Assembly (NCBI RefSeq): GCF_000473205.1
Contig: NZ_KI421507.1
Coordinates: 2,133,862-2,197,861 of the forward strand
DNA: 64,000 nucleotides
Reading direction: 5' to 3'
Origin: Pseudophaeobacter arcticus DSM 23566
GTDB taxonomy: Bacteria; Pseudomonadota; Alphaproteobacteria; Rhodobacterales; Rhodobacteraceae
Made by a program: the position numbers and the translations under genes. Positions 1-64,000 of this stretch are shown here, in pieces (positions within the stretch are counted from its first letter, which is position 1; the number at the start of each line of letters is the position of its first letter). The notes beneath the pieces were generated by a model. That model had not been told where the DNA came from, made no database searches, and saw nothing but the letters and a program-made list of their open reading frames with translations.

Positions 1-398
1 GGCGTCATGCCAAAATCATTTGCCAGCCCCCGGATCTGCCGGAAGGTTTCATTCAGCTGCGCCACCTCAGGCCGCGCCTTGATCTGGGTGCCGTTGCGGG
101 TCTGGCTCACATAGGTCTCCCCCAGCTCTTCCAGCTCCAGCTCGATCCGGTCATGGCGCACCACCGCCTTGCACAGCTGCAAAAACGGCTGCAGGTGCTG
201 GGGTTTCAGCCGGTCAACAGTTGGGTGACACAGCGGCAGCGCCAGCCGGTCAAAGGTCCAGCGCAGCTGGCCGGTCAGCCCCTCGGGGCGCAATTCCTCA
301 AGCCGGGCGCGGGCGCGCTCTTGCAGATTATGCGGCTGCACCCCCTCATCGGTGAGCGGAACAACCTTTTCCTCTGTTGGCTTGCGGCCCCGTGCCAT
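1..398 (-). CDS. Phage terminase small subunit, P27 family (partial)
   Basis: The gene reads leftward and runs off the window start, so only about 132 N-terminal residues are visible. It opens with MARGRKPT and continues with a charged helical segment, which is the pattern of P27-type small terminase subunits. These bind phage DNA near the packaging site and load the large subunit. The start is supported by a strong GGGAGGAAG ribosome site on the minus strand about 8 bases upstream. The HNH nuclease gene immediately upstream is a usual neighbour in HK97-like packaging modules, where HNH proteins assist terminase cleavage. Large terminase, portal and capsid genes are expected beyond the left edge. 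The family call rests on sequence resemblance and context. Confidence 0.8.
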   Translation of the reverse strand, partial: MARGRKPTEEKVVPLTDEGVQPHNLQERARARLEELRPEGLTGQLRWTFDRLALPLCHPTVDRLKPQHLQPFLQLCKAVVRHDRIELELEELGETYVSQTRNGTQIKARPEVAQLNETFRQIRGLANDFGMT

Positions 399-537
399 GT
401 TGTGACTTCCTCCCATAACCTGTGGTTTTTTCTATTCAATTAGGGCTTTGCGCACAGAAAGGTTCTCCCTCCGGTTTCCACCAAAAGGGATTTTCCTGCC
501 GACCCTCCCCCTCCCCATCACGGGGTGGACCTCTGGT

Positions 538-900
538 CTACTGATTGGCGGGATGCAGCGGGTCGATGGGCCAGCCATCGCTGCCGCGTTCCTGCGAGAA
601 GCCCCGTGTTTCCAGCCGCTGCTTGTTCTGGTCATGGTCATCCGGGCACAGCGTCTGCAGGTTGCCCGGATCCAGAAACAAGGTCCGGTCGCCGCGATGC
701 GGGATCAGGTGATCCACCACCAGAAACCGCCGCCGTGCATTGGTCTGCTCCGCACCCGCCGAGGTCAGCGAGCCATCATTCAGGATGCCGCGCCGCAGAC
801 AGGCCCGGCACAGCGGTTCCCGCTCCAGGTGCTGCGGACGCAACCGACGCCGCCATGCCGACAGATTGTAAAGGTGGTGATATTCGCTTCGGGCTGTCAT
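538..900 (-). CDS. HNH endonuclease
   Basis: About 120 residues. A CxxC pair (LCRAC), the core VVDHLIPHRGD, then a downstream asparagine (GNLQTLCPDDHDQNK) give the H-N-H/zinc layout of phage HNH nucleases. The LC..DDH segment supplies the second metal-binding group. I chose the start at MTARSEYHHLY because a GGGGG stretch sits just upstream; an in-frame ATG seven codons earlier is possible. The gene precedes the small terminase gene on the same strand, which fits a role in DNA packaging or cos-site nicking. That role is inferred from related phages; only the nuclease fold is seen directly. Confidence 0.85.
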   Translation of the reverse strand: MTARSEYHHLYNLSAWRRRLRPQHLEREPLCRACLRRGILNDGSLTSAGAEQTNARRRFLVVDHLIPHRGDRTLFLDPGNLQTLCPDDHDQNKQRLETRGFSQERGSDGWPIDPLHPANQ

Positions 901-997
901 TCGCTGGCCCCCAGAACGCAAAATGCCCGAGGCGGGGTTTCCGCTTCGGGCATGAATAAGGTGTTGGCATCTTGTCTAGAGATTGAGATCCTGACCG

Positions 998-1693
998 TCA
1001 AGCCCCGCGCCAGGGATTGCGCGCAGGCATCGCCTGAGACACCGTGAACGAGGTCAGAGGGCAAGCCACCTGCAACACATAACGCAGATGCAACAAGGCC
1101 CCGTACCACGCCAGATAGCGCCGCCGTGCCGCTGCCACATCACGCGCCGACCCGGCATAACTCACCCGACACCAGGACCCGTTTGCCTTGGTGCCCAGCT
1201 GGCTGGCCGGCCACCGCGCGCCAAGTTCTGTGCACCGCTCTGTCACCGCAAACCGGCCATGCCGACTTCCCCGCCATGCAACCGGACCGCAGCTTGCCCG
1301 CAGACCAATCATGCAGTCAGGCCGCTGGCCGACACGGGCCAGCTCGGCGATCTCAACAGCCATGCGGCGCCCGCCCTGGCTGTCCGGCAGACTGGCAAGG
1401 GAGGCCGCAACCATATCCGCATCGTGGTGACGCGGTGAGCAACCGCCGCCCTGCACCCGACAGCCAAGTTTCGCCTGCTGCATCATCAGATATTCCACCC
1501 CAATGCCGGGCCGCGCGCCCGTCTCTCTCTCGATCTCGTTAAAGTCGAGGCTGACCTTTTCGCGCTGGAAGGCCCACTCGATCAGGTCCAGCACGCCCAC
1601 CACAAGCTTGCCGCTGCGCGGGGCGCGCACCGTGGTCAGCCGAGACCCACAGCCCGGTTCAGGCGGGATCGCCAGATCAGCAGCCATATTCAT
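998..1693 (-). CDS. Phage protein of unknown function
   Basis: 231 residues, basic, with no membrane segment or domain that I recognise. A central segment around VEIAELARVGQRPDCMIG, followed by an arginine-rich C-terminal half, suggests a nucleic-acid-associated or late-regulatory phage protein, but no motif proves it. The start ATG overlaps the stop of the preceding gene by four bases (ATGA), so the two are translationally coupled in the leftward early operon; a second ATG two codons later is equally possible. The position just before HNH and terminase is where lambdoid phages often carry antiterminators or RusA-type resolvases, but the acidic RusA motif is not apparent. Confidence 0.6.
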   Translation of the reverse strand: MNMAADLAIPPEPGCGSRLTTVRAPRSGKLVVGVLDLIEWAFQREKVSLDFNEIERETGARPGIGVEYLMMQQAKLGCRVQGGGCSPRHHDADMVAASLASLPDSQGGRRMAVEIAELARVGQRPDCMIGLRASCGPVAWRGSRHGRFAVTERCTELGARWPASQLGTKANGSWCRVSYAGSARDVAAARRRYLAWYGALLHLRYVLQVACPLTSFTVSQAMPARNPWRGA

Positions 1694-2280
1694 GCCGCCT
1701 GCCCCGCCCGCGCCTGATCACCAATGTCCTGACACCTGCGCAAGGCAGCCAGCCGCCGATCCCGAAACGCCATCTCCTCTGGCGGGATCTGCTCACCGCG
1801 CGACATCCGCAGCTCGATATCTTCCAGGCGGCGCGCATGCTCGATGCCCTCATTGCGCAGCCTGGAGCAGGTCCAATCACCGGGCCAAACGCCGCGTTCA
1901 GCTGTGACCTGCCGCAACAACTCGGGCGCCCACCCTTTGGCCAGCGCCTCTGGCACCAGATGGTGGGTGGCAAACACCTTGAGGATAAAGGGAGACGGGC
2001 CAGTCTCTGGTGTTTCGATCTTATGCGCCCGCTGCAGGATCTTCAGCGGAATGGGGAACCGATCTTTATCCTTGCCGCCCGGGTGCGCCTCAACCCATTC
2101 CCGCAGCTCAATCAGGCCCCGCTCCGTCATGTAGGCGAGCTTCTGGCGCAGTTCGTTCTTCTGCCCCTCAAACTTGGCAAGGGTCGCCGTCGTTGGTCTG
2201 GCAAGCCCCAGGGCCTCCAATGGGGCGATAAGAACCGCTTCAACCCGCTTTTCGCCTTCGCTCTGTTCTTTGGCATCCAT
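1690..2280 (-). CDS. Phage protein of unknown function
   Basis: About 196 residues starting MDAKEQSEGEKRVEAVL. The protein is strongly charged and predicted helical, without cysteine clusters or membrane segments. Its N-terminal half (EGQKNELRQKLAYMTERGLIELREWVEAH) resembles a winged-helix or coiled region. I do not recognise the family. The chosen start lies just after the repeat array at 2365-2467, leaving that array noncoding; an upstream in-frame ATG at 2364 would place part of the array's left flank in the coding region and has poorer sequence character. The gene is coupled to the next one by an ATGA overlap. Confidence 0.6.
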   Translation of the reverse strand: MDAKEQSEGEKRVEAVLIAPLEALGLARPTTATLAKFEGQKNELRQKLAYMTERGLIELREWVEAHPGGKDKDRFPIPLKILQRAHKIETPETGPSPFILKVFATHHLVPEALAKGWAPELLRQVTAERGVWPGDWTCSRLRNEGIEHARRLEDIELRMSRGEQIPPEEMAFRDRRLAALRRCQDIGDQARAGQAA

Positions 2281-2364
2281 ATCTCTGCCCTTCCTCTTTC
2301 TCAGCATTTCCGACTTATCCACAGGCGCGGCGCTGCATCTGGGGCGCAACCGTCCTGCTGTCAT

Positions 2365-2467
2365 GTTTTGTCTTTGTCTATGTCTATGTCGTGCAGGACA
2401 GTCTGAGACTGTCCGAGACTGTCTTGAACTGTCCGCCGGACAGTCTTGGACACTGTCGGACAGTGTC
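2365..2467. repeat. Iteron-like array of ACTGTC/GACAGT repeats
   Basis: Seven copies of the hexamer ACTGTC, in either orientation, fall at 2397, 2408, 2418, 2428, 2439, 2452 and 2459. The copies at 2408, 2418 and 2428 are spaced exactly 10 bases. Pairs form palindromes: 2396-2414 has 8-base arms around TGA, and 2451-2467 includes arms ACTGTC and GACAGT around one base. To the left, 2368-2391 holds four degenerate TTGTCT-type hexamers. The array lies in the only real gap of the leftward early operon, directly after a replication-like gene. An origin or a protein-binding operator is the likely role; neither is proven. Confidence 0.7.
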
Positions 2468-3116
2468 AGGATCCTCTGTTTTGAAACGCGCCCCCGGAGC
2501 GCCCGAGGTCAAAGATGTGGTTCGACCAGGCCTGCATCGAGCGCTCGATCCAGGCGGCGCTGCGGTATTCGCAGCCCTCTTTCACCAGCCATTCATCCAT
2601 CCAGCGCACCGCCGCATCATTCTTGGCCAGATCCGCGTGATAGCCGGAGACCGTGATGCGCAGCCGCTGCAGCCGCTTGGCCGAGTTGGCCGCGTCATTG
2701 CGCGCCCGGTGGTCCTGGCGCCGGGCCATGGCCTCGGTCAGGCTGCGCAGCACCATCGGGTGCATCAGCCGGATATCGCCATTGTCGCAGCGGCAGGCCT
2801 CCCACTTGTACAGGGGGCCATAGTCCAGCTTGCACAGCGAGCCAAAATGCACCGGATCAATCATCAGCAGTTTGGCCAGAATATTCTGATCCACCGGCAG
2901 AGTGCCGACGGGGCTGTTGTCATAGGCGATATTGATCAGATCAAAGAACAGCGCCCGGCATTCCGGCGTTGCATTCAGCCGCATGTCCGAGGCCAGCCAG
3001 CGCCGCCGCTCCCAGGCCATGAAGAAATGGCTGTCCAGCCGGTCATCGCAGGACAGCGGGTACTCCGGCAGATCGCCCGTATCGACGGGCCGCAGAAAGT
3101 TGGGAGATGGGCTCAT
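2466..3116 (-). CDS. DUF1376/YdaU-like phage early protein, possible replication function
   Basis: 216 residues. The segment from about residue 30 to 110 (FFMAWERRRWLASDMRLNA, then RALFFDLINIAYDNSPVGTL and a region on gene-dosage-like LAKLLMID) resembles the N-terminal winged-helix domain of phage replication-initiation or DUF1376 proteins. The C-terminal half (DHRARNDAANSAKRLQRLR) is basic and could bind DNA. It sits mid-operon after small HTH genes, where temperate phages carry the initiator, and its stop touches an array of repeats that would suit an origin. The start overlaps the upstream stop by four bases. The family assignment is tentative. Confidence 0.55.
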   Translation of the reverse strand: MSPSPNFLRPVDTGDLPEYPLSCDDRLDSHFFMAWERRRWLASDMRLNATPECRALFFDLINIAYDNSPVGTLPVDQNILAKLLMIDPVHFGSLCKLDYGPLYKWEACRCDNGDIRLMHPMVLRSLTEAMARRQDHRARNDAANSAKRLQRLRITVSGYHADLAKNDAAVRWMDEWLVKEGCEYRSAAWIERSMQAWSNHIFDLGRSGGAFQNRGS

Positions 3117-3358
3117 GCAAAAATCTCCGTCAGATCCCGCGCCCTGTCACTGGGGTATGGCCGAACACCCGCCCGTTGCCGCCGATCCGTGACCCGGCGG
3201 CGGTAGCGGTTGCCCCAGCCCCGGTGCATGCAGATGTTGCGGCAGGTATTCGCAGAGGCGCCGGTAAAGCGCGCCAGATCCGTCAGGGTGCAATCGCCCG
3301 CGGTCGCGCGGGTCATCCACCAGATCTGGTAGGCAATGCGTTGCGTCTGGATGCTCAT
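3113..3358 (-). CDS. Small phage protein with HTH-like segment
   Basis: 81 residues from MSIQTQRIAYQIWWMTRA. The central part (CTLTDLARFTGASANTCRNICMHRGW) has the spacing of a helix-turn-helix, with a small residue in the turn and a basic recognition helix. The C-terminal tail is very arginine-rich. Start chosen because it overlaps the stop of the upstream gene by four bases, and its own stop overlaps the next start in the same way, so three genes form a coupled chain. It is probably a DNA-binding early regulator; the target is unknown. Confidence 0.6.
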   Translation of the reverse strand: MSIQTQRIAYQIWWMTRATAGDCTLTDLARFTGASANTCRNICMHRGWGNRYRRRVTDRRQRAGVRPYPSDRARDLTEIFA

Positions 3359-3678
3359 GCCGCCTGCCCCATCTGTGTCTGGAAGAACTCCGGCGCCTGC
3401 GGATCGGTCAGGATCATCAGCAGCGCGATGTGGCTGGCCGGAGAGGTCACCGCCCCCCACCAGTTCAGCGCGGTCTGGAAACTGACATCACAAAACAGCG
3501 CCACCTCGCGCGGGCTATTGAACCGGGCGCGGAAGTAGCTGGACCACAGGTCCGGCGCCTCGACCTTCAGCCGGTACGGGTCCAACTGTTTTGACCAAGA
3601 GCTTTGCAGCTGGGGCGTGCCAGCCTCGGCACATGACAGATCATTGCTTACAATCAGGGTTAGACGCGGGCGGCTCAT
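3355..3678 (-). CDS. Small phage early protein of unknown function
   Basis: 107 residues. The C-terminal half (REVALFCDVSFQTALNWWGAVTSPASHIALLMIL) looks like a compact helical DNA-binding unit: FCDVSFQTALNWW has HTH-like spacing. The N-terminal 40 residues show nothing recognisable. It is coupled by four-base overlaps to the genes on both sides of the leftward operon. Similar proteins occur in Rhodobacteraceae prophages next to Cro-type genes, as far as I recall; this is context rather than a family assignment. Confidence 0.55.
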   Translation of the reverse strand: MSRPRLTLIVSNDLSCAEAGTPQLQSSWSKQLDPYRLKVEAPDLWSSYFRARFNSPREVALFCDVSFQTALNWWGAVTSPASHIALLMILTDPQAPEFFQTQMGQAA

Positions 3679-3902
3679 GCGGCGTCCTCCCTCTGGGTCG
3701 GCGTCACCTTCAGAAAGGAGAAAAGAGCCCGCGATGGTTCATCCACCTGCTGCTCTCGCGCCATTTTGCACAACGCATCATACCAGGCAGCAGGCATCAC
3801 GCCCTCTTGCATATGGGTATGCACGGTTGTTGGTTTTTTGTTCAGGCGCATCGCGACGGCGCGATATCCACCCAAAGCTTGGATCAGGGTACGAGTGGTC
3901 AT
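3675..3902 (-). CDS. Cro/YdaS-like HTH regulator, first gene of leftward operon
   Basis: 75 residues from MTTRTLIQALGGYRAVAMRLNK. The pattern LGGYRAVAMRLNKKPTTVHTHMQEGVMPAAW is that of YdaS/Cro-type helix-turn-helix proteins, where a GG turn precedes helix 2 and a xxIP-like element follows the recognition helix. It is transcribed divergently from the repressor gene at 3992, the classical lysis/lysogeny switch layout. I chose the ATG at 3902 because earlier in-frame ATGs would place the operator at 3917-3931 inside the coding region. Its likely job is to turn down repressor synthesis and commit to lytic growth; inferred from position and fold. Confidence 0.7.
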   Translation of the reverse strand: MTTRTLIQALGGYRAVAMRLNKKPTTVHTHMQEGVMPAAWYDALCKMAREQQVDEPSRALFSFLKVTPTQREDAA

Positions 3903-3916
3903 GCCTACGCCAATAA

Positions 3917-3931
3917 TACGATATTTTCGCA
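3917..3931. promoter_or_regulatory. Phage operator palindrome in divergent promoter region
   Basis: TACGATATTTTCGCA fits the 15-base consensus TNCGAAANTTTCGNA, with one mismatch. It lies 14 bases upstream of the Cro-like start, and a degenerate copy with CG steps at 3969 and 3977-3980 lies just before the repressor start. The same palindrome recurs at 4478-4492. Most probably these are binding sites for the repressor at 3992-4288 and/or the Cro-like protein. Confidence 0.65.
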
Positions 3932-3991
3932 TTATCAAGCATACAACACTTCATTGGTGCGAATTTATCGTATTTCCGCGAAAACTATCCC

Positions 3992-4288
3992 ATGAACTAT
4001 CTTGAAACAGAACGCGCCTGCCGACGCGGTGACACCTCCGCAGAAGCCATCCACCAACGCCTGGTGGCAACACGCTTAATGACCGGCCTGTCGCAGAAAG
4101 AACTCGCAGCAAACGCGGGTATAAAATACACGACCTTTCGTTCGCAGGAACAAAGCGGCGCGCCTTCTGTCCAGCTTATGAGCTATTTCCTGTCCGCCTT
4201 TTCGGTGGACTTTAACTTCATTCTAGGGGGCGACCCCGCGCGGCTGCCCGCCGACGTTCTTCAAGAGATACTGAAGCACCTCGGCTAA
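3992..4288 (+). CDS. Phage repressor, XRE-family HTH (CI-like, short form)
   Basis: 98 residues. The segment TGLSQKELAANAGIKYTTFRSQEQSG (about residues 30-55) is a canonical XRE/lambda-repressor helix-turn-helix. The C-terminal part (SYFLSAFSVDFNFILGGDPARLPADVLQEILKHLG) is a short helical extension; no S24/LexA-like peptidase domain is present, so induction would not go through RecA-stimulated self-cleavage of this protein. It is divergent to the Cro-like gene, with operators in the 89-base gap. The downstream rightward genes have their own promoter at 4470-4496, which carries the same operator. Confidence 0.8.
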   Translation: MNYLETERACRRGDTSAEAIHQRLVATRLMTGLSQKELAANAGIKYTTFRSQEQSGAPSVQLMSYFLSAFSVDFNFILGGDPARLPADVLQEILKHLG

Positions 4289-4469
4289 TGCGCAGCCATA
4301 GGATTGGCGCAAACACCCAGTTCAGATTGATTCCCAACGGAACAAGGATGATGGCAATTGCCCTTGGCAGCATACGATTCCTCCACAATGTTCACGTTTT
4401 AGTCCAATACAAAACCCCAAGGCAACCCAAGAGAATATTTCTAAAATACCATTTTTTCGTATTTTTGAA

Positions 4470-4496
4470 TTGACGTATGCGAAATTTTCGTACTAT
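4470..4496 (+). promoter_or_regulatory. Promoter with embedded operator for rightward phage operon
   Basis: TTGACG at 4470-4475 makes a good -35 element, and TACTAT at 4491-4496 or TATCTG at 4494 a possible -10 (spacing 15 or 18). Between them lies TGCGAAATTTTCGTA (4478-4492), a near-perfect palindrome and the best copy of the operator also found at 3917. A half-site TTTCGTA lies at 4455. Occupancy would block RNA polymerase. The gene at 4526, with a GAAGGAG ribosome site, begins 30 bases downstream. Confidence 0.65.
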
Positions 4497-4525
4497 CTGA
4501 ACTCCATCAACCGAAGGAGAATTAG

Positions 4526-4807
4526 ATGCAAGACCTTCCAAAAGAAGTCATTCAGACCGCCCGCGGGATCGCCTCTCATCCAGAGGATTTCCTCAGCGAC
4601 ACAACCGTATTCACCACGGCCTGGGCCGCACTCAAGGCTGAGCGCGGGCAAAGCTTTGATCCCAGCAGACTGCGGCCGCAGCATATCGTGGATTGCCCGC
4701 CCCCAACGCCAGAGCCGATCGATCAAACTCTTGATCGTGTCGCTGAGAGGGTCCGCGACCTGATCGCAACAAAGGGCTATTGTGGCCAGCCGCCCCATGC
4801 CGCTTGA
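4526..4807 (+). CDS. Small phage protein of unknown function
   Basis: 93 residues from MQDLPKEVIQTARG. The protein is soluble and helical, with a proline-rich middle (DCPPPTPEPIDQTLD) and no recognisable domain. A strong GAAGGAG ribosome site six bases upstream and a repressor-controlled promoter just before it make it the first gene of the rightward operon. Its stop overlaps the start region of the next gene. Small first genes in such operons are often anti-restriction, superinfection-exclusion or recombination-accessory proteins; the sequence does not say which. Confidence 0.65.
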   Translation: MQDLPKEVIQTARGIASHPEDFLSDTTVFTTAWAALKAERGQSFDPSRLRPQHIVDCPPPTPEPIDQTLDRVAERVRDLIATKGYCGQPPHAA

Positions 4808-5081
4808 TTTTCCTGCGATCCGCGCGGCTGCGCTGGATTTGAAGCAATACCACGGCCTGGACCGGCTTTTGCGGTTCCTTGACCTCGGCGGCACCATCAC
4901 CCCGCCAAGCGATGATCCGCAGGACTGGTGGGAACCAGAAAACCTGACCCACCGCGCAGACCTCTTGGGGATCTGTGAAACTGGCAGCGACAACTATGCC
5001 GCGCTATCAGCCTGGCTCGCCGCCGCTGCCAAAACCCCGGTCGCTCAGCACTCTTCCCCATGCCCGACACCGGCAGCGTAA
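4782..5081 (+). CDS. Small phage protein of unknown function
   Basis: 99 residues if the GTG at 4782 is used (AAAGGG lies five bases upstream), or 94 from the ATG at 4797, which lacks a ribosome site. It is acidic with a tryptophan-rich middle (DDPQDWWEPENLTH). The segment RAAALDLKQYHGLDRLLRFLDL looks amphipathic. No family is recognised. It overlaps the preceding gene by 26 bases (11 with the later start), indicating coupled translation. Confidence 0.55.
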   Translation: MASRPMPLDFPAIRAAALDLKQYHGLDRLLRFLDLGGTITPPSDDPQDWWEPENLTHRADLLGICETGSDNYAALSAWLAAAAKTPVAQHSSPCPTPAA

Positions 5082-5163
5082 GCGCTGCCCAATAGGGCGC
5101 GGCACGAAAAAGCCCATCACTCACCGACACCCGCCGCGCCCCATCCAGACAACAGGAGGCACC

Positions 5164-5433
5164 ATGCAACAAATAGTACAGGACAAGACCCCCATGCGCG
5201 CCGCCATGCTGGCCCATGACGTGGCCTTTCAGCGCTACGCCGCCACCCGCAATGGCTTTCCCGGCGGCCAGTTCAGCCCGACAGCGGCCACGGAACATCT
5301 GCGCACGGTCTGCCAGGTCACTGGCCGCCGCCAGCTTGCAACCGACACCGCTGCGCGCCTGCGGTTTGAGAACATGCACACCGATTTCCTGATCTGGTCT
5401 GGCCGCATCCAAGCCCCCAGAAAGCATGGGTAA
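5164..5433 (+). CDS. Small phage protein of unknown function
   Basis: 89 residues from MQQIVQDKTPMRAAMLAHD, preceded by an AGGAGG ribosome site. This start is clearly better than an in-frame upstream ATG at 4975, which would give a low-complexity, proline/arginine-rich leader lying over the previous gene. The body is helical and basic (VAFQRYAATRNGFPGGQFS, RLRFENMHTDFLIW). The family is unknown. It abuts the next gene without a gap. Confidence 0.55.
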   Translation: MQQIVQDKTPMRAAMLAHDVAFQRYAATRNGFPGGQFSPTAATEHLRTVCQVTGRRQLATDTAARLRFENMHTDFLIWSGRIQAPRKHG

Positions 5434-5700
5434 ATGCCGACAAAACACGCCCCGACTGATTTCATCCGTGCACTTGCCGCTGCTGTACAGGCAGAGATGC
5501 CAGCCCCTCGACAAGAAAAGCCGTTCGGCCTTGGCGCGCCCTGGATGCATCACGCCACCCCGGAAGAATTTGAACGCCTTGCGCGCCTTCACAGCCGGAT
5601 CTTGCGTAAAGAACTGGCGCTCGCAGCCCTGCGGCAGGAACGCGCCGGCATCATGCGCCGCAGTATCCGCCGCATGCGACGTGCCGCAGGAAAAGACTAG
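5434..5700 (+). CDS. Small basic phage protein of unknown function
   Basis: 88 residues beginning directly after the previous stop codon (TAA then ATG). The C-terminal half is a long basic helix (FERLARLHSRILRKELALAALRQERAG, then an arginine-rich tail RRSIRRMRRAAGKD), consistent with a nucleic-acid-binding or coiled segment. Nothing is recognised beyond this. It precedes the methylase-like gene by seven bases, so it belongs to the same transcript. Confidence 0.55.
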   Translation: MPTKHAPTDFIRALAAAVQAEMPAPRQEKPFGLGAPWMHHATPEEFERLARLHSRILRKELALAALRQERAGIMRRSIRRMRRAAGKD

Positions 5701-5707
5701 GACCACC

Positions 5708-6367
5708 ATGAAACAGCTAAAAGTTCTGATCGGCTGCGAAACCAGCGGTGCGGTGCGCCGGGCGTTTCTTGAGCGCGGCCATGACGCCTGGTCCTGTGAT
5801 CTGTTGCCCGCGCAGGACCGCAGCAACCGCCACATGCAATGCGATGTGCGCGAGGTGCTGGAAATGGGCTGGGATCTGCTGGCCGTCATGCACCCGCCCT
5901 GCACCCGGCTGTGCAACAGCGGCGTGCGCTGGCTGCACCAGCCCCCAAAGGGGCGCAGCCTGTCGGAAATGTGGGCGGATCTCGATGCGGGTGCCGCGCT
6001 GTTTTCAGCCTGCTGGAATGCGCCGATCGCGCGCGTCGCGGTAGAGAACCCAGTAATGCACAAACATGCAAAACAGCGGATCGAGAACTTTCAGCCCGCC
6101 GCCCAGCATGTGCAGCCCTGGTGGTTTGGGGAGCCCGCCTTTAAATCCACAGGGTTATATCTGCGCGGGCTGCCCAAGCTCACCCCCACCAACAAGCTGA
6201 CACCGCCTGAGAAAGGCACAGAGACCCACAAACGCTGGTCTGCCATCCACCGCGCTCCGCCGGGCGAACTGCGCTGGCAGATCCGCAGCAAGACCTTCCC
6301 CGGCATTGCCAATGCCATGGCAGATCAGTGGGGCGACTATGCCAGCGATCACAAATTTACCGCCTGA
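5708..6367 (+). CDS. Phage cytosine-C5 DNA methyltransferase-like protein
   Basis: 219 residues. The N terminus (LKVLIGCETSGAVRRAF) matches the SAM-binding motif I region of C5 methylases in a shortened form. PPC at residues 63-65 supplies a motif IV catalytic cysteine (Cys65), and ENP at 113-115 resembles the motif VI ENV. The protein is shorter than classical 5mC methylases, and no motif VIII-X region with a target-recognition domain is evident, a known feature of a compact phage family. It may protect phage DNA from host restriction. Activity is uncertain because the target domain is minimal. The start lies seven bases after the upstream stop, beside GGACCACC. Confidence 0.7.
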   Translation: MKQLKVLIGCETSGAVRRAFLERGHDAWSCDLLPAQDRSNRHMQCDVREVLEMGWDLLAVMHPPCTRLCNSGVRWLHQPPKGRSLSEMWADLDAGAALFSACWNAPIARVAVENPVMHKHAKQRIENFQPAAQHVQPWWFGEPAFKSTGLYLRGLPKLTPTNKLTPPEKGTETHKRWSAIHRAPPGELRWQIRSKTFPGIANAMADQWGDYASDHKFTA

Positions 6368-6415
6368 CACGACAACCACCCCAGCTGTTACTGCAGCGCG
6401 AACCAGGAACCAAAA

Positions 6416-6646
6416 ATGACACAGCAACTTATTGCAGTAGATGCTGACGCCCTCGCACGTCTTCAGGACGAACTGACCGAGATCAAGAAGCTACTCCTGT
6501 CTTCCAAAATCAGCCCGCCGGCCAAGTGGATCACAGTCGCGGAATACGCCCAAAAGGCGGGGAAATCAGAAGCGACAGTCCGCCGCTGGGTCAGAGATGG
6601 AAAGCTGGAACGCAACAAAGGGTTGGTCAAAAACCTCGATATCTAA
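6416..6646 (+). CDS. Putative excisionase / MerR-type HTH protein
   Basis: 76 residues. The N-terminal 30 form a short coiled helix (ADALARLQDELTEIKKLLLS). The C-terminal half (WITVAEYAQKAGKSEATVRRWVRDGKLERNKG) is a winged HTH of the excisionase/MerR/HTH_17 type, with the diagnostic TVRRWVRDGKL. Such proteins act as recombination directionality factors or promoter regulators. As the last clear gene before the cargo region, in an element with a tyrosine integrase, an Xis role is plausible but unproven; one would expect Xis nearer to int. Confidence 0.65.
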   Translation: MTQQLIAVDADALARLQDELTEIKKLLLSSKISPPAKWITVAEYAQKAGKSEATVRRWVRDGKLERNKGLVKNLDI

Positions 6647-7050
6647 GTGCTGGCCCCATCCTTCACAATTCTATGCCCGCCAAAGGTTAATGGCCACTGC
6701 CAGCCCAAAGCAGTTATCGGTTCGAGGCGCAGCGATGGGCCCACCGTCGACGCAGCGGGCGGACAGCGGCCGTTCGCCGCAAACGCGAACACGCCATAGA
6801 TTCATCGCGGATCCGGACATTCCGCCAAGCCTGTCTCCCCAAGATCAAGGAGTTCCGCACTGAGAGCGGACAGCGGACTGATGGCAGTGCAGCACCGAAC
6901 GCGCAGAAACCGGTTTAGCTGTCGTTCATCGTCCTACCGGAACAACGGAACGAAGCGCGGGATCTAAAAGGCTGCAAGTTAAGACAACCTTTCAATACCA
7001 TGGATATGGCCTCGCCGTTGCAAGGGTAGTGCCGACCGGGTCTATTCAGC
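6647..7050. other. 404-base gap without a convincing gene
   Basis: Between the putative excisionase and the convergent helicase cassette. Short open frames exist but have no ribosome site or recognisable product. The segment contains stretches such as GGGCGGACAGCGGCCGTTCG and GGGACGGACAGCGGA-like repeats of the AGCGGAC/GCGGACAGC words at 6758-6770 and 6865-6875, which look like decayed or recombined DNA. It probably marks the boundary between phage genes and inserted cargo. Confidence 0.4.
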
Positions 7051-9267
7051 TCAATTCTCCCGGTCCGGCGAGTTCGCCTGATACAGGCCGGAGAGGATCG
7101 GACTGGCGCCGCCCCGTTCGTGAGAGGAGACTAGGATCAACCGGTTGGCCGCCCGGCTAGCGCCAAGGTAGAGCCGCGACAGGTAGCGTCGCTTGGCGCC
7201 CACGCTCAGGTCATGCGTCGCCCAGTCGGCGGCATCGACGTGTATGAGATAGACCGTCTCGAATTGCAGGCCAGCGACATATTCCGGCATGGACAGCACG
7301 CATTTGCGCTTGGCGTAACGCAGCTGATCAAGGTCTTCGCGCGATTCCACCCGCACTACATTTTCTTTGATGCGTCCGGCCTCCCGATAAATCCGGAACA
7401 TGTCCATGGACATGCAGAGCACCGCCACCTGTCGACCACGACCTTGCAAACGAACCGTTTCGGCCTTGGCATCTGCCACGACTTTATCAATTAGCTCGAT
7501 GTTCTTATCGAACTCCCAGATCTCCGGCACGGCCCCCAGCTCCCTTTCGGATTTCCCCGAATATTGTTCGAGTTCGGAGGCGAGCTCCCCTTCAAGGTTC
7601 AAAGCGGGGAATGCGCCGTCGATTTGTCTAAGGAAACTCACTATCTCCCCCGTCGAGCGGTAGACCTGTTGAAGCTCCACCTGTTTAGACTCGCCCACCT
7701 TTGGATTGCGGAAGCGAGCAGCCCCAGCGTTGAGCGCTCCATCAGATATGCTTTGCTTCAGGTCATAGGCCATAAAGAGCGGCAGACTGCCATTCACCGC
7801 GGCCCGGGGGGCAAAGAGATTATGGAAGATCATAGTCTCGATGCGATTGAAGTAGTGGTACTCGTCGACGAAGATCACGTCGAAGCCCTGCGTCTCTCGA
7901 AGGTGGTCCCATTCGTGCGACACGAGGTAACGCTCGAAGTCGGAAATCATCTGGTCCATGCCAAAGAGCTTGTGGCTTTGCAGCTCTGCCCGATAGGCAT
8001 CGTAAATCTCAAGCATCAGCTCGCGGTCGGCACGGGTTTCCAGCGGCATCTGCCAGGACTCGCGTCGGGCGGTCAGGTAGTTTTTGCCGGAATCATGCCC
8101 CTTGCGGACGCGATCGGCATCAAGGACGCAAGCGATTTCATTTGCGATGTCTTGAAGCAGGCTTGGGCCTGGGCCTTCGGGTGTGAAGACTGCAGACAGG
8201 TTCTTGACCTTGGCGCGTAAGGGCAGTGCATGGCGGGGGTTCTTGCCGATCTTGGAAATGGCGTCCTGGATGAAGTCCATCTGGAACTCGCGCCCCTCGA
8301 GCCCGTCGGTGGAAAGGGGTGTCAGGCCTTTCCGCTCATAGCTCATCCTTTCCTGTGCCAGATCGTAAAGCGTGCCGATCCATAGTTTCGGTCGCCCTTC
8401 GCTTGTCGTCAGTTTCTCCCAGCGTTGCGTGGGATCAAGGACGAGGAAGAGCCGCCGGACGACGTCGTGGGCTAGGGCCGAGCTGTGGGTGATAAAGGCG
8501 AATGTCTTCTGATTATCGCCGTCTGCGTCTGTGTAGAGGTCCCAAAGACACTTCACCGCCATGGCCTGAGTCTTGCCAGTGCCCGCCGCCCCTCTGAGGC
8601 GCACCGGGCCCGAATGATCGCGAGTGACGAAGTCGCGTTGGGCTGTATTGAGCTTGGAATTGTACCATTCGTTCAGCAGCCCGTCGAAGCCTAAGCCTAG
8701 GCCGTCATGTTCCGACAAGAGGATGCCGAATTCGCCGAAGGTCTCCGCGGGCGCGACGACTTCTGCAACAAGGGCATCGAGGATGCCGGAAACCGCGCGG
8801 TCAAAGACGCCGTAGTTGGGCGAGATGCCCCGGAAGGGGACAGCATCTGGCGTGACAAGGAAAACGAACAGATGCTCAGTGTCCTTGGCTCTTTGATAGA
8901 AGTGCAGCCTTTGCCTGGACGTTCTAGAATTCGATACGTAAATCGAAAAGATCGGGCCCTCGTGAAAAGGCTGCCAGTTGGTGGGCAGGGCGCTCGTCCG
9001 GTCGAACTTGCAGATCCCTGCCCGGAAGATGCGGCTAAGGGTATCCGCCGGAAATTCGACTTTCGCCAAGATGTCGACGTCGACGATGACGAACCTGCTG
9101 TCTTCTTTGCTGGCCTCGGCGAGGATATAGATACAGTCGTCAAATTCAACGCGACGCAGGCCGACGGTATTGGCAGGGATCTCGAAGTTTTCTGTCCAGG
9201 TTTCATCGATCAGGGACACATTGAGACTCACGAGCGCCTCTTCGGCGATTACAAGTGCCTTCGGCAT
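7051..9267 (-). CDS. UvrD/Rep-like superfamily 1 helicase in cargo cassette
   Basis: 738 residues. Walker A GAAGTGKT is at 226-233, preceded by a Q-motif-like LNTAQRDFV. The Walker B box reads VDEYH (468-471), unlike the usual DExQ of UvrD. Motif IV-like QQVYRSTGEIVSFLR, motif V-like GLQFETVYLIHVD and motif VI-like LYLGASRAANRLILV follow. The first 220 residues have no recognised domain and could sense or bind a partner. The start was chosen at MPKALVIAE because a GGAAG ribosome site precedes it and it lies two bases after the upstream stop. It forms a two-gene operon with the 9270-10100 gene, away from the phage operons, near the integrase. An antiviral role is inferred from this layout. Confidence 0.8.
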   Translation of the reverse strand: MPKALVIAEEALVSLNVSLIDETWTENFEIPANTVGLRRVEFDDCIYILAEASKEDSRFVIVDVDILAKVEFPADTLSRIFRAGICKFDRTSALPTNWQPFHEGPIFSIYVSNSRTSRQRLHFYQRAKDTEHLFVFLVTPDAVPFRGISPNYGVFDRAVSGILDALVAEVVAPAETFGEFGILLSEHDGLGLGFDGLLNEWYNSKLNTAQRDFVTRDHSGPVRLRGAAGTGKTQAMAVKCLWDLYTDADGDNQKTFAFITHSSALAHDVVRRLFLVLDPTQRWEKLTTSEGRPKLWIGTLYDLAQERMSYERKGLTPLSTDGLEGREFQMDFIQDAISKIGKNPRHALPLRAKVKNLSAVFTPEGPGPSLLQDIANEIACVLDADRVRKGHDSGKNYLTARRESWQMPLETRADRELMLEIYDAYRAELQSHKLFGMDQMISDFERYLVSHEWDHLRETQGFDVIFVDEYHYFNRIETMIFHNLFAPRAAVNGSLPLFMAYDLKQSISDGALNAGAARFRNPKVGESKQVELQQVYRSTGEIVSFLRQIDGAFPALNLEGELASELEQYSGKSERELGAVPEIWEFDKNIELIDKVVADAKAETVRLQGRGRQVAVLCMSMDMFRIYREAGRIKENVVRVESREDLDQLRYAKRKCVLSMPEYVAGLQFETVYLIHVDAADWATHDLSVGAKRRYLSRLYLGASRAANRLILVSSHERGGASPILSGLYQANSPDREN

Positions 9268-9269
9268 CT

Positions 9270-10100
9270 TTAGGCTTCCTTTTCGATAAAGACTTTGCCG
9301 GCCATTTGGCCGCAATGGTTGTCATAGGCTTCTGGCGCGCCGATACGCAGGAACAGAAAGGCCATTTTTTGAACGATCTGGTAGCGCATCTGGTCTGAGA
9401 ACCTGCCCGTTCGAAAGAAGCCCTCTCGTTCGTCGCGAACCTTCCAGTCCGGGTAGGACTGGAATACATGACGTTGCTCGATCGAGAAGATGTCCCGAAG
9501 ACGTAGGACGAAGCCTTGCTCCATGAAGCCTGGCAGGCCTGGGACGAAAATTATGTCCGGAAAGCCGTCCGAAGTCGTGAGGCTCTTGCGCGCCGCCTCG
9601 AGGACCTTAACCCTCTGACTCCCGAATGCCTCGCGCAGTTGCACGAGCTCTTCGAGGTAAGATCCCGTCGCCCGCACTGCCAGTGCAAGGGCCTCGAGTC
9701 GCCGGATCGTTTCTTCTTTATTGATGCCGACGAGATCGGCCACCTCGCGACCTGATTGCTCTTGCAGCCAGGAAATCAAGTCTGTCTTGTCAAGCTTCTC
9801 GAGGCCTAGATCTTGACGCTTAATGCAGGCATTGAGCTCGTCGCTTAGGGCTGGGGCGCGCTTATCAACTTCGTCCTTCAGCTGTCTTTGCGCCCAACGG
9901 GTGGCAATATGCTCCTCCGCTGGGATAATCTCGATCCAAGAAATGCGGTCGGAATTCTTGCGCTGCTCGATGTCGCAGTCTGCGTTAAGCACAAAACCCC
10001 ATTGGTAATTGGTCACGTCGTTCTCCAGAATATCCCGCTGGATGATGTCTCCCTGCTGGAAATTCTGTACGTAGTCGATGTCCTGCAAGTGATAATCCAA
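9270..10100 (-). CDS. Unknown protein with ADCDIEQ motif, partner of the helicase
   Basis: 276 residues from a TTG at 10100 that has a perfect GGAGG five bases upstream; a TTG at 10145 in the same frame lacks one. The N-terminal region (FQQGDIIQRDILENDV, then GFVLNADCDIEQRKNSDR) resembles the G-x-(I/V)-x-(S/N)-x-DCD(I/L) motif seen in uncharacterised proteins of accessory loci. The middle is a long helical segment (EETIRRLEALALAVRATGSYLEELVQLREAF), and the C-terminal third has a FVPGLPGFMEQGFVLRLRDIFSI strand region. No catalytic motif is certain. The stop lies two bases before the helicase start, so the pair is co-translated. Its function is unknown; a sensor or nuclease partner is conceivable. 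Confidence 0.7.
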   Translation of the reverse strand: MDYHLQDIDYVQNFQQGDIIQRDILENDVTNYQWGFVLNADCDIEQRKNSDRISWIEIIPAEEHIATRWAQRQLKDEVDKRAPALSDELNACIKRQDLGLEKLDKTDLISWLQEQSGREVADLVGINKEETIRRLEALALAVRATGSYLEELVQLREAFGSQRVKVLEAARKSLTTSDGFPDIIFVPGLPGFMEQGFVLRLRDIFSIEQRHVFQSYPDWKVRDEREGFFRTGRFSDQMRYQIVQKMAFLFLRIGAPEAYDNHCGQMAGKVFIEKEA

Positions 10101-10518
10101 TGAAACCTCCGGCTTATGCGAAATTGCGAATGAGAGCAGGATCAAAACTTTGGCCCCATAAACGATTTACAACAGGGGCAGTGATAACTGAACACACAAT
10201 CAAGAAAAGCAAAATCCCCCCTAACTAACGTCACCCACCCAGCCATCGCAATACACGGGGACCTTTTCTTTTGGCTCGCAGCCAACCGCTTGATCCAGGC
10301 CTCGTGTGATCTGCTGAGATGGTTTCGGTGTGGGTGTCTCGAACCATACTGCATAACATTATGGGTGGCCGGTTCGGGGAAGCTGCCTCGCAGCAAGAGG
10401 CGACTTGGTGAATGTCCGGAGAGGGCCGACCTTGGCGGCGATCCGAGCCAAATCCATCGACTTTGCAAATGTCGCAATCTGCGCTTAGCAGACTCTCTGT
10501 CAGCCAAATTTCAAACGC
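10101..10518. other. Gap between cargo cassette and integrase, no gene seen
   Basis: 418 bases. It should contain the promoter of the leftward cassette in its left part. The rest has short frames without ribosome sites and no RNA gene that I recognise. AT-poor segments such as GCCTCGCAGCAAGAGGCGAC (10386-10405) form small hairpins. The content resembles eroded DNA rather than a functional gene. Confidence 0.4.
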
Positions 10519-11481
10519 CTAATCAAGGCGCTTGGCCAGCTCTTCGGCACTTTCATTATAGTACACCCGCAATTGCCGCAAATCTGTGTGTCCCACCATC
10601 CGAGCAAGCGCCAGCACATCTAGCTTGGTTGAGAGGGCGGTAATGGCCGCATGGCGGGAATCATGAAAAGTCAGCCCCTTCACACCTGCCCGGTCCCGCA
10701 GCTTTCGGAACAACACATCCAACTGACGAGACGACAGGCCAAACACGGGATCCAATTCCGGCAACGCTCTTATGAGCTCAACAGCCTTGCTCGACAAAGG
10801 CACCTCGCGCGGCCTGCCGTTCTTTGTGTGGGTCAGCAGAGCCACCCGGCGATCCAGGTCGACGCGATCCCACTCCAACCCTGCGATTTCTCCCGCGCGC
10901 ATGGCGCATTCCATCGCAAATTTGAACGCATGGAACGCGCGCGCAGTGGCCTTGCTCAGATCCTCACCAGCGCTGAACTGCATCGCCTCGATCTCGGCAG
11001 AGGTTGGTAGTCGATCACGCGGCTGAGGCTTTGTGGGCTTTCGCACATCGCTCAGCGGGTTTATTGAGACCAGCTCCCAATCGCGCCGCGCGACAGTCAG
11101 AACCGAAGACATGAGCTGCATTTCTCGAATGACGCTTGCCGGGGCGACCTCCTGCAACCGCTTGTCCCGCCACTTGGCAAAGTCTTTGGCAGACAAGTCC
11201 TCCAGGCGAATTTGAGCAATAGGATCTCGCCCAAACTTCTCCAGCCTGATGACTTCCCATCGGTGACCACGTTTCGCTGGCGACACCTCACGGGCGTAGC
11301 GGTGAAACAGCTCACCCAATGTCAGCTTGGCAGCGATCTTATCGCCGTGCAGTATCTCATATTCCGCCCGCGCAGCCCAATCCTTGGCCTCTTGCTTTGT
11401 CGGGAATACCTTTGACTTTCGGATACCCCTGCGGGCAATCTCTGCCCGGTATCCTGATTTGAGCTTACGAATAGACGCCAT
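10519..11481 (-). CDS. int: Tyrosine-family site-specific integrase
   Basis: 320 residues. The catalytic set is visible: Arg195 (CAMRAGEIAGLEW), Lys220 (HTKNGRPREVPL), His273 and Arg276 (FHDSRH), His298 (MVGHTDLRQL) and a tyrosine at 307 or 308. The N-terminal half holds an arm-binding segment (GYRAEIARRGIRKSKVFPTKQEA) and a SAM-like core-binding domain (residues 55-145). It starts 142 bases from the tRNA-Leu gene and faces away from it, the usual layout when the tRNA 3' end serves as attB. The residues are complete, so it should be active. Confidence 0.93.
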   Translation of the reverse strand: MASIRKLKSGYRAEIARRGIRKSKVFPTKQEAKDWAARAEYEILHGDKIAAKLTLGELFHRYAREVSPAKRGHRWEVIRLEKFGRDPIAQIRLEDLSAKDFAKWRDKRLQEVAPASVIREMQLMSSVLTVARRDWELVSINPLSDVRKPTKPQPRDRLPTSAEIEAMQFSAGEDLSKATARAFHAFKFAMECAMRAGEIAGLEWDRVDLDRRVALLTHTKNGRPREVPLSSKAVELIRALPELDPVFGLSSRQLDVLFRKLRDRAGVKGLTFHDSRHAAITALSTKLDVLALARMVGHTDLRQLRVYYNESAEELAKRLD

Positions 11482-11622
11482 GAATTACGCACCGTGCGGA
11501 AAATATGCGTAAACGAATACACATTCCTGCACACCATGGGTAGTCACCCAATTCAGAAAAACCCGTAACACTCTTATTTTATAAGGATAAATGTTCAAAA
11601 CCGTTCACGCCGGTTTAGATGC

Positions 11623-11709
11623 TGGTGCGGGCGGTGGGACTCGAACCCACACGGGCACAAGGCCCAACAGATTTTAAGTCTGGTATGTCTACCATTCCAT
11701 CACGCCCGC
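11623..11709 (-). tRNA. tRNA-Leu (anticodon UAA), integration site of the element
   Basis: Read on the minus strand, the 5' acceptor GCGGGCG pairs with CGCCCGC near the 3' end, followed by A and an encoded CCA (11623-11625). The anticodon loop CTTAAAA carries TAA, the variable arm is long (class II, CCTTGTGCCC region) and the T loop TTCGAGT is standard. The phage-like element starts directly beyond its 3' end, so the terminal bases probably form the att core. The second att copy should lie left of the window. Confidence 0.95.
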
Positions 11710-11859
11710 AACCAAGGCACAGCCCTGGGCTCTGCCTTGGTCCCAAGGTCTAGCCGCCCAAACCTTGAGGCACAATCTGTTTTATCGGCGAAAGGGGCAT
11801 TTTTGCCTCTCCCCCCCTGCCCCCTCCAGCTGCTGCCAGACGCCCTCAATTAGGGGCAC

Positions 11860-12330
11860 TCAAACCGGGGTCATTACCGCATCTTCCTTGACCGCCTGCA
11901 TCGCCACATAGGTCGAGGTGGAAGCCACATGCGGCAGGGAGGAGATCTTTTCCCCCAGAACCTGCCGGTAAGCCGACATCGACCGCGTGCGCACCTTGAG
12001 CAGATAGTCAAAATGCGACGCCATCATATGGGCCTGCTCAATCTCAGGAAGTTTCACTACTGCAGCGTTGAACTTGGACAGGGCGGATTCACGGGTGTCA
12101 TCCAGTTTGACCTCAACAAAGGCTACGTGATCCAAACCCAGACGGATTGGATCAATCAAGGCGCGATACCCGGTGATGACCCCGGCGCTCTCCAATCGGC
12201 GCAGCCGTGTCTGCGTCGGGGATTTCGACAACCCGATGCGACGGGCAAGGTCGGCAATGGAAATCCGCCCATCCTCCGCCAATACGTTGAGAATCTTTCG
12301 ATCAAAGAGATCAAGATCTGAAAAATCCAT
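11860..12330 (-). CDS. putR: Lrp/AsnC-family regulator of proline catabolism
   Basis: 156 residues from MDFSDLDLFDRKILN. An N-terminal winged HTH (DGRISIADLARRIGLSKSPTQTRLRRLESAGVI) is followed by the RAM/AsnC ligand-binding domain (VAFVEVKL, then VHMMASHFDYLLKVRTRSM-like core). It is transcribed divergently from putA with a 125-base gap, as in Rhodobacter and other alphaproteobacteria where PutR activates putA in response to proline. A GGAG ribosome site ten bases upstream supports this start over an upstream ATG at 12381. The proline-specific role is inferred from the neighbour. Confidence 0.88.
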   Translation of the reverse strand: MDFSDLDLFDRKILNVLAEDGRISIADLARRIGLSKSPTQTRLRRLESAGVITGYRALIDPIRLGLDHVAFVEVKLDDTRESALSKFNAAVVKLPEIEQAHMMASHFDYLLKVRTRSMSAYRQVLGEKISSLPHVASTSTYVAMQAVKEDAVMTPV

Positions 12331-12455
12331 TTGAACTGCTCCACTAACAAAATTCCAGTCAATCACCTCATGTATATACAATCTTAAGTCTGTTGTCCTG
12401 CATGAATGGCTGTATTCTGTTCTAAACGCCCTCCTTATAGCATTGGAGCCTCAGA

Positions 12456-15400
12456 ATGACCAAGCACAGCAAACTGCGTGACCGGATTGATGCCGGAACC
12501 TATGTCGACCAACAAAAGATGTTCGCCCAGCTGTGCAATACCGCAGCGCTGGATGCAGCGGACCGCGCGGCGATCTGCACCAAGGCCGCCGCATTGGTGC
12601 GCGACATCCGGGGCCATTCCAATCCGGGCCTGATGGAGGTTTTCCTGGCGGAATATGGCCTCTCCACCGACGAAGGCGTCGCCCTGATGTGTCTTGCTGA
12701 GGCCCTGCTGCGGGTGCCGGATGCCGATACCATTGATGCGCTGATCGAAGACAAGATCGCACCTTCCGACTGGGGCAAGCACCTGGGCCGCTCGTCCTCC
12801 TCGCTGGTCAACGCCTCAACCTGGGCTTTGATGCTCACCGGTCGGGTGCTAGATGAAGACCGAAGCCCCGTGGGCGCGCTGCGCGGAGCGATCAAACGGC
12901 TGGGCGAGCCGGTGATCCGCACCGCCGTTGGTCGCGCGATGAAGGAAATGGGCCGCCAGTTTGTGCTCGGGGAAAACATCGAAGCCGCCATGAAGCGCGC
13001 CGCCGGGATGGAAGCCAAGGGCTATACCTACTCCTATGACATGCTGGGCGAAGCCGCCCGCACCGAAGCCGATGCCGCGCGCTATCACCTGGCCTATTCC
13101 AAGGCGATCTCAGCGATTGCGGCTGGCTGCACCGAGGATGACATCCGGAAGAACCCTGGCATTTCAATCAAGCTATCGGCCCTGCACCCACGCTATGAAC
13201 TGGCCCAGGAAGCCCGCGTCATGGAAGAGCTGGTACCGCGCATCAAGGCGCTGGCGCTCTTGGCCAAATCCGCAAAGATGGGCCTGAACATCGACGCCGA
13301 AGAGGCCGATCGCCTGTCGCTGTCGCTGGAAGTGATTGACGCGGTGGTCTCGGATCCGTCGCTGGCCGGCTGGGAGGGCTTTGGCGTTGTAGTCCAGGCC
13401 TATGGGCCACGCACCGGTCTGGCGATTGACGCGCTGTATGAGATGGCCGAAAAATACAACCGCCGCTTTATGGTGCGCCTGGTCAAGGGTGCCTATTGGG
13501 ACACCGAGATCAAGCTGGCGCAGGTCGAAGGCGTCGATGGTTTTCCGGTCTACACCAACAAGGCGCTCACCGATGTCTCTTATATCGCCAATGCCCGCAA
13601 ACTGTTGCAGATGACCGACCGGATCTATCCGCAGTTTGCCACCCACAACGCCCATACCGTCAGCGCAATCCTGCATATGGCCAAGGATGCCGAGGCCTAT
13701 GAATTCCAGCGCCTGCATGGCATGGGCGAAACCCTGCACAATATGGTGCTGGAGCAAAACAAGACCCGCTGCCGCATCTATGCGCCCGTTGGCGCCCATA
13801 GTGACCTGTTGGCCTATCTGGTGCGTCGCCTGCTGGAAAACGGCGCCAACAGCTCCTTTGTCAATCAGATCGTCGACGAAGAGGTGGCCCCCGAAGTGGT
13901 CGCCGCCGATCCCTTTGTCGAGGCCGCGGACTGTGCCAATAAAATCCCAACCGGCCCTGAACTTTTTGCACCGGAACGGCCAAATTCCAAAGGCTTTGAT
14001 CTGGGCCATGCGCCCACCCTTGCCCGGATTGAGCAGGCCCGCGCGCCCTGGCACAAACACAGCTGGCAAGCAGCGCCGCTGATTGCCGGTGATGCAGCGC
14101 CGGAAGCGGCTGAGGATGTCATCAACCCCTCTGATCTGACCACCGTCGGGCAGGTTACCCCCTCCAGTGCGGCAGATGTGGAACAGGCGCTCACCGCCGC
14201 CCGACCCTGGGATGCCCCCGCGGCCGAACGGGCTGCCGTGCTGAACAGGGCGGCAGATCTCTATGAGGAAAACTTTGGCGAGCTCTTTGCCATTCTGGCG
14301 CGAGAAGCGGGCAAGAGCATTCCAGATGCGGTGGCCGAGCTGCGCGAAGCGGTGGATTTCATGCGCTACTACGCGGCAAATATCCCCAATGCGGCCCCTG
14401 CCGGGGTGTTCACCTGCATCTCGCCCTGGAACTTCCCGCTGGCGATCTTCTCGGGGCAGATTTCTGCCGGGCTGGCCTGTGGCAATGCGGTGCTGGCCAA
14501 ACCAGCGGAACAAACGCCGCTGATTGCCCATCGGGCCATATCGCTGATGCATGAGGCCGGTGTGCCCCGCAGCGCCCTGCAACTGCTGCCGGGACGGGGC
14601 TCAAAAATTGGCGCCGCCCTGACCGGGGATGCCCGTGTTGATGGCGTTGCCTTCACCGGCTCCACGGCCACTGCCATGCGGATCCGCAGCACCATGGCCG
14701 ACAGCCTGCGCCCCGGCGCGCCGCTGATTGCTGAAACCGGTGGGCTAAACGCGATGATCGTCGACAGTACCGCCCTGCCCGAGCAAGCGGTGCAGTCGAT
14801 TATTGAGAGCGCCTTTCAGTCCGCAGGTCAACGCTGTTCGGCACTGCGCTGTCTCTATCTGCAGGACGATATTGCCGAAAGCGTGCTGACCATGCTCAAA
14901 GGCGCGATGGATGTGCTCAATCTTGGCGATCCTTGGCATCTGAATGTCGACAGCGGCCCGGTGATTGATGCGGGCGCCCGTGCCGGTATCCTGGTCCATA
15001 TCGACCAGGCCCGCGCAGAAGGTCGGGTGTTGAAAGAGATGAGCACGCCGCAAGGTGGCACCTTTGTCGGGCCAACCCTGATTTCGGTCAAGGGGATCGG
15101 CGATCTTGAGCAAGAGATCTTTGGGCCGGTTCTGCATGTGGCCCGCTTCAAATCCCAGGATCTGGACAAGGTCATCGACCAGATCAATGCCACCGGATAC
15201 GGGCTGACCTTTGGGTTGCACACCCGCATTGATGACCGGGTGCAGCACGTCTGTGACCGCATTCACGCGGGCAATATCTATGTGAACCGCAACCAGATTG
15301 GCGCGATTGTCGGCAGCCAACCCTTTGGCGGCGAAGGCCTGTCCGGCACCGGCCCCAAGGCAGGTGGCCCCAACTACCTCGCCCGGTTCTGCGCGCCAGA

Positions 15401-15863
15401 CCGTCAGACCAGCACCGAAACCTGGGGGACAACCACGGCTGAGCTGCCGGGAGAGACCGGCGTTCCCGGTCGTCCCATCACCACCTCCCTGCCCGGCCCG
15501 ACCGGTGAATCCAACCGGCTGACCACCTCGGCCCGCCCGCCGCTGCTGTGCATGGGGCCCGGTGCCACCGCCGCAGCGGCCCAGGCCAAAGAGGTCATCG
15601 GCATCGGCGGCACCGCAATCGAGGCCCACGGGCTGTTCGATCTGCATCGTTTGGAATTCATCCAAGGGATTGCAGGCGTCTTGTGGTGGGGCGATGAGGA
15701 CACCGGCCGCGAAATCGAGCGCACCCTGGCCAAACGACAGGGGCCAATCCTGCCGCTGATCCCTGGCCACCCTGATCGCGCCCGGGTTCTGGCAGAGCGC
15801 CATGTCTGTGTCGACACCACCGCAGCGGGCGGCAATGCGGCCCTGCTTGGCGGCGAAAGCTAA
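12456..15863 (+). CDS. putA: Bifunctional proline dehydrogenase / L-glutamate gamma-semialdehyde dehydrogenase
   Basis: 1135 residues. The N-terminal half is the FAD-dependent proline dehydrogenase barrel, with YSYDMLGEAARTEADA, ISIKLSALHPRYE, and VRLVKGAYWDTEIK motifs (roughly residues 150-450). The C-terminal part is an NAD-dependent aldehyde dehydrogenase with Glu760 (ETGGLNAM) and catalytic Cys794 (SAGQRCSALR). The two sites channel P5C/semialdehyde to give glutamate. No ribbon-helix-helix DNA-binding domain precedes the barrel, so unlike E. coli PutA it does not repress itself; the divergent putR takes that role. The last 120 residues, after the ALDH domain, contain a G-rich VLWWGDEDTGREIE region typical of longer alphaproteobacterial PutA. 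A GGAG ribosome site is present. Confidence 0.96.
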   Translation: MTKHSKLRDRIDAGTYVDQQKMFAQLCNTAALDAADRAAICTKAAALVRDIRGHSNPGLMEVFLAEYGLSTDEGVALMCLAEALLRVPDADTIDALIEDKIAPSDWGKHLGRSSSSLVNASTWALMLTGRVLDEDRSPVGALRGAIKRLGEPVIRTAVGRAMKEMGRQFVLGENIEAAMKRAAGMEAKGYTYSYDMLGEAARTEADAARYHLAYSKAISAIAAGCTEDDIRKNPGISIKLSALHPRYELAQEARVMEELVPRIKALALLAKSAKMGLNIDAEEADRLSLSLEVIDAVVSDPSLAGWEGFGVVVQAYGPRTGLAIDALYEMAEKYNRRFMVRLVKGAYWDTEIKLAQVEGVDGFPVYTNKALTDVSYIANARKLLQMTDRIYPQFATHNAHTVSAILHMAKDAEAYEFQRLHGMGETLHNMVLEQNKTRCRIYAPVGAHSDLLAYLVRRLLENGANSSFVNQIVDEEVAPEVVAADPFVEAADCANKIPTGPELFAPERPNSKGFDLGHAPTLARIEQARAPWHKHSWQAAPLIAGDAAPEAAEDVINPSDLTTVGQVTPSSAADVEQALTAARPWDAPAAERAAVLNRAADLYEENFGELFAILAREAGKSIPDAVAELREAVDFMRYYAANIPNAAPAGVFTCISPWNFPLAIFSGQISAGLACGNAVLAKPAEQTPLIAHRAISLMHEAGVPRSALQLLPGRGSKIGAALTGDARVDGVAFTGSTATAMRIRSTMADSLRPGAPLIAETGGLNAMIVDSTALPEQAVQSIIESAFQSAGQRCSALRCLYLQDDIAESVLTMLKGAMDVLNLGDPWHLNVDSGPVIDAGARAGILVHIDQARAEGRVLKEMSTPQGGTFVGPTLISVKGIGDLEQEIFGPVLHVARFKSQDLDKVIDQINATGYGLTFGLHTRIDDRVQHVCDRIHAGNIYVNRNQIGAIVGSQPFGGEGLSGTGPKAGGPNYLARFCAPDRQTSTETWGTTTAELPGETGVPGRPITTSLPGPTGESNRLTTSARPPLLCMGPGATAAAAQAKEVIGIGGTAIEAHGLFDLHRLEFIQGIAGVLWWGDEDTGREIERTLAKRQGPILPLIPGHPDRARVLAERHVCVDTTAAGGNAALLGGES

Positions 15864-15921
15864 GGCGAGAAACACCGCAGAAGCTCTTGACGTTGGGCCA
15901 AAATCGGCCCAGCGTCACCCC

Positions 15922-16707
15922 ATGTTTCCACTGCGTGACCACAACCCGTCAAACTGCACACCCTATGTGGTTTATGTCCTGATAGCCGCCAATGTTCTGG
16001 CTTATCTGCTCTACTCGGGCCTCAGCACCAATCCACAGGCCCTGATGCAATTCTATCAGGCCTATGCCATCATCCCCGCACAAATTGTTGGGGGTGAGAA
16101 CTCTTCCACCCTGCTCACATCGGTGTTCATCCATGGCGGCCTGATGCATCTGGGCGGCAATATGCTGTTTCTCTGGATCTTTGGCGACAATCTGGAAGAT
16201 GAGATGGGGCATTTGCCCTTTCTCGCCTTTTATCTTGCCTGTGGCGTGGGCGCAGGGCTGATCCATGTGCTGGCGGCCCCAACCTCGCAGGTGCCCACCA
16301 TCGGTGCCTCGGGCGCCATTGCAGGGGTCATGGGCGGCTATTTGCTGCTGTTTCCCAAGGCGCGCGTCGACATATTGCTGATCCTGATCATATTTTTCCG
16401 CGTTATCACCGTGCCCGCCGCGCTGATGCTGGGGCTTTGGCTGGCCTTGCAGATCTTTGGTGGCTTTGGCTCTGACCCGAATGAGGGCGGTGTCGCCTAT
16501 TGGGCCCATGCTGGTGGTTTTGCGGTTGGGCTGGTGCTCGCGCTGCCGCTTTGGCTGCGCCGGGGCGGACCAAGGTTTTGGCAGCAGACCGCCGGCACGC
16601 CACCAAACCCCAAAACCGAATATACCTATAGCGTCACCCGTGTCCCCCGCCTGCCACGCAAGAAAAAGAATCCAGGTCGCACAAAACCCGGCCCCTGGGG
16701 CAAGTGA
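15922..16707 (+). CDS. Rhomboid-family intramembrane serine protease
   Basis: 261 residues with six predicted membrane helices. The catalytic serine is Ser130 in TIGASGAIAGVMGGY and the catalytic histidine His196 in YWAHAGGFAVG. HGGLMHLGGNMLFLWIFGDNLED matches the rhomboid loop/helix 2 signature. The C terminus is a basic cytoplasmic tail (RKKKNPGRTK). Rhomboids cleave transmembrane segments; the substrate is unknown here. I chose MFPLRDHN rather than in-frame ATGs overlapping the end of putA because family members begin with this motif. It lies 58 bases after putA and 11 before the next gene. Confidence 0.93.
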   Translation: MFPLRDHNPSNCTPYVVYVLIAANVLAYLLYSGLSTNPQALMQFYQAYAIIPAQIVGGENSSTLLTSVFIHGGLMHLGGNMLFLWIFGDNLEDEMGHLPFLAFYLACGVGAGLIHVLAAPTSQVPTIGASGAIAGVMGGYLLLFPKARVDILLILIIFFRVITVPAALMLGLWLALQIFGGFGSDPNEGGVAYWAHAGGFAVGLVLALPLWLRRGGPRFWQQTAGTPPNPKTEYTYSVTRVPRLPRKKKNPGRTKPGPWGK

Positions 16708-16718
16708 AGGAGAGCCAA

Positions 16719-17096
16719 ATGGTCACTCTCACCGCAAGCTGCCATTGTGGCGCAGTCGCGTTGACCGCAGATTTTCCGCAGGGGCTGGCCTCGGCGGCCC
16801 GCTGTGACTGTTCCTTTTGTCGCCGCCGAGGCGCTGCGGCGGTAACGGCGCTCAGCAGTTCCCTAAAGATACAAAAGGGCGCCGAGAACCTGAGTCTCTA
16901 CACCTGGGGCACCGGCACGGCCAAGCACTACTTTTGCAAGACCTGCGGCATCTATACCCATCATCAGCGCCGCTCTGACCCGAATGAATGCGGGGTAAAC
17001 CTGGGTTGCATCGACGGGGGCAATCCCAGAATCCATGCGCAAATCTATGGTGAAATTCCCTGGCATGACGGGGTAAACCACCCTTCGGATCAGTAG
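16719..17096 (+). CDS. GFA-domain (glutathione-dependent formaldehyde-activating-like) zinc protein
   Basis: 125 residues with the CENP-V/GFA fold signature: SCHCGAVAL, then CDCSFCRRRGA, then FCKTCGIYTHH, which together provide the cysteines for two zinc sites. Members are mostly uncharacterised despite the formaldehyde-activating name. The start at 16719 has AAGGAG seven bases upstream; a start at 16704 would overlap the rhomboid gene by four bases and is possible. It is probably cotranscribed with the rhomboid gene. A second, distant relative is at 49246. Confidence 0.85.
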   Translation: MVTLTASCHCGAVALTADFPQGLASAARCDCSFCRRRGAAAVTALSSSLKIQKGAENLSLYTWGTGTAKHYFCKTCGIYTHHQRRSDPNECGVNLGCIDGGNPRIHAQIYGEIPWHDGVNHPSDQ

Positions 17097-17187
17097 GCCT
17101 GGGCACCAAAGGCCGTAGCTGTGCCAGGGAGTGGGTATGGCGCGGGTATGGGGCGATGAATAGGCTGCCCCAACAGCCAAACCCAAC

Positions 17188-17213
17188 AAAAAACGCGACC
17201 AAAGGGCCGCGTT
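17188..17213 (-). terminator. Rho-independent terminator of suhB
   Basis: On the minus strand AACGCGGCC and GGTCGCGTT pair (one G-U) around a CTTT loop, followed by TTTT. It lies 31 bases after the suhB stop. Confidence 0.8.
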
Positions 17214-17243
17214 CTCATTGTTCTCGCTTGATCTAGAGCTGCT

Positions 17244-18029
17244 TCAGTTCCGGATCACCTTGGCAAAGCTTTCAAAGATCGGCTCGTTGGCGCAGATCAC
17301 TTCGCCGCTTTCGACGATGCTATTTTCCGGATCCAACGCCTCTGCCAGACCGCCGGCCTCTTTTACGATAATGATGCCCGCTGCCAGATCCCAAGAATGC
17401 AGCCGGCGCTCCCAAAAGCCCTCGTAGCGGCCAGCGGCCACATAGGCCATGTCCAGCGCAGCCGAACCAAAGCGGCGCACACCAGCGGTCGCAGGCAAGA
17501 GGCGCGCCAGATCCTTCAGGGTTTCTGGCAGATCGGCGCGGCCCGCAAAAGGCAGGCCTGTGGCAAAAATGGATTCAATCATACGGTGACGGGCAGAAAC
17601 CCGAATGCGGGTCTCGTTCATCCAGGCGCCAGTGCCTTTTTCGGCAAAGAACATCTCATCCTTGGCGGGGTCATAGATCACCCCGGAAACGATGTTGCCC
17701 TTGTGCTCCAGCGCGATGGAGATCGCCCAGTGCGGCAGACCATGCAGAAAGTTGGTGGTGCCATCCAGCGGGTCGACAATCCAGCGGCGGGTTGGATCCT
17801 CGCCGGGGGTTTCGCCACCTTCTTCGGCCAGCCAGCCATAGGTTGGCCGTGCGCCCATCAGCTCATCCTTCAGGATCTTCTCGGCGGCAATATCGGCCTT
17901 GGAGACAAAGTCGCCAGCGCCCTTGCGCGAGACCTGCAGGTTTTCCACTTCCTGGAAATCCTTCACCAGGGAACGGCCAGCCTTGCGGGCGGCTTTGATC
18001 ATCACATTAAGGTTTGCGCTGCCAATCAT
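17244..18029 (-). CDS. suhB: Inositol monophosphatase family protein (SuhB-like)
   Basis: 261 residues, the family's usual length. The metal- and phosphate-binding motifs are intact: EE at 69-70, DPLDGTT at 86-92 and WDLAAGIIIVKEAGG near the C terminus. These enzymes hydrolyse myo-inositol-1-phosphate or related sugar phosphates with Mg2+; in E. coli SuhB also takes part in rRNA transcription antitermination. Which role applies here cannot be read from sequence. The gene stands alone, with its own terminator. Confidence 0.93.
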   Translation of the reverse strand: MIGSANLNVMIKAARKAGRSLVKDFQEVENLQVSRKGAGDFVSKADIAAEKILKDELMGARPTYGWLAEEGGETPGEDPTRRWIVDPLDGTTNFLHGLPHWAISIALEHKGNIVSGVIYDPAKDEMFFAEKGTGAWMNETRIRVSARHRMIESIFATGLPFAGRADLPETLKDLARLLPATAGVRRFGSAALDMAYVAAGRYEGFWERRLHSWDLAAGIIIVKEAGGLAEALDPENSIVESGEVICANEPIFESFAKVIRN

Positions 18030-18207
18030 GTTTGCTGGATCCTGTTGAATGCGGGGAGATGTCGGTCAATGGGTGCCTATACGCCGCAGTGTCGCATTTG
18101 CCAAGGGTGAATGCAGCACCATGTGAGTGCACATGGTCACTGCGGGCCGCTGCGGGTCGTTGGGTTTTCCGCAGGGTCATATCTGTGCGATGGTTGTCAA
18201 AGGTCGA

Positions 18208-18227
18208 ACTGAACGACAGAGTTCAGT
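18208..18227. promoter_or_regulatory. Perfect 7-base-arm palindrome, probable operator
   Basis: Arms ACTGAAC and GTTCAGT are exact inverse complements separated by six bases. The 20-base size and AC..GT form are typical of TetR-family operators. It lies 51 bases upstream of the oxidoreductase start at 18279, where a repressor would overlap the promoter. No TetR gene lies nearby in this window. Confidence 0.55.
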
Positions 18228-18278
18228 AAAACCCACCGCAAACCACGATGAGCGATGGGCCACAACAGGGAGAGAGAC

Positions 18279-19319
18279 ATGAGCACAGAAATGCAAGAAA
18301 TCGTTTTGGCAAGCCGCCCAGAAGCGGAACCCAAGCCTGAAAATTTTCGATTGGAAACCCATCCGCTGCCCAATCCGGGTGAAGGGGAAGTTCTTGTAAA
18401 AGTTCACTATATGTCGCTGGACCCCTATATGCGTGGCCGTATGGACGACGCCAAATCCTACGCCGCTCCGGTGCCGATCGGAGGTCGCATGGAAGCCGGC
18501 GGCGTTGGTGAGGTCATCGCGTCAAACAGCCCCCATTTTGAGGTCGGCGATTTTGCCTTTGGCATGTTTGGCTGGGCCAGCCATGGTTGCCTGCCCGCGC
18601 GTGAGCTGCGCAAGCTGGACCCAAAACAGGGGCCAATCACTGCAGCGCTTGGCGTGTTGGGCATGCCCGGGTTTACCGGATGGCATGGCTTATCCGCTTA
18701 CGGCCGCCCCCAGGCGGGGGAAACTCTTGTTGTGGCGGCGGCGACCGGCCCGGTTGGATCCATGGTTGGTCAACTGGCCAAAAAGGCAGGGCTGCGGGTT
18801 GTTGGCATCGCCGGTGGCGCGGAAAAGTGCAAAATGGCGGTCGAGACCTTTGGCTTTGACGCCTGCCTGGATCACCGCGCCTACGCGGATGCCCGTGCCC
18901 TGCGCCAGGATCTGAAAGAGGCCTGCCCCAAAGGTATCGACATCTATTTTGAAAACGTCGGCGGCAAGGTGCTGGAGGCGGTGCTGCCGATGATGAACCC
19001 CAATGGGCGCATCCCGATCTGCGGCATGATCGCCTGGTATAACGCCGGTGGCCTGGGCGAAGGTGCCAGCGACGCAGCCCTCACCGGCCCCAATATCTGG
19101 CGCAATGTGCTGGTGAAGTTCCTCTCGGTAAACGGCTTTATCATCTCCAACCATTTTGACCGCTATCCTGAGTTCCTGAAGGAAGTTGGCCCAATGGTGG
19201 CCAAAGGCGAGCTCCGTTTTGTCGAAGACATCGCCGAAGGTCTGGAAAACGCCCCAACCGCCTTTATGGCAATGCTGAACGGCGGCAATACCGGCAAGCA
19301 GATCGTCAAACTGGTTTAA
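18279..19319 (+). CDS. NADP-dependent MDR oxidoreductase (CurA / leukotriene B4 dehydrogenase-like)
   Basis: 346 residues. The N-terminal GroES-like domain contains VKVHYMSLDPYMRGRM, a signature of zinc-free medium-chain reductases that reduce alpha,beta-unsaturated carbonyls. The Rossmann domain follows, with VVAAATGPVGSMVGQLAKKAG (here AATGPVGS replaces the commoner AAAGAVGS). The C-terminal part has YFENVGG and NPNGRIPICGMI. Zinc ligands are absent, as expected for this subgroup. The start has GGGAGAGAG ribosome bases; an in-frame ATG at 18255 is less likely. A TetR-like operator sits upstream. Confidence 0.9.
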   Translation: MSTEMQEIVLASRPEAEPKPENFRLETHPLPNPGEGEVLVKVHYMSLDPYMRGRMDDAKSYAAPVPIGGRMEAGGVGEVIASNSPHFEVGDFAFGMFGWASHGCLPARELRKLDPKQGPITAALGVLGMPGFTGWHGLSAYGRPQAGETLVVAAATGPVGSMVGQLAKKAGLRVVGIAGGAEKCKMAVETFGFDACLDHRAYADARALRQDLKEACPKGIDIYFENVGGKVLEAVLPMMNPNGRIPICGMIAWYNAGGLGEGASDAALTGPNIWRNVLVKFLSVNGFIISNHFDRYPEFLKEVGPMVAKGELRFVEDIAEGLENAPTAFMAMLNGGNTGKQIVKLV

Positions 19320-19323
19320 GGAC

Positions 19324-19357
19324 AATCCCTCTGGCTATTCTCTAGCCAGAGGGATTT
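19324..19357. terminator. Bidirectional terminator with 14-base perfect stem
   Basis: AATCCCTCTGGCTA (19324-19337) pairs perfectly with 19343-19356 around a TTCTC loop, followed by T on the plus strand and preceded by few A. It separates the convergent oxidoreductase and RNA-methylase genes. Confidence 0.75.
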
Positions 19358-19374
19358 GACATCTTTGCGCGCGC

Positions 19375-20031
19375 CTATGCCTCTGCCTCGCGTGGCATAA
19401 CTGTCGGCAGAGGCTTGTTACGCTTTCGTTTTTTACCGCTGCGTTTATACTTACTCTGGTACTCTCTGCGCTGCTTCGTCACCTCATACAAAGTAATGCC
19501 AGAACTGGTGCCCAAATTCAGGCTTTCGATCATTCCAAACATCGGAATTGCGACGCAGGTTTCGCAATTCTCCACAGCAAGCTTACTGATCCCGCGCTTT
19601 TCATTCCCAAACCAAACCGCAAGTTTAGCGTGCTGAGTATAATCACCTTCATGCAGGTAGACATTGGTCTTCCCCTTCACATGGGGTGAAGTGACAACGG
19701 AAGTAAATCCACGCTTTTTAAGGTGGTCGATACAGTCTTGGGTGCTGTCGAACCGCTTTACAAAGGTCCACTTAACTGCAGAGACTGATGTCTTCATAAG
19801 CGATTTTCGCTCACGTATGTCCTGCCAATCTTCTGGCAAAGCTTTTCGCGGATCGACCACATAGACGCTTTCAACACCAAGCGCGTTTACATTGCGGATA
19901 ACGGTTCCAATGTTCTTGATATCCTCTGGGTTTTCAATCACCGCAATCAGGTTCTTACAGCGAAACTTCTTAATCTCATCCGCCCGCTTTCGAACTGAAG
20001 GCTTTGATCTTTTCTTTTCCTCGGGCTCCAT
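19375..20031 (-). CDS. SpoU/TrmH-family RNA 2'-O-methyltransferase, foreign-looking
   Basis: 218 residues. The three SPOUT motifs are present: IENPEDIKNIGTVIRNVNALG (motif 1), VWFGNEKRGIS (motif 2) and IPMFGMIESLNLGTSSGI (motif 3, with the conserved SLN). These form the trefoil knot for SAM. The N and C termini are strongly basic (KKRSKPSVRKR and KRSGKKRKRNK), suited to rRNA or tRNA. Base composition is clearly more AT-rich than all neighbours, with frequent AAA, TTT and AGT-type codons, and the upstream 130 bases are AT-rich too, suggesting acquisition by transfer. The exact RNA target is unknown. Confidence 0.85.
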   Translation of the reverse strand: MEPEEKKRSKPSVRKRADEIKKFRCKNLIAVIENPEDIKNIGTVIRNVNALGVESVYVVDPRKALPEDWQDIRERKSLMKTSVSAVKWTFVKRFDSTQDCIDHLKKRGFTSVVTSPHVKGKTNVYLHEGDYTQHAKLAVWFGNEKRGISKLAVENCETCVAIPMFGMIESLNLGTSSGITLYEVTKQRREYQSKYKRSGKKRKRNKPLPTVMPREAEA

Positions 20032-20162
20032 AAGTCCCCACCTCTCAAAATTTCATCGAACAGCTTTTACGTAAAAGGTTCAATATTCTTAGTGGGTTAC
20101 CACCCTCAAATCAACCAACTGAAAATAGGACATATAGATCCGTAGCATAGCGCCAGAAGCGG

Positions 20163-21068
20163 CTACTGCTGTTGCAGTTTGCGCGCCTCGACTTTGGCCA
20201 GGCGGATCAGCTCCTGCATGTAGGGCTTTTCCCGGTCGTCACTGCGGATCGCCGCATAGAGACGGCGGGTGATGCCGGATTTGGTCAGTGGTCGCGTGAC
20301 ATAATCCGAGGAATATTTCACCTCGCGCACCACCCAGTCCGGCAGTACCGAGACGCCCCGGTTCGAGGCCACCAACAGCAAGATGACTGCCGTCAGCTCC
20401 ACCTGACGAATGCTTTCCGGTTCGACCCGCGCCGGGATCAGCAGTTGGCTGAACACATCCAGCCGCGACTTCTCGACAGGATAGGTGATCAGCGTCTGGC
20501 CGATAAAATCCTCTGCCTCGACATAGGTTTTCTGGGCCAGCGGGTGATGCGAGGAGGCGACAAAAACCGCCTTGTAGTCAAAAAGTTCGATAAAATCGAC
20601 GCCGGGAATTTCCTCGGGATCCGACGAGACCACCAGATCCACCTCCTCCTTTTGCAGGGCGGGCAGAGCGTCAAAGGCGAGGCCCGGACGAATGTCCACA
20701 TCCACATCGGACCAGCTTTTGCGAAACGCCTCAAGCACCGGGAACAGCCACTCAAAACAGGCGTGACATTCAATGGCGATATGCATCCGCCCGGCATGGC
20801 CATCGCGCAGCGAGGAAAACTCGGCCTGCGTCGCTTCGACCTGAGGCAACACCTGTTCCGCCAAGCGCAGCAACCGCAGCCCGGCTGCCGACAGTTTCAT
20901 CGGCTTGGACCGCCGCAGAAACAACTCCACCCCGGCTTGATCCTCCAAACCCTTGATTTGATGGCTCAATGCGCTCTGGGTAATGTTGAGTTGGTCAGCA
21001 GCCCGCGCCAGACCTCCGGCCTCGTGAATAGCCTTGATGGTGCGCAGGTGGCGAAACTCGATATGCAT
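20163..21068 (-). CDS. metR: LysR-type methionine regulator MetR
   Basis: 301 residues. The N-terminal winged HTH (LARAADQLNITQSALSHQIKGLEDQAG) is typical of LysR proteins. The effector domain starts near residue 90 (GRMHIAIECHACFEWLFPVLEAFRK), where IECHACFEWL is the homocysteine-sensing MetR signature. It is divergent from metF, with 96 bases between the starts, which is the usual arrangement for activation of metF/metE by MetR plus homocysteine. Length and motif agree with MetR. Confidence 0.9.
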   Translation of the reverse strand: MHIEFRHLRTIKAIHEAGGLARAADQLNITQSALSHQIKGLEDQAGVELFLRRSKPMKLSAAGLRLLRLAEQVLPQVEATQAEFSSLRDGHAGRMHIAIECHACFEWLFPVLEAFRKSWSDVDVDIRPGLAFDALPALQKEEVDLVVSSDPEEIPGVDFIELFDYKAVFVASSHHPLAQKTYVEAEDFIGQTLITYPVEKSRLDVFSQLLIPARVEPESIRQVELTAVILLLVASNRGVSVLPDWVVREVKYSSDYVTRPLTKSGITRRLYAAIRSDDREKPYMQELIRLAKVEARKLQQQ

Positions 21069-21094
21069 AACTATAGCTCAGCTCATGTTGTTCT

Positions 21095-21116
21095 TGAGAA
21101 TTATGAAATTGTCTCA
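21095..21116. promoter_or_regulatory. Candidate MetR site between metR and metF
   Basis: TGAGA at 21095-21099 and TCTCA at 21112-21116 form a hyphenated dyad with TGAAA between. It is centred about 60 bases upstream of metF, a suitable spot for a LysR activator. It does not match the classical enterobacterial TGAA-N5-TTCA exactly. Confidence 0.4.
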
Positions 21117-21164
21117 CAATGCTGCACATGCAACAAGAGCTGAATTCACATGGAGAACAAAGTC

Positions 21165-22034
21165 ATGACCAGCCCTGAGATTTCATTTGAGTTTTTCCCG
21201 CCGCAGTCGCTGGAGGCCTCATTCCGTCTCTGGGACACGGTGCAGACCCTTGCACCGCTTGATCCCCGCTTTGTGTCGGTCACCTATGGCGCCGGAGGCA
21301 CCACACGGGATTTGACGCGCGATGCAGTAAAAACCCTGCATGGCAGCTCTGGGCTCAACGTCGCCGCACATCTGACCTGCGTGGATGCCAGCCGGTCTGA
21401 AACACTGGAAATTGCTGAAAACTTTGCCGCCGTGGGCGTCACCGAGATCGTCGCCCTGCGGGGGGATCCTCCCAAAGGCGCCGGTCAATTTACGCCGCAT
21501 CCGGATGGGTTTGCCAATTCTGTTGAACTGATCGAAGCCCTGGCTGCAACCGGCAAGTTCATCCTGCGTGTTGGCGCCTACCCCGATCCGCACCCCGAGG
21601 CCGCAAACGCCCAGGCCGATGTGGAGTGGCTCAAGCGCAAGCTGGACGCCGGCGCCGATGAGGCCCTCACCCAGTTCTTCTTTGAGGCCGAGACCTTCCT
21701 GCGCTTCCGCGATGCCTGCGCCAAGGCGGGCATAGACGGTGACAAGCTGGTTCCCGGCATTCTGCCGATTGAAAACTGGAAAGGTGCACGCAACTTTGCC
21801 AAGCGCTGCGGTACCGTGATCCCCGCCTGGGTGGATGACGCCTTTGAAAAGGCCACGCGCGACAACCGCGAAGACCTGCTGGCCACGGCCATTTGCAGCG
21901 AGCTTTGCTCTGACTTGCTGGACGAAGGGGTGAAGAAACTGCATTTCTACACGCTCAACCGTCCCGAACTGACCCGCGATGTCTGCTTTGCGCTTGGCCT
22001 CACGCCGAACATCTCTTTGGAGAACGTAGCGTAA
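21165..22034 (+). CDS. metF: 5,10-methylenetetrahydrofolate reductase
   Basis: 289 residues. It opens with ISFEFFPPQS, the hallmark of MetF, followed by VSVTYGAGG, AHLTCV, NIVALRGDPP-like IVALRGDPPKGAGQF and the TIM-barrel residues DAGADEALTQFFFE that contact FAD and folate. It reduces methylene-THF to methyl-THF for methionine synthesis. The start at 21165 follows GGAGA by eight bases; an ATG at 21150 is also in frame. It is divergent from metR. Confidence 0.96.
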   Translation: MTSPEISFEFFPPQSLEASFRLWDTVQTLAPLDPRFVSVTYGAGGTTRDLTRDAVKTLHGSSGLNVAAHLTCVDASRSETLEIAENFAAVGVTEIVALRGDPPKGAGQFTPHPDGFANSVELIEALAATGKFILRVGAYPDPHPEAANAQADVEWLKRKLDAGADEALTQFFFEAETFLRFRDACAKAGIDGDKLVPGILPIENWKGARNFAKRCGTVIPAWVDDAFEKATRDNREDLLATAICSELCSDLLDEGVKKLHFYTLNRPELTRDVCFALGLTPNISLENVA

Positions 22035-22132
22035 AGCTTGTTGCGGCTGCGGCTCTTGAGGTAATTCCAAAAAGGAACGCACTAGGGAGACCCCTGGTGC
22101 GTCTTTGGAACAGGCACAAAAAGGGCCCCGAT

Positions 22133-22624
22133 ATGGCAATTGCAAAATCCCCAGCCGATCTGTTGCCGATGGATCAGGTTGTTCAGTTTTCCGGGCTTGA
22201 GTTCATGCAGGGCGTTCTGGAAGGGCGCTTGCCCGGCCCCCCGATCGGGGCGCAACTGGGCTATACCCTGCACGAAGTCTCGGAGGGGCGCGCGGTGTTT
22301 CGCGGCACCCCGCAATTTGAAGTCACCAATCCCATGGGCACTGTGCATGGCGGCTGGTACGGCACTCTGCTCGACAGTGCCATGGCCTGCGCTGTGATGA
22401 CAGCCGTCCCCAAAGGATCCGCCTATACAACCTTGGAATATAAGGTCAATATTCTGAAATCCATTCCGCTGGGAACAACAGTGGACTGCGTCGGTGTGAT
22501 TGATCATGTTGGTCGCTCCACCGGGGTGGCCCATGGCGAGATCCGCGGCGTCGAGGATGGCAAGCTTTATGCGACGGGTTCAACCACCTGTATTGTGATG
22601 AATATCTTCGGCACCAAAGCCTGA
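22133..22624 (+). CDS. PaaI/YigI-type hotdog thioesterase
   Basis: 163 residues from MAIAKSPADLLPM. The hotdog signature is NPMGTVHGGWYGTLLDSAMACAV, in which HGG and the downstream Asp form the active site of PaaI-like acyl-CoA thioesterases. The C-terminal strand region (YTTLEYKVNILKSIPLGTT) is standard. A GTG twelve codons upstream is possible, but its leader is unlike the family. The substrate is not predictable. It stands alone after metF. Confidence 0.85.
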   Translation: MAIAKSPADLLPMDQVVQFSGLEFMQGVLEGRLPGPPIGAQLGYTLHEVSEGRAVFRGTPQFEVTNPMGTVHGGWYGTLLDSAMACAVMTAVPKGSAYTTLEYKVNILKSIPLGTTVDCVGVIDHVGRSTGVAHGEIRGVEDGKLYATGSTTCIVMNIFGTKA

Positions 22625-22717
22625 GCTCTCAGGCCTGTTGAGGCGCGTAACGCACACAGCAACCAGGGACCTTGGCTAGGTTGCTGGGGATTGGGCTGCG
22701 GAGCTGTTGGGGCGGGG

Positions 22718-23797
22718 TTAAGGCGCATGTCCTCTCAGCCCGGCAAACCAGCCTGCTGATTTCTTCTGCAGCACCGCCGCTTGAACGCTGCTGTGCAGCC
22801 GCTCGCTGGGGTCCAGTCCCACCTGCCGTTTGCTGCGCAATAAGAAGATCTTGCCCCAGCCCTGCCAGGTGCCAACCGAGGGCGCCTTGGGATCAACAGG
22901 AAAGCGCATGCGCCAGTCTTGCGGCAGGGGCAAACCACAGTCTTCGGCCTTTTCCAGCATCCAGACCAGCGGCAGGTTCGACAGCGGTCGTGCCTCCTCG
23001 TGGCCCGCAAGCTGGCCGCCAATATCGCCATGCGCCCCGTGAAACCAGACCTGCTCGATGCGCCCATTCCACCCCTCGGGGCAGGTCCAAAGCACCGGCT
23101 TGAACACATCGCGGGTCTCGTCCAGCGCCAGGGCATGGTAGCCGTGCTTCACATGTGAGCCGAGTTCATGGTTATGAAAGGCATGACGGCTCTCGGCCCA
23201 GCGCCACATCAGGGGCAGCCGCAGCCCCAGGGCCTTGACCGTATCCCAGACGCCGATCATCTCGATTTTGGTCTCGGCGTGGCAATGCGTCCTGCGAAAG
23301 GCCTGCGCCACCTCTGGCGATCCGGCCCGCTGGTAATGACGGTAGGCCGTGCGAATATTGCGCACGGTGGCATGTTCCGCCTTCAAGAGGCCAACCTCTC
23401 CAATCACCCCCGCCAGCGAGCGTACCGCATAGGCGCCACGCGAATAGCCCAACAGGTAAATGCGATCACCCGGGTGGTAGCGCGAGGCCAGATAACCATA
23501 GGCGCGGCGGATCTGCCGGTTGATGCCGCGCCCCATCATCACATCCGGCGCGCTGGTCCAGCCGGTCCATTGCACCCCGGCTTCATAAAAGACAGAGACC
23601 TCAGCCCCCATTTCACGGCACATCTGATACAGCTTGCCGGCATGCGTCTCATGCCCCGGCTCCAGCGTCGACATGGTACCATCCAGAATGATCACATGGG
23701 CCTGCGGCCCCCGCAGCTTGGCCTCACCGGAATGCTCCGAGCGCAACGGCCGCCCGAGCCATTCAAGTAAGCGATTACTAAGCTGCTTTAGTCCCAT
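22718..23797 (-). CDS. DUF2235 alpha/beta hydrolase
   Basis: 359 residues. HVIILDGTMST supplies the first strand/oxyanion region, and LLGYSRGAYAVRS holds the nucleophile elbow (Ser119 in GYSRG). WFHGAHGDIGGQ carries the histidine region of the DUF2235/T6SS phospholipase-like family. Some relatives are type VI lipase effectors (Tle1); this one lacks a fused MIX or PAAR domain and has no VgrG nearby, so a housekeeping or unknown hydrolase is more likely. Its start overlaps the end of the upstream molybdoenzyme gene by 20 bases, which implies coupled translation with a seemingly unrelated enzyme. Confidence 0.85.
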   Translation of the reverse strand: MGLKQLSNRLLEWLGRPLRSEHSGEAKLRGPQAHVIILDGTMSTLEPGHETHAGKLYQMCREMGAEVSVFYEAGVQWTGWTSAPDVMMGRGINRQIRRAYGYLASRYHPGDRIYLLGYSRGAYAVRSLAGVIGEVGLLKAEHATVRNIRTAYRHYQRAGSPEVAQAFRRTHCHAETKIEMIGVWDTVKALGLRLPLMWRWAESRHAFHNHELGSHVKHGYHALALDETRDVFKPVLWTCPEGWNGRIEQVWFHGAHGDIGGQLAGHEEARPLSNLPLVWMLEKAEDCGLPLPQDWRMRFPVDPKAPSVGTWQGWGKIFLLRSKRQVGLDPSERLHSSVQAAVLQKKSAGWFAGLRGHAP

Positions 23798-26072
23798 CCT
23801 TCAGTGCTTCCCATAGTTTCAGCGGTGTGAACGGCATGTCCACCTGCCGCAGGCCCTTATCCCAGGTGGCATCTTGAACCGCATTGGCCAATGCCGCCAG
23901 AGCGCCAACTGTCCCAGCCTCGCCGCAGCCCTTCATCCCCATTGGGTTTTGTGTCGAGGGCACCGGCTCAGAGGTAAATCCAATCATGGGGACGTCCTGC
24001 GCGCGCGGCAAGGCGTAGTCCATAAACGTTGCCGTGAGCAACTGACCCTCATCGTCGTAGACCACATGTTCCATCATCGCCTGGCCCAGCCCCTGCACCA
24101 CACCGCCATGCACCTGACCTTCGGCCAGCATCGGGTTGATCAAATTGCCAAAATCATCGACCACCGTATAACGGTCAACAGTGCAAACACCGGTTTCGGG
24201 ATCAATCACCACCTCAGCGATATGGGCGCCGTTTGGAAACGAGCGCCCCGGCAATTGCGCCCGCGCCGCGTGACGCAGCAAATCAAGGCGCCCTTTCGCG
24301 CGGGCCATCTCTGCCGCCTCCAACATTGAAGGCGTCAGGTTTGATCCCGGTGCCCGGAAGGTCTCGCCGTCAAAATTGACCGCCTCTTCCTCGACGCCCA
24401 TTTCTTCGGCCAGGAAAGGTGTAAAGGCGGCTACCATCACATCCACAGTCGCCAAGGTGGCATTGGCCTGCGTGGTCACCGAGCGCGACCCGCCAGTGCC
24501 GCCGCCCTTGGCGATGCGGTCGCTGTCGCCCTGAATGGTCGAGATCATCTCGGCAGGAATACCCGTCTGATCCGCAAGGAACTGGGCATAGACAGTTTCA
24601 TGCCCCTGCCCGTTGCTTTGCGTGCCAACATAGATATTCACCCGGCCATCCTCCAGAAATTCGACTTCTGCACCTTCTGAAGGGTCGCCCAAAATACTTT
24701 CGATATAGTAACACAGGCCAAGACCACGCAGTTTCCCGGTCTCTGCATCGGCAGCACGACGGGTCGCAAACCCTGCAATATCAGCTTCGTCTTCGGCGCG
24801 CGTCAGGATCATGCCAAAATCCCCAACATCGTAGCTTTCGCCGGTTACCGTGGCATAGGGGAAATTACCCGGCGCAATAAAGTTGCGACGGTGCAGTTCA
24901 AGCGGGTCAACCCCCAGCTCCCGCGCGGCGCGGTCCATCACCCGTTCCAGCACATAAATCGCCTCGGGGCGCCCAGCGCCGCGATAGGCATCCACCTGGG
25001 TGGTATTGGTATAGATGCCTTCCACCTGCAGCCAGGCGGTTTTGATATCATAGACCCCGGCCAGGACCCGGCTGAACAGCTGGGTCTGGATCGGCTGGCC
25101 AAACTGCGAATTATACGCCCCAAGGTTACAGCGCGTCTGCACCCGGTAGGCGGTAATCTTCAGATCCGCGTCAAAGGCCAGCTCTGCCAGCGAGGTAAGA
25201 TCGCGCCCGCCGTTGTCGCTGAGCATGGCCTCGGTACGGTCCGACATCCAGAACACCGGCTTCTCCAGCGTCCTGGCGGCATGGGCGACGACAAAATACT
25301 CCGGATAGGTCATCGCTTTCATGCCAAAGCCACCGCCGACATCCGGCGTCACCACATGCACGTCCTCTTCTGCCAGATGCAGCTTGGCCGCCAGCTGGCT
25401 TTTGGTGCCCCAGACGCCCTGCCCACCATAGGTGAAATGCAAACGCCCCTCGTCCCAGGTCGCAAAACAGCCCCGTGGTTCCATGGCGTTGACGATAATG
25501 CGGTTGTCTTCAACCTGCAGCGACACGGTATGGGCTGCCGCCTCAAAGGCCGCTTGTGTTGCGGCCTCATCCCCCATGCCCCAGTCAAAGGCGCTGTTGG
25601 TTGGCGCCTCCGGGTGCAGCGGTTCACCACCAGCCTGCAGGTCCAGCTTGACCGGAAGATCGTCAATATCCAGCTCAATCAGCTCACCCGCGTCACGGGC
25701 CTGATCCAGGGTCTCGGCAATGACAACGGCGATGGGCTCCCCGACAAAGCGCACACGCCCATCAGCCAGCATATGGCGTTCAGGTGCGGCACCGTCGCTG
25801 CCGTCGCGGTTCTTGACCACGGTGGCATCCATGGTGGTGGTCAGCCCCGCCGCCTGAAGGTCCGCGAGGGTCAGCACCATATGCACCCCCTCGGCGGCGC
25901 GGGCCTCCTCCAGATCCAGGGTCGAAATCACCCCATGGGCAACCGGACTGCGCAGAACCCAGGCCCGCAGTGCCTCCGCCGGGGCGCAGTCTTCGATATA
26001 ACGCCCATGCCCGGTCAGAAACCGGACATCTTCGACCCGTTTGACCGGCTGACTTTTTCCAAATTTTTCCAT
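23778..26072 (-). CDS. Xanthine dehydrogenase/CoxL-family molybdopterin subunit (form II)
   Basis: 764 residues, usual for the large subunit of molybdenum hydroxylases. GRYIEDCAPAEALRAWVLRSPVAH is the N-terminal family signature. The Mo-site loop reads AYRGAGR (362-368), the form II version, not the AYRCSFR of true CO dehydrogenase. The catalytic glutamate is Glu718 in GMKGCGEAG. It should hydroxylate an aldehyde or heterocycle in the presence of FAD and 2Fe-2S subunits, but no CoxM or CoxS gene lies beside it; the partners must be elsewhere. It is followed, with overlap, by the DUF2235 hydrolase gene. Confidence 0.88.
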   Translation of the reverse strand: MEKFGKSQPVKRVEDVRFLTGHGRYIEDCAPAEALRAWVLRSPVAHGVISTLDLEEARAAEGVHMVLTLADLQAAGLTTTMDATVVKNRDGSDGAAPERHMLADGRVRFVGEPIAVVIAETLDQARDAGELIELDIDDLPVKLDLQAGGEPLHPEAPTNSAFDWGMGDEAATQAAFEAAAHTVSLQVEDNRIIVNAMEPRGCFATWDEGRLHFTYGGQGVWGTKSQLAAKLHLAEEDVHVVTPDVGGGFGMKAMTYPEYFVVAHAARTLEKPVFWMSDRTEAMLSDNGGRDLTSLAELAFDADLKITAYRVQTRCNLGAYNSQFGQPIQTQLFSRVLAGVYDIKTAWLQVEGIYTNTTQVDAYRGAGRPEAIYVLERVMDRAARELGVDPLELHRRNFIAPGNFPYATVTGESYDVGDFGMILTRAEDEADIAGFATRRAADAETGKLRGLGLCYYIESILGDPSEGAEVEFLEDGRVNIYVGTQSNGQGHETVYAQFLADQTGIPAEMISTIQGDSDRIAKGGGTGGSRSVTTQANATLATVDVMVAAFTPFLAEEMGVEEEAVNFDGETFRAPGSNLTPSMLEAAEMARAKGRLDLLRHAARAQLPGRSFPNGAHIAEVVIDPETGVCTVDRYTVVDDFGNLINPMLAEGQVHGGVVQGLGQAMMEHVVYDDEGQLLTATFMDYALPRAQDVPMIGFTSEPVPSTQNPMGMKGCGEAGTVGALAALANAVQDATWDKGLRQVDMPFTPLKLWEALKDGTKAA

Positions 26073-26119
26073 GCTCGCCCCCTGTTCGCGCTGGCTGGTG
26101 CTTTCAGGGGACCTTAGCC

Positions 26120-27286
26120 TTAGTGGCGCGCTTGTCCAGAGAGCTCAATCACCGTCGCCACGTCAGACAACCCGTAACCATTGAACTGCGTGCTCATGGC
26201 AGAGGAATAGGCACCGAGCCCCGGAAACAAGACATAGTCGCCCGTCTGGCTGTCCGCAGGCAGCGGCAGGCCATCTGGCAATCGGTCCAGACTGTCGCAG
26301 GTGGGGCCAAAAACCACCCTAGGGCTGCGCCCTGCCTGCCGGTGCCGCCCTTCTGCGCTGACCACCTCGACCCGTCCCGGCAGCCCCATATCGCGGATAT
26401 CAACCAGACCGCCGTAGATCCCGTCGTTCAGAAACACCATATTGCCGCCCTCGCGCATCCCCTTGATCCGCGCCGCCAATGTGAAGGATTCTGAGACCAT
26501 GGCCCGGCCCGGCTCACAAATCAGCTGCGGCGGCGTGGGACCAAAGGCCTCAGCAACGGCTCCCTTGATGGCGGCAAAGACCCGCTCCAGATCCGGCGCA
26601 ACCCCATCGCGATTGGCGGCAAAGCCTCCGCCGACATTCAGCCGGGCAATAGGGACACCCGCTGCATCAACAATCCGCTTGGCCGCATGGATATATTCGA
26701 CCCAGGCCGTGGCATCCTCACACTGGGTGCCGGGATGAAAACACAGCGCCGGAGTCCAGCCCTCAGCGGCGACGCGTTTCAGCAGGGCAACGGCCTCATC
26801 CGGGGCCGCGCCAAATTTGCTGCCAAAGTCATAGGCCGCGCCCTCCACCGGCAGGGCAAAACGCACCGCGATCTCCTTGTCACGCGGCACGGCAGTCAGC
26901 TTGTCCAATTCGGACCACTCATCCACCGACCAACTCGCCACATCATGGGAAATCCCCGCAGCAATCTCGGCCATGGAGCGCACCGGGTTGTTGTAGTGCA
27001 TCACCGCATCCGGGCTGGCCAGACGCACCGCAGCCATCTCAGCCGGAGAGGCGACATCAAAGGCCGAGATCCCGGCCGCGACCAGGTTCGACAACACCGC
27101 CTGATGCGGGTTGGCCTTGACCGCATAGGTGACCAAACCGTCAAATCCTGCCTGAAACCGCTCCGCCACCTGATGCAGCACCCGCGGCGAGAAATAAAGG
27201 ATCGGGTGATCCGGGTTGTGTCGCGCCAAGTGCGTTTCAGGGTCAAGCCATAGCGGTGGGATGTGCTGCATCTGGTAAAGCCTCAT
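26120..27286 (-). CDS. PLP-dependent ornithine/diamino acid decarboxylase (fold III)
   Basis: 388 residues, compact like bacterial and eukaryote-type ornithine decarboxylases. The PLP lysine is Lys57 in TYAVKANP. HPGTQC, LNVGGGFAANR and CEPGRAMVSES follow, and the second-subunit site VFGPTCDSLDRL has the Cys-Asp pair that holds the substrate distal amine. The product would be putrescine (or cadaverine). It is divergent from an Lrp-type regulator, and the putrescine-type catabolic cluster 10 kb away makes a polyamine role attractive. Substrate choice between ornithine and lysine is not decided. Confidence 0.85.
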   Translation of the reverse strand: MRLYQMQHIPPLWLDPETHLARHNPDHPILYFSPRVLHQVAERFQAGFDGLVTYAVKANPHQAVLSNLVAAGISAFDVASPAEMAAVRLASPDAVMHYNNPVRSMAEIAAGISHDVASWSVDEWSELDKLTAVPRDKEIAVRFALPVEGAAYDFGSKFGAAPDEAVALLKRVAAEGWTPALCFHPGTQCEDATAWVEYIHAAKRIVDAAGVPIARLNVGGGFAANRDGVAPDLERVFAAIKGAVAEAFGPTPPQLICEPGRAMVSESFTLAARIKGMREGGNMVFLNDGIYGGLVDIRDMGLPGRVEVVSAEGRHRQAGRSPRVVFGPTCDSLDRLPDGLPLPADSQTGDYVLFPGLGAYSSAMSTQFNGYGLSDVATVIELSGQARH

Positions 27287-27290
27287 GTGT

Positions 27291-27342
27291 TTTGCCTATT
27301 TTCGGGCGTTTTGGCGTCGATATCCTTCGGCACTTTGCCTAT
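27291..27342. promoter_or_regulatory. Direct repeat TTTGCCTAT in the decarboxylase/Lrp intergenic region
   Basis: TTTGCCTAT occurs at 27291-27299 and again at 27334-27342, 43 bases apart (about four helical turns) and followed by ATTTTCGG or ATTGACG. Such phased repeats are typical of Lrp-family wrapping sites. It covers the only control region between the divergent genes. Confidence 0.45.
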
Positions 27343-27378
27343 ATTGACGAAAACTCCCGGCAGATTGCAGGCATTGAG

Positions 27379-27813
27379 ATGAAAACAGACGAAACCGACC
27401 AGCAACTTTTGACCCTGTTGCGGGAAAATGCCCGCCGCCCGGTCTCTGATCTTGCCCGTGCGCTTGGGCTTGCCCGCACCACGGTGCAGGCGCGGATTGA
27501 GCGGTTGGAAAGCACCCGCGTGATTGAGGGCTATACGCTGCGCAGCTCTGCCGCGACACGCCCGCCGCTGCAGGCCACGGTGTTGATCTCGATCGAGCCG
27601 CGCTCTGGCCCCGAGGTGCTGTCGCGGCTGCGCAGCCTGTCGGGGGTTGAGGTGGTGCATACCACCTCGGGGCGGTTTGATCTTTTGGCCCAGGTGGTGG
27701 CCCAGACCACAGCCGAGCTGGACCAGACCATTGATCGCATCGGCGAGGCCCGTGGCGTCCGCTCTTCCGAGAGCCTGATTCATCTGGCAACCAAGCTGGA
27801 CCGCACCCCCTAG
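27379..27813 (+). CDS. Lrp/AsnC-family regulator, probably of the divergent decarboxylase
   Basis: 144 residues from MKTDETDQQLLTLLRENARR. The winged HTH (PVSDLARALGLARTTVQARIERLE) is followed by the RAM domain (ATVLISIEPRSGPEVLSRL, VHTTSGRFDLLAQV), where GRFDLL is the ligand-site signature. The start was chosen to match Lrp proteins; an upstream ATG in frame adds 41 unrelated residues overlapping the promoter. It faces the decarboxylase gene with direct repeats between them, so it likely senses an amino acid and controls that gene. Confidence 0.85.
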   Translation: MKTDETDQQLLTLLRENARRPVSDLARALGLARTTVQARIERLESTRVIEGYTLRSSAATRPPLQATVLISIEPRSGPEVLSRLRSLSGVEVVHTTSGRFDLLAQVVAQTTAELDQTIDRIGEARGVRSSESLIHLATKLDRTP

Positions 27814-27932
27814 GGTTCTGACCCCAGGGAACCGCCTTTTAGCCAGCAAGGCTGCACCATGGCTTTCCCTTTGCGCGCCCATTCGTTATTGGATGCAACA
27901 ACCCCGAATTCAACCGACGCAGGACGACCCTC

Positions 27933-30900
27933 ATGGCACTGGACAAGACATTCGACGCGGCCGAAGCTGAAAGCCGCCTATACAAAGCCTGGGAAGAGGC
28001 CGGCTGCTTTAAAGCTGGCGCCAATGCCGAGCCTGAGGCCTCGACCTATTGCATCATGATCCCGCCGCCCAATGTCACTGGCGTGCTGCATATGGGCCAT
28101 GCCTTTAACAACACGCTGCAGGATATCCTGATCCGCTGGAAGCGTATGCAGGGCTTTGACACCCTGTGGCAGCCGGGCTGCGACCACGCAGGCATCGCCA
28201 CGCAAATGGTGGTGGAGCGCGAGCTGGCGAAAGAAGGCAAGAAACGCACCGACTTTAGCCGCCCTGACTTTCTCGCCAAGATCTGGCAATGGAAAGAGCA
28301 GTCCGGCGGGACCATCATTGAGCAGCTCAAACGCCTGGGCGCGTCCTGCGATTTTGACCGCACCGCCTTTACCATGGCGGGGGCAGCAGGCGACACCCGT
28401 ACCGGCCACGAGAACTCGCCCAATTTCCACGATGCCGTGATCAAGGTCTTTGTGGAGATGTACAACAAGGGGCTGATCTATCGCGGCAAGCGTCTGGTCA
28501 ACTGGGACCCGCATTTTGAGACCGCGATCTCTGACCTTGAGGTGGAGAATATCGAGGTCGCGGGCCACATGTGGCACTTCAAATATCCGCTGGCGAATGG
28601 CGCGACCTATACCTATGTCGAGAAGGATGAGGACGGCAATGTTACGCTCACTGAAGAGCGTGACTATATCTCCATCGCCACCACCCGGCCCGAAACCATG
28701 CTGGGCGACGGCGCGGTTGCGGTGCACCCCTCGGATGAACGCTATGCGCCCATCGTTGGTATGCTCTGCGAAATCCCCGTTGGCCCCAAGGCGCAGCGCC
28801 GCCTGATCCCGATCATCACGGATGAATACCCCGATAAGGACTTTGGCTCTGGCGCGGTGAAGATCACCGGCGCGCATGATTTCAATGACTATCAGGTCGC
28901 CAAACGCGGCGGCATTCCGATGTATAACCTGATGGACACCAAGGCAAATATGCGCGCCGATGGCGCGCCATATGTGGAAGAGGCCGCCATCGCCCAAGCC
29001 ATCGCCAATGGCAAACAGGACTTCACCGAGGCCAGCATCGCCGCGATGAATCTGGTGCCGGAAGAGTATCGCGGGCTGGATCGGTTTGAGGCCCGCAAAC
29101 GCGTGGTGGCCGATATCACCGCCGAAGGTCTGGCCGTGATGCATACCGTCACCAAGGTGGTCAAGGATGAGGACGGCAACGAGACTGAGGTCTCCGAGAC
29201 CGTGCCTTATGTTGAGGCCAAGCCGATCATGCAGCCTTTTGGCGACCGCTCCAAGGTGGTGATCGAACCAATGCTGACTGACCAGTGGTTTGTTGACGCC
29301 GAAAAGATCGTTGGCCCCGCCCTGGACGCGGTGAAAGACGGCACCGTCAAGATCCTGCCCGAGAGCGGTGAGAAAACCTATTACCACTGGCTGGAAAACA
29401 TCGAGCCCTGGTGCATCTCACGCCAGCTCTGGTGGGGCCACCAGATCCCGGTTTGGTATGGGCCGACCAAAGATGCTCTTGAAGATTTCGACAACTACAA
29501 AGGCACTTCAAGAACTTTCTGTGGGGCGACAGAAGAAGAAGCGATTGCACTCGCGCAGGCTTACTACGGTGAGAGCGCAACTGTTTCCGTTGACGCAGAG
29601 GGAACTGAATTCGAGTACATGACAATGTACGAAAATGAAGGTGACACCGAAGGTAGTTCGACAGTTTCTCTGACCCGCGACCCCGACGTGCTCGACACCT
29701 GGTTCTCCTCCGGCCTCTGGCCGATCGGTACGCTGGGCTGGCCGGAGTGGAGCGAGGACACGCAGAAATACTTCCCGACCTCGACGCTGGTCACCGGGCA
29801 GGACATCCTGTTCTTCTGGGTTGCGCGCATGATGATGATGCAGCTGGCGGTGGTCGATCAGATCCCGTTCGATACCGTCTACCTGCATGGTCTGGTGCGC
29901 GACGCCAAGGGCAAGAAGATGTCGAAATCCACCGGCAACGTCATCGACCCTCTGGACATCATCAAGGAATACGGCGCCGACGCGCTGCGCTTTACCAATG
30001 CGGCCATGGCCAGCCTCGGCGGCGTGCTCAAGCTCGACATGAAGCGGATCGAGGGCTATCGCAACTTTGTCACCAAGATCTGGCAGGCCTGCTCCTATGG
30101 CGAGAGCCAGATTGATGCCTTCTCGGTCACCCGCGACAGCACCCCGCCCAAGGCGAGCCTGCCGCTCAACCGCTGGATCATCGGCGAGATCGCCAAGCTG
30201 CGCGAAGAGGTCGATGCGGGCTTCGAGAGCTTCCGCTTCAATGACGCCGCCAATGCGATCTATGCCACCTTCTGGAACACCTTCTGCGACCGCTATCTGG
30301 AATTCACCAAACCGGTATTCCAGGGCGATGATGCGGCTGCCAAGGAAGAAACCCGCGCCACCTTTGCCTGGGCGATTGATCAGGCGCTGATCCTGATGCA
30401 CCCGATCATGCCCTTTGTGACTGAGGAGCTGTGGAATGCCACCGAAGGGCGCGGCGTCAAGATGGGCGAGGCCTCCAAGATGCTGGCCCATGCCGCCTGG
30501 CCGAGCTACCGCGCTGCCGATCTGGTAGATGCCGAGGCCGAGGCCGAAATGAACTGGGTCATCGCGGTGATTGGCAATGTGCGCTCGGCCCGCTCGCAGC
30601 TGAACGTGCCGTCGGGTTCCATCGTGCCGATGCTGGTCACCGAAATGGACGCTGCGGCACAGGGCTATTGGGATCGCAACGCAGAGCTGATCCTGAACAA
30701 GGCCCGCATTGAAAGCCTGACCCAGGCAAAGGACCTGCCCAAAGGCTGTATTTCAATCGCCGCTCCGGGGGCATCCTTTGCGCTGCCTCTGGCCGATATC
30801 ATTGATGTTGCGGCAGAAAAGGCACGTCAGGAAAAGAACCTTGGCAAATTGACCAAGGAGCTGGGCGGGTTGCGTGGGCGGTTGAAAAACCCCAAATTCG

Positions 30901-31013
30901 CCGCCTCGGCCCCCGAAGAGGTGGTGGCAGAAGCCCGCGAAAACCTGGCCCTGCGCGAAGAGGAAGAAGCCAAGATCAAAGACGCCCTGGCGCGCCTGCA
31001 GGAAATTGGCTAG
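27933..31013 (+). CDS. valS: Valyl-tRNA synthetase
   Basis: 1026 residues. The class I signatures are HMGH at 53-56 (PPPNVTGVLHMGHA) and KMSKS at 662-666. The CP1 editing domain spans about 200-480 (TTRPETMLGD and later DFNDYQVAKRG), and the C-terminal coiled arm (EKARQEKNLGKLTKELGGLRGRLKNPKFAASAPEEVVAEAREN) matches ValRS. Residues about 510-586 (nucleotides 29,461-29,690) use quite different codons (GAA, GCA, GGT, AGA, TCA) with lower GC than the surroundings and carry an acidic insertion beyond the compact sequence of many ValRS. The frame stays open, so the enzyme is presumably functional. Confidence 0.96.
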   Translation: MALDKTFDAAEAESRLYKAWEEAGCFKAGANAEPEASTYCIMIPPPNVTGVLHMGHAFNNTLQDILIRWKRMQGFDTLWQPGCDHAGIATQMVVERELAKEGKKRTDFSRPDFLAKIWQWKEQSGGTIIEQLKRLGASCDFDRTAFTMAGAAGDTRTGHENSPNFHDAVIKVFVEMYNKGLIYRGKRLVNWDPHFETAISDLEVENIEVAGHMWHFKYPLANGATYTYVEKDEDGNVTLTEERDYISIATTRPETMLGDGAVAVHPSDERYAPIVGMLCEIPVGPKAQRRLIPIITDEYPDKDFGSGAVKITGAHDFNDYQVAKRGGIPMYNLMDTKANMRADGAPYVEEAAIAQAIANGKQDFTEASIAAMNLVPEEYRGLDRFEARKRVVADITAEGLAVMHTVTKVVKDEDGNETEVSETVPYVEAKPIMQPFGDRSKVVIEPMLTDQWFVDAEKIVGPALDAVKDGTVKILPESGEKTYYHWLENIEPWCISRQLWWGHQIPVWYGPTKDALEDFDNYKGTSRTFCGATEEEAIALAQAYYGESATVSVDAEGTEFEYMTMYENEGDTEGSSTVSLTRDPDVLDTWFSSGLWPIGTLGWPEWSEDTQKYFPTSTLVTGQDILFFWVARMMMMQLAVVDQIPFDTVYLHGLVRDAKGKKMSKSTGNVIDPLDIIKEYGADALRFTNAAMASLGGVLKLDMKRIEGYRNFVTKIWQACSYGESQIDAFSVTRDSTPPKASLPLNRWIIGEIAKLREEVDAGFESFRFNDAANAIYATFWNTFCDRYLEFTKPVFQGDDAAAKEETRATFAWAIDQALILMHPIMPFVTEELWNATEGRGVKMGEASKMLAHAAWPSYRAADLVDAEAEAEMNWVIAVIGNVRSARSQLNVPSGSIVPMLVTEMDAAAQGYWDRNAELILNKARIESLTQAKDLPKGCISIAAPGASFALPLADIIDVAAEKARQEKNLGKLTKELGGLRGRLKNPKFAASAPEEVVAEARENLALREEEEAKIKDALARLQEIG

Positions 31014-31043
31014 GCGGACCGCGCCCAAATAGACAGGTGACAG

Positions 31044-31072
31044 AAACGCCCGCCACCGCGCGGGCGTTTTTT
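31044..31072 (+). terminator. Terminator after valS
   Basis: ACGCCCGC (31046-31053) pairs with GCGGGCGT (31060-31067) around CACCGC, followed by a run of six T. It lies 30 bases after the valS stop. Confidence 0.88.
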
Positions 31073-31204
31073 CATATGTAACCTATATTTTTGATATTTT
31101 TTGGTATTTTCACTCGCTTACGGGGAAAATGTCTGTCGGCTCACCATTGTCTTTGCCTTGGTTCTGTATCAGCTTGTTGCATATTACAGGAGGGAGTTCT
31201 GAAG

Positions 31205-31498
31205 ATGCCAAAGGGCTATTGGATCGCACATGTCGATGTTGACGACTTGGATCGGTACAAGGAATATATCGCAGCCAATGCAGCGCCCTTTGCCGAATAT
31301 GGCGCGCGTTTTCTGGTGCGGGGTGGTGCCAAAGAGGTCCGCGAAGGCAAGATGCGCGCCCGGACCGTGGTGATCGAATTCAAGGATTTCCCGACAGCAA
31401 GATCCTGTTATGATAGTGTCTCTTATCAGGATGCCAAAGCGCTGCGGGATCCGGTTTCAACCGGCGACATGGAGATTGTCGAAGGCTACGATAACTAG
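31205..31498 (+). CDS. DUF1330 family protein
   Basis: 97 residues from MPKGYWIAHVDVDDLDRYKEYI. The MPKGYWI start, the FLVRGGAKEVREGKMRARTVVIEF strand pair and the DSVSYQDAKALRDPVSTGDMEIVEG ending are the full DUF1330 (dimeric ferredoxin-like alpha/beta-barrel) pattern. The biochemical role of the family is unsettled. AGGAGGGAG about ten bases upstream supports the start. The gene is monocistronic. Confidence 0.88.
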   Translation: MPKGYWIAHVDVDDLDRYKEYIAANAAPFAEYGARFLVRGGAKEVREGKMRARTVVIEFKDFPTARSCYDSVSYQDAKALRDPVSTGDMEIVEGYDN

Positions 31499-31657
31499 CA
31501 CCAAAAGCTTGACCAGCTGACAGGTTTTGGGCCTACTTACAACGTTGATTGGTCAGGTTCTCGGGGTCAGATAGATCGACCCAACCAAAGGTTTACACAA
31601 TTGGCCAGGTGCGGCTCACCGCCGCTCCGGCCCTTGGATCCACGGAGTATCCCTGAC

Positions 31658-32119
31658 ATGCTCAAGAAATTATTTCAGGCCTTCAGACCCGCCGACCCGC
31701 CAGCACTTCCCGATCCGGATGCAGAACTGGCTTTGGGCGCATTGCTGGTGCGGGTCGCAAAATCGGACCGCGAATATAAGCTGGAAGAGATCAGCCTGAT
31801 TGATCGGATCCTGTCGCGGCTGTACCAGCATGACGCGATTGAGGCTGCCAAGGTCCGGGCCACCTGCGAGAAATTGCATTCCGCCGCCCCCGAGACAGAC
31901 ACCTTTGGCCGCCTGATCCGCGAGACCACCGGGCTGGACGAACGTCTGGCGGCGCTGGATGCACTGTGGGAAGTGGTCCTGGCCGACAACAATGAACACG
32001 AAGGCGAGGTTCGCATTCTTGAAGAAGCCTATAAGGCCATGGGGCTGTCCTTTGCGGACAATGAGGCGTCGCGCAGCAAAGCCCAGGCCAAGTTCGCGGC
32101 CAGCCTAGAGGACAAATAA
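31658..32119 (+). CDS. TerB-family protein 1
   Basis: 153 residues. LGALLVRVAKSDREYKLEEISLIDRILSRLY and DALWEVVLADNNEHEGEVRILEEAYKAMGLS are the two metal-binding TerB repeats, with the acidic D/E pairs. TerB proteins occur in tellurite and stress islands but also as lone cytosolic proteins (COG4103 type), as here. A GGAG ribosome site lies about ten bases before MLKKLFQ. Its stop and the start of the second TerB share one base, so the two paralogues are translated together. Confidence 0.85.
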   Translation: MLKKLFQAFRPADPPALPDPDAELALGALLVRVAKSDREYKLEEISLIDRILSRLYQHDAIEAAKVRATCEKLHSAAPETDTFGRLIRETTGLDERLAALDALWEVVLADNNEHEGEVRILEEAYKAMGLSFADNEASRSKAQAKFAASLEDK

Positions 32120-32559
32120 TGTTTAAAGAACTGCTGGCCCTTCTTTTGGCTCCCGCACCAGAGCCTTTGACGGATGAAGGGGCGCGCATGGCGCTGACCG
32201 CGCTTTTGGTCCGTATTGCCCGCTCTGATCACAACTATTCCGAAGTTGAGAAAGACCGCATAGACCGGATCATCTGCTCCCGGTTTGGCCAGGATGCCGG
32301 TGGCGCGATCATTCTGCGCGAGCAGGCCGAGGCGATGGAGGCCGAAGCCCCGGATACGGTGCGCTTTACCCGCGCCATCAAAGAGGCCGTCACCCTGGAA
32401 GATCGCATTGGCGTTGTCGAAGCCATGTGGCAAGTGGTGCTGGCGGATGGGCGCCGCGACGCTGGTGAAGATGCCGTGATGCGGCTGACCGCGAAACTGC
32501 TGGGCGTGAGCGATCTGGACAGTGCCAAGGCACGCAAACGGATGGAAGAAACCACATGA
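32119..32559 (+). CDS. TerB-family protein 2
   Basis: 146 residues, clearly paralogous to the preceding protein: ALTALLVRIARSDHNYSEVEKDRIDRIICSRF and EAMWQVVLADGRRDAGEDAVMRLTAKLLGV align with its two repeats. The start overlaps the upstream stop by one base (TAATG), and its stop overlaps the next start by four. This tight trio suggests that the two TerB proteins and the PhnD-like protein act together. The ligand may be a metal ion, by analogy with the family. Confidence 0.85.
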   Translation: MFKELLALLLAPAPEPLTDEGARMALTALLVRIARSDHNYSEVEKDRIDRIICSRFGQDAGGAIILREQAEAMEAEAPDTVRFTRAIKEAVTLEDRIGVVEAMWQVVLADGRRDAGEDAVMRLTAKLLGVSDLDSAKARKRMEETT

Positions 32560-33323
32560 TTGCCTGTCTCGGCATGTATGACAGGCCTGAAACCGCTGCT
32601 GCCAATGACCTGCTCTGGTCTGCCATTCGCAACTCTCTGGAAACCGGGCCCGAAAGCCTCTCTCGCGAGATTGACCCATGGTTGGCCTGGACCTCCCCGG
32701 AGCTTTTGCTGGCCCAGACCTGCGGCTGCCCCTTCCGCACCCGGCTGTACGGCGAGGTTCAGCTGGTCGGCACCCCGGACTATGGCCTGCCAGATTGCCC
32801 GCCAGGGTTTTATCGCAGCGTCTTTGTCGCCAAAAAATCTCAGACCACGCCACAGCTGGAGCACTTTGACCAGGGCCGCTTTGCCTATAATGATGCCCTG
32901 TCGCAGTCCGGCTGGGCAGCCCCCCTTATCCATATGCAAGATCACAACATCCTGCCGGGAGCCCTGGTCGAAACCGGCAGCCATCGCGATTCGGCCCAAG
33001 CGGTTGCCGAGGGGCGCGCTGATTTTGCCGCGCTGGACCTGCTGTCCTGGGATATGATCCAGGACTACGATGATTTTGCGAATGACCTGTCGGTTGTTGA
33101 TCTCACCGTGCCAACGCCCGGCCTGCCGTTAATCACCGCGTTAGACCAGGATCCTGTGGCCTTATTTCTGGCGGTAAAATCCGCCATCGAATCTCTGGAT
33201 GACGCCACGCGCGCCACTCTCAGGCTCAAAGGGTTTTTGCACATCCCCACCAGCGAATACCTGGCGGTGCCAACGCCTCCGGGGCCAGTACTGACAGACC
33301 TAAAGATTAAGGCGCGCGGTTAG
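32556..33323 (+). CDS. PhnD-like periplasmic-binding-fold protein without signal peptide
   Basis: 255 residues. The order IACLGMYDRPETAAANDLLWSAIRN, then FRSVFVAKK-like YRSVFVAKKSQ, GRFAYNDALSQSGW, VETGSHRDSAQAVAEGRADFAALDLLSWDM matches the PhnD/phosphonate-binding family (PF12974). The N terminus begins straight with the fold and has no signal sequence, so the protein is probably cytosolic or the start is mis-set, although no upstream leader exists because of the overlap with terB2. No transport permease is next to it. It may bind a small anion as a sensor; this is inference. Confidence 0.78.
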   Translation: MIACLGMYDRPETAAANDLLWSAIRNSLETGPESLSREIDPWLAWTSPELLLAQTCGCPFRTRLYGEVQLVGTPDYGLPDCPPGFYRSVFVAKKSQTTPQLEHFDQGRFAYNDALSQSGWAAPLIHMQDHNILPGALVETGSHRDSAQAVAEGRADFAALDLLSWDMIQDYDDFANDLSVVDLTVPTPGLPLITALDQDPVALFLAVKSAIESLDDATRATLRLKGFLHIPTSEYLAVPTPPGPVLTDLKIKARG

Positions 33324-33458
33324 GGTGCAGCTGCTCATTTCGAAGACTTTGACCTCCTTTCCGTGCGGTTATCCCCAAAACTTCCCGGTTTTAACATTGC
33401 ATTCAGACATTTTTTCGGTCCAATTAGGGCCAGTTTTTCACAACTGGGCGAAACCGTT

Positions 33459-34247
33459 TTGACCACTCAGACACCTGTACTCGAGATCCGCGACCTGCAT
33501 AAATCTTATGGAGAGTTGGAAGTTATCAAGGGTGTCAATATCACTGCCCATCGCGGAGATGTTGTGTCTTTGATCGGCTCATCCGGATCGGGAAAATCCA
33601 CCCTTTTGCGCTGCTGTAACCTGCTGGAAAACAGTCAGGCCGGCGAGATCCATTTCAAGGGAGAACCCATCACCTGGTCGGGGAACGGACTGAACCGCCG
33701 CCCCAGCGATGCCAAACAGGTGCTGCGCATTCGTACCAATCTGTCGATGGTGTTCCAGCAGTTCAATCTCTGGGCTCATATGACCATCTTGCAAAATGTG
33801 ATGGAAGCCCCGGTCACGGTTCTGGGTCGAGACCCCAAAGAGGTTGAAGTCGCCGCCCGCCAATATCTGGACAAGGTTGGCATTGCCGACAAATGGGACG
33901 CCTATCCGGCGCAGCTGTCTGGCGGCCAACAGCAACGCGCAGCCATTGCGCGGGCGCTGTGCATGGAACCCGAGGCCTTGCTGTTTGACGAACCAACTTC
34001 GGCACTGGACCCAGAATTGGAACAGGAAGTGATCAAAGTCATCAAAGACCTGGCCACCGAAGGCCGCACAATGATGATCGTGACCCATGACATGAACCTC
34101 GCCGCCGATGTGTCAGATAAGGTTGTGTTTCTGCACAAGGGCCTGATCGAGGAACAGGGCAGCGCCGATGAGGTCTTTGGCAATACACAATCCGAACGGT
34201 TGCGCAATTTCCTGGCACCAACACGCCACCTGCGCGCAAGCCAATAA
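33459..34247 (+). CDS. Polar amino acid ABC transporter ATP-binding protein
   Basis: 262 residues from a TTG start (MTTQTPVLEIRDLHKSYG); an in-frame GTG at 33363 would add 32 unrelated residues. Walker A is GSSGSGKST (40-48), the signature LSGGQQQR follows, and Walker B is LLFDEPTSALDPEL with H-loop VTHDM, as in HisP/GlnQ. It energises uptake of amino acids or related amines with the binding protein and the two permeases downstream. The TTG start lacks a strong ribosome site, so the exact N terminus is uncertain. Confidence 0.9.
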   Translation: MTTQTPVLEIRDLHKSYGELEVIKGVNITAHRGDVVSLIGSSGSGKSTLLRCCNLLENSQAGEIHFKGEPITWSGNGLNRRPSDAKQVLRIRTNLSMVFQQFNLWAHMTILQNVMEAPVTVLGRDPKEVEVAARQYLDKVGIADKWDAYPAQLSGGQQQRAAIARALCMEPEALLFDEPTSALDPELEQEVIKVIKDLATEGRTMMIVTHDMNLAADVSDKVVFLHKGLIEEQGSADEVFGNTQSERLRNFLAPTRHLRASQ

Positions 34248-34326
34248 CCCTTTGCCCGGCCTGAACTGGGCCGCGGCGATGACAATAAGAAACCAAAACA
34301 GAAACCAAAAAACTGGGAGTATCACC

Positions 34327-35037
34327 ATGAAATCACTCATTCTGACCACCGCAGCGCTTGCTTTGACCGCAGGCATGGGTCTGGCTGACACTGTCCGTCT
34401 GGGCACCGAGGGCGCCTACCCTCCCTACAACTTCCTGAACGACAACGGCGAAGTGGACGGTTTTGAGCGTGAGCTGGGCGATGAGCTGTGCAAACGCGCC
34501 GAGCTGACCTGCGAATGGGTCACAAATGACTGGGATTCCATCATCCCGAACCTCGTTTCCGGCAACTACGACGCCATCATCGCCGGTATGTCGATCACCG
34601 CCGAGCGTGAAGAAGTTGTGGACTTCACCCAAGGCTACACCCCCCCGTCGCCTTCGGCCTATGCCGCATTGTCGGCTGATGTGGACCTGACCGGCGGCGT
34701 GATTGCAGCCCAGACCGCCACCATCCAGGCCAACCATGTTGTCGACACCGGTGCCACTTTGGTGGAATACCCCACTCCGGATGAAACCCTGGCCGCAGTC
34801 CGCTCCGGCGAAGCCGATGCCGTGATCGCAGACAAAGACTACCTGGAACCCGAAGTCGAAGCCTCTGACCTGGTCTTTGTTGGCGAGGATGTGCCACTGG
34901 GCGGTGGTATCGGCATGGCCTTCCGTGAAAGCGACAGCGAAATGCGCGCCAAGTTTGACGCCGCTATCACCTCGATGAAAGAAGACGGCAGCCTGAACAC
35001 GCTGATTGAAAAGTGGGAAGTTGGCGGCACCTGGTAA
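34327..35037 (+). CDS. Polar amino acid ABC transporter substrate-binding protein
   Basis: 236 residues. A signal peptide (MKSLILTTAALALTAGMGLA) should be cleaved before DTVRLGTEG. The mature part has the HisJ/ArgT core: GTEGAYPPYNFLNDNGEVDGFERELGDEL and WDSIIPNLVSGNYDAIIAGMSITAEREEVVDFTQGY. Acidic residues around the pocket suit a cationic ligand such as arginine, ornithine or a diamine, in line with the downstream gamma-glutamylation genes. GGGAGTATCACC precedes the ATG. A terminator-like hairpin follows, probably raising its level relative to the permeases. Confidence 0.9.
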   Translation: MKSLILTTAALALTAGMGLADTVRLGTEGAYPPYNFLNDNGEVDGFERELGDELCKRAELTCEWVTNDWDSIIPNLVSGNYDAIIAGMSITAEREEVVDFTQGYTPPSPSAYAALSADVDLTGGVIAAQTATIQANHVVDTGATLVEYPTPDETLAAVRSGEADAVIADKDYLEPEVEASDLVFVGEDVPLGGGIGMAFRESDSEMRAKFDAAITSMKEDGSLNTLIEKWEVGGTW

Positions 35038-35067
35038 GCCAGAACGCCTAACTGATACGCTCTTGAT

Positions 35068-35093
35068 AAAGGGGGGCTACTGGCCTCCCTTTT
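35068..35093 (+). terminator. Partial terminator/attenuator between binding protein and permeases
   Basis: AAAGGGGGGC (35068-35077) pairs with GGCCTCCCTTT (35083-35092, one G-U pair) around TACTG, followed by a short T run. It would let most transcripts end after the binding-protein gene, a common way of making the periplasmic protein in excess. Confidence 0.65.
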
Positions 35094-35125
35094 CACAGTT
35101 TCGGCCGGTTGCGCCGATCTAGACG

Positions 35126-36019
35126 ATGAGGTCTGCCATTTTCTCCTTTTGCTCTGACCCGGCCACACTCGAGACGTTTCAGTGGATGAGTTGCTATCTC
35201 ACCACCGGTAAACACATGGCCTTTTATATGTCGTTTGGGACGGTTCTTTTGCTGCTGGCCTTTGCAGCGCCTGCCGCACTGCTGTTTGGTTTTGGTGGCG
35301 CCATGGCGGCGCGGGCGCGCTTTGCGCCGCTCAGCTGGTTGGGGCGTGGCTATATCGCCATCGTGCGCGGCGTGCCGGACATCGCCTTTTTCCTGTTCTT
35401 CGTCATCGCACTGGATCAGGCGCTGGAATATCTGCGCCACAGGGTTAAATGCCCGGATTGGGACCAACCCATTCGCCAGGGCAGTGATTTTATCGTCTGT
35501 GACATTGCCAAGCTGCCCCTGGGGGACGCCGCGCAGTGGATCCATGAAGTCTATGGTTTTACCATTGCCGTTGTGACCTTTGCCATTGTTTTTGGCGCCT
35601 TCGCCGCCAATGTTCTGTTTGGCGCCATGCGGGCGGTGCCCCATGCGCAGATCGAAACCGCCGAGGCCTATGGGCTCAACCATCGCCAGACCTTCTGGCG
35701 CATCCTGGTGCCACAAATGTGGACCTATGCCCTGCCCGGTCTTTCCAATCTCTGGATGGTCCTGATCAAGGCAACACCGCTGCTGTTCCTGCTTGGCGTC
35801 GAGGATATCGTCTATTGGGCCAAAGAGCTGGGCGGCTCCAAGACCGCCAAATTCACCGCCTATCCACACCCCGACTGGCGCACGTGGTATTTCCTTGGAT
35901 TGTTGGTTTTCTACCTGAGTTTTACCAAGGTCTCTGAGCTGGTTCTGGACCGCATCACCACCCGCCTGTCCCATGGTCAAGCCACCCTGGCTGGCGAAGC
36001 GCAAAGGAAAGCGTCATGA
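35126..36019 (+). CDS. Amino acid ABC transporter permease (HisQ-like)
   Basis: 297 residues, longer than classical HisQ because of an insertion after the first permease helices (RHRVKCPDWDQPIRQGSDFIVCDIAKLPLGDA, residues about 105-140). The EAA loop reads ETAEAYGLNHRQTFWRILVPQMW. Five or six membrane helices are visible. IVRGVPDIAFFLFF corresponds to the RGTP motif of the family. It pairs with the next permease, which overlaps it by four bases. Confidence 0.88.
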   Translation: MRSAIFSFCSDPATLETFQWMSCYLTTGKHMAFYMSFGTVLLLLAFAAPAALLFGFGGAMAARARFAPLSWLGRGYIAIVRGVPDIAFFLFFVIALDQALEYLRHRVKCPDWDQPIRQGSDFIVCDIAKLPLGDAAQWIHEVYGFTIAVVTFAIVFGAFAANVLFGAMRAVPHAQIETAEAYGLNHRQTFWRILVPQMWTYALPGLSNLWMVLIKATPLLFLLGVEDIVYWAKELGGSKTAKFTAYPHPDWRTWYFLGLLVFYLSFTKVSELVLDRITTRLSHGQATLAGEAQRKAS

Positions 36020-36822
36020 GCTGCTTTCAAACCGTTCAGGACTATGCTTTGCGCTCGCTGGGGTATGGCGAACGGCTGCTGCCGCGCAGTGACTTTACCC
36101 TTTGTGAGCAGTTCACCCTGATCGGCTCTGGGATGATCTGGAATATCTATTTCGGCCTGCTGGCTGTGGTCACTGGATTTTTCTTTGCCAACCTTCTGGC
36201 GGTGGGGAAAAATGCAAAATCCCTCTGGGCCCGCAAACCCGCCGAATGGTTCATCTTTCTGTTTCGCGGCTCGCCCCTGTTCATTCAGTTCTTCTTTGCC
36301 TATTTCCTGTTCCTCAGCCTGAAAAGTGTATCGAGCGTCTTTAATCCCCTGTCCGCCGCCTGGGCTGGTGCGCTGGTCGTATTATTTCTGAATACCGCCG
36401 CCTATTCCGCCGAGATCTTCTACGGGGCGCTGCGTTCAATCCCCAAAGGCGATATCGAGGCCGCAGATGCCTATGGGCTGACCGGCTGGTCCCGGTTTCG
36501 CAAAGTCATGTGGCCAACCATGATGCGGCTGGCCTGGCCCTCCTATACCAATGAAGCGATCTTTCTGTTTCATGCCACCACCCTGGTTTTTGTCTCGGGC
36601 TTTCCGGCATGGCGGCAAAAGGGTGATGCGCTCTACTATGCAAAATACTTTGCGGATAAGACCTTCAACCCCTTTGTGCCCTACCCCATCCTGGCCTTCT
36701 ATTTCATCCTGCTGACCCTGATGGTGATCTCCCTGTTTGGGGTAATCAACAAGCGGCTGAACCGACATCTGCCACAAGGCCAGCGCCCCAAGTTGAAGTA
36801 CAGACCGAACTTCATGCGCTAA
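36016..36822 (+). CDS. Amino acid ABC transporter permease (HisM-like)
   Basis: 268 residues. FRGSPLFIQFFFAYF corresponds to the RGTPLLVQ motif and EAADAYGLTGWSRFRKVMWPTMM to the EAA loop that contacts the ATPase. The membrane helices are clear, and the C terminus is basic. It overlaps the HisQ-like gene by four bases (ATGA) and ends 23 bases before a strong terminator, so the transporter forms its own transcription unit. Confidence 0.88.
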   Translation: MSCFQTVQDYALRSLGYGERLLPRSDFTLCEQFTLIGSGMIWNIYFGLLAVVTGFFFANLLAVGKNAKSLWARKPAEWFIFLFRGSPLFIQFFFAYFLFLSLKSVSSVFNPLSAAWAGALVVLFLNTAAYSAEIFYGALRSIPKGDIEAADAYGLTGWSRFRKVMWPTMMRLAWPSYTNEAIFLFHATTLVFVSGFPAWRQKGDALYYAKYFADKTFNPFVPYPILAFYFILLTLMVISLFGVINKRLNRHLPQGQRPKLKYRPNFMR

Positions 36823-36845
36823 AAGATCAAAAATAATACCTTGTG

Positions 36846-36870
36846 ATGGCTCCTTCGGGAGCCATTTTTT
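36846..36870 (+). terminator. Terminator with UUCG tetraloop after the transporter operon
   Basis: ATGGCTCC (36846-36853) and GGAGCCAT (36858-36865) flank TTCG, followed by TTTTT. It separates transporter and catabolic genes into two transcripts. Confidence 0.92.
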
Positions 36871-36980
36871 ATAGCAATTCTCCCGGTCTCTCCGCTCCAT
36901 TTCAAACTTTTGATCAAATTCTCTTGGCTCATTCAAAATCCTGCAGTACAACAAAGGCACCACTACCAAGGAGCCGCCCC

Positions 36981-38300
36981 ATGGACCTGTCCAAGCTAAA
37001 AACCATCCGCATCGCCGCCTGTGATGTGAACGGACAGATGCGCGGCAAACGCATGCCCGCCTCACAGGCGGGAAAACTGGCCGATGGCGCCGCGCGATTG
37101 CCGCTTTCAGCCCTGAACGTGGATATCTGGGGGCGCGACATCGAAGACAGCCCACTGGTGTTTGAAACCGGCGATGCCGATGGCATCCTAAAGCCAACAG
37201 GACGTGGCCCGGTGCCGATGCCCTGGCTCGAGACCCCTTCGGCTCTGGTCCCGATGGTGCTGGAAACCGACGATGGCGCGCCCTTTATGGGCGATCCGCG
37301 CCAGGTGCTGGCACAGGTGCTCGACGGCTATGCGGCCCGCGGTTGGACGGTGATGGCCGCCACCGAAATGGAATTCAATCTGGTGGATGATAGCGGCCAC
37401 CAACCCGGCCCCCCGGAGCATCCCCACACCGGGCGTAAACTCAGCCAGCAATCAGTGCTGTCCTTGCAAGAGCTGGACGCCTTTGATGGCTTTTTCACCG
37501 ATCTCTACGCGGGCGCCGAAGAGATGGGCATCCCGGCACAATCGGCGATTTCCGAGGCCGGATTGGGCCAATTCGAGATCAACCTGAACCATCAGGACGC
37601 CCTGCGCGCCGCAGATGATGCCTGGTTGTTCAAAGCCTTGGTCAAAGGGCTTGCCCGCGCACACGGGATGGCGGCCACCTTTATGGCAAAACCCTATGCC
37701 GAGGAAGCCGGCAATGGCATGCATGTGCATTTCTCGGTGGTGGACGCGCAGGGCAACAATGTCTTTGATGATGGGACGGAAACCGGCACAGAACTGCTGC
37801 ACCAGGCCGTTGCTGGCTGTCTGGCGGCGATGCCGGCCAGTACGCTGGTCTTTGCGCCGCACGGCAATTCCTATGCCCGTCTGGTGCCCGGCGCCCATGC
37901 CCCGACCGGCGCTGCCTGGGCCTATGAAAACCGAACGGCAGCCATCCGCATTCCCGGCGGCAGCCCCAAGGCGCGGCGCATTGAACACCGCACCGCTGGC
38001 GGTGACATCAACCCCTATCTGATGCTCTCTGTTGTGCTGGGGGCCGCCCTGCTGGGCATCACCGACAAAATGGTGCCGCCCGCCGCCTCCAGTGGCAATA
38101 TCTATGAGCAGACCGATCTGCCGCAGCTGGCCCCCGATTGGGAGACAGCAATTTCCCGATTCGAGGAAAGCCCGCTCATCGCGCGCATCCTGCCGCAGAT
38201 GATGATCCGCAACCTGGTGATGACCAAACGCCAGGAACTGGCGGGCTTTGCCGCCCTGCCGACAGATCAACATTGGCTCAGCTGGTTGGAAGCGGTATGA
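36981..38300 (+). CDS. Glutamine synthetase-like gamma-glutamylamine ligase (PuuA-like), copy 1
   Basis: 439 residues. It shows the GS fold with MRGKRMP in place of the GS-I start region, the metal motif EMEFNLV, the ISEAGLGQFEINLNHQDALRAAD stretch, the ATP/metal helix GMHVHFSV and the substrate loop NRTAAIRIPGGS. This matches the PuuA/GlnA4-type family that ligates glutamate to an amine, more than true glutamine synthetase: the adenylylation-site tyrosine region is not the classical one. AAGGAG just before ATG. First gene of the catabolic set. Confidence 0.82.
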   Translation: MDLSKLKTIRIAACDVNGQMRGKRMPASQAGKLADGAARLPLSALNVDIWGRDIEDSPLVFETGDADGILKPTGRGPVPMPWLETPSALVPMVLETDDGAPFMGDPRQVLAQVLDGYAARGWTVMAATEMEFNLVDDSGHQPGPPEHPHTGRKLSQQSVLSLQELDAFDGFFTDLYAGAEEMGIPAQSAISEAGLGQFEINLNHQDALRAADDAWLFKALVKGLARAHGMAATFMAKPYAEEAGNGMHVHFSVVDAQGNNVFDDGTETGTELLHQAVAGCLAAMPASTLVFAPHGNSYARLVPGAHAPTGAAWAYENRTAAIRIPGGSPKARRIEHRTAGGDINPYLMLSVVLGAALLGITDKMVPPAASSGNIYEQTDLPQLAPDWETAISRFEESPLIARILPQMMIRNLVMTKRQELAGFAALPTDQHWLSWLEAV

Positions 38301-38360
38301 ACAGGATCAGTCCCGAGGCGCGGCCTCACCCTATCCCCTTTTGATCAAATCTGGTGAACT

Positions 38361-39041
38361 ATGAAAATCGGCATCCTGCAAACCGGCCACGCGCCCGAAG
38401 ACCTCATTCAGGGCTCGGGTGACTATGACCAGATGTTTTGTAACCTCCTGGCAGGGCATGGCTTTGAGTTTGAGACCTTTGCGGTCGTTGACGGCCAGTT
38501 TCCCCAAAATGCCGATGCCGCCGATGGCTGGATCATCACCGGCTCGCGCCATGGCGCCTATGAGCCCCACGACTGGATCCCGCCGCTGGAAGATCTGATC
38601 CGGGACATTCACGCCAGGAAACAGCCCATGGCCGGGATCTGTTTTGGCCATCAGATCATCGCCCAGGCGCTTGGCGGCAAAGTCGCCAAATACGATGGCG
38701 GCTGGGCCGTTGGGCATGTCACCTATCAACAGGACGGCACGCCCTTGACCCTGAACGCCTGGCACCAGGATCAGGTGATCGAGCGCCCCGCCGAGGCCCG
38801 CGTGCTGGCCGGCAATGCGTTCTGTGAAAACGGCATCCTCGCCTATGGCGACCATATCTGGACCCTGCAGCCACATCCTGAATTCAGCAATGAGTTCACC
38901 AGTGGCCTGATCACCAAACGGGGCCGTGGCGTGGTGCCTGATCAGATCCTGGACCAGGCCAGTCAGCAACTCGACACCCCCGTAGACTCCCCCGCAATTG
39001 CAACTTTCCTCGCAGAATTTATGAAGAAAGAGAGGACTTAA
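38361..39041 (+). CDS. Class I glutamine amidotransferase (GATase1) family hydrolase
   Basis: 226 residues. The catalytic triad is visible: Cys94 in GICFGHQ and His172 with Glu174 in LQPHPEF. No synthetase domain is fused. In this setting it may hydrolyse a gamma-glutamyl intermediate, as PuuD does for gamma-glutamyl-GABA, although it belongs to the GMP-synthase-like subgroup rather than the PuuD/peptidase C26 subgroup. It sits between two PuuA-like genes and overlaps the second by one base. Confidence 0.85.
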   Translation: MKIGILQTGHAPEDLIQGSGDYDQMFCNLLAGHGFEFETFAVVDGQFPQNADAADGWIITGSRHGAYEPHDWIPPLEDLIRDIHARKQPMAGICFGHQIIAQALGGKVAKYDGGWAVGHVTYQQDGTPLTLNAWHQDQVIERPAEARVLAGNAFCENGILAYGDHIWTLQPHPEFSNEFTSGLITKRGRGVVPDQILDQASQQLDTPVDSPAIATFLAEFMKKERT

Positions 39042-40399
39042 TGTCATCTTGGCTTGACGATCTTCCCGAAGCGGCAAAGACCTATCTGGAGGGCCGTCGT
39101 CTCGACGAAGTTGAATGCGTTATTTCGGACCTCCCCGGTATTGCCCGAGGTAAGGCAGTACCGGCATCCAAGTTTGCAAAGCAGGACTTCTTTCACCTGC
39201 CCGACAGCATCTTTTATCAGACCATCACAGGCGATTGGGCCGAGGCCGCTGATGACGATGGCTGGATCGAAAAAGACATGACGCTGCACCCCGATATGTC
39301 CACCGCCACTGCGGCGCCTTGGACCGGGGACTGGACCTTGCAGGTGATCCATGACGCTGTTGACCGCAACGGCGACCCGATCCCCTTTAGCCCGCGCAAT
39401 GTGCTGAAACGGGTGGTGCAGCTGTATCACGATCAGGGCTGGGATCCGATTGTGGCGCCAGAGATGGAGTTCTTTCTGGTGGCGCGCAACATCGATCCTG
39501 CCAAAAAGATCGAACCCATGATGGGGCGCTCTGGCCGCCCGGCCGCCGCCCGTCAGGCCTATTCAATGACCGCCGTGGATGAATTTGGCCCTGTCATCGA
39601 CGACATCTATGACTTTGCCGAGGCCCAGGGGTTTGAAATCGACGGCATTACCCAGGAAGGCGGCGCCGGTCAGCTGGAGATCAACCTGCTGCACGGCGAT
39701 CCGGTCAAACTGGCGGATGAGGTCTTCTATTTCAAACGGCTGATCCGCGAAGCCGCGCTGCGCCACGATTGCTTTGCCACCTTTATGGCCAAGCCGATCG
39801 AGAACGAGCCCGGCTCGGCGATGCATATCCATCATTCGGTGCTGGATCGCAAAACCGGCAAGAATATCTTCTCTGCCGAGGATGAATCCGAAACGGATGC
39901 CTTTTTCCACTTTATTGCCGGGCTGCAGAACCATCTGCCGGCGGGCATCGCGGTGATGGCGCCCTATGTGAACTCCTACCGGCGCTATGTCAAAGATCAC
40001 GCGGCCCCGATCAATCTGGAATGGGCGCGCGACAACCGCACCACCGGCATCCGTATTCCGCTCTCCAGCGCCTCGGCGCGGCGGGTTGAAAACCGCATTG
40101 CCGGAATGGACTGCAACCCCTACCTGGGCATCGCGGTCTCATTGGCCTGCGGCTATCTGGGATTGATGGAAAAGAAACACCCAGGCAAGCAGTTCCAAGG
40201 CGACGCCTATGCGGGCGATGGCGATATTCCGCAGGTCATGGGCAGTGCCCTGGATCTGTTTGAAGAAGCAACCGCCCTGCACGAGGTCCTAGGCCCCGAA
40301 TTTGCCCGGGTCTACAGCATCGTCAAACGCGCCGAATATGAGGAATTCCTGCAGGTGATCTCCCCCTGGGAGCGCGAGCATCTGCTGATGAATGTCTAA
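39041..40399 (+). CDS. Glutamine synthetase-like gamma-glutamylamine ligase (PuuA-like), copy 2
   Basis: 452 residues, closer in motif spelling to E. coli PuuA: EVECVISDLPGIARGKAVPASKF, PEMEFFLVARN, EGGAGQLEINLLHGDPV, GSAMHIHHSVLD and NRTTGIRIPLSSASARRVENRIAG. It would form gamma-glutamylputrescine or a related amide at ATP cost. The start overlaps the upstream stop by one base (TAATG), so the amidotransferase and this ligase are coupled. Why two ligase copies are kept is unclear; different amine chain lengths are possible. Confidence 0.88.
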   Translation: MSSWLDDLPEAAKTYLEGRRLDEVECVISDLPGIARGKAVPASKFAKQDFFHLPDSIFYQTITGDWAEAADDDGWIEKDMTLHPDMSTATAAPWTGDWTLQVIHDAVDRNGDPIPFSPRNVLKRVVQLYHDQGWDPIVAPEMEFFLVARNIDPAKKIEPMMGRSGRPAAARQAYSMTAVDEFGPVIDDIYDFAEAQGFEIDGITQEGGAGQLEINLLHGDPVKLADEVFYFKRLIREAALRHDCFATFMAKPIENEPGSAMHIHHSVLDRKTGKNIFSAEDESETDAFFHFIAGLQNHLPAGIAVMAPYVNSYRRYVKDHAAPINLEWARDNRTTGIRIPLSSASARRVENRIAGMDCNPYLGIAVSLACGYLGLMEKKHPGKQFQGDAYAGDGDIPQVMGSALDLFEEATALHEVLGPEFARVYSIVKRAEYEEFLQVISPWEREHLLMNV

Positions 40400-40417
40400 T
40401 AAGCTTCACATAAAACT

Positions 40418-40445
40418 CTGACGCAGCACTTAGCTGCGGCGTCAG
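40418..40445 (+). terminator. Hairpin between ligase and oxidase genes
   Basis: CTGACGC (40418-40424) pairs with GCGTCAG (40439-40445), and inner AGC with GCT, around ACTTA. No T run follows, so termination would be weak; it may act as a mRNA 3' end or a processing site. Confidence 0.45.
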
Positions 40446-40550
40446 GGTGTCATGTCCCGGTGCGGCATCAGGGCAATAAAATATTTCTGCAAAGATACAG
40501 AGCTGGCGGCGCGCGCGCCCTGTGCGCCTAAGCTCTTATAGAGGTGTGCG

Positions 40551-41861
40551 ATGGGACTTAATCTGCTCCACTCCAATGATCGCAAAGGCGAGTACCCCAA
40601 CAGTTGGTATGCGGCAACGGCCACGCCTCTGGCACGGTTTGCGCCCCTGTCAGGCGATAGGCGCGCCGATGTCGTCATTATTGGTGGGGGCTATACCGGG
40701 CTGTCGGCAGCGCTGCATCTGGCCGAAGCGGGCATGGATGTGACCCTGCTGGAGGCACATCGTGTTGGCTTTGGCGCCTCTGGCCGCAATGGTGGCCAGC
40801 TGGGCAGCGGCCAGCGCATGGATCAGGAGGGGCTGGAGGGTTTTGTTGGCCACCAGGAGGCAAAAAAGCTCTGGCAGCTTGGGGAAGAGGCCAAAGATCT
40901 GGTGAAATCCCTGATTGCCAAGCACGATATTCAGTGCCACCTGCGCCCCGGTGTTGCCTGGACAGCCTCCAGCAGTCGAGAGAGCAAGCATCTGCATGAC
41001 TATGGGCGTCATCTTGAGGATCGCTATGGCTATGATCAAATCGAGCTGCTCTCGCCTGAGGCCTGCCATCAGATGTGCCCCTCGCCCGATTACAAAGGCG
41101 GCATTCTGGATCACGGGGCCGGCCATCTGCACCCGCTCAACCTGGCGCTTGGCCTGGCCCGCGCGGCGGCTGCGGCGGGAGCCTCTTTGCATGAGGAAAG
41201 CGAAGTTCTGCAGATCCAGGAAGGTGCCGAGGTCCGCGTCAAAACCGCCACAGGCGAGGTCCGCGCTGATCATCTGATCCTGGCCTGCAATGGCTATTTG
41301 GGTGGGTTACACCGGCAGGTCGCTGCCCGGGTGATGCCGATCAACAACTTTGTGGTTGCAACCGAACCGCTGGGGGATGACGCAGACAAGGTGCTGGGAC
41401 GGGATGTCGCGGTGGCGGATGGCAAGTTTGTGGTCAATTATTTCCGGCTCAGCCATGATAAGCGGCTACTGTTTGGCGGTGGCGAAAGTTATGGCTACCG
41501 CTTCCCCTCAGACATCAGGGCGGTGGTGCGCAAACCCATGACGCAGATCTTTCCACATCTGAAAGACGTGCGCCTGGACTATGCCTGGGGTGGCACCCTT
41601 GGGATCACCATGAAACGTATGCCCTATCTGGCGCGCCTCGGGGAAAATGTGCTCTCTGCCTCGGGCTATTCCGGGCATGGTGTGGGCACCGCAATCCATG
41701 CCGGCCAGCTGATCGCCCAGGCCATCCAGGGGCAGGCCGAGGGGTTTGACACCATGTCCCGCGTACCCGCCCCGCGCTTTCCAGGTGGTCCGGCCATGCG
41801 CTCGCCGCTGCTGGCCCTGGCCATGACCTGGTTTGCCCTGCGCGACCGGATTGGGATCTAA
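40551..41861 (+). CDS. FAD-dependent gamma-glutamylputrescine oxidase-like (PuuB-like)
   Basis: 436 residues of the DAO fold. The dinucleotide motif GGGYTG is at 45-50 (VVIIGGGYTGLSAALHLAEAG), followed by GFGASGRNGGQ, the flavin-site signature, and the C-terminal GYSGHGVGTAIHAGQLIAQAI. The N-terminal NSWYAATATP is typical of PuuB/OrdL-type oxidases, which convert gamma-glutamylputrescine to the aldehyde with H2O2 release. Context with two PuuA-like ligases and an amidotransferase fits. The gene for an aldehyde dehydrogenase is not present here. Confidence 0.9.
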   Translation: MGLNLLHSNDRKGEYPNSWYAATATPLARFAPLSGDRRADVVIIGGGYTGLSAALHLAEAGMDVTLLEAHRVGFGASGRNGGQLGSGQRMDQEGLEGFVGHQEAKKLWQLGEEAKDLVKSLIAKHDIQCHLRPGVAWTASSSRESKHLHDYGRHLEDRYGYDQIELLSPEACHQMCPSPDYKGGILDHGAGHLHPLNLALGLARAAAAAGASLHEESEVLQIQEGAEVRVKTATGEVRADHLILACNGYLGGLHRQVAARVMPINNFVVATEPLGDDADKVLGRDVAVADGKFVVNYFRLSHDKRLLFGGGESYGYRFPSDIRAVVRKPMTQIFPHLKDVRLDYAWGGTLGITMKRMPYLARLGENVLSASGYSGHGVGTAIHAGQLIAQAIQGQAEGFDTMSRVPAPRFPGGPAMRSPLLALAMTWFALRDRIGI

Positions 41862-41893
41862 CCCCTTCCAGAAATTTTCCTTTTCCATCTGCG

Positions 41894-41935
41894 CCCCGTC
41901 TCAGTTCAGCCTGAGCGGGGTCCTTGGCCTTTTGT
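41894..41935 (+). terminator. Hairpin after the oxidase gene
   Basis: CCCCG and CTCAG (41894-41904, with one bulged T) pair with CTGAG and CGGGG (41911-41920) around TTCAGC. The following bases TCCTTGGCCTTTTG hold a weak T run. It is probably the operon end. Confidence 0.6.
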
Positions 41936-42090
41936 GCAGTGGTTGTTGCCCCTGCTGCAAATCCTGAGAGTGAACATCACAACAAATCTGTGAAATTCCG
42001 CCGATCCCAGGATGGAACGGCCCGCTTTCTCTTGGCATGTGGTCTCAGGTGTTTTATATTTATCAAATCCATAATTCAGGAATTTGAAAT

Positions 42091-43302
42091 ATGACAAAGG
42101 CCCCTAATGTTCACGCTGCCGAACCGATCCCAGAAGCAGCGCGTCAGGCAATTGAAGATTTGATGCAGTCTGGCGACCTGTTTCGCTACACCGCACCCGA
42201 GAATGCCCCGGTTGCCCTGCTCGAACAGGAATTTGCAGCGCTTTTAGGCTGCAAATATGCCCTGGCCGTCTCCTCCTGCTCGGCTGCCCTGTTCCTGTCT
42301 CTCAAGGCCCTGGACCTGCCCCGCGACGCCCGTGTGTTGATCCCGGGCTTTACCTTTGCCGCGGTGCCTTCTTCGGTGATCCATGCCGATTGTATTCCTG
42401 TGCTCTGTGAGGTGGGGGACAACTACCGCATTGATATGGCGGATTTTGAGGCCAGGCTTGGCGATGATATTCAGGCGGTGATCATCAGCCACATGCGTGG
42501 CCATACCTCTGATATGGACGCCATTCTTGCGCTCTGCGACGCCCGCGACATCCCGGTAATCGAGGACGCGGCCCATTCGCTTGGCACCACCTGGAACAGC
42601 CGAAACATTGGCACCCTGGGCAAGATTGGCTGCTTCTCGTTTCAATCCTACAAGATGATCAACGCCGGCGAAGGTGGTATCCTGATCACCAATGACGCCG
42701 ATCTGGTGGCCCGCGCAGTGATCATGTCCGGCGCTTACGAGCACAACTGGCAAAAGCACAAAGCCCCAATGGGCGATAACAGCACAGACCTGGCAGAGGC
42801 CTTTGCCAAATGGCAAAACCAGCTGCCGCTTTATAATCTGCGGATGAGCAACCTTTCCGCCGTTGTCATTCGCCCGCAGCTGCCGGAACTGGCGCGTCGG
42901 GTGCGGGACGGGCTAAAAAACCACGATTATGTCGCCGCCCAGCTGAATGCCTCGCCCTTCTTTGATGTCCCCGCCCCACTGGCCCCAGAGCAGCGCGCGC
43001 CGGATTCCATCCAGTTCAATCTGGTGGGCATGACGGATGCGCAAATCACCGCCTTCTCCGAGGCAACCGCAAAGGCTGGCGTCAAGGTGCAGATCTTTGG
43101 CCGCTCCGCGGACAATGCCCGAGCCTTCTGGAACTGGCAGTTCATCCAGGACCTGCCTGAGTTGCCGCAGACCCGTGCCATGCTGATGCAGGCCTGTGAC
43201 GTGCGTCTGCCAGTGCGGCTGACCAAGGCAGAGCTGGATGTGGTTGCCGGAATTCTGATTGACGCCGTCACCACAACCATGGCCCGTGCCGCCGCAGCCT
43301 GA
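42091..43302 (+). CDS. DegT/DnrJ/EryC1-family PLP aminotransferase
   Basis: 403 residues. The PLP lysine is Lys188 in FSFQSYKMINAGEGG, and the aspartate that contacts the pyridine nitrogen is in EDAAHS (158-163). The N-terminal YTAPENAPVALLEQEFAALLGCKYALAVSSCSAAL matches sugar- and scyllo-inosose-type aminotransferases of this family. It stands alone after the amine cluster; no nucleotide-sugar genes are next to it, so the substrate is open. Its promoter region (41,940-42,090) is relatively AT-rich. Confidence 0.88.
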   Translation: MTKAPNVHAAEPIPEAARQAIEDLMQSGDLFRYTAPENAPVALLEQEFAALLGCKYALAVSSCSAALFLSLKALDLPRDARVLIPGFTFAAVPSSVIHADCIPVLCEVGDNYRIDMADFEARLGDDIQAVIISHMRGHTSDMDAILALCDARDIPVIEDAAHSLGTTWNSRNIGTLGKIGCFSFQSYKMINAGEGGILITNDADLVARAVIMSGAYEHNWQKHKAPMGDNSTDLAEAFAKWQNQLPLYNLRMSNLSAVVIRPQLPELARRVRDGLKNHDYVAAQLNASPFFDVPAPLAPEQRAPDSIQFNLVGMTDAQITAFSEATAKAGVKVQIFGRSADNARAFWNWQFIQDLPELPQTRAMLMQACDVRLPVRLTKAELDVVAGILIDAVTTTMARAAAA

Positions 43303-43330
43303 TTATCCCCTCCCTCGAGATGTCACGCAG

Positions 43331-43420
43331 CCGCGCCGCGCTCTGCGCGGCGCCAGGCCCAACGGGAGGAGATCCCCAAGGGATCTTCCGACGGGCGGGA
43401 GCCCCCCCCTTTTGGGGTCT
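43331..43420. repeat. REP-like cluster of GC-rich hairpins
   Basis: GCCGCGC and GCGCGGC flank TCT; further on, AGATCC and GGGATCT form another stem around CCAA, followed by GGGCGGGAGCCCCCCCC. The design resembles dispersed intergenic repeats of roseobacters. It lies between convergent degT-type and phaR genes; dispersal cannot be checked from one window. Confidence 0.5.
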
Positions 43421-43433
43421 CACACTTGCGGCA

Positions 43434-43466
43434 CACAAAAAAGGCTCTGATCTGATCAGAGCCTTT
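43434..43466. terminator. Bidirectional terminator between aminotransferase gene and phaR
   Basis: AAGGCTCTGA (43441-43450) pairs with TCAGAGCCTT (43456-43465) around TCTGA; A-tract on the left, T on the right. It serves phaR on the minus strand. Confidence 0.85.
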
Positions 43467-43509
43467 CAAATGTTATATTTTCACTTGCAATCAGATGGTT
43501 AACCTAAAG

Positions 43510-44085
43510 CTACTTCAACTTGGACAGCTTTTCCTGCAGTTCTGACAGCTGGCGTTTGATCGCATCCAGGTCTTCGCCATCCCCCTCCTTTGCAGGCTCC
43601 GCTTCTGGCGTGGTTGTGCCACCGCCCCAGCCCCCAGCAAGACCACCAGGCAGGCCAGCGGTCATTGCCTTCAAAAACGCCTCCTGCTGCACCTTCATCG
43701 CGTCAAATCCCGGTATCTGCGACATCGGGTTCATCGCCGAGATATTCTCAACCATCTGAGACTGACTGTCGCGCAGCATATCAAAGGAGGCCTGCAGGAA
43801 CTGTGGCATCACCCCACCACCCGGCTGCATATAGCTGCGCACCAGATCGTTCAGCACATTGACCGGCAGCACATTCTCACCACGGCTTTCGTGTTCGGCA
43901 ATAATCTGCAACAGGTATTGCCGTGTCAGATCATCACCGGACTTCAAATCGACAATCTGAACTTCACGCCCTTCCCGGATGAACCCCGCAATGTCTTCCA
44001 AGGTGACATAGTCGCTCGTCTCGGTGTTGTATAAGCGCCGGCTGGCGTAACGCTTGATCAGCAGGGGTTTTTCCTGATCGGCCAT
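43510..44085 (-). CDS. phaR: PHB synthesis repressor PhaR
   Basis: 191 residues from MADQEKPLLIKRYASRRLYNT, the invariant N-terminal motif of PhaR/PhbF. The DNA-binding domain (DYVTLEDIAGFIREGREVQIVDLKSGDDLTRQYLLQII) and the PHB-accumulation regulatory domain follow. A glycine-rich linker and a short C-terminal coil end the protein. PhaR binds nascent PHB and leaves its CTGC-N3-GCAG operators, derepressing phasin synthesis; three such boxes occur nearby. GGGAGGGAC precedes the start. It is not contiguous with phaP: an epimerase gene lies between. Confidence 0.94.
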   Translation of the reverse strand: MADQEKPLLIKRYASRRLYNTETSDYVTLEDIAGFIREGREVQIVDLKSGDDLTRQYLLQIIAEHESRGENVLPVNVLNDLVRSYMQPGGGVMPQFLQASFDMLRDSQSQMVENISAMNPMSQIPGFDAMKVQQEAFLKAMTAGLPGGLAGGWGGGTTTPEAEPAKEGDGEDLDAIKRQLSELQEKLSKLK

Positions 44086-44296
44086 ACTGTCCCTCCCCGG
44101 ACATGATGCATTGCAGAAAAGACTATGCGAGCGCAGAACAAAAGAAAAGCCTGCAGAATGACCTTCCTTGGCACCCCTCCTCGCAGCCCGGCTCTTTGGC
44201 ACAACGAGCACGCGCCTTCCGACTACAAATTAGCCCTTGAGCTAAACCTGACTTGAGGTTTTACAACCTGTCCTGAACGAAGACAGGAGACCTGGT

Positions 44297-45169
44297 TTGA
44301 ACATTTTGATCCTTGGCGGCACCGGATCCATCGGCAGCGCCGTCACCGCAGAACTGGTGGCCCACAATCACAAGGTCATTGGTCTTTGCCGCTCTGAGGC
44401 TTCCGCACAGAAACTTGCCGCTTTGGGCGCCCAGCCTTGGCGGGGAGATCTGCGGGCTCCGGCCAGCTGGCGTGCCGCGCTCAGCCAGGTTGAGGCGGTG
44501 ATACAGCTGGCTGCAACCTTTGAGGATGACTCAGGCGCGGTGGATGCCGCAGCCATTGCGGCAATCAAACAGGAAGCCCGCTGCCGCACCAGCCCGCTGC
44601 GGGTTCTCTATACCGGTGGCTGCTGGCTTTATGGTCAGACCGGCGATCACACCGCCTCTGAAACCAGCCCAAAGCGCCCAATTGCTGCCTTTGCCTGGAT
44701 GCAGGAAAATGCCCAGGCATTGCAGCAAGATCCCAAGATCAGCAGCTGCATTGTTCATCCGGCCATGACCTACCATGAGGAAGGCGGTGGTGTTTTTTCG
44801 CGGCTGCTTGCCCAGGCTTCATCTGGGAGGCCGCTGGAGGTCTGGGGCAGTATCCATACCCGTTGGCCGCTGGTGCATCGCCGTGATCTGGCCCGCGCCT
44901 ACCGCCTGTTGGTGGAACACCCCGATCTTTGTGGTCAGTATAATGTCGCCGCCCAAAGCGGTGTGCCGATGCGGGATATTCTGGATGAGATCATCCGGCG
45001 ACACCCCCATGACGGCGCCTATGTGGTGCGCAACCGCAAATATGTGATGTTCAAATATGGTTCCTGGGCCGAAGGCCCGACGCTGGATCAGCAGATGGCC
45101 GCAGATAAGATCCAGACCGCCTGCGGCTGGCACCCCGAAGTCAGCGACTTTACCCAGGCCGCGTTCTAG
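44297..45169 (+). CDS. NAD-dependent epimerase/dehydratase family protein
   Basis: 290 residues. The Rossmann motif is MNILILGGTGSIGSAVTAEL, with a TTG start that has AGGAGA eight bases upstream and no better ATG. RWPLVHRRDLARAYRLLVEHP is the substrate-domain signature. The catalytic YxxxK is not in its usual place: the region reads LYTGGCWLYGQTGDH, so it probably belongs to the atypical SDR group without classical dehydrogenase activity. Substrate unknown. Its stop codon falls in the first unit of a tandem repeat. Confidence 0.8.
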   Translation: MNILILGGTGSIGSAVTAELVAHNHKVIGLCRSEASAQKLAALGAQPWRGDLRAPASWRAALSQVEAVIQLAATFEDDSGAVDAAAIAAIKQEARCRTSPLRVLYTGGCWLYGQTGDHTASETSPKRPIAAFAWMQENAQALQQDPKISSCIVHPAMTYHEEGGGVFSRLLAQASSGRPLEVWGSIHTRWPLVHRRDLARAYRLLVEHPDLCGQYNVAAQSGVPMRDILDEIIRRHPHDGAYVVRNRKYVMFKYGSWAEGPTLDQQMAADKIQTACGWHPEVSDFTQAAF

Positions 45170-45198
45170 GTCGAGTTCTAGGTCGGGTTCTAGGTCGG
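45163..45198. repeat. Three tandem 12-base repeats at a stop codon
   Basis: GTTCTAGGTCGA, then two copies GTTCTAGGTCGG. The stop TAG of the epimerase gene (45167-45169) lies in the first copy. It probably arose by slippage; further degenerate copies TTCCTGGCAG and TTCTAGGCCAGG follow to 45,250. Confidence 0.85.
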
Positions 45199-45301
45199 CC
45201 CGGGTTCCTGGCAGGACTGTATTCTAGGCCAGGTCTGTTTTCCTGGCAGATCTGGGGTCCAGCCCCAACCCTCCCCCCCCCTCGACCGAGAGAAAAAACA
45301 A

Positions 45302-45331
45302 AAAAGGACAGGTCAAACGACCTGCCCTTTT
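45302..45331. terminator. Bidirectional terminator between epimerase and phaP
   Basis: AAAAGG and CAGGTC on the left pair with GACCTG and CCTTTT on the right (one A-C mismatch) around AAAC. A-tract and T-tract flank the stem, so it serves both convergent genes. Confidence 0.8.
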
Positions 45332-45408
45332 GGACACGTAAGAGGGGATCATATGCAGGGAGGAGCCTTGATCCCGCTCTTCGCGGTCAGCCAGCCCATT
45401 AGGGCTGC

Positions 45409-45852
45409 TTATTTTGCGGCTGCTTTTTTGGCGGCAGTGGTCACTTCGGAAGTGGCCTTTTTGACAGCGGCAGTGGCTTCTTCGCCCATGTCTTTGCCTG
45501 CGGCCATCAGCAATTCAACGGTTTCCATCTGCACTTTTTTTGCAACTTCGGCAAATGCGGCCATGTTTTCGGCTGCGACTTCTGCAGAGGCGCTGGCGAA
45601 ATCGGTGGCAGATTTTGCATACTCAGAAGGATCTGTCTGAGCTTTGGAAACGCTGGACATTTTGGCCAGGGCGTCTTTGGTCCATTTGCTGGAGATTTCC
45701 GAGGACTGCTCAGCAGCACCCAGAACAACGGCGCTCAGCTTTTCGTTCAGCGCAGCGGTGTTTTTGAAGGCTTCTTCCATGGCGGATGTATCCACCGGAA
45801 ATGCGCCCATCATGTCTTTCATCATAGCGGTAAAATCTTGGGTCTTAGCCAT
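45409..45852 (-). CDS. phaP: Phasin (PHB granule-associated protein)
   Basis: 147 residues from MAKTQDFTAMMKDMMGAF. The protein is almost fully helical, with the PF09361-type phasin heptad pattern (FKNTAALNEKLSAVVLGAAEQSSEISSKW) and an alanine/lysine-rich C terminus like that of PhaF-type granule proteins (EEATAAVKKATSEVTTAAKKAAAK). Phasins coat PHB granules. AGAGGA precedes the start. The promoter region to its right carries two PhaR boxes. Confidence 0.9.
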   Translation of the reverse strand: MAKTQDFTAMMKDMMGAFPVDTSAMEEAFKNTAALNEKLSAVVLGAAEQSSEISSKWTKDALAKMSSVSKAQTDPSEYAKSATDFASASAEVAAENMAAFAEVAKKVQMETVELLMAAGKDMGEEATAAVKKATSEVTTAAKKAAAK

Positions 45853-45918
45853 TGTACTGGTTCCTCTGGTTGCCATCTCGGGACCACCCCGCGTTTCAGC
45901 ATGAGGAAAATATACTTT

Positions 45919-45929
45919 CTGCATTGCAG
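45919..45929. promoter_or_regulatory. PhaR box 1 upstream of phaP
   Basis: CTGCATTGCAG matches exactly the CTGC-N3-GCAG operator that PhaR binds in Paracoccus denitrificans. It lies 67 bases before the phaP start. Confidence 0.85.
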
Positions 45930-45947
45930 CATTTCAAGAAAATAATG

Positions 45948-45958
45948 CTGCAATGCAG
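45948..45958. promoter_or_regulatory. PhaR box 2 upstream of phaP
   Basis: CTGCAATGCAG is a second perfect copy, 29 bases from box 1 centre to centre (about three helical turns), so two PhaR units could sit on one face. Confidence 0.85.
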
Positions 45959-45983
45959 AATAAACTAGCGTAAACCTACAAAA

Positions 45984-47789
45984 TCAATCATTTGCCCGGA
46001 CGCGCACATAGCTGCCAGGGGCTGGTTCCAGCACTGGATAGCCCGAATCACCGGGGATGCGCGCCGGAACCTGCTTGCCCGAGCGCTTCTTCAGCCAGCT
46101 CTCCCAACGTGGCCACCAGGACCCTTCGTTGAAACTCGCCCCTTCCATCCATGCCTCTGGGGTCAGCTTCAGATCGTCGTTGGTGTAGTGACCATATTTG
46201 TTGCGGCTGGGCGGGTTGATAATGCCGGCGATATGGCCGGACTGCGACACGATGAAGGTCTTGCTGCGCGCCCCCATCTGCTGCACGCCTTTGTAACAAT
46301 TGCTCCAAGGCGCGATATGATCCGTCTCACAGGTGATCGCCATCAGGGGAATATCCACGTCCTTGAGCTGCAGCATCTCGCCAAAGAGTTCAAAACCGCC
46401 ATCGGCAAACTGGTTGCCCTGGCACAGCCCACGCAGATATTCCTCTGCCATCTTGCCTGGTAGATTGGCACCATCGCCATTCCAATACAGCAGATCAAAG
46501 GCAGGCGGGGTCTCTCCCAGCATGTAGCTGCGGATGGCGGGGCCATAGACCAGATCGTTTGCCCGCAGGAACGAGAAGGTGCGCGCCATGATAAAGGAGG
46601 GCAAAATGCCGTCTTCGCCAATCTCCTCGACAATTGCGTCGACAAAATCATTCTGCAGGAAAGGCGTAAAATCACCCTGATCGGAAAAATCCGTCAGCGC
46701 AGTAAACAGTGTTGCCGACTTTACCGATTTATCGCCGCGTTTTTTCATCAAGGCCAGCGTCAGGCTCAGCGTGGTGCCCGCAATGCAATAGCCGATGGCG
46801 TTGATTTGCTTGACCTTGCAGATTTCCTTGGCCTTTTCAAAAGCGGTCAGGAAGCCTTCTTCGACGTAGTCTTCCATGCTGACATCGGCATAGTCCTTGT
46901 TGGGATTGATCCAGGAGACCACAAACAGGGTATAGCCCTGTTCGGTCACCCATTTGATCAGGCTGTTCTGCGCCTTGAGGTCAAGGATGTAGAATTTGTT
47001 GATCCAGGGCGGGAACAACACGATGGGGGTTTCGTGCACGGTTTCGGTGGTGGGGTGATACTGGATCATCTCCATCATCCGATTGCGATAGACCACTTCT
47101 CCCGGAGTGGTGGCAATATTACCCCCGATCTCAAAGGCGGTTTCATCCGCCAGCCGTACCACCAGCTCGCCGTTATTGGCCTCAAGATCGTTGACCAGAT
47201 TCTGCATCCCGTCGATCAGGGATTTCCCTTCGGTCTCCAGCGCCTTTTCCAGCGCATCCGGGTTGGTGGGCAGGAAATTGGTCGGCGCCATCATGTTGAT
47301 GATCTGATCGGAGAAGTATTTCAGCCGGTGGCGATCAATAGGGTCCAGATCATCGACCTGCGCTACGGCTTCGCGAATTGTCTCGGCATTTGTCAGATAC
47401 TGCTGCTTTACAAAGCTGAAATAGGGGTTGTTGTCCCACATCGGATTGCCAAAGCGGCGGTCTTGCGATGGCTCTGATGTGGTGCTTTCATGGCCCTGCG
47501 CGGCCAGAACTTTCTGTGCCTCGGCAAAATTCAGCACAGATTTCCCCCAAAATTCGACCTGCTTTTCCATCAATTTAGCAGGGTTTTGCAGGATTTCGGT
47601 CCAATACGAGGTTGCTGCACGTGCAAACAACTCCTGATTCGGACCATCCAAACCGGGGTTGTGGCCTTTCTTGCTGGCCATGATTTCAACCATTTTCTTT
47701 GAGAGCTGGTCAACTCTCTCCATATTTTCCTTAAGGCGTTCAAGGTGTTCTGGCGAAGTGCCATGATCCAGCGCGTCACTTGTTGTCAT
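45984..47789 (-). CDS. phaC: Class I polyhydroxyalkanoate synthase
   Basis: 601 residues, usual for class I. The lipase-like box GYCIAGTT carries the catalytic Cys335; ITCETDHIAPW holds the aspartate and SQSGHIAGIINPP the histidine of the triad. The N-terminal domain (DPIDRHRLKYFSDQIINMMAPTNFLPTNP) is conserved. It polymerises 3-hydroxybutyryl-CoA on the granule surface. It is divergent from phaZ, with a PhaR box in between. The ribosome site GGGGGAT is 12 bases upstream. Confidence 0.96.
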   Translation of the reverse strand: MTTSDALDHGTSPEHLERLKENMERVDQLSKKMVEIMASKKGHNPGLDGPNQELFARAATSYWTEILQNPAKLMEKQVEFWGKSVLNFAEAQKVLAAQGHESTTSEPSQDRRFGNPMWDNNPYFSFVKQQYLTNAETIREAVAQVDDLDPIDRHRLKYFSDQIINMMAPTNFLPTNPDALEKALETEGKSLIDGMQNLVNDLEANNGELVVRLADETAFEIGGNIATTPGEVVYRNRMMEMIQYHPTTETVHETPIVLFPPWINKFYILDLKAQNSLIKWVTEQGYTLFVVSWINPNKDYADVSMEDYVEEGFLTAFEKAKEICKVKQINAIGYCIAGTTLSLTLALMKKRGDKSVKSATLFTALTDFSDQGDFTPFLQNDFVDAIVEEIGEDGILPSFIMARTFSFLRANDLVYGPAIRSYMLGETPPAFDLLYWNGDGANLPGKMAEEYLRGLCQGNQFADGGFELFGEMLQLKDVDIPLMAITCETDHIAPWSNCYKGVQQMGARSKTFIVSQSGHIAGIINPPSRNKYGHYTNDDLKLTPEAWMEGASFNEGSWWPRWESWLKKRSGKQVPARIPGDSGYPVLEPAPGSYVRVRAND

Positions 47790-47813
47790 CTTAAGGAATC
47801 CCCCATACTCTTT

Positions 47814-47824
47814 CTGCTGTGCAG
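47814..47824. promoter_or_regulatory. PhaR box 3 between phaC and phaZ
   Basis: CTGCTGTGCAG is a third perfect CTGC-N3-GCAG copy, 25 bases upstream of the phaC start and 119 before phaZ. It suggests that PhaR controls synthesis, degradation or both, as well as phasin. Confidence 0.8.
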
Positions 47825-47942
47825 AATACTGGTTTGCCCATGTTACGCCAAAGCGACGAAAGGTCCGAGGCCCTGCATTATATCCGCTCCCGATCGTGGG
47901 ATTTAAAACGGCGGGCAGTCAAGCAGTCAAAAGGAAAGCCAT

Positions 47943-49241
47943 ATGCGTTTTATGATGTCGTACGACTTGATGGAAACCGCCCGGAATATGAACCAGTGGC
48001 TGGGCGCCAGTGCCTTGTCGATGGCCTCCTACCCTGCCTTTTCGGCGGTCCCCAACCCGGCGCTTAGCTGGATGGCCGCCTGGGGCGAAGTCACCGAACG
48101 CACCTTTCAACGCATGAGCGTCAAACCCGACTGGGGCATCCACAGTTTCACCTGCGAAGACGGCAAGGACCATCTGGTCGAAGTCACCCCGGTAGTTGAA
48201 CGCGACTTTGGCGATCTTATTCACTTCTGCGTCGCTGGCCGCGAAGAACAGCCCCGCAAGGTTCTGGTCGTGGCCCCGATGTCTGGCCACTATGCAACGC
48301 TGCTGCGCTCCACCGTCAAAAGCCTGCTTGTCAACTGTGAAGTCTATATAACGGACTGGCACAACGCCCGCGACATTCCGGTCTCTGCCGGCAAGTTCGA
48401 TATCGAAGATTACACATTGTACCTTGTTGATTTCATGCGTGAACTGGGCCCAGACACCCATGTGATTGCGGTCTGTCAGCCAGCGCCGCTGACCCTGGCG
48501 GCAACCGCCTATCTGGCCGAGCAGGATCCTGCTGCACAGCCCTCCTCGCTGACCCTGATTGGCGGTCCGGTTGACCCGGATGCCACCCCAACCGAGGTCA
48601 CCGACTTTGGTCGCCGGGTCACCATGGGCCAGCTGGAAGAAACCATGATCCAGCGGGTTGGTTTCAAATACAAGGGCGTTGGCCGCAAGGTCTATCCCGG
48701 CCTGCTGCAGCTCTCTTCTTTCATGTCGATGAACATGGATCGTCACTCGCAGGCCTTTAGCGATCAGATCCAGCGCGCCAGCCGTGGTGAATCCTCGGAG
48801 CACGATGCCCATAACCGTTTTTACGATGAATATCTGGCGGTGATGGATATGACGGCAGAGTTCTACCTTTCCACCGTTGAGCGCGTGTTCAAATCCCGTG
48901 AAATCGCCCGCAATGAATTTGTCGTGGATGGCCATAAGGTTGATATCGGTGCGATCACCGATGTGGCGGTGAAATCCGTTGAAGGCGCCAATGATGATAT
49001 CTCGGCCCCCGGCCAGTGTATTGCAGCATTGGATCTGTGTACCGGCCTGCCAGACAGCAAGAAGGCCAGCCATGTCGAACCCGGCGCCGGCCACTATGGT
49101 ATCTTTGCGGGCCGCAGCTGGCGCGACAATATCCGCCCCCTGGTCATTGAATTCATGGATGCAAACAGCCGCAAACCCAAAACCGCTGCAAAACCCCAGG
49201 TGACCAAAGGCAAGGCCAAACTCACCGCCGTGGAAGGCTGA
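47943..49241 (+). CDS. phaZ: Intracellular polyhydroxybutyrate depolymerase
   Basis: 432 residues. The nucleophile is Cys178 in IAVCQPAPLTLAATAYL, a cysteine lipase-like box typical of intracellular PhaZ1. YITDWHNARDIPVSAGKFDIEDYTLYLVDFM and the C-terminal VEPGAGHYGIFAGRSWRDNIRP (catalytic His) complete the family pattern. It lacks a signal peptide, as it acts on native granules. AAAGGAAAG precedes the ATG. The C-terminal tail is lysine- and alanine-rich. Confidence 0.95.
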   Translation: MRFMMSYDLMETARNMNQWLGASALSMASYPAFSAVPNPALSWMAAWGEVTERTFQRMSVKPDWGIHSFTCEDGKDHLVEVTPVVERDFGDLIHFCVAGREEQPRKVLVVAPMSGHYATLLRSTVKSLLVNCEVYITDWHNARDIPVSAGKFDIEDYTLYLVDFMRELGPDTHVIAVCQPAPLTLAATAYLAEQDPAAQPSSLTLIGGPVDPDATPTEVTDFGRRVTMGQLEETMIQRVGFKYKGVGRKVYPGLLQLSSFMSMNMDRHSQAFSDQIQRASRGESSEHDAHNRFYDEYLAVMDMTAEFYLSTVERVFKSREIARNEFVVDGHKVDIGAITDVAVKSVEGANDDISAPGQCIAALDLCTGLPDSKKASHVEPGAGHYGIFAGRSWRDNIRPLVIEFMDANSRKPKTAAKPQVTKGKAKLTAVEG

Positions 49242-49245
49242 ACTC

Positions 49246-49818
49246 ATGCACGACGGGACCTTTAACTTTTCCTGCTCCTGTGGCTGCTTTGCCGGCCATA
49301 TTTCGGCAGAGGGACAAAAATCCGGGCTTCGGATCTTGTGCCATTGTCCGGATTGTCGCGCGGCTGAGCTCTATCATCATCAACCCGACCCGGTTGAGGG
49401 GGTAGACCTGTTTCAACTGGCGCCGCATGCCATCACCATCACCAAGGGAGCAGAGCACCTGCACCTTCTGCGCCTTGGTCCCAAAGGCCTGTTTCGCTGG
49501 TACGCAGGGTGCTGTGGCACCCCCTTTGCCAATACCCTTTCAAAACCGCAGCTGGCCTTTGCCGGGCTGCGGACAGATCTGTTTGACGACAAGAACGCAC
49601 TCGGCAAGGTCAAAGCCCAGGCCCATGTCCCCCGCCCCGGCAAGCCGCCGCGCAGCCAAGGCATGGCACGCATGGTCTATGGGATCTTCTCACGGATGAT
49701 TACCGCACGCCTGTCCGGCCTGTGGCGTGAGACGCCCTTTTTTGATGTTGAAACCGGCAAGCCAGTGGCGGAGCCAGAGGTGCTGTCAAAAGAGGCCCGC
49801 GCCAAGCTCTACCCCTAG
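49246..49818 (+). CDS. GFA-like / DUF6151-type cysteine-rich protein
   Basis: 190 residues. It opens with SCSCGCFAGHI, then LCHCPDCRAAELYH, and later YAGCCGTPFANTL, so the cysteine spacing is that of a diverged GFA zinc domain. The rest (ARMVYGIFSRMITARLSGLWRETPFFD) is an extra C-terminal helical region not found in short GFA proteins. It follows phaZ by four bases and could be cotranscribed; its function is unknown. The short GFA protein at 16719 is only distantly similar. Confidence 0.75.
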   Translation: MHDGTFNFSCSCGCFAGHISAEGQKSGLRILCHCPDCRAAELYHHQPDPVEGVDLFQLAPHAITITKGAEHLHLLRLGPKGLFRWYAGCCGTPFANTLSKPQLAFAGLRTDLFDDKNALGKVKAQAHVPRPGKPPRSQGMARMVYGIFSRMITARLSGLWRETPFFDVETGKPVAEPEVLSKEARAKLYP

Positions 49819-49850
49819 GGCCTGCGCGCCCCCCCCCCCTGAACAACCTG

Positions 49851-49925
49851 CACAGCCCCTGTCTGCACAGCCCCTGTCTACACGATCCCTGTCTACACGA
49901 TCCCTGTCTGCACGATCCCTGTCGG
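49851..49925. repeat. Five tandem 15-base repeats
   Basis: Units CACAGCCCCTGTCTG, CACAGCCCCTGTCTA, CACGATCCCTGTCTA, CACGATCCCTGTCTG and CACGATCCCTGTCGG, then a partial unit to 49,936. Two variants (CAGCCC and CGATCC) occur in blocks, indicating stepwise duplication. It lies between convergent genes; no spacer structure, so not CRISPR. Confidence 0.9.
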
Positions 49926-49971
49926 TCACGATCCCCGACAGGGTTGAAACTCTGTCTCAGGAAGCGCTGCC

Positions 49972-50709
49972 CTAGGCGGCCTCTGCGCCCACAGGGCTCG
50001 CCAGCCAATGCAACAGCGCCCGGTTGACCGCTTCCGGCTGTTCCAGCCCCGGCAAATGCCCAGCGCCTGCAATGATTTCCAGCCCGGCATGGGGGATCAG
50101 CTCCGCCATGAATTCATGGCGCTTGACCGGCGTCAGGCGGTCATATTCTCCACAAAGGATGAGCGTCGGCACCCGACAGCGCCGCGCTGTCGCCTGCTGG
50201 TCAAGCCGACGTTGCAAAGCCCGGCTTTGATCAACAAACAGCTCCGCCCCCAGATCCAGCCCCATCTCACGCACCAGATTGAGGATATCAAGCCGCCGCG
50301 CCCCCGGAGCCAGCACCTCTGGCGGCAAGGAGAGCTGCAGGGCCTTTTCCAGCCCGCCGGTGCGGGCACTGACAATCAGCGGCTCCCGCATGGATGCCTG
50401 ATCCGGCGTTTCAGACAATGGAGTTGTCGCCATCAGGCAAAGCCGGGTGATCCGTTCCGGGGCGCGGCGCAAAATCTCCAGTGCCACGATCCCCCCCATC
50501 GACAGGCCAACCAGAGCAAACTTTGCGGGCAGCATTGACAGGATATGCGTCGCAATATCTTCGATGCGCGCCCCGCCATGCAGAGGTGCGACCATAACCG
50601 GAGCCTGTACAGACAGGGCCTGCAGCTGCGGCGTAAAGACCCGCGCATCACACATCATGCCCGGCAAAAACACCACGGGTTCGCGCCCCCAATTCCCTGC
50701 TTGCTCCAT
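49972..50709 (-). CDS. Alpha/beta hydrolase
   Basis: 245 residues. Nucleophile Ser70 in LVGLSMGGIVALEIL, oxyanion region VFLPGMMCDARVF, aspartate in CGEYDRLTPV and histidine in GAGHLPGLEQPEAV give a complete triad. The pattern resembles MhpC/RsbQ-like esterases without cap specialisation. Substrate unknown. The gene stands alone. A 219-base gap without features follows on its upstream side. Confidence 0.85.
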   Translation of the reverse strand: MEQAGNWGREPVVFLPGMMCDARVFTPQLQALSVQAPVMVAPLHGGARIEDIATHILSMLPAKFALVGLSMGGIVALEILRRAPERITRLCLMATTPLSETPDQASMREPLIVSARTGGLEKALQLSLPPEVLAPGARRLDILNLVREMGLDLGAELFVDQSRALQRRLDQQATARRCRVPTLILCGEYDRLTPVKRHEFMAELIPHAGLEIIAGAGHLPGLEQPEAVNRALLHWLASPVGAEAA

Positions 50710-50928
50710 GCCGCCCTACCTTTATCGCGTTGATCTTGAAATACTATCTTCTGGGACAGCTTCTGGAGAGTTCAAACCAGCCTCGCGTGTCTCCCCCTCA
50801 CTCTTGCGGTGACTTTCCTTCGGGAGCAAGAGATATTCCCGCCAGATCCGCACGCAAGCGCAGATCCTGTCGGACCCAGCAGTGGCTCGGAAAGGATCTG
50901 CGGTGGCTTGACGACACCGCAGGAAAAA

Positions 50929-51360
50929 TCAGTATCCGTCCCAGCGAAAGGCACCATTGTCGGCCAGCGGTGAAAACGGGTTATGCGCCACTTCCCAGAT
51001 ATGGCCATCGGGTGCTCTGAAATAGCCGATATAGCCCCCCCAAAACACCTCGCCGCCTGGGCGCAGGATTTCCCCGCCAGCCTCCCTGGCAAGCGCCAGC
51101 ATATCATCCACCTCTTCGCGGCTGCGGGTATTGTAGCTCAGCGTCATCGCGCCGGTGCCCAGGGCCTCAACCGGCAGTCCGATGTCCTCTGCCAGTTTGT
51201 CCAGAGGATACAGCCCCAGCGTCTGCGAGATCAGATCAAAAGCAACCACGCCGTCCGGGCTTTCGACCGCTTGCCAGCCCAGCGCCGCATAAAAGGCGGC
51301 AGCCTGTTCAATATCCGGCACCCCGAGGGTGATCAAACTCACCCGTTGTTCCATGGTCAT
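50929..51360 (-). CDS. VOC-family (glyoxalase-like) protein
   Basis: 143 residues with two beta-alpha-beta-beta-beta modules: RVSLITLGVPDIEQAAAFYAALGW and the second beginning ALGTGAMTLSYNTRSREEVDDML, ending APDGHIWEVAHNP. The last is the common VOC signature with a metal-ligand glutamate. The order resembles lactoylglutathione-lyase-like proteins of unknown substrate. A second ATG two codons downstream is an equal start option. Confidence 0.82.
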   Translation of the reverse strand: MTMEQRVSLITLGVPDIEQAAAFYAALGWQAVESPDGVVAFDLISQTLGLYPLDKLAEDIGLPVEALGTGAMTLSYNTRSREEVDDMLALAREAGGEILRPGGEVFWGGYIGYFRAPDGHIWEVAHNPFSPLADNGAFRWDGY

Positions 51361-51425
51361 AACCTCTCCTTTCGCCTCTAGATCCCGTACTCTGGCCTCA
51401 AAATCCGCCCATAGCTGGCAACCGG

Positions 51426-52166
51426 CTAAAGCAACTCGGATATGGATGTTTCAATTAGTTTCAGACAGGCATCATCCGAAAACCGATGGTCCGCATCCTT
51501 GACCAGGTTCAGCCGCATGTCCACACAGGTTGCATGATGCAAAAGCCGCAGCGCCGTGTCCGTCGAGACGGCTGTATCAGCCGTCCCCTGCAAACAGCGC
51601 ACCGGAAAGGGCAGGTCCAGCGCCTGCCGCAGCACCAGTCGGTTGCGGCCATCTTCGATCATGCGTTTGCTGATGCGGTAAGGCTCCATGTAATCGCTGG
51701 GCAACTCAACATATCCCTGCGCCTCCAGTTCGGCCTTCTGTGCTGCGCTAAAATTGGCCCAATAGCCGTCTTCCGTGAAATCCGGCGCTGCGGCAATGGT
51801 CACCATGCCCTGGATACGCTCGGGCAGGGCCCTGGCCAGAAGCAGCGCCTGCCATCCCCCCATGGACGATCCCACAATCAGCAAGGGTCCTGTGGTCAAC
51901 GCAGAGACGGCAGCAAGGGTATCCTCATGCCAATCCCCGATACAGCCTTCCTCAAACCGCCCCGAACTTTCGCCATGGCCAGAATAGTCGAACCGTAAGA
52001 ACCCCAGACCAGCTGATTTGGCCCAGGCCTCCAGATGGAGCGCCTTGGTTCCCTCCATGTCGGATTTGAGCCCCCCGAGGAAGACAAGCGTCACCCCCGC
52101 CCCCCTATGCAAGTGATAGGCAATAGAGCGCCCCTGTTCGGTGGTCAGAAACGTCGCTGCAGCCAT
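51426..52166 (-). CDS. Alpha/beta hydrolase (serine hydrolase, ABHD10-like)
   Basis: 246 residues. HG-type oxyanion motif is FLGGLKSDMEG, followed by FDYSGHGESSG. The nucleophile is Ser101 in IVGSSMGGWQALL, the aspartate is in LQGTADTAVS and the histidine in VKDADHRFSDD. This full pattern matches alphaproteobacterial relatives of ABHD10, which cleave acyl or glucuronide esters. Substrate unknown. The gene is monocistronic, next to a VOC gene on the same strand. Confidence 0.85.
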   Translation of the reverse strand: MAAATFLTTEQGRSIAYHLHRGAGVTLVFLGGLKSDMEGTKALHLEAWAKSAGLGFLRFDYSGHGESSGRFEEGCIGDWHEDTLAAVSALTTGPLLIVGSSMGGWQALLLARALPERIQGMVTIAAAPDFTEDGYWANFSAAQKAELEAQGYVELPSDYMEPYRISKRMIEDGRNRLVLRQALDLPFPVRCLQGTADTAVSTDTALRLLHHATCVDMRLNLVKDADHRFSDDACLKLIETSISELL

Positions 52167-52364
52167 GTCTGTGCACTCCCTTATTGGCTATCTCTGGGTC
52201 CAGATGTGTCACGCAATGCGCGAGGCTGCAATTGTCAAAACCGCCCCGCCCCCAAGTTGCCCCCGCAGGCAAAGGACAACAGCCAGACTTGCTCCCCCCG
52301 CCCAGAGCTTTTAGGTTGCGCCAGATGGCCAGCGCCGCGCCCGGCGACGCCACAGGGATCTACG

Positions 52365-53372
52365 ATGACACAGATATTCTACCGCGGCGGCCATGCGATG
52401 CTCTGCCTGACAATTGTCCTGTCCGGATGCTGGGCCTCACTGGCACTGTGGTACCGCCTGCCCTTTGGCAGCATCACCCGTCTGGGGTGCGCCACCGGGT
52501 TTGCCCTCCTGACGCTGGCCGTGATCCTTGGCCTCTTCCACCCGCGACGGCTGCGCGGCCTTGCCACTTATTGTCTGGCGCTGGCCGCGGTCTGCATCTG
52601 GTGGACCAGCCTCACCCCCCCTGCGGACAGAAACTGGGCCATGGATGTGGAGCGTCAGGTTACGGGGCGGCTCACCGGCTCGACCCTCACGCTCGAGAAT
52701 ATTCGCAACTTCACCTGGCGCAGCCCGGTGGATTTTGACGCCAACTGGGAAACCCGCAGCTATGACCTCGACCAACTGGAAAGCCTGGATCTCTTCATGT
52801 CCTATTGGTCCGGAAAGACCATCGCCCATATGATCATCAGCTTTGGCTTTGCCGATGGCGAACAACTCGCCTGGTCAGTGGAGGTCCGCCGCCAGATCGG
52901 TGGGGGCTTCTCTCCCCTGGCTGATATGTTCAAAACCAATACCCTGTCGCTCATCGCCGCTGATGAACGCGACCTGCTGGGCACGCGTACCAACGCGCGG
53001 GGCGAAGATGTCCAGCTCTACCGCACAAACACCAGCCCGCAAAAGGCCCGCGCCCTGTTATTGCACTATGTGGCTGCTGCCAACCAACTGGCGGATCAGC
53101 CGCAGTGGTACAATTCGCTGTTTTCCAATTGCACCACCGTGGTGTTTCAAATGATCCGCACAATTGTGGGCGATGTTCCGCTGGACTGGCGTGTCATGGC
53201 CAATGGGTACCTGCCCCAATATGCCTATGATGCAGGCGTTCTCGCCAGCCGCTTGCCGCTGCAGGAGCTGACCGAAAAGGGCCGCATCACTGCCCGTGCC
53301 CAGGCGCATGGCATCACCCCTGACTATTCCCGGATAATCCGCCAGGGCGTTCCTGCCCCACTGCAAAAGTGA
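52365..53372 (+). CDS. DUF4105 membrane-anchored protein
   Basis: 335 residues. Three hydrophobic helices occupy residues 10-85 (MLCLTIVLSGCWASLALWY, ATGFALLTLAVILGLF and LATYCLALAAVCIWW). The periplasmic DUF4105 domain then includes WETRSYDLDQLESLDLFMSYWSGKTIAHMIISFGFAD and a YNSLFSNCTTVVFQMIR motif whose Asn-Cys pair resembles a papain-like/NlpC active site together with the upstream histidine. The family is uncharacterised; a peptidase role is speculation from these residues. The ATG at 52365 has AGGGAT upstream. Confidence 0.8.
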   Translation: MTQIFYRGGHAMLCLTIVLSGCWASLALWYRLPFGSITRLGCATGFALLTLAVILGLFHPRRLRGLATYCLALAAVCIWWTSLTPPADRNWAMDVERQVTGRLTGSTLTLENIRNFTWRSPVDFDANWETRSYDLDQLESLDLFMSYWSGKTIAHMIISFGFADGEQLAWSVEVRRQIGGGFSPLADMFKTNTLSLIAADERDLLGTRTNARGEDVQLYRTNTSPQKARALLLHYVAAANQLADQPQWYNSLFSNCTTVVFQMIRTIVGDVPLDWRVMANGYLPQYAYDAGVLASRLPLQELTEKGRITARAQAHGITPDYSRIIRQGVPAPLQK

Positions 53373-53579
53373 CCTAGGTAAACTGAACCGGCCCCGGACT
53401 TTTCATTTGGCCCCAAATATCCCGGGGAGCGCGAGGGGCTGGCCCCTCGCCCTGTTGGCAGTCACCATCTTGCCCATCCCGACCTTGACAGAGGCTGGCG
53501 CACCTGCGAAATCACCCTCATCACATAACCCGCAACCGGGCGTTCAGTGGGCGCCAAACCGACGAGGAGCAGCCAGACC

Positions 53580-55526
53580 ATGGCCCAAATCTCTCTCACA
53601 TTTCCCGATGGCAACGCACGCAGCTACGCGGCAGGCATTACCGCTGCCGAAGTTGCCGCCGATATCTCCACCTCGCTTGCCAAAAAAGCCATCTCAGCCA
53701 CCCTTGACGGCCAGCACTGGGATCTGCAGTGGCCAATCCAGGCCGATGCCGCAATTGCCCTGCACACCCTCAAGGATGAGCCCCAGGCAAATGAGCTGAT
53801 CCGTCACGACCTTGCCCATGTCATGGCCCGTGCGGTGCAGGAGCTGTGGCCGGATACCAAGGTTACCATCGGTCCGGTCATTGAAAACGGCTGGTATTAT
53901 GACTTTGACCGCGCCGAGCCTTTCACGCCGGAAGACCTGGGCGTGATCGAGAAAAAGATGAAAGAAATCATCAACAAACGCGAAGCAGTGCGGACCGAAG
54001 TTTGGGACCGTCAGCGCGCCATTGATTTCTACACCGCCAATGATGAGCCCTATAAGGTCGAACTGATCGACGCCATTCCCGGCGATGAGCCGCTGCGGAT
54101 GTATTGGCATGGCGACTGGCAGGATCTCTGCCGCGGCCCCCACCTGCAGCACACCGGTCAGTTGCCCGGGGACGCCTTCAAACTGATGTCCATTGCAGGC
54201 GCCTATTGGCGCGGCGACAGCAACCGCGCCATGTTGCAGCGGATCTACGGCGTCGCCTTTACCGGCAAGGAAAAGCTCAAGGCCCATCTCACCATGCTGG
54301 AAGAGGCCGCCAAACGCGATCACCGCAAGCTGGGCCGCGAAATGAACCTCTTCCACATGCAGGAAGAGGCCCCCGGTATGGTGTTCTGGCACCCCAATGG
54401 CTGGCGCGTCTACACCCAGCTACAGGACTACATGCGCCGCATGCAGGACAGCCATGGTTACGTGGAGGTCAACACCCCGCAGGTGGTGAACCGCAAGCTC
54501 TGGGAGGCCTCGGGCCACTGGGACAACTACCAGGAAAACATGTTCATCGTTGAGGTCGACGAAGAACACGCCCGCGAAAAGGCGGTGAATGCGCTCAAAC
54601 CGATGAACTGCCCCTGCCACATCCAGATCTTCAACCAGGGTCTGAAATCCTACCGCGACCTGCCGCTGCGGATGGCCGAATTTGGCTCCTGCAACCGGTA
54701 TGAGCCCTCCGGCGCCATGCATGGCATCATGCGGGTGCGCGGCTTTACCCAGGATGACGGCCATATTTTCTGCACCCCCGATCAGGTCGAATCCGAGACC
54801 AAGGAATTTGTTTCCTTCCTCGCCAAGGTCTACAAGGACCTCGGGTTTGAGAAATGGCGTGTGAAACTCTCCACCCGTCCGGAAAAACGGGTCGGTACCG
54901 AGGAAAGCTGGGATCAGGCCGAGGCGGCGCTTGCCGCAGGTATTCAGGCCGCCGGATACGACTACGAGATCCAGGAGGGCGAAGGCGCCTTTTACGGGCC
55001 AAAGCTCGAATTTGTGCTCACCGACGCCATTGGCCGCGACTGGCAATGCGGCACGCTGCAGATTGACCCCAACCTGCCCGAACGTCTGGACGCCAGCTAT
55101 ATTGGTCAGGACGGCGACAAGCACCGCCCGCTGATGCTGCACCGTGCAACTCTGGGCTCGTTCGAGCGTTTCATCGGCATCCTGATCGAGGAACATGCCG
55201 GCAAGCTGCCCTTCTGGCTCGCGCCGCGTCAGGTGGTTGTCGCTTCCATCACCTCGGATGCGGATGACTACGTGCAAGAGGTCGTGGCCCAGCTGCAGGC
55301 CGTTGGTGTGCGCGCCGAGGCGGATATTCGCAATGAAAAGATCAACTACAAGGTCCGCGAACATTCACTGGGCAAGGTTCCGGTGATCCTGGCCATTGGT
55401 CATCGCGAAGTGGAAGAGCGCACGGTATCGATCCGCCGTCTGGGGGAAAAGCAGACCCGGGTCGACAGTCTCGAGAATGTTACAAAGGCACTCAAGATCG
55501 AAGCAACCGCGCCAGACCTTCTGTAA
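53580..55526 (+). CDS. thrS: Threonyl-tRNA synthetase
   Basis: 648 residues. Domains in order: TGS (about 1-60, [16 protein letters not shown]), the editing domain ([35 protein letters not shown], with the conserved HxxxH-type residues), the class II core ([10 protein letters not shown] holding a zinc ligand, [14 protein letters not shown] as motif 2, and the C-terminal motif 3 [13 protein letters not shown]) and the anticodon domain ([12 protein letters not shown]). GAGGAG precedes the ATG; a GTG at 53547 is weaker. The gene is followed by a strong terminator. Confidence 0.96.
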
Positions 55527-55551
55527 CATTTGGCCAATATTGATCACTTGG

Positions 55552-55576
55552 CGGCCCCCATCTGGGGGCCGTTTTG
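55552..55576 (+). terminator. Terminator after thrS
   Basis: CGGCCCCC (55552-55559) pairs with GGGGGCCG (55564-55571) around ATCT, followed by TTTT. Confidence 0.9.
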
Positions 55577-55688
55577 TTTCACAACATCAGAATTCCACTT
55601 GTTTTCAGCGCACTAGGCGGCACCTTTGGTCACGGCTGCTGACGCGCGCGTGAGACACGCTCTCGTGACTTAAACTCTTCCTTGCATC

Positions 55689-55731
55689 GGGTTAGGTTTT
55701 TGCTGTCAACAAGACAGCGTAAGACTAACCC
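55689..55731 (+). promoter_or_regulatory. Long leader hairpin of the bufferin operon
   Basis: Outer arms GGGTTAG (55689-55695) and CTAACCC (55725-55731) and inner arms GCTGTC (55702-55707) and GACAGC (55713-55718) are exact complements around an AACAA loop. The six-base segments between arms can add several A-U and G-U pairs, giving an almost continuous 19-base stem. It ends just before the AAAAGGAA ribosome site of bufA. No T run follows, so it is not a simple terminator; an mRNA stabiliser, a regulatory RNA element or an operator is possible. Confidence 0.65.
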
Positions 55732-55747
55732 AAAAGGAATTCATGAG

Positions 55748-56053
55748 ATGTCGAAAACCTCCAAATCTTTCGCCGTAGCCAGTGCCGTGGCAGCCGCTCT
55801 GACCGCCGCAGCCACCCTGCCGGCCGCCGCCGGCACTAAGGAAAAATGCTATGGCGTGTCCCTTGCCGGTCAGAATGACTGCGCCGCGGGCCCCGGCACC
55901 ACCTGCGCTGGCACCTCCACTGTTGATTATCAGGGCAACGCCTGGACCCTGGTTGATGCTGGCACCTGTGCCGACATGGAAATCCCCGCCGCCGCCGATG
56001 GCACTCAACGCCATGGCGCGCTGGAAGCGCTGGAGCGCGATCTGCCTGAATAA
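55748..56053 (+). CDS. bufA1: Bufferin-type precursor peptide (DUF2282)
   Basis: 101 residues. A Sec-type signal (residues 1-28, [21 protein letters not shown]) precedes a mature part with four cysteines at 34, 45, 53 and 74: [25 protein letters not shown], and AGTCADM. This is the DUF2282/BufA1 pattern. In Caulobacter such peptides are modified on cysteines by an MNIO enzyme and exported as copper-binding bufferins. GTCADM replaces the more common GTC(E/D) segment. The next genes encode the matching partners. A hairpin lies in its leader. Stop to next start is 259 bases. Confidence 0.92.
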
Positions 56054-56312
56054 ATCAGGCTTTGCACAACCCCCAAGGGGGCGGGCAATGCGCTGCCCTC
56101 TTGGATTACCAGCACAAACCACCCCGCTTCCTGCCCGCCCGCACCCTCCCCGGACACTGACACAGGCTATTGATTTGGCCGGTGTGACCGGTGTTCTGGC
56201 CGGTATCTGGGCCAGTATCTGGGCCTTTGCCTGGAGGTAGTTTGGGGCCGCTCACCTCTGCCGCTTAATCCCAGATCTGACTTGATCGGATCCGCCTGAT
56301 ACGAGATCTGCC

Positions 56313-57203
56313 ATGCCTCAGCCCATCGCCAATAGATCCCTGCCGGATGCGCCCGGTGTCGGCTACAAACCGCAGCATTTTGCCGAGATCATGGACCAGC
56401 CCGATCCGGTGCAATGGCTGGAGATTCACGCCGAAAACTATATGGGCGCGGGCGGACGTCCCCTGGCCCAGCTGCGCCATCTTGCGGGAAAATTTGCCAT
56501 CTCGGTACATGGGGTTGGCCTGTCGATCGGCGGTGAAGCCCCGCTGGACCCAGAGCATCTGTCCCGGTTGAAACACCTGGTGAGCTGGCTCAACCCAGCC
56601 AGCTTTTCTGAACACCTTGCCTGGTCCACCCATGAGGGGCAGTTTTACAATGACCTGCTGCCGCTGCCCTATACGGATGCCACGCTGGCCCGGGTCTGCA
56701 CCCATATTGATCAGCTGCAAGAGGTGATCGGCCGCCCAATGCTGCTGGAAAATCCCTCCAGCTATCTTGCCTTTGCCGAAAGCACCTGGTCAGAACCAGA
56801 TTTCCTGGCGGAGATCAGCCGTCGCACCGGCTGCGGATTGCTGCTGGATGTCAACAATGTCTTTGTCTCTGCCACCAATCTGGAGTTCTCTCCGCAGGGC
56901 TACATTGATGCCTTTGCCTTGGACAAGGTGGGGGAGATCCACCTCGGCGGCCACGACGAAGACGCCGACGATCAGGGGCGCCCGCTGTTGATCGACAGCC
57001 ATGGCCGCGCGGTGATTGATCCGGTCTGGGCCCTGCTGGACTACACGCTGGAGCGTTCAGGCGCCAAACCGGTGCTGATTGAATGGGACAATGATGTCCC
57101 CGACTGGCCCACCCTGGCCGCCGAAGCGGAGCGCGCCGCTTTTGCCCTGGCAAACCTGCCCACCAGGACCCCTGAAGCCGCAGCGCAGCAAGTTCCGGTA
57201 TGA
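56313..57203 (+). CDS. bufB1: MNIO-family (DUF692) peptide-modifying enzyme BufB
   Basis: 296 residues of the TIM-barrel DUF692 family. Metal-site motifs: WLEIHAENYM (His39, Glu41, Asn42), VHGVGLSIGG (His66), LLENPSSYL, LLLDVNNVFVSA and IHLGGHDEDADD. MNIO enzymes use mixed-valent iron and oxygen to convert cysteines to oxazolone-thioamide or thiooxazole groups. The gene overlaps the DUF2063 gene by four bases. GVGYKPQHFAEIM in the N terminus is the family start. Its substrate should be the upstream DUF2282 peptide. Confidence 0.94.
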   Translation: MPQPIANRSLPDAPGVGYKPQHFAEIMDQPDPVQWLEIHAENYMGAGGRPLAQLRHLAGKFAISVHGVGLSIGGEAPLDPEHLSRLKHLVSWLNPASFSEHLAWSTHEGQFYNDLLPLPYTDATLARVCTHIDQLQEVIGRPMLLENPSSYLAFAESTWSEPDFLAEISRRTGCGLLLDVNNVFVSATNLEFSPQGYIDAFALDKVGEIHLGGHDEDADDQGRPLLIDSHGRAVIDPVWALLDYTLERSGAKPVLIEWDNDVPDWPTLAAEAERAAFALANLPTRTPEAAAQQVPV

Positions 57204-57994
57204 GCAAGGACACAAAATCCCAATTGCCCCAGGTTCCGCAGGTCGATCAGGCGCAGTTCATCACCGCACTGATGGATGCTGCCGTGCCGGTGCCCACCGG
57301 GCTGGTTGATCAGGACGCGGCAGCCGCCGGGCGTCGTTTCTCTGTCTATCGCAACAATGTCGCGGTCTCTCTGACCGAGGCAATGCACAGCGCCTTTCCG
57401 GTGATCGCCAAGCTTTTGGGGCGCGAAAACATGGATGGGTTATCTGGCCTCTATCTGCGCGCCCATCCCCCCAGTTCCCCCCTGATGATGTTTTACGGCG
57501 CTGAGTTCCCCGCCTTTCTGGAGGGAATGCCGCAGCTGGATCATCTTGGATATCTCGGGGATGTGGCCCGGCTGGAGCTGGCCCTGCGCCATGCCTATCA
57601 CGCCGCCGATGCCACGGCCATTGACCCGTTGCAGCTGGCTGGCCTGTCGGAACAGAGGCTGTTGGAGACCAGGCTTTGCCTTGCCCCGGCGCTGCATCTG
57701 TTGCGCTCCCCCTGGCCAATACATGCGATCTGGCGCTTCAACACCGAAGACGCCGCGCCAAAACCACAGGCAGGCGCGCAGGTGGTGGTGATCACCCGCC
57801 CCGAGTTCGATCCCCTGCCCCAGCTGGTCAGCGCCGCCGACGCCACCTGGATTGAGGCTCTGATGCGGGGGGCAAGCATTGGTGAGGCCCTGAGCCAAGC
57901 CCAAAATATAGATAGCGATTTTGACCTCAGCTCCCCACTCACCCTGCTGTTGCAGGGCGGAGCCATCACTGGACTAGAAGAAAGCAAAGGGTAA
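57200..57994 (+). CDS. bufC1: DUF2063 MNIO partner BufC
   Basis: 264 residues. The N-terminal DUF2063 domain (FSVYRNNVAVSLTEAMHSAFPVIAKLLG, then MMFYGAEFPAFLE and LGYLGDVARLELALRHAYHAAD) is full length, and the C-terminal part is a small beta-rich domain. In bufferin and related MNIO systems this partner binds the precursor peptide and presents it to the MNIO enzyme. The start overlaps bufB by four bases, and the next gene follows by four bases, so all are one transcript. Confidence 0.92.
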   Translation: MSKDTKSQLPQVPQVDQAQFITALMDAAVPVPTGLVDQDAAAAGRRFSVYRNNVAVSLTEAMHSAFPVIAKLLGRENMDGLSGLYLRAHPPSSPLMMFYGAEFPAFLEGMPQLDHLGYLGDVARLELALRHAYHAADATAIDPLQLAGLSEQRLLETRLCLAPALHLLRSPWPIHAIWRFNTEDAAPKPQAGAQVVVITRPEFDPLPQLVSAADATWIEALMRGASIGEALSQAQNIDSDFDLSSPLTLLLQGGAITGLEESKG

Positions 57995-57998
57995 CGAC

Positions 57999-58562
57999 AT
58001 GCACGCACTTGTCACCATTCACAACGCCGTTTTTGACCTGGTAGAAAAAGCTGGCAGCTGGGTATTGCCGCTGGCGGCACGCTTTGTCTTTGCCGCCACC
58101 CTGCTGCTCTATTATTGGAACTCTGGCCTGACCAAACTGGGCGATGGTTTCTTTGGGTTGTTCAGTCCCTCGGTCGGGGCCTATTCTCAGATCTTTCCCA
58201 AACAGCTCGAAGCTGTGGGCTATGATGTTTCCGAATTTGGACTATTCCAGCAGCTGGTTGTTCTTGCGGGCACCTATGCCGAGTTCATCCTGCCGCTGTT
58301 GATCCTGCTGGGCCTGTTCACCCGGTTGGCGGCACTGGGCATGATTGGTTTTATCGCAGTTCAGTCATTGACCGATGTCATTGGCCATGGTGCCACCGAC
58401 GCCAAAACCCTGGGGGCCCTGTTCGACCGCTTCCCCGATAGTGTCATCATGGATCAACGCCTGTTCTGGGTCTTTGTTCTTGCCGTGCTGGTGATCAAAG
58501 GCGCAGGTGCTTTGTCCCTGGATACTGTATTAAAGCGCCGTCTTGAAACTGAGGCGATGTAA
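57999..58562 (+). CDS. bufD1: DoxX-family membrane protein (BufD)
   Basis: 187 residues with four membrane helices of the DoxX family: LAARFVFAATLLLYYWNSGLTKL, LVVLAGTYAEFILPLLILLGLF, LAALGMIGFIAVQSLTDVIGH and LFWVFVLAVLVIKGAGALSLD. DoxX proteins commonly end DUF2282-MNIO-DUF2063 operons (called BufD). The role may be quinone or electron exchange during peptide modification or transport; not established. It ends 18 bases before a strong terminator. Confidence 0.9.
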   Translation: MHALVTIHNAVFDLVEKAGSWVLPLAARFVFAATLLLYYWNSGLTKLGDGFFGLFSPSVGAYSQIFPKQLEAVGYDVSEFGLFQQLVVLAGTYAEFILPLLILLGLFTRLAALGMIGFIAVQSLTDVIGHGATDAKTLGALFDRFPDSVIMDQRLFWVFVLAVLVIKGAGALSLDTVLKRRLETEAM

Positions 58563-58580
58563 TCCCCCCATAATTCAAGC

Positions 58581-58615
58581 AAAAGGCGCCCTGCTCCCAG
58601 CAGCGGCGCCTTTTT
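58581..58615 (+). terminator. Terminator of the bufferin operon
   Basis: GGCGCC (58585-58590) pairs with GGCGCC (58605-58610), and CTGCT with AGCAG inside, around CCC; five T follow. A-tract on the left also suits the convergent arsC-like gene. Confidence 0.92.
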
Positions 58616-58663
58616 CACATCTTATGACAGGCGCGAGTTAAGACAGGCGCGAGGCCTGTGTTC

Positions 58664-58981
58664 TCACACTGGCAGCAAGGCCGCCTGTGTGGCTTTGTCC
58701 CAGCCCAAGAACAGGCCATCAACGGTCTGGATCAGCGGTCGTTTCATCAGCGCCGGATGCTGTTGCAGCAGGTTAAGTGGTGCTCCGGCGCGCTCCTCTT
58801 CGCTCAACCCACGCCAGGTGGTTGAACGGGTATTCACCAGCTTGTCCCCGAACTGCGCCAGCGCCTCTGTCAGCACCTCTGTTGGAACCCCTTCGCCGCG
58901 AACATCCACCAGGCGCGCGTCAGGCAATTGTTTCAACGCCTTACGGCAGGTATCGCAGTTTTTCAACCCGTAGAGGATCAT
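58664..58981 (-). CDS. ArsC/Spx-family thioredoxin-fold reductase
   Basis: 105 residues. A CxxC motif is at residues 9-12 (GLKNCDTCRKAL), and VNTRSTTWRGLSEEER and PLIQTVDGLFLGWD correspond to the RPI-type C-terminal end of the family. Real ArsC arsenate reductases have an arginine triad that is only partly visible, so this may be a YffB/Spx-like protein with glutathione- or thioredoxin-linked function. No arsenic genes accompany it. The start has GAGGATC upstream. Confidence 0.82.
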   Translation of the reverse strand: MILYGLKNCDTCRKALKQLPDARLVDVRGEGVPTEVLTEALAQFGDKLVNTRSTTWRGLSEEERAGAPLNLLQQHPALMKRPLIQTVDGLFLGWDKATQAALLPV

Positions 58982-59212
58982 GAATTTCCCTTCCTCAGTG
59001 TGGCGCCAAACACAATCTATAGAAGAAAACGCATAGCCACTTGATTTATTTCTCACGCATGCAACAGTTGCAGCAGGGACGACATACAGGTCGGCGCCTG
59101 TGTGGCCTGCCTTTAGGCCTGCCATGATTAAAAACGGATCGCGAACTGTCACAAACCCCGATATTCGCTGGGTAACCCCAGAACAACATATAAGTAAAAG
59201 GAGACGCGGGAA

Positions 59213-59431
59213 ATGCCAAGTGGCACCGTGAAATGGTTTAATACAACCAAAGGATTTGGCTTCATCGAACCCGATGATGGCGGAAATGACGTCTTTGTAC
59301 ATATCTCTCAGGTTGAACGATCCGGTCTAACGGGTCTCACTGACAATATGAAAGTTGAGTATGAACTCACCGAGGGGCGCGATGGTCGGCAAATGGCAGG
59401 CGAAATCAAACCCCTTATGAACTCCAACTAA
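59213..59431 (+). CDS. Cold-shock protein, CspA family
   Basis: 72 residues. SGTVKWFNTTKGFGFIEP holds RNP1-like KGFGFIEP and DVFVHISQVERSG RNP2-like VFVHIS. It is a single OB-fold RNA chaperone. AAAAGGAG precedes the ATG by eight bases, and the long upstream gap (58,982-59,212) is suited to a cold-shock leader; I did not find a clear cold box. The variant residues (NTTKGFGF with T for P) are common in alphaproteobacteria. Confidence 0.95.
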   Translation: MPSGTVKWFNTTKGFGFIEPDDGGNDVFVHISQVERSGLTGLTDNMKVEYELTEGRDGRQMAGEIKPLMNSN

Positions 59432-59510
59432 CCTAAGGGAGTGCATAGGCACCGCCGTCACCATTGCGCAGAGAACTGTCATTTGCAGTTGGGCAATTGC
59501 CTGCACATGT

Positions 59511-59550
59511 CATGTGCTGACATTGCAAATCATGTGCTGGCATTGCAAAC
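59511..59550. repeat. Two tandem 20-base repeats
   Basis: CATGTGCTGACATTGCAAAT (59511-59530) and CATGTGCTGGCATTGCAAAC (59531-59550) differ at two positions. Further left GCAATTGCCTGCACATGT resembles a third, diverged copy. They lie between the cold-shock gene and the end of folA. Confidence 0.85.
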
Positions 59551-59600
59551 CTGCGGCGGTTCCTTGGAGGCAATATCTCCCCGGAACTGGCCGCTCGCGC

Positions 59601-60089
59601 TTAACTTTCGGAAGGAATACGCAGGTATTCCACCATGACGCAGGCCGGATCTGCGGAGCGCAGCACCGTGTTGCCCTGTCGCTCCCATTCACCCGCAGGT
59701 ATTTCCGGAAAGAAAGTGTCTGCGCCCTCGACCTCAATAGCCACCTCGGTGATCAACAGCCGGTCCGCAATCTGCATCATTTCGCGGTAAATCCCCGCGC
59801 CGCCAATGCCATAGACCCGGCGATAGCCCTGCGCATAGGCCGCCTCTACGGCCTCGGCCACGGATGCATGTACCTCATCTGCGGCCTTGGGGTTGGAAGA
59901 CACCACCAGGTTCAGCCGGTTTTTCAAAGGCTTGAACGGCAGGCTGTCCCAGGTATTGCGGCCCATGACGATGGCCCCACCAAGGGTTTCGCGCTGAAAG
60001 GCCTTAAGATCCTCGGGCGCATGCCAGGGGATGGTGTTGTCCTTGCCAATGGCACCATTGCGGTCGCGCGCAACAATCAGGGTAATCAT
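59601..60089 (-). CDS. folA: Dihydrofolate reductase
   Basis: 162 residues. LIVARDRNGAIGKDNTIPWHAPEDLKAF is the N-terminal DHFR signature, with the Trp and Asp/Glu contacts to folate; GGAIVMGRNTWDSLPFKPLKNRLNLVVSS and YGIGGAGIYREMM follow. It reduces DHF to THF with NADPH. It lies 86 bases downstream of thyA on the same strand, a classical pairing because thymidylate synthase makes DHF. Confidence 0.97.
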   Translation of the reverse strand: MITLIVARDRNGAIGKDNTIPWHAPEDLKAFQRETLGGAIVMGRNTWDSLPFKPLKNRLNLVVSSNPKAADEVHASVAEAVEAAYAQGYRRVYGIGGAGIYREMMQIADRLLITEVAIEVEGADTFFPEIPAGEWERQGNTVLRSADPACVMVEYLRIPSES

Positions 60090-60175
60090 TCTACGGTCTG
60101 CCTTGGAACGGGGGCCCCCGCCTGCGGTTGGGGCTTATGAAACGATAAAAGACGATCGGGGCCTGAAGAACAGGT

Positions 60176-61009
60176 TCAAACGGCGACGGGTGCCTTGATG
60201 CCTGGATCGGGATCATAATTCAGGACCTCAAAATCGTCATAGGTAAAATCAAAGATCGACGAGACCTGCCGCTTGATCCGGATCTGCGGCAGCGGTTTAG
60301 GACTGCGGGAAAGCTGTAGCGCCACCTGATCCTGATGATTTGAATAGATATGCGCATCGCCAAAACTATGCACAAAGTCACCCGGTTCATAGCCCGTCAC
60401 ATGGGCCAACATCACCTGCAACAAGGCGTAGGAGGCGATGTTGAAGGGCACGCCGAGAAACATATCTGCCGAGCGCTGATATAGCTGCAGGTGCAGTTTG
60501 CCACCCAGCACCCGAACCTGCCACAACGTATGACAGGGCGGCAGCGCCATGTCTGGCACATCGCCCGGGTTCCAGGCCGAGACAATCAAACGGCGGCTGT
60601 CTGGGCTGGTTTTGATCATCTCCACCAGGTCGGCGATCTGATCAACCGACCCCGCGCGATACAGCGGCTCATCCCCGGTGGTGCCGTCTACCAGCTCCAG
60701 CTTTGGAAATCTGCGCCACTGGTGGCCATAGACCGGCCCGAGATCACCGTTTTCATCGGCCCATTCATCCCAGATCGAAACACCATTGTCCTTGAGATAT
60801 TTGATGTTGGTATCGCCTGACAGGAACCACAAAAGCTCATGTATGATTGAGCGGAGATGCAGTTTTTTGGTTGTCACCAGCGGGAAGCCATCCGCCAGAG
60901 GGTACCGCGTCTGCATGCCAAAACAAGAGATCGTACCGGTGCCAGTGCGATCGCTGCTGGGCACTCCGGTTTCCAGAATGTGGCGCAAGGCCGCGTGATA
61001 TTGCTGCAC
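60176..61009 (-). CDS. thyA: Thymidylate synthase (ThyA)
   Basis: 277 residues from a GTG ([15 protein letters not shown]) with GAGGG six bases upstream; the in-frame ATG at 61075 would add 22 residues outside the family. [19 protein letters not shown] is the phosphate-loop region, and the catalytic Cys159 lies in [30 protein letters not shown] and [10 protein letters not shown] are the other family blocks. It makes dTMP using methylene-THF. Confidence 0.96.
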
Positions 61010-61373
61010 GGGTATCCCTCTTTGACAATCAAAGCCTGTCCTGCAGTCATAGCGGGGAGTCGCCCCAAATAACAAGCCGATGCGTCGCGCCGGATTGGCA
61101 CTCGCGCAGTATTCGCAGGTTGCTCTGTGGGGGGGACGGGGTGTTTACAGGGTGTTCTCGGGGCGTTCACAGAGAGAAAAAGCGTGGCGGCCCCGCCCTC
61201 AGCGCCCTCACGTCCTCGTGTCTACATCTGGAAAACACAAACCTGGTGGTTCTGCGAATCGATTGGCTCTGGCCTATAGTGCTGGCAGATTGTACCAAGC
61301 AAAATCAAATCCCCGGCAAACCTTCGCCCTCCTCCCCTGGGCGAGATGTCAAAACTATCAAGGATCCTCGCAC
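61010..61373. other. Gap of 364 bases between thyA and gloA with small repeat
   Basis: No gene. At 61140-61172 three degenerate 11-base units stand in tandem (GGTGTTTACAG, GGTGTTCTCGG, GGCGTTCACAG). Divergent promoters for thyA and gloA should be here; a putative -10 TATAGTGCT is at 61,275. Nothing else is recognised. Confidence 0.5.
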
Positions 61374-61802
61374 ATGGCGCTTACTTATTTGCATGTAATG
61401 GTTCGGGTGAAAGACCTGGAAAAATCCAGAGCATTTTATGAACTTCTGGGACTGCGGGAAACCCGGCGCTATGACAGCGAAAAGGGTCGCTTCACTCTGC
61501 TCTATCTGGCAGCCCCCGGTCAGGAAGAAACCCCGGTAGAGCTGACCTATAACTGGGATGGCGACGAAGGCCTGCCGAGTGACAGCCGTCATTTTGGCCA
61601 TCTGGCCTATGGTGTCGATAATATCTATGAGACCTGTCAGTTTTTGCAGGACAACGGCGTCACCATCAACCGCCCGCCCCATGACGGGCGCATGGCCTTT
61701 ATCCGCTCGCCCGACAATATCTCAATCGAGCTGCTGCAAAACGGCGAAGCCCTGGAGCCAGCAGAACCCTGGACCAGCATGGAAAATACCGGCCACTGGT
61801 AG
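61374..61802 (+). CDS. gloA: Lactoylglutathione lyase (glyoxalase I)
   Basis: 142 residues. YLHVMVRVKDLEKSRAFYELLGLRETRR holds the first metal histidine; VELTYNWD gives the first glutamate region, GHLAYGVDNIYETCQFLQ the second histidine and SIELLQ the last glutamate. This is the standard GloA pattern for converting the methylglyoxal-glutathione adduct. An upstream reading frame extending to 61,080 is not coding: the start at 61374 has AAGGAT eight bases before it. Confidence 0.93.
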   Translation: MALTYLHVMVRVKDLEKSRAFYELLGLRETRRYDSEKGRFTLLYLAAPGQEETPVELTYNWDGDEGLPSDSRHFGHLAYGVDNIYETCQFLQDNGVTINRPPHDGRMAFIRSPDNISIELLQNGEALEPAEPWTSMENTGHW

Positions 61803-61853
61803 CACTGGATGCCGGGAGCACAGGTTCCGGTTTGAAATAGGCAGGCACAAATA

Positions 61854-61895
61854 AAAACGCACCGCCAGTCCCGTTAGGACTTTGCGGTGCGTTTT
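61854..61895 (+). terminator. Terminator after gloA
   Basis: AAAACGCACCGC (61854-61865) pairs perfectly with GCGGTGCGTTTT (61884-61895); an inner stem AGTCC/GGACT caps it. T-rich on the right. Confidence 0.9.
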
Positions 61896-62028
61896 ATAGC
61901 GAACCCGAATTCTTCAAGTCTCGATGCGACTGGTGTCAAGCCGAACCAAAATTATTTTGGCTTTGGGCGGCGCATTTCTTGCCCACCCAGAATCTCTGCT
62001 CAGGGGGGTTACCCCCAAAGCCCTGTTT

Positions 62029-62526
62029 TTAATAGATATAGCGGATCTGATCCGACCAATACCGTTCCACACGCTTTAGCGAGCTTGTGATGTCAGCAAT
62101 GCCTTCGCGGCTGATAACATCCTTGCCCTCCAGACCTTCGGCGTGGCGTGCAAAGAGGCCCGCGACAATATCGCGGATCTCGCGACCGCGCGGCGTCAGG
62201 CGAACCCGAACCGAACGACGGTCAATCTCGCAGCGCTGATGGTGCATATAGTCCAGCTCAACCAGCTTTTTAAGATTATAGCTGACATTACTGCCCTGAT
62301 AATAGCCACGACTCTTAAGCTCCCCGGCGGTGACCTCGTTGTCACCTACGTTGAACAAGAGCAGTGCCTGCACTGCATTAATTTCCAGAACGCCCACGCG
62401 TTCGAACTCATCCTTGATTACATCCAACAACAGCCGGTGCAGTCGCTCCACCAGTGCCAGCGCTTCAAGGTAACCAGTCATGAACCCTTTACGGTCCAGC
62501 TGGCCAATTGGCATTTCCATACTCAT
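62029..62526 (-). CDS. ldtR: MarR-type regulator, LdtR-like
   Basis: 165 residues. YLEALALVERLHRLLLDVIKDEFERV and AGELKSRGYYQGSNVSYNLKKLVELDYMHHQRCEIDRRSVRVRLT are nearly the motifs of LdtR, the alphaproteobacterial MarR regulator of L,D-transpeptidases and osmotic tolerance. The wing (DRRSVRVRLTPRG) is intact. Three close ATGs occur at 62532, 62526 and 62520; GGAG is directly next to the first and six bases from the second, so 62526 is best. The gene stands alone; its target is presumably elsewhere. Confidence 0.85.
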   Translation of the reverse strand: MSMEMPIGQLDRKGFMTGYLEALALVERLHRLLLDVIKDEFERVGVLEINAVQALLLFNVGDNEVTAGELKSRGYYQGSNVSYNLKKLVELDYMHHQRCEIDRRSVRVRLTPRGREIRDIVAGLFARHAEGLEGKDVISREGIADITSSLKRVERYWSDQIRYIY

Positions 62527-62597
62527 ACGCATCTCCGACTCGAGTTTGCTAAGAGGATAATGCAGAAAATTCCCCAAAAATGCGTTAAGCTGGTTTT

Positions 62598-62867
62598 TTA
62601 TTTAGTTTGATGGCTTTGTACGACTTCCTGGATGAGCGCCTCATAGGGAGTGGGGGATGCAACCTGGCCAGTCACCCACTGAAGAAGATCCTGATCGTTT
62701 TCATGCAACAGCTGATCATAGAGATCCAGCTTGGCCGCATCCATCGTTGGCAGGTTCGCATCGGCATAGGCCGTCAGCAGAATGTCCATCTCTTTGATGC
62801 CGCGCCGCATCGACCGCATCTTTAGACGCTTCAGGCGGTGTTCATGCAGTTCCGTCGTTTCAGTCAT
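62598..62867 (-). CDS. sdhE: Succinate dehydrogenase FAD assembly factor SdhE
   Basis: 89 residues. LKRLKMRSMRRGIKEMDILLTAYADANL is the DUF339/SdhE signature, with the RGxxE flavinylation motif (RRGIKEMD). It helps attach FAD covalently to SdhA. MTETTELHEH is the natural start; an in-frame upstream ATG lies inside the neighbouring XRE gene. It lies ten bases from the XRE gene on the same strand. Confidence 0.93.
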   Translation of the reverse strand: MTETTELHEHRLKRLKMRSMRRGIKEMDILLTAYADANLPTMDAAKLDLYDQLLHENDQDLLQWVTGQVASPTPYEALIQEVVQSHQTK

Positions 62868-62877
62868 TCTATCGGCC

Positions 62878-63279
62878 TCACGTGGTCGCAGCACTCTGCG
62901 CCAGCGTGCGAAGTTTCTTTTCCAGCCGGGCAGCCCGTTCGGCATTGCTGCGCATTTCGTTGCGCAGGGTCCGCAGTTCGCTCAGGATACCGGCAAAATC
63001 GCCCGCTTCGATATCTATCTCGCTGGGTTCCGACATGCCTTCACCCTCGCCGGTCAGCAGCCAGGACATCGAGACATTCAACAGACCAGATACCATCGAC
63101 AGCTTGTTGGCGCGTGGTTCCGACAGATCCTGCTCCCAGCCGATCAGAGTGCTTTTCTTGACCCCTAGGCGGCGCGCCAACTGTGCCTGGGTCATATCGG
63201 CGGCTTCGCGGGCCGCAGCGACGCGATCGCCAAATGTTGCCGCCTCTGGTCCGAACCAATCTGTTGTTTCGTCAGACAT
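62878..63279 (-). CDS. XRE-family transcriptional regulator with C-terminal coil
   Basis: 133 residues. The HTH is VAAAREAADMTQAQLARRLGVKKSTLIGWEQDLSEPRANKL (about residues 20-60), a canonical XRE unit. A C-terminal coil (FAGILSELRTLRNEMRSNAERAARLEKKL) suggests dimerisation. This protein precedes sdhE on the same strand and is divergent from the aspartate aminotransferase gene, with 99 bases between the starts. Its target is unknown; the location is conserved in roseobacters as far as I recall. Confidence 0.88.
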   Translation of the reverse strand: MSDETTDWFGPEAATFGDRVAAAREAADMTQAQLARRLGVKKSTLIGWEQDLSEPRANKLSMVSGLLNVSMSWLLTGEGEGMSEPSEIDIEAGDFAGILSELRTLRNEMRSNAERAARLEKKLRTLAQSAATT

Positions 63280-63342
63280 TTGCCATCTCCGTTTCTGGTC
63301 TGTATCAATGCTGCTTGATCGAGATTTGGTGGCACCCTATGA

Positions 63343-64000
<658 letters not shown>

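Follow-up and report, generated by a model that had tools for sequence, protein, structure and literature searches.

Locus and host prophage

The window, as we call the whole 64,000-nucleotide stretch of Pseudophaeobacter arcticus DSM 23566 DNA analysed here, carries a two-gene cassette on its minus strand, in a prophage cargo slot. According to the open reading frame (ORF) list, the first gene encodes a partner protein of 276 residues (9270-10100, TTG start at 10100), and a Shine-Dalgarno-like GGAGG could be read directly at 10106-10110 on the same strand, five bases before the TTG. The second encodes a 738-residue helicase (7051-9267, ATG start). Only two bases (9268-9269) separate the partner stop from the helicase ATG, which bears out the two-base gap noted in a first-pass annotation of this DNA. 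The placement of the cassette between phage genes and an integrase was confirmed as well: an excisionase/MerR-like phage gene (6416-6646, plus strand; phrog_575, E 1.5e-7) forms one edge of the slot, and the tyrosine integrase of the prophage (10519-11481, minus strand; phrog_1, 2.9e-52; Pfam Phage_integrase, 8.6e-22) lies on the other side. Both flanks, described as noncoding, carry only small overlapping ORFs in the ORF list (6647-7050 and 10101-10518; for example 121 residues at 10142-10507, minus strand). The 418 bases between integrase and pair (10101-10518) contain no recognised gene and are presumably the promoter region, and a site scan returned no sigma-70-like site on their minus strand. 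Across 6600-10600, four promoter-like sites were counted against 1.9 +/- 1.3 in shuffles, and four terminator-like sites against 4.1 +/- 2.3.

A tRNA-Leu gene (taa; 11623-11709, minus strand) next to the integrase is the presumed integration target. Its 3' end contains a candidate attR core (11623-11642), and this 20-base stretch is repeated with one mismatch (19 of 20 bases) at a candidate attL 24.8 kb to the left of the window start; a 12-base part of the core was found once more, further left. The two repeats would bound a candidate prophage of about 36.4 kb. Among ten large ORFs of this prophage scanned outside the window, genes for a major head protein, a terminase large subunit, a tape measure protein and an endolysin were found. 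The pair is also present, 100% identical, on an IMG/VR viral contig of 33.4 kb (L018). Two further features of the prophage were noted. Three rightward genes at the candidate attL end (L029 15808-19293 and L030 54-2384, between about 24.2 and 17.6 kb to the left of the window) encode a methyltransferase-like protein of 753 residues, a protein of 407 residues and a helicase-like protein of 776 residues, and may form a second cargo or defence system. In the phage early region, the window encodes a DNA methyltransferase-like protein (5426-6367; phrog_757, 3.6e-58, ORF residues 90-308).

Helicase

The helicase has an SF1A (UvrD/Rep-like) fold and keeps the SF1 motifs, and its assignment to this family follows from the data. 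Its motif II reads VDEYH (residues 467-471), as first reported, and the Pfam UvrD-helicase match begins at residue 206 (7e-12). An N-terminal part without a characterised domain (about residues 1-195) precedes the core (about 197-734). The unclassified N-terminal domain proposed earlier is therefore present, at a length of about 195-205 residues and not 220, and structural matches of the helicase leave residues 1-193 uncovered. No nuclease domain was matched in Pfam. In PADLOC, only partial matches were obtained, to GajB, AbiO, RTasHel, Nhi and one other helicase model, while a search with the helicase alignment, run alongside the PDB search by sequence of the partner, gave nothing at 0.001.

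Partner protein

Structure prediction gives the partner a MazF/CcdB-type barrel formed by residues of about 13-60 and 183-252, split by a helical insertion of about 115 residues (about 61-175). The NADCDIEQ motif noticed at first sight occupies residues 39-46. No significant family was found for the partner in Pfam, PADLOC, NCBIfam or PHROGs; in PADLOC-DB 2.0 and NCBIfam 20.0 it had no match up to E 1, so that neither protein of the pair is fitted over its length by a defence profile. Pfam searches with the window's partner and six distant partners did not return PF02452 (PemK) at E up to 10. In Foldseek nothing fell below E 0.001, with MazF at best at E 0.05, and the best match among viral predicted structures had E 0.01, again with nothing below 0.001. 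When the insertion was removed, an hhalign comparison of the partner with 35 MazF/PemK members gave a probability of 3-5% and a global P of 0.002 (reversed control, P 0.51); when it was retained, the values were 2% and 0.21. MazF was missing from the 17 matches of the partner's PDB sequence search. That search did return helical proteins, the best of them protein A constructs (3.6e-8, positions 144-231, across the helical insertion), which we took as compositional.

The catalytic residues of MazF are an arginine in the beta1-beta2 loop and a threonine in beta3. Both positions seem to be lost in the partner columns, in a register that hhalign sets by weak similarity, and nuclease activity of the partner is for this reason without residue support. 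Such a loss would speak for a Gabija-like division of labour with the roles reversed, in which invading DNA is worked on by the helicase, and the MazF-fold protein has no catalytic role but confers specificity as a nucleic-acid-binding or regulatory subunit. The better conservation of the helicase (mean identity 0.40 compared with 0.30 for the partner) points the same way. Against this, ten partner residues, including C42, D43, R202 and Q244, are invariant in 59 of 59 selected sequences (alignment A5) and look like an active or binding site, and the helicase lacks a matched nuclease domain of its own. We consider the reversed roles possible, if on the unlikely side.

The pair as a conserved unit

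Both proteins have full-length relatives that occur together elsewhere, and their pairing is therefore beyond chance. Genome and viral scans, each with two short peptides and hence a collection of close relatives and not a census, returned 16 genome loci and two viral loci, the latter among 2.9 million viral contigs. In 16 of 16 loci from the two scans a member of the partner family lies directly upstream of the helicase; L013 (no upstream DNA) and L017 (a 19-residue match) were left out before this count. In the reverse direction, the partner was found in four of 398 genomes of a phylum sample (E up to 1e-5), and the helicase adjoins it in all four, which include the window's own genome, one that is evidently that of L011 and one (L073) with an interrupted partner frame. 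Junctions in 19 aligned pairs range from -7 to +9 nt, where single gaps may be a few codons off since several helicase starts were set automatically to the start codon closest to the partner stop. Left out of this alignment were L005, L015 and L016 (interrupted or cut), L018 (identical to the window), L023 (helicase in two pieces), L028 and L073-L077. The aligned pairs extend to relatives in E. coli, Klebsiella, Azoarcus and Paraburkholderia, whose helicases share about 22-27% identity with that of the window.

Partner and helicase distance matrices agree closely, with r 0.94 for the 19 pairs and r 0.98 for 13 close pairs (0 of 10,000 permutations in each case). Among the 19 pairs, the N-terminal part of the helicase tracks the partner with a partial r of 0.56, compared with at most 0.22 for 18 core windows; among the 13 close pairs the value is 0.36, and core windows reach up to 0.56. 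The two genes are closely spaced and co-inherited.

Interrupted partner genes were seen repeatedly. At L005 and L015 the partner frame is interrupted and the adjacent helicase matches over its length, and on some of the E. coli plasmids examined (L078, L079, L080 and match H58) annotation splits the partner into two ORFs beside an intact helicase; both observations favour the reading of the partner as a specificity subunit. In one of these plasmids an IS1 element lies inside the match, whereas most of the 40 E. coli matches listed have a single partner ORF. In genome G604 a 7-bp tandem repeat, present in 8.7 perfect copies, breaks up the partner gene (L073 2101-2161) and looks like a slipped-strand phase switch; with the partner frame closed, the helicase match is unbroken over the part present.

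Such a repeat would be expected of a costly protein that is switched on and off, and fits a toxin-antitoxin-like stabilisation system in which a MazF-fold toxin is restrained by the helicase or its N-terminal part, the carrier is maintained and defence is secondary. The predicted MazF/CcdB fold and the carriage of the pair on plasmids and prophages are further points in favour of stabilisation. A motor ATPase of 740 residues would nonetheless be an unlikely antitoxin, and CBASS and restriction genes near some loci (see below) also argue against stabilisation as the main role, which we judge improbable.

Distribution and genomic neighbours

The pair is sporadic and non-core in the genomes sampled, in contrast to the consistent core context that would have spoken against a defence role. 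The helicase alignment matched one of 12 genomes in the genus (E up to 1e-30) and two of 385 in the class (E up to 1e-60), counts that both include the window's genome, and the partner was found in one of 295 genomes of the family of G604, namely G604 itself (E up to 1e-5). DNA near the plasmid version is present in 113 of 5,426 E. coli genomes, of which 109 have at least 80% of it, and is plasmid-borne in all. Of 50,697 phage records two match; they belong to a single phage, whose cargo slot contains the pair. In the Klebsiella P2-like phage ST16-OXA48phi5.4 the pair adjoins the portal gene, and passages of PMC9122126 describe the stretch between gpA and gpQ (portal) in P2-like phages as an anti-phage hotspot. 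Multiubiquitin-ThiF-DUF6527 genes adjoin the pair or lie close to it on three plasmids, two from Agrobacterium and one from Undibacterium. A further large protein with a UvrD-helicase domain is annotated next to the multiubiquitin-ThiF genes and the pair in L022 (10715-14116), and another next to them in L024.

We collected 148 neighbouring proteins encoded no more than about 6.5 kb from the pair at 14 loci, after trimming from 151 to 149 and 148 by removal of two edge ORFs and one 1388-residue ORF. These neighbours matched 239 PADLOC families at 1e-8, and the 25 families listed of the 239 include cyclases, phospholipase effectors, CapP, CapH, DRT2, mad2, RmrA, an E1-E2 protein and type I methyltransferases. 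A control of 136 proteins gave 16 families against the 239, a descriptive comparison given that positions were chosen by hand, the control is unmatched and families are redundant. The control comprised 14 stretches in eight genomes, the window's included and mostly other genomes than those of the pair loci, and its families were mad3, mad8, mad2, RtcR, ZorB, PycC, a HEAT-ARM, LmuB and an ATPase-Toprim model. In single-protein PADLOC scans at 1e-10, six of 20 neighbours matched and 14 had no match. A phospholipase-cyclase-E1/E2 set (CBASS operon) lies directly upstream of the pair in L003; neighbours in L010 are a type II methyltransferase and an endonuclease, and one in L006 has a partial PDC-S15 match. 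Read by eye, L004 has putative cyclase, patatin and CapH/CapP-like genes next to the pair. Just downstream of the pair in L006, a gene for 244 residues (11278-12012) appears phospholipase-D-type nuclease-like by eye.

As proposed for a candidate defence system, the pair recurs in varied mobile and island contexts, being found on prophages, plasmids and islands and in several cases beside known defence genes. To turn up repeatedly in mobile cargo slots and close to defence genes is what is expected of such a system, on descriptive grounds with an unmatched control. Pfam matches among the 148 neighbours also include phage integrases and domains of the primase kind, Toprim_3 (3), DUF927 (2) and PriCT_2 (2). 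Together with the UvrD/Rep-like core and the position of the window's pair inside a prophage that also encodes head, terminase, tail and endolysin proteins, these primase-type neighbours would suit a replication or recombination helper pair of a phage or satellite, with no role in immunity. Relatives on plasmids and beside CBASS or restriction genes are hard to reconcile with such a helper, as is the scarcity of the pair in phage records and viral contigs, and we regard this explanation as very improbable.

Comparison with known systems

Helicase-effector pairs, among them Gabija and Hachiman, form an important class of bacterial immune systems, and their known effectors are nucleases of folds other than that predicted here. 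The helicase of our pair shares with Gabija (GajAB) its SF1 UvrD-type core and the presence of a second protein, and its best PADLOC matches are GajB models. The best of these (E 3.2e-9) has its best stretch at residues 412-548 of 738 and does not extend over the full length. The pair differs from Gabija in that an OLD-family GajA is absent, as the first-pass annotation had remarked (PADLOC gave no match for the partner up to E 1, and Pfam nothing relevant), the small partner comes first and the helicase has about 195 extra residues at its N-terminus.

Hachiman (HamAB) likewise consists of two genes, and a sensor helicase gating a smaller effector would be common to both systems if the roles we infer for our pair hold. 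Its published model, as given in part of PMC12278908, is one of genome-integrity sensing in which the helicase, when active on damaged DNA, switches on its partner nuclease. HamB is likened to Hel308 in the same part of that source, whereas our helicase is SF1 UvrD/Rep-like in motifs and fold, and HamB is absent from its PADLOC matches. HamA is a DUF1837 protein, in contrast to our partner with its predicted MazF-type fold, for which DUF1837 was not found in Pfam (E up to 10) or PADLOC (up to 1). The helicase plus DUF2290 system of P4/P2-like hotspots, described in portions of PMC9122126, is a two-gene helicase system in prophage or satellite cargo slots as well, but DUF2290 was unmatched in seven partners (the window's and six distant ones). 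With MazF, PemK, Kid and CcdB toxins, the partner shares the predicted barrel and differs by its helical insertion, by other conserved residues and by having a helicase as its genetic partner.

Proposed mechanism

A defence function of the pair is likely. As the best explanation, which we hold at just short of an even chance, we propose a two-gene anti-phage (anti-mobile-element) module with the helicase as sensor and the toxin-fold protein as effector; granted a defence function, this division of roles is somewhat favoured. The model is drawn by analogy with Hachiman; the roles of the two proteins, the target and the fate of the cell are inferred, and our assignment of the effector subunit is a guess. 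The helicase would load on aberrant DNA of phage replication, such as free 3' ends and forks, and hydrolyse ATP. The effector would be kept inactive in a complex with the helicase, probably through contact between its helical insertion and the N-terminal part of the helicase, and movement of the helicase would free or activate it. It would then cut or block nucleic acid, acting either on RNA, by analogy with MazF, or on a gyrase-type target, by analogy with CcdB, and the infection would abort. RNA as the target is a doubtful choice in our view.

Conclusions

In conclusion, the cassette passed the computational checks and is supported as a candidate defence system. A helicase with a partner is an immune module of known kind; what appears new, relative to PADLOC-DB 2.0, NCBIfam 20.0 and open-licence papers, is the toxin fold of the partner and the family of pairs. 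Among the matches listed for open-licence papers, judged by titles and abstract openings, none gives a published account of the pair, and six accession numbers or locus tags led to no paper in the open-licence literature. The family supplies two profiles, a DExH helicase and a MazF-like partner, without a fitting model in Pfam, PADLOC, NCBIfam or PHROGs. Because E. coli plasmids and a Klebsiella phage carry relatives, it is testable with standard laboratory phages, and the invariant partner residues offer concrete loss-of-function mutants. Tentatively, at somewhat under an even chance, we suggest that a MazF/CcdB-fold toxin was recruited as the effector of helicase-sensor immunity: it would have lost the active site typical of such toxins, acquired a helical insertion for docking together with a new invariant site (Q16, C42-D43, R202, Q244), and exchanged its antitoxin for an ATP-driven DNA sensor, in one family across phages, plasmids and islands of Proteobacteria. 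If true, a MazF/CcdB-fold effector would tie toxin-antitoxin biology directly to DNA-integrity sensing.
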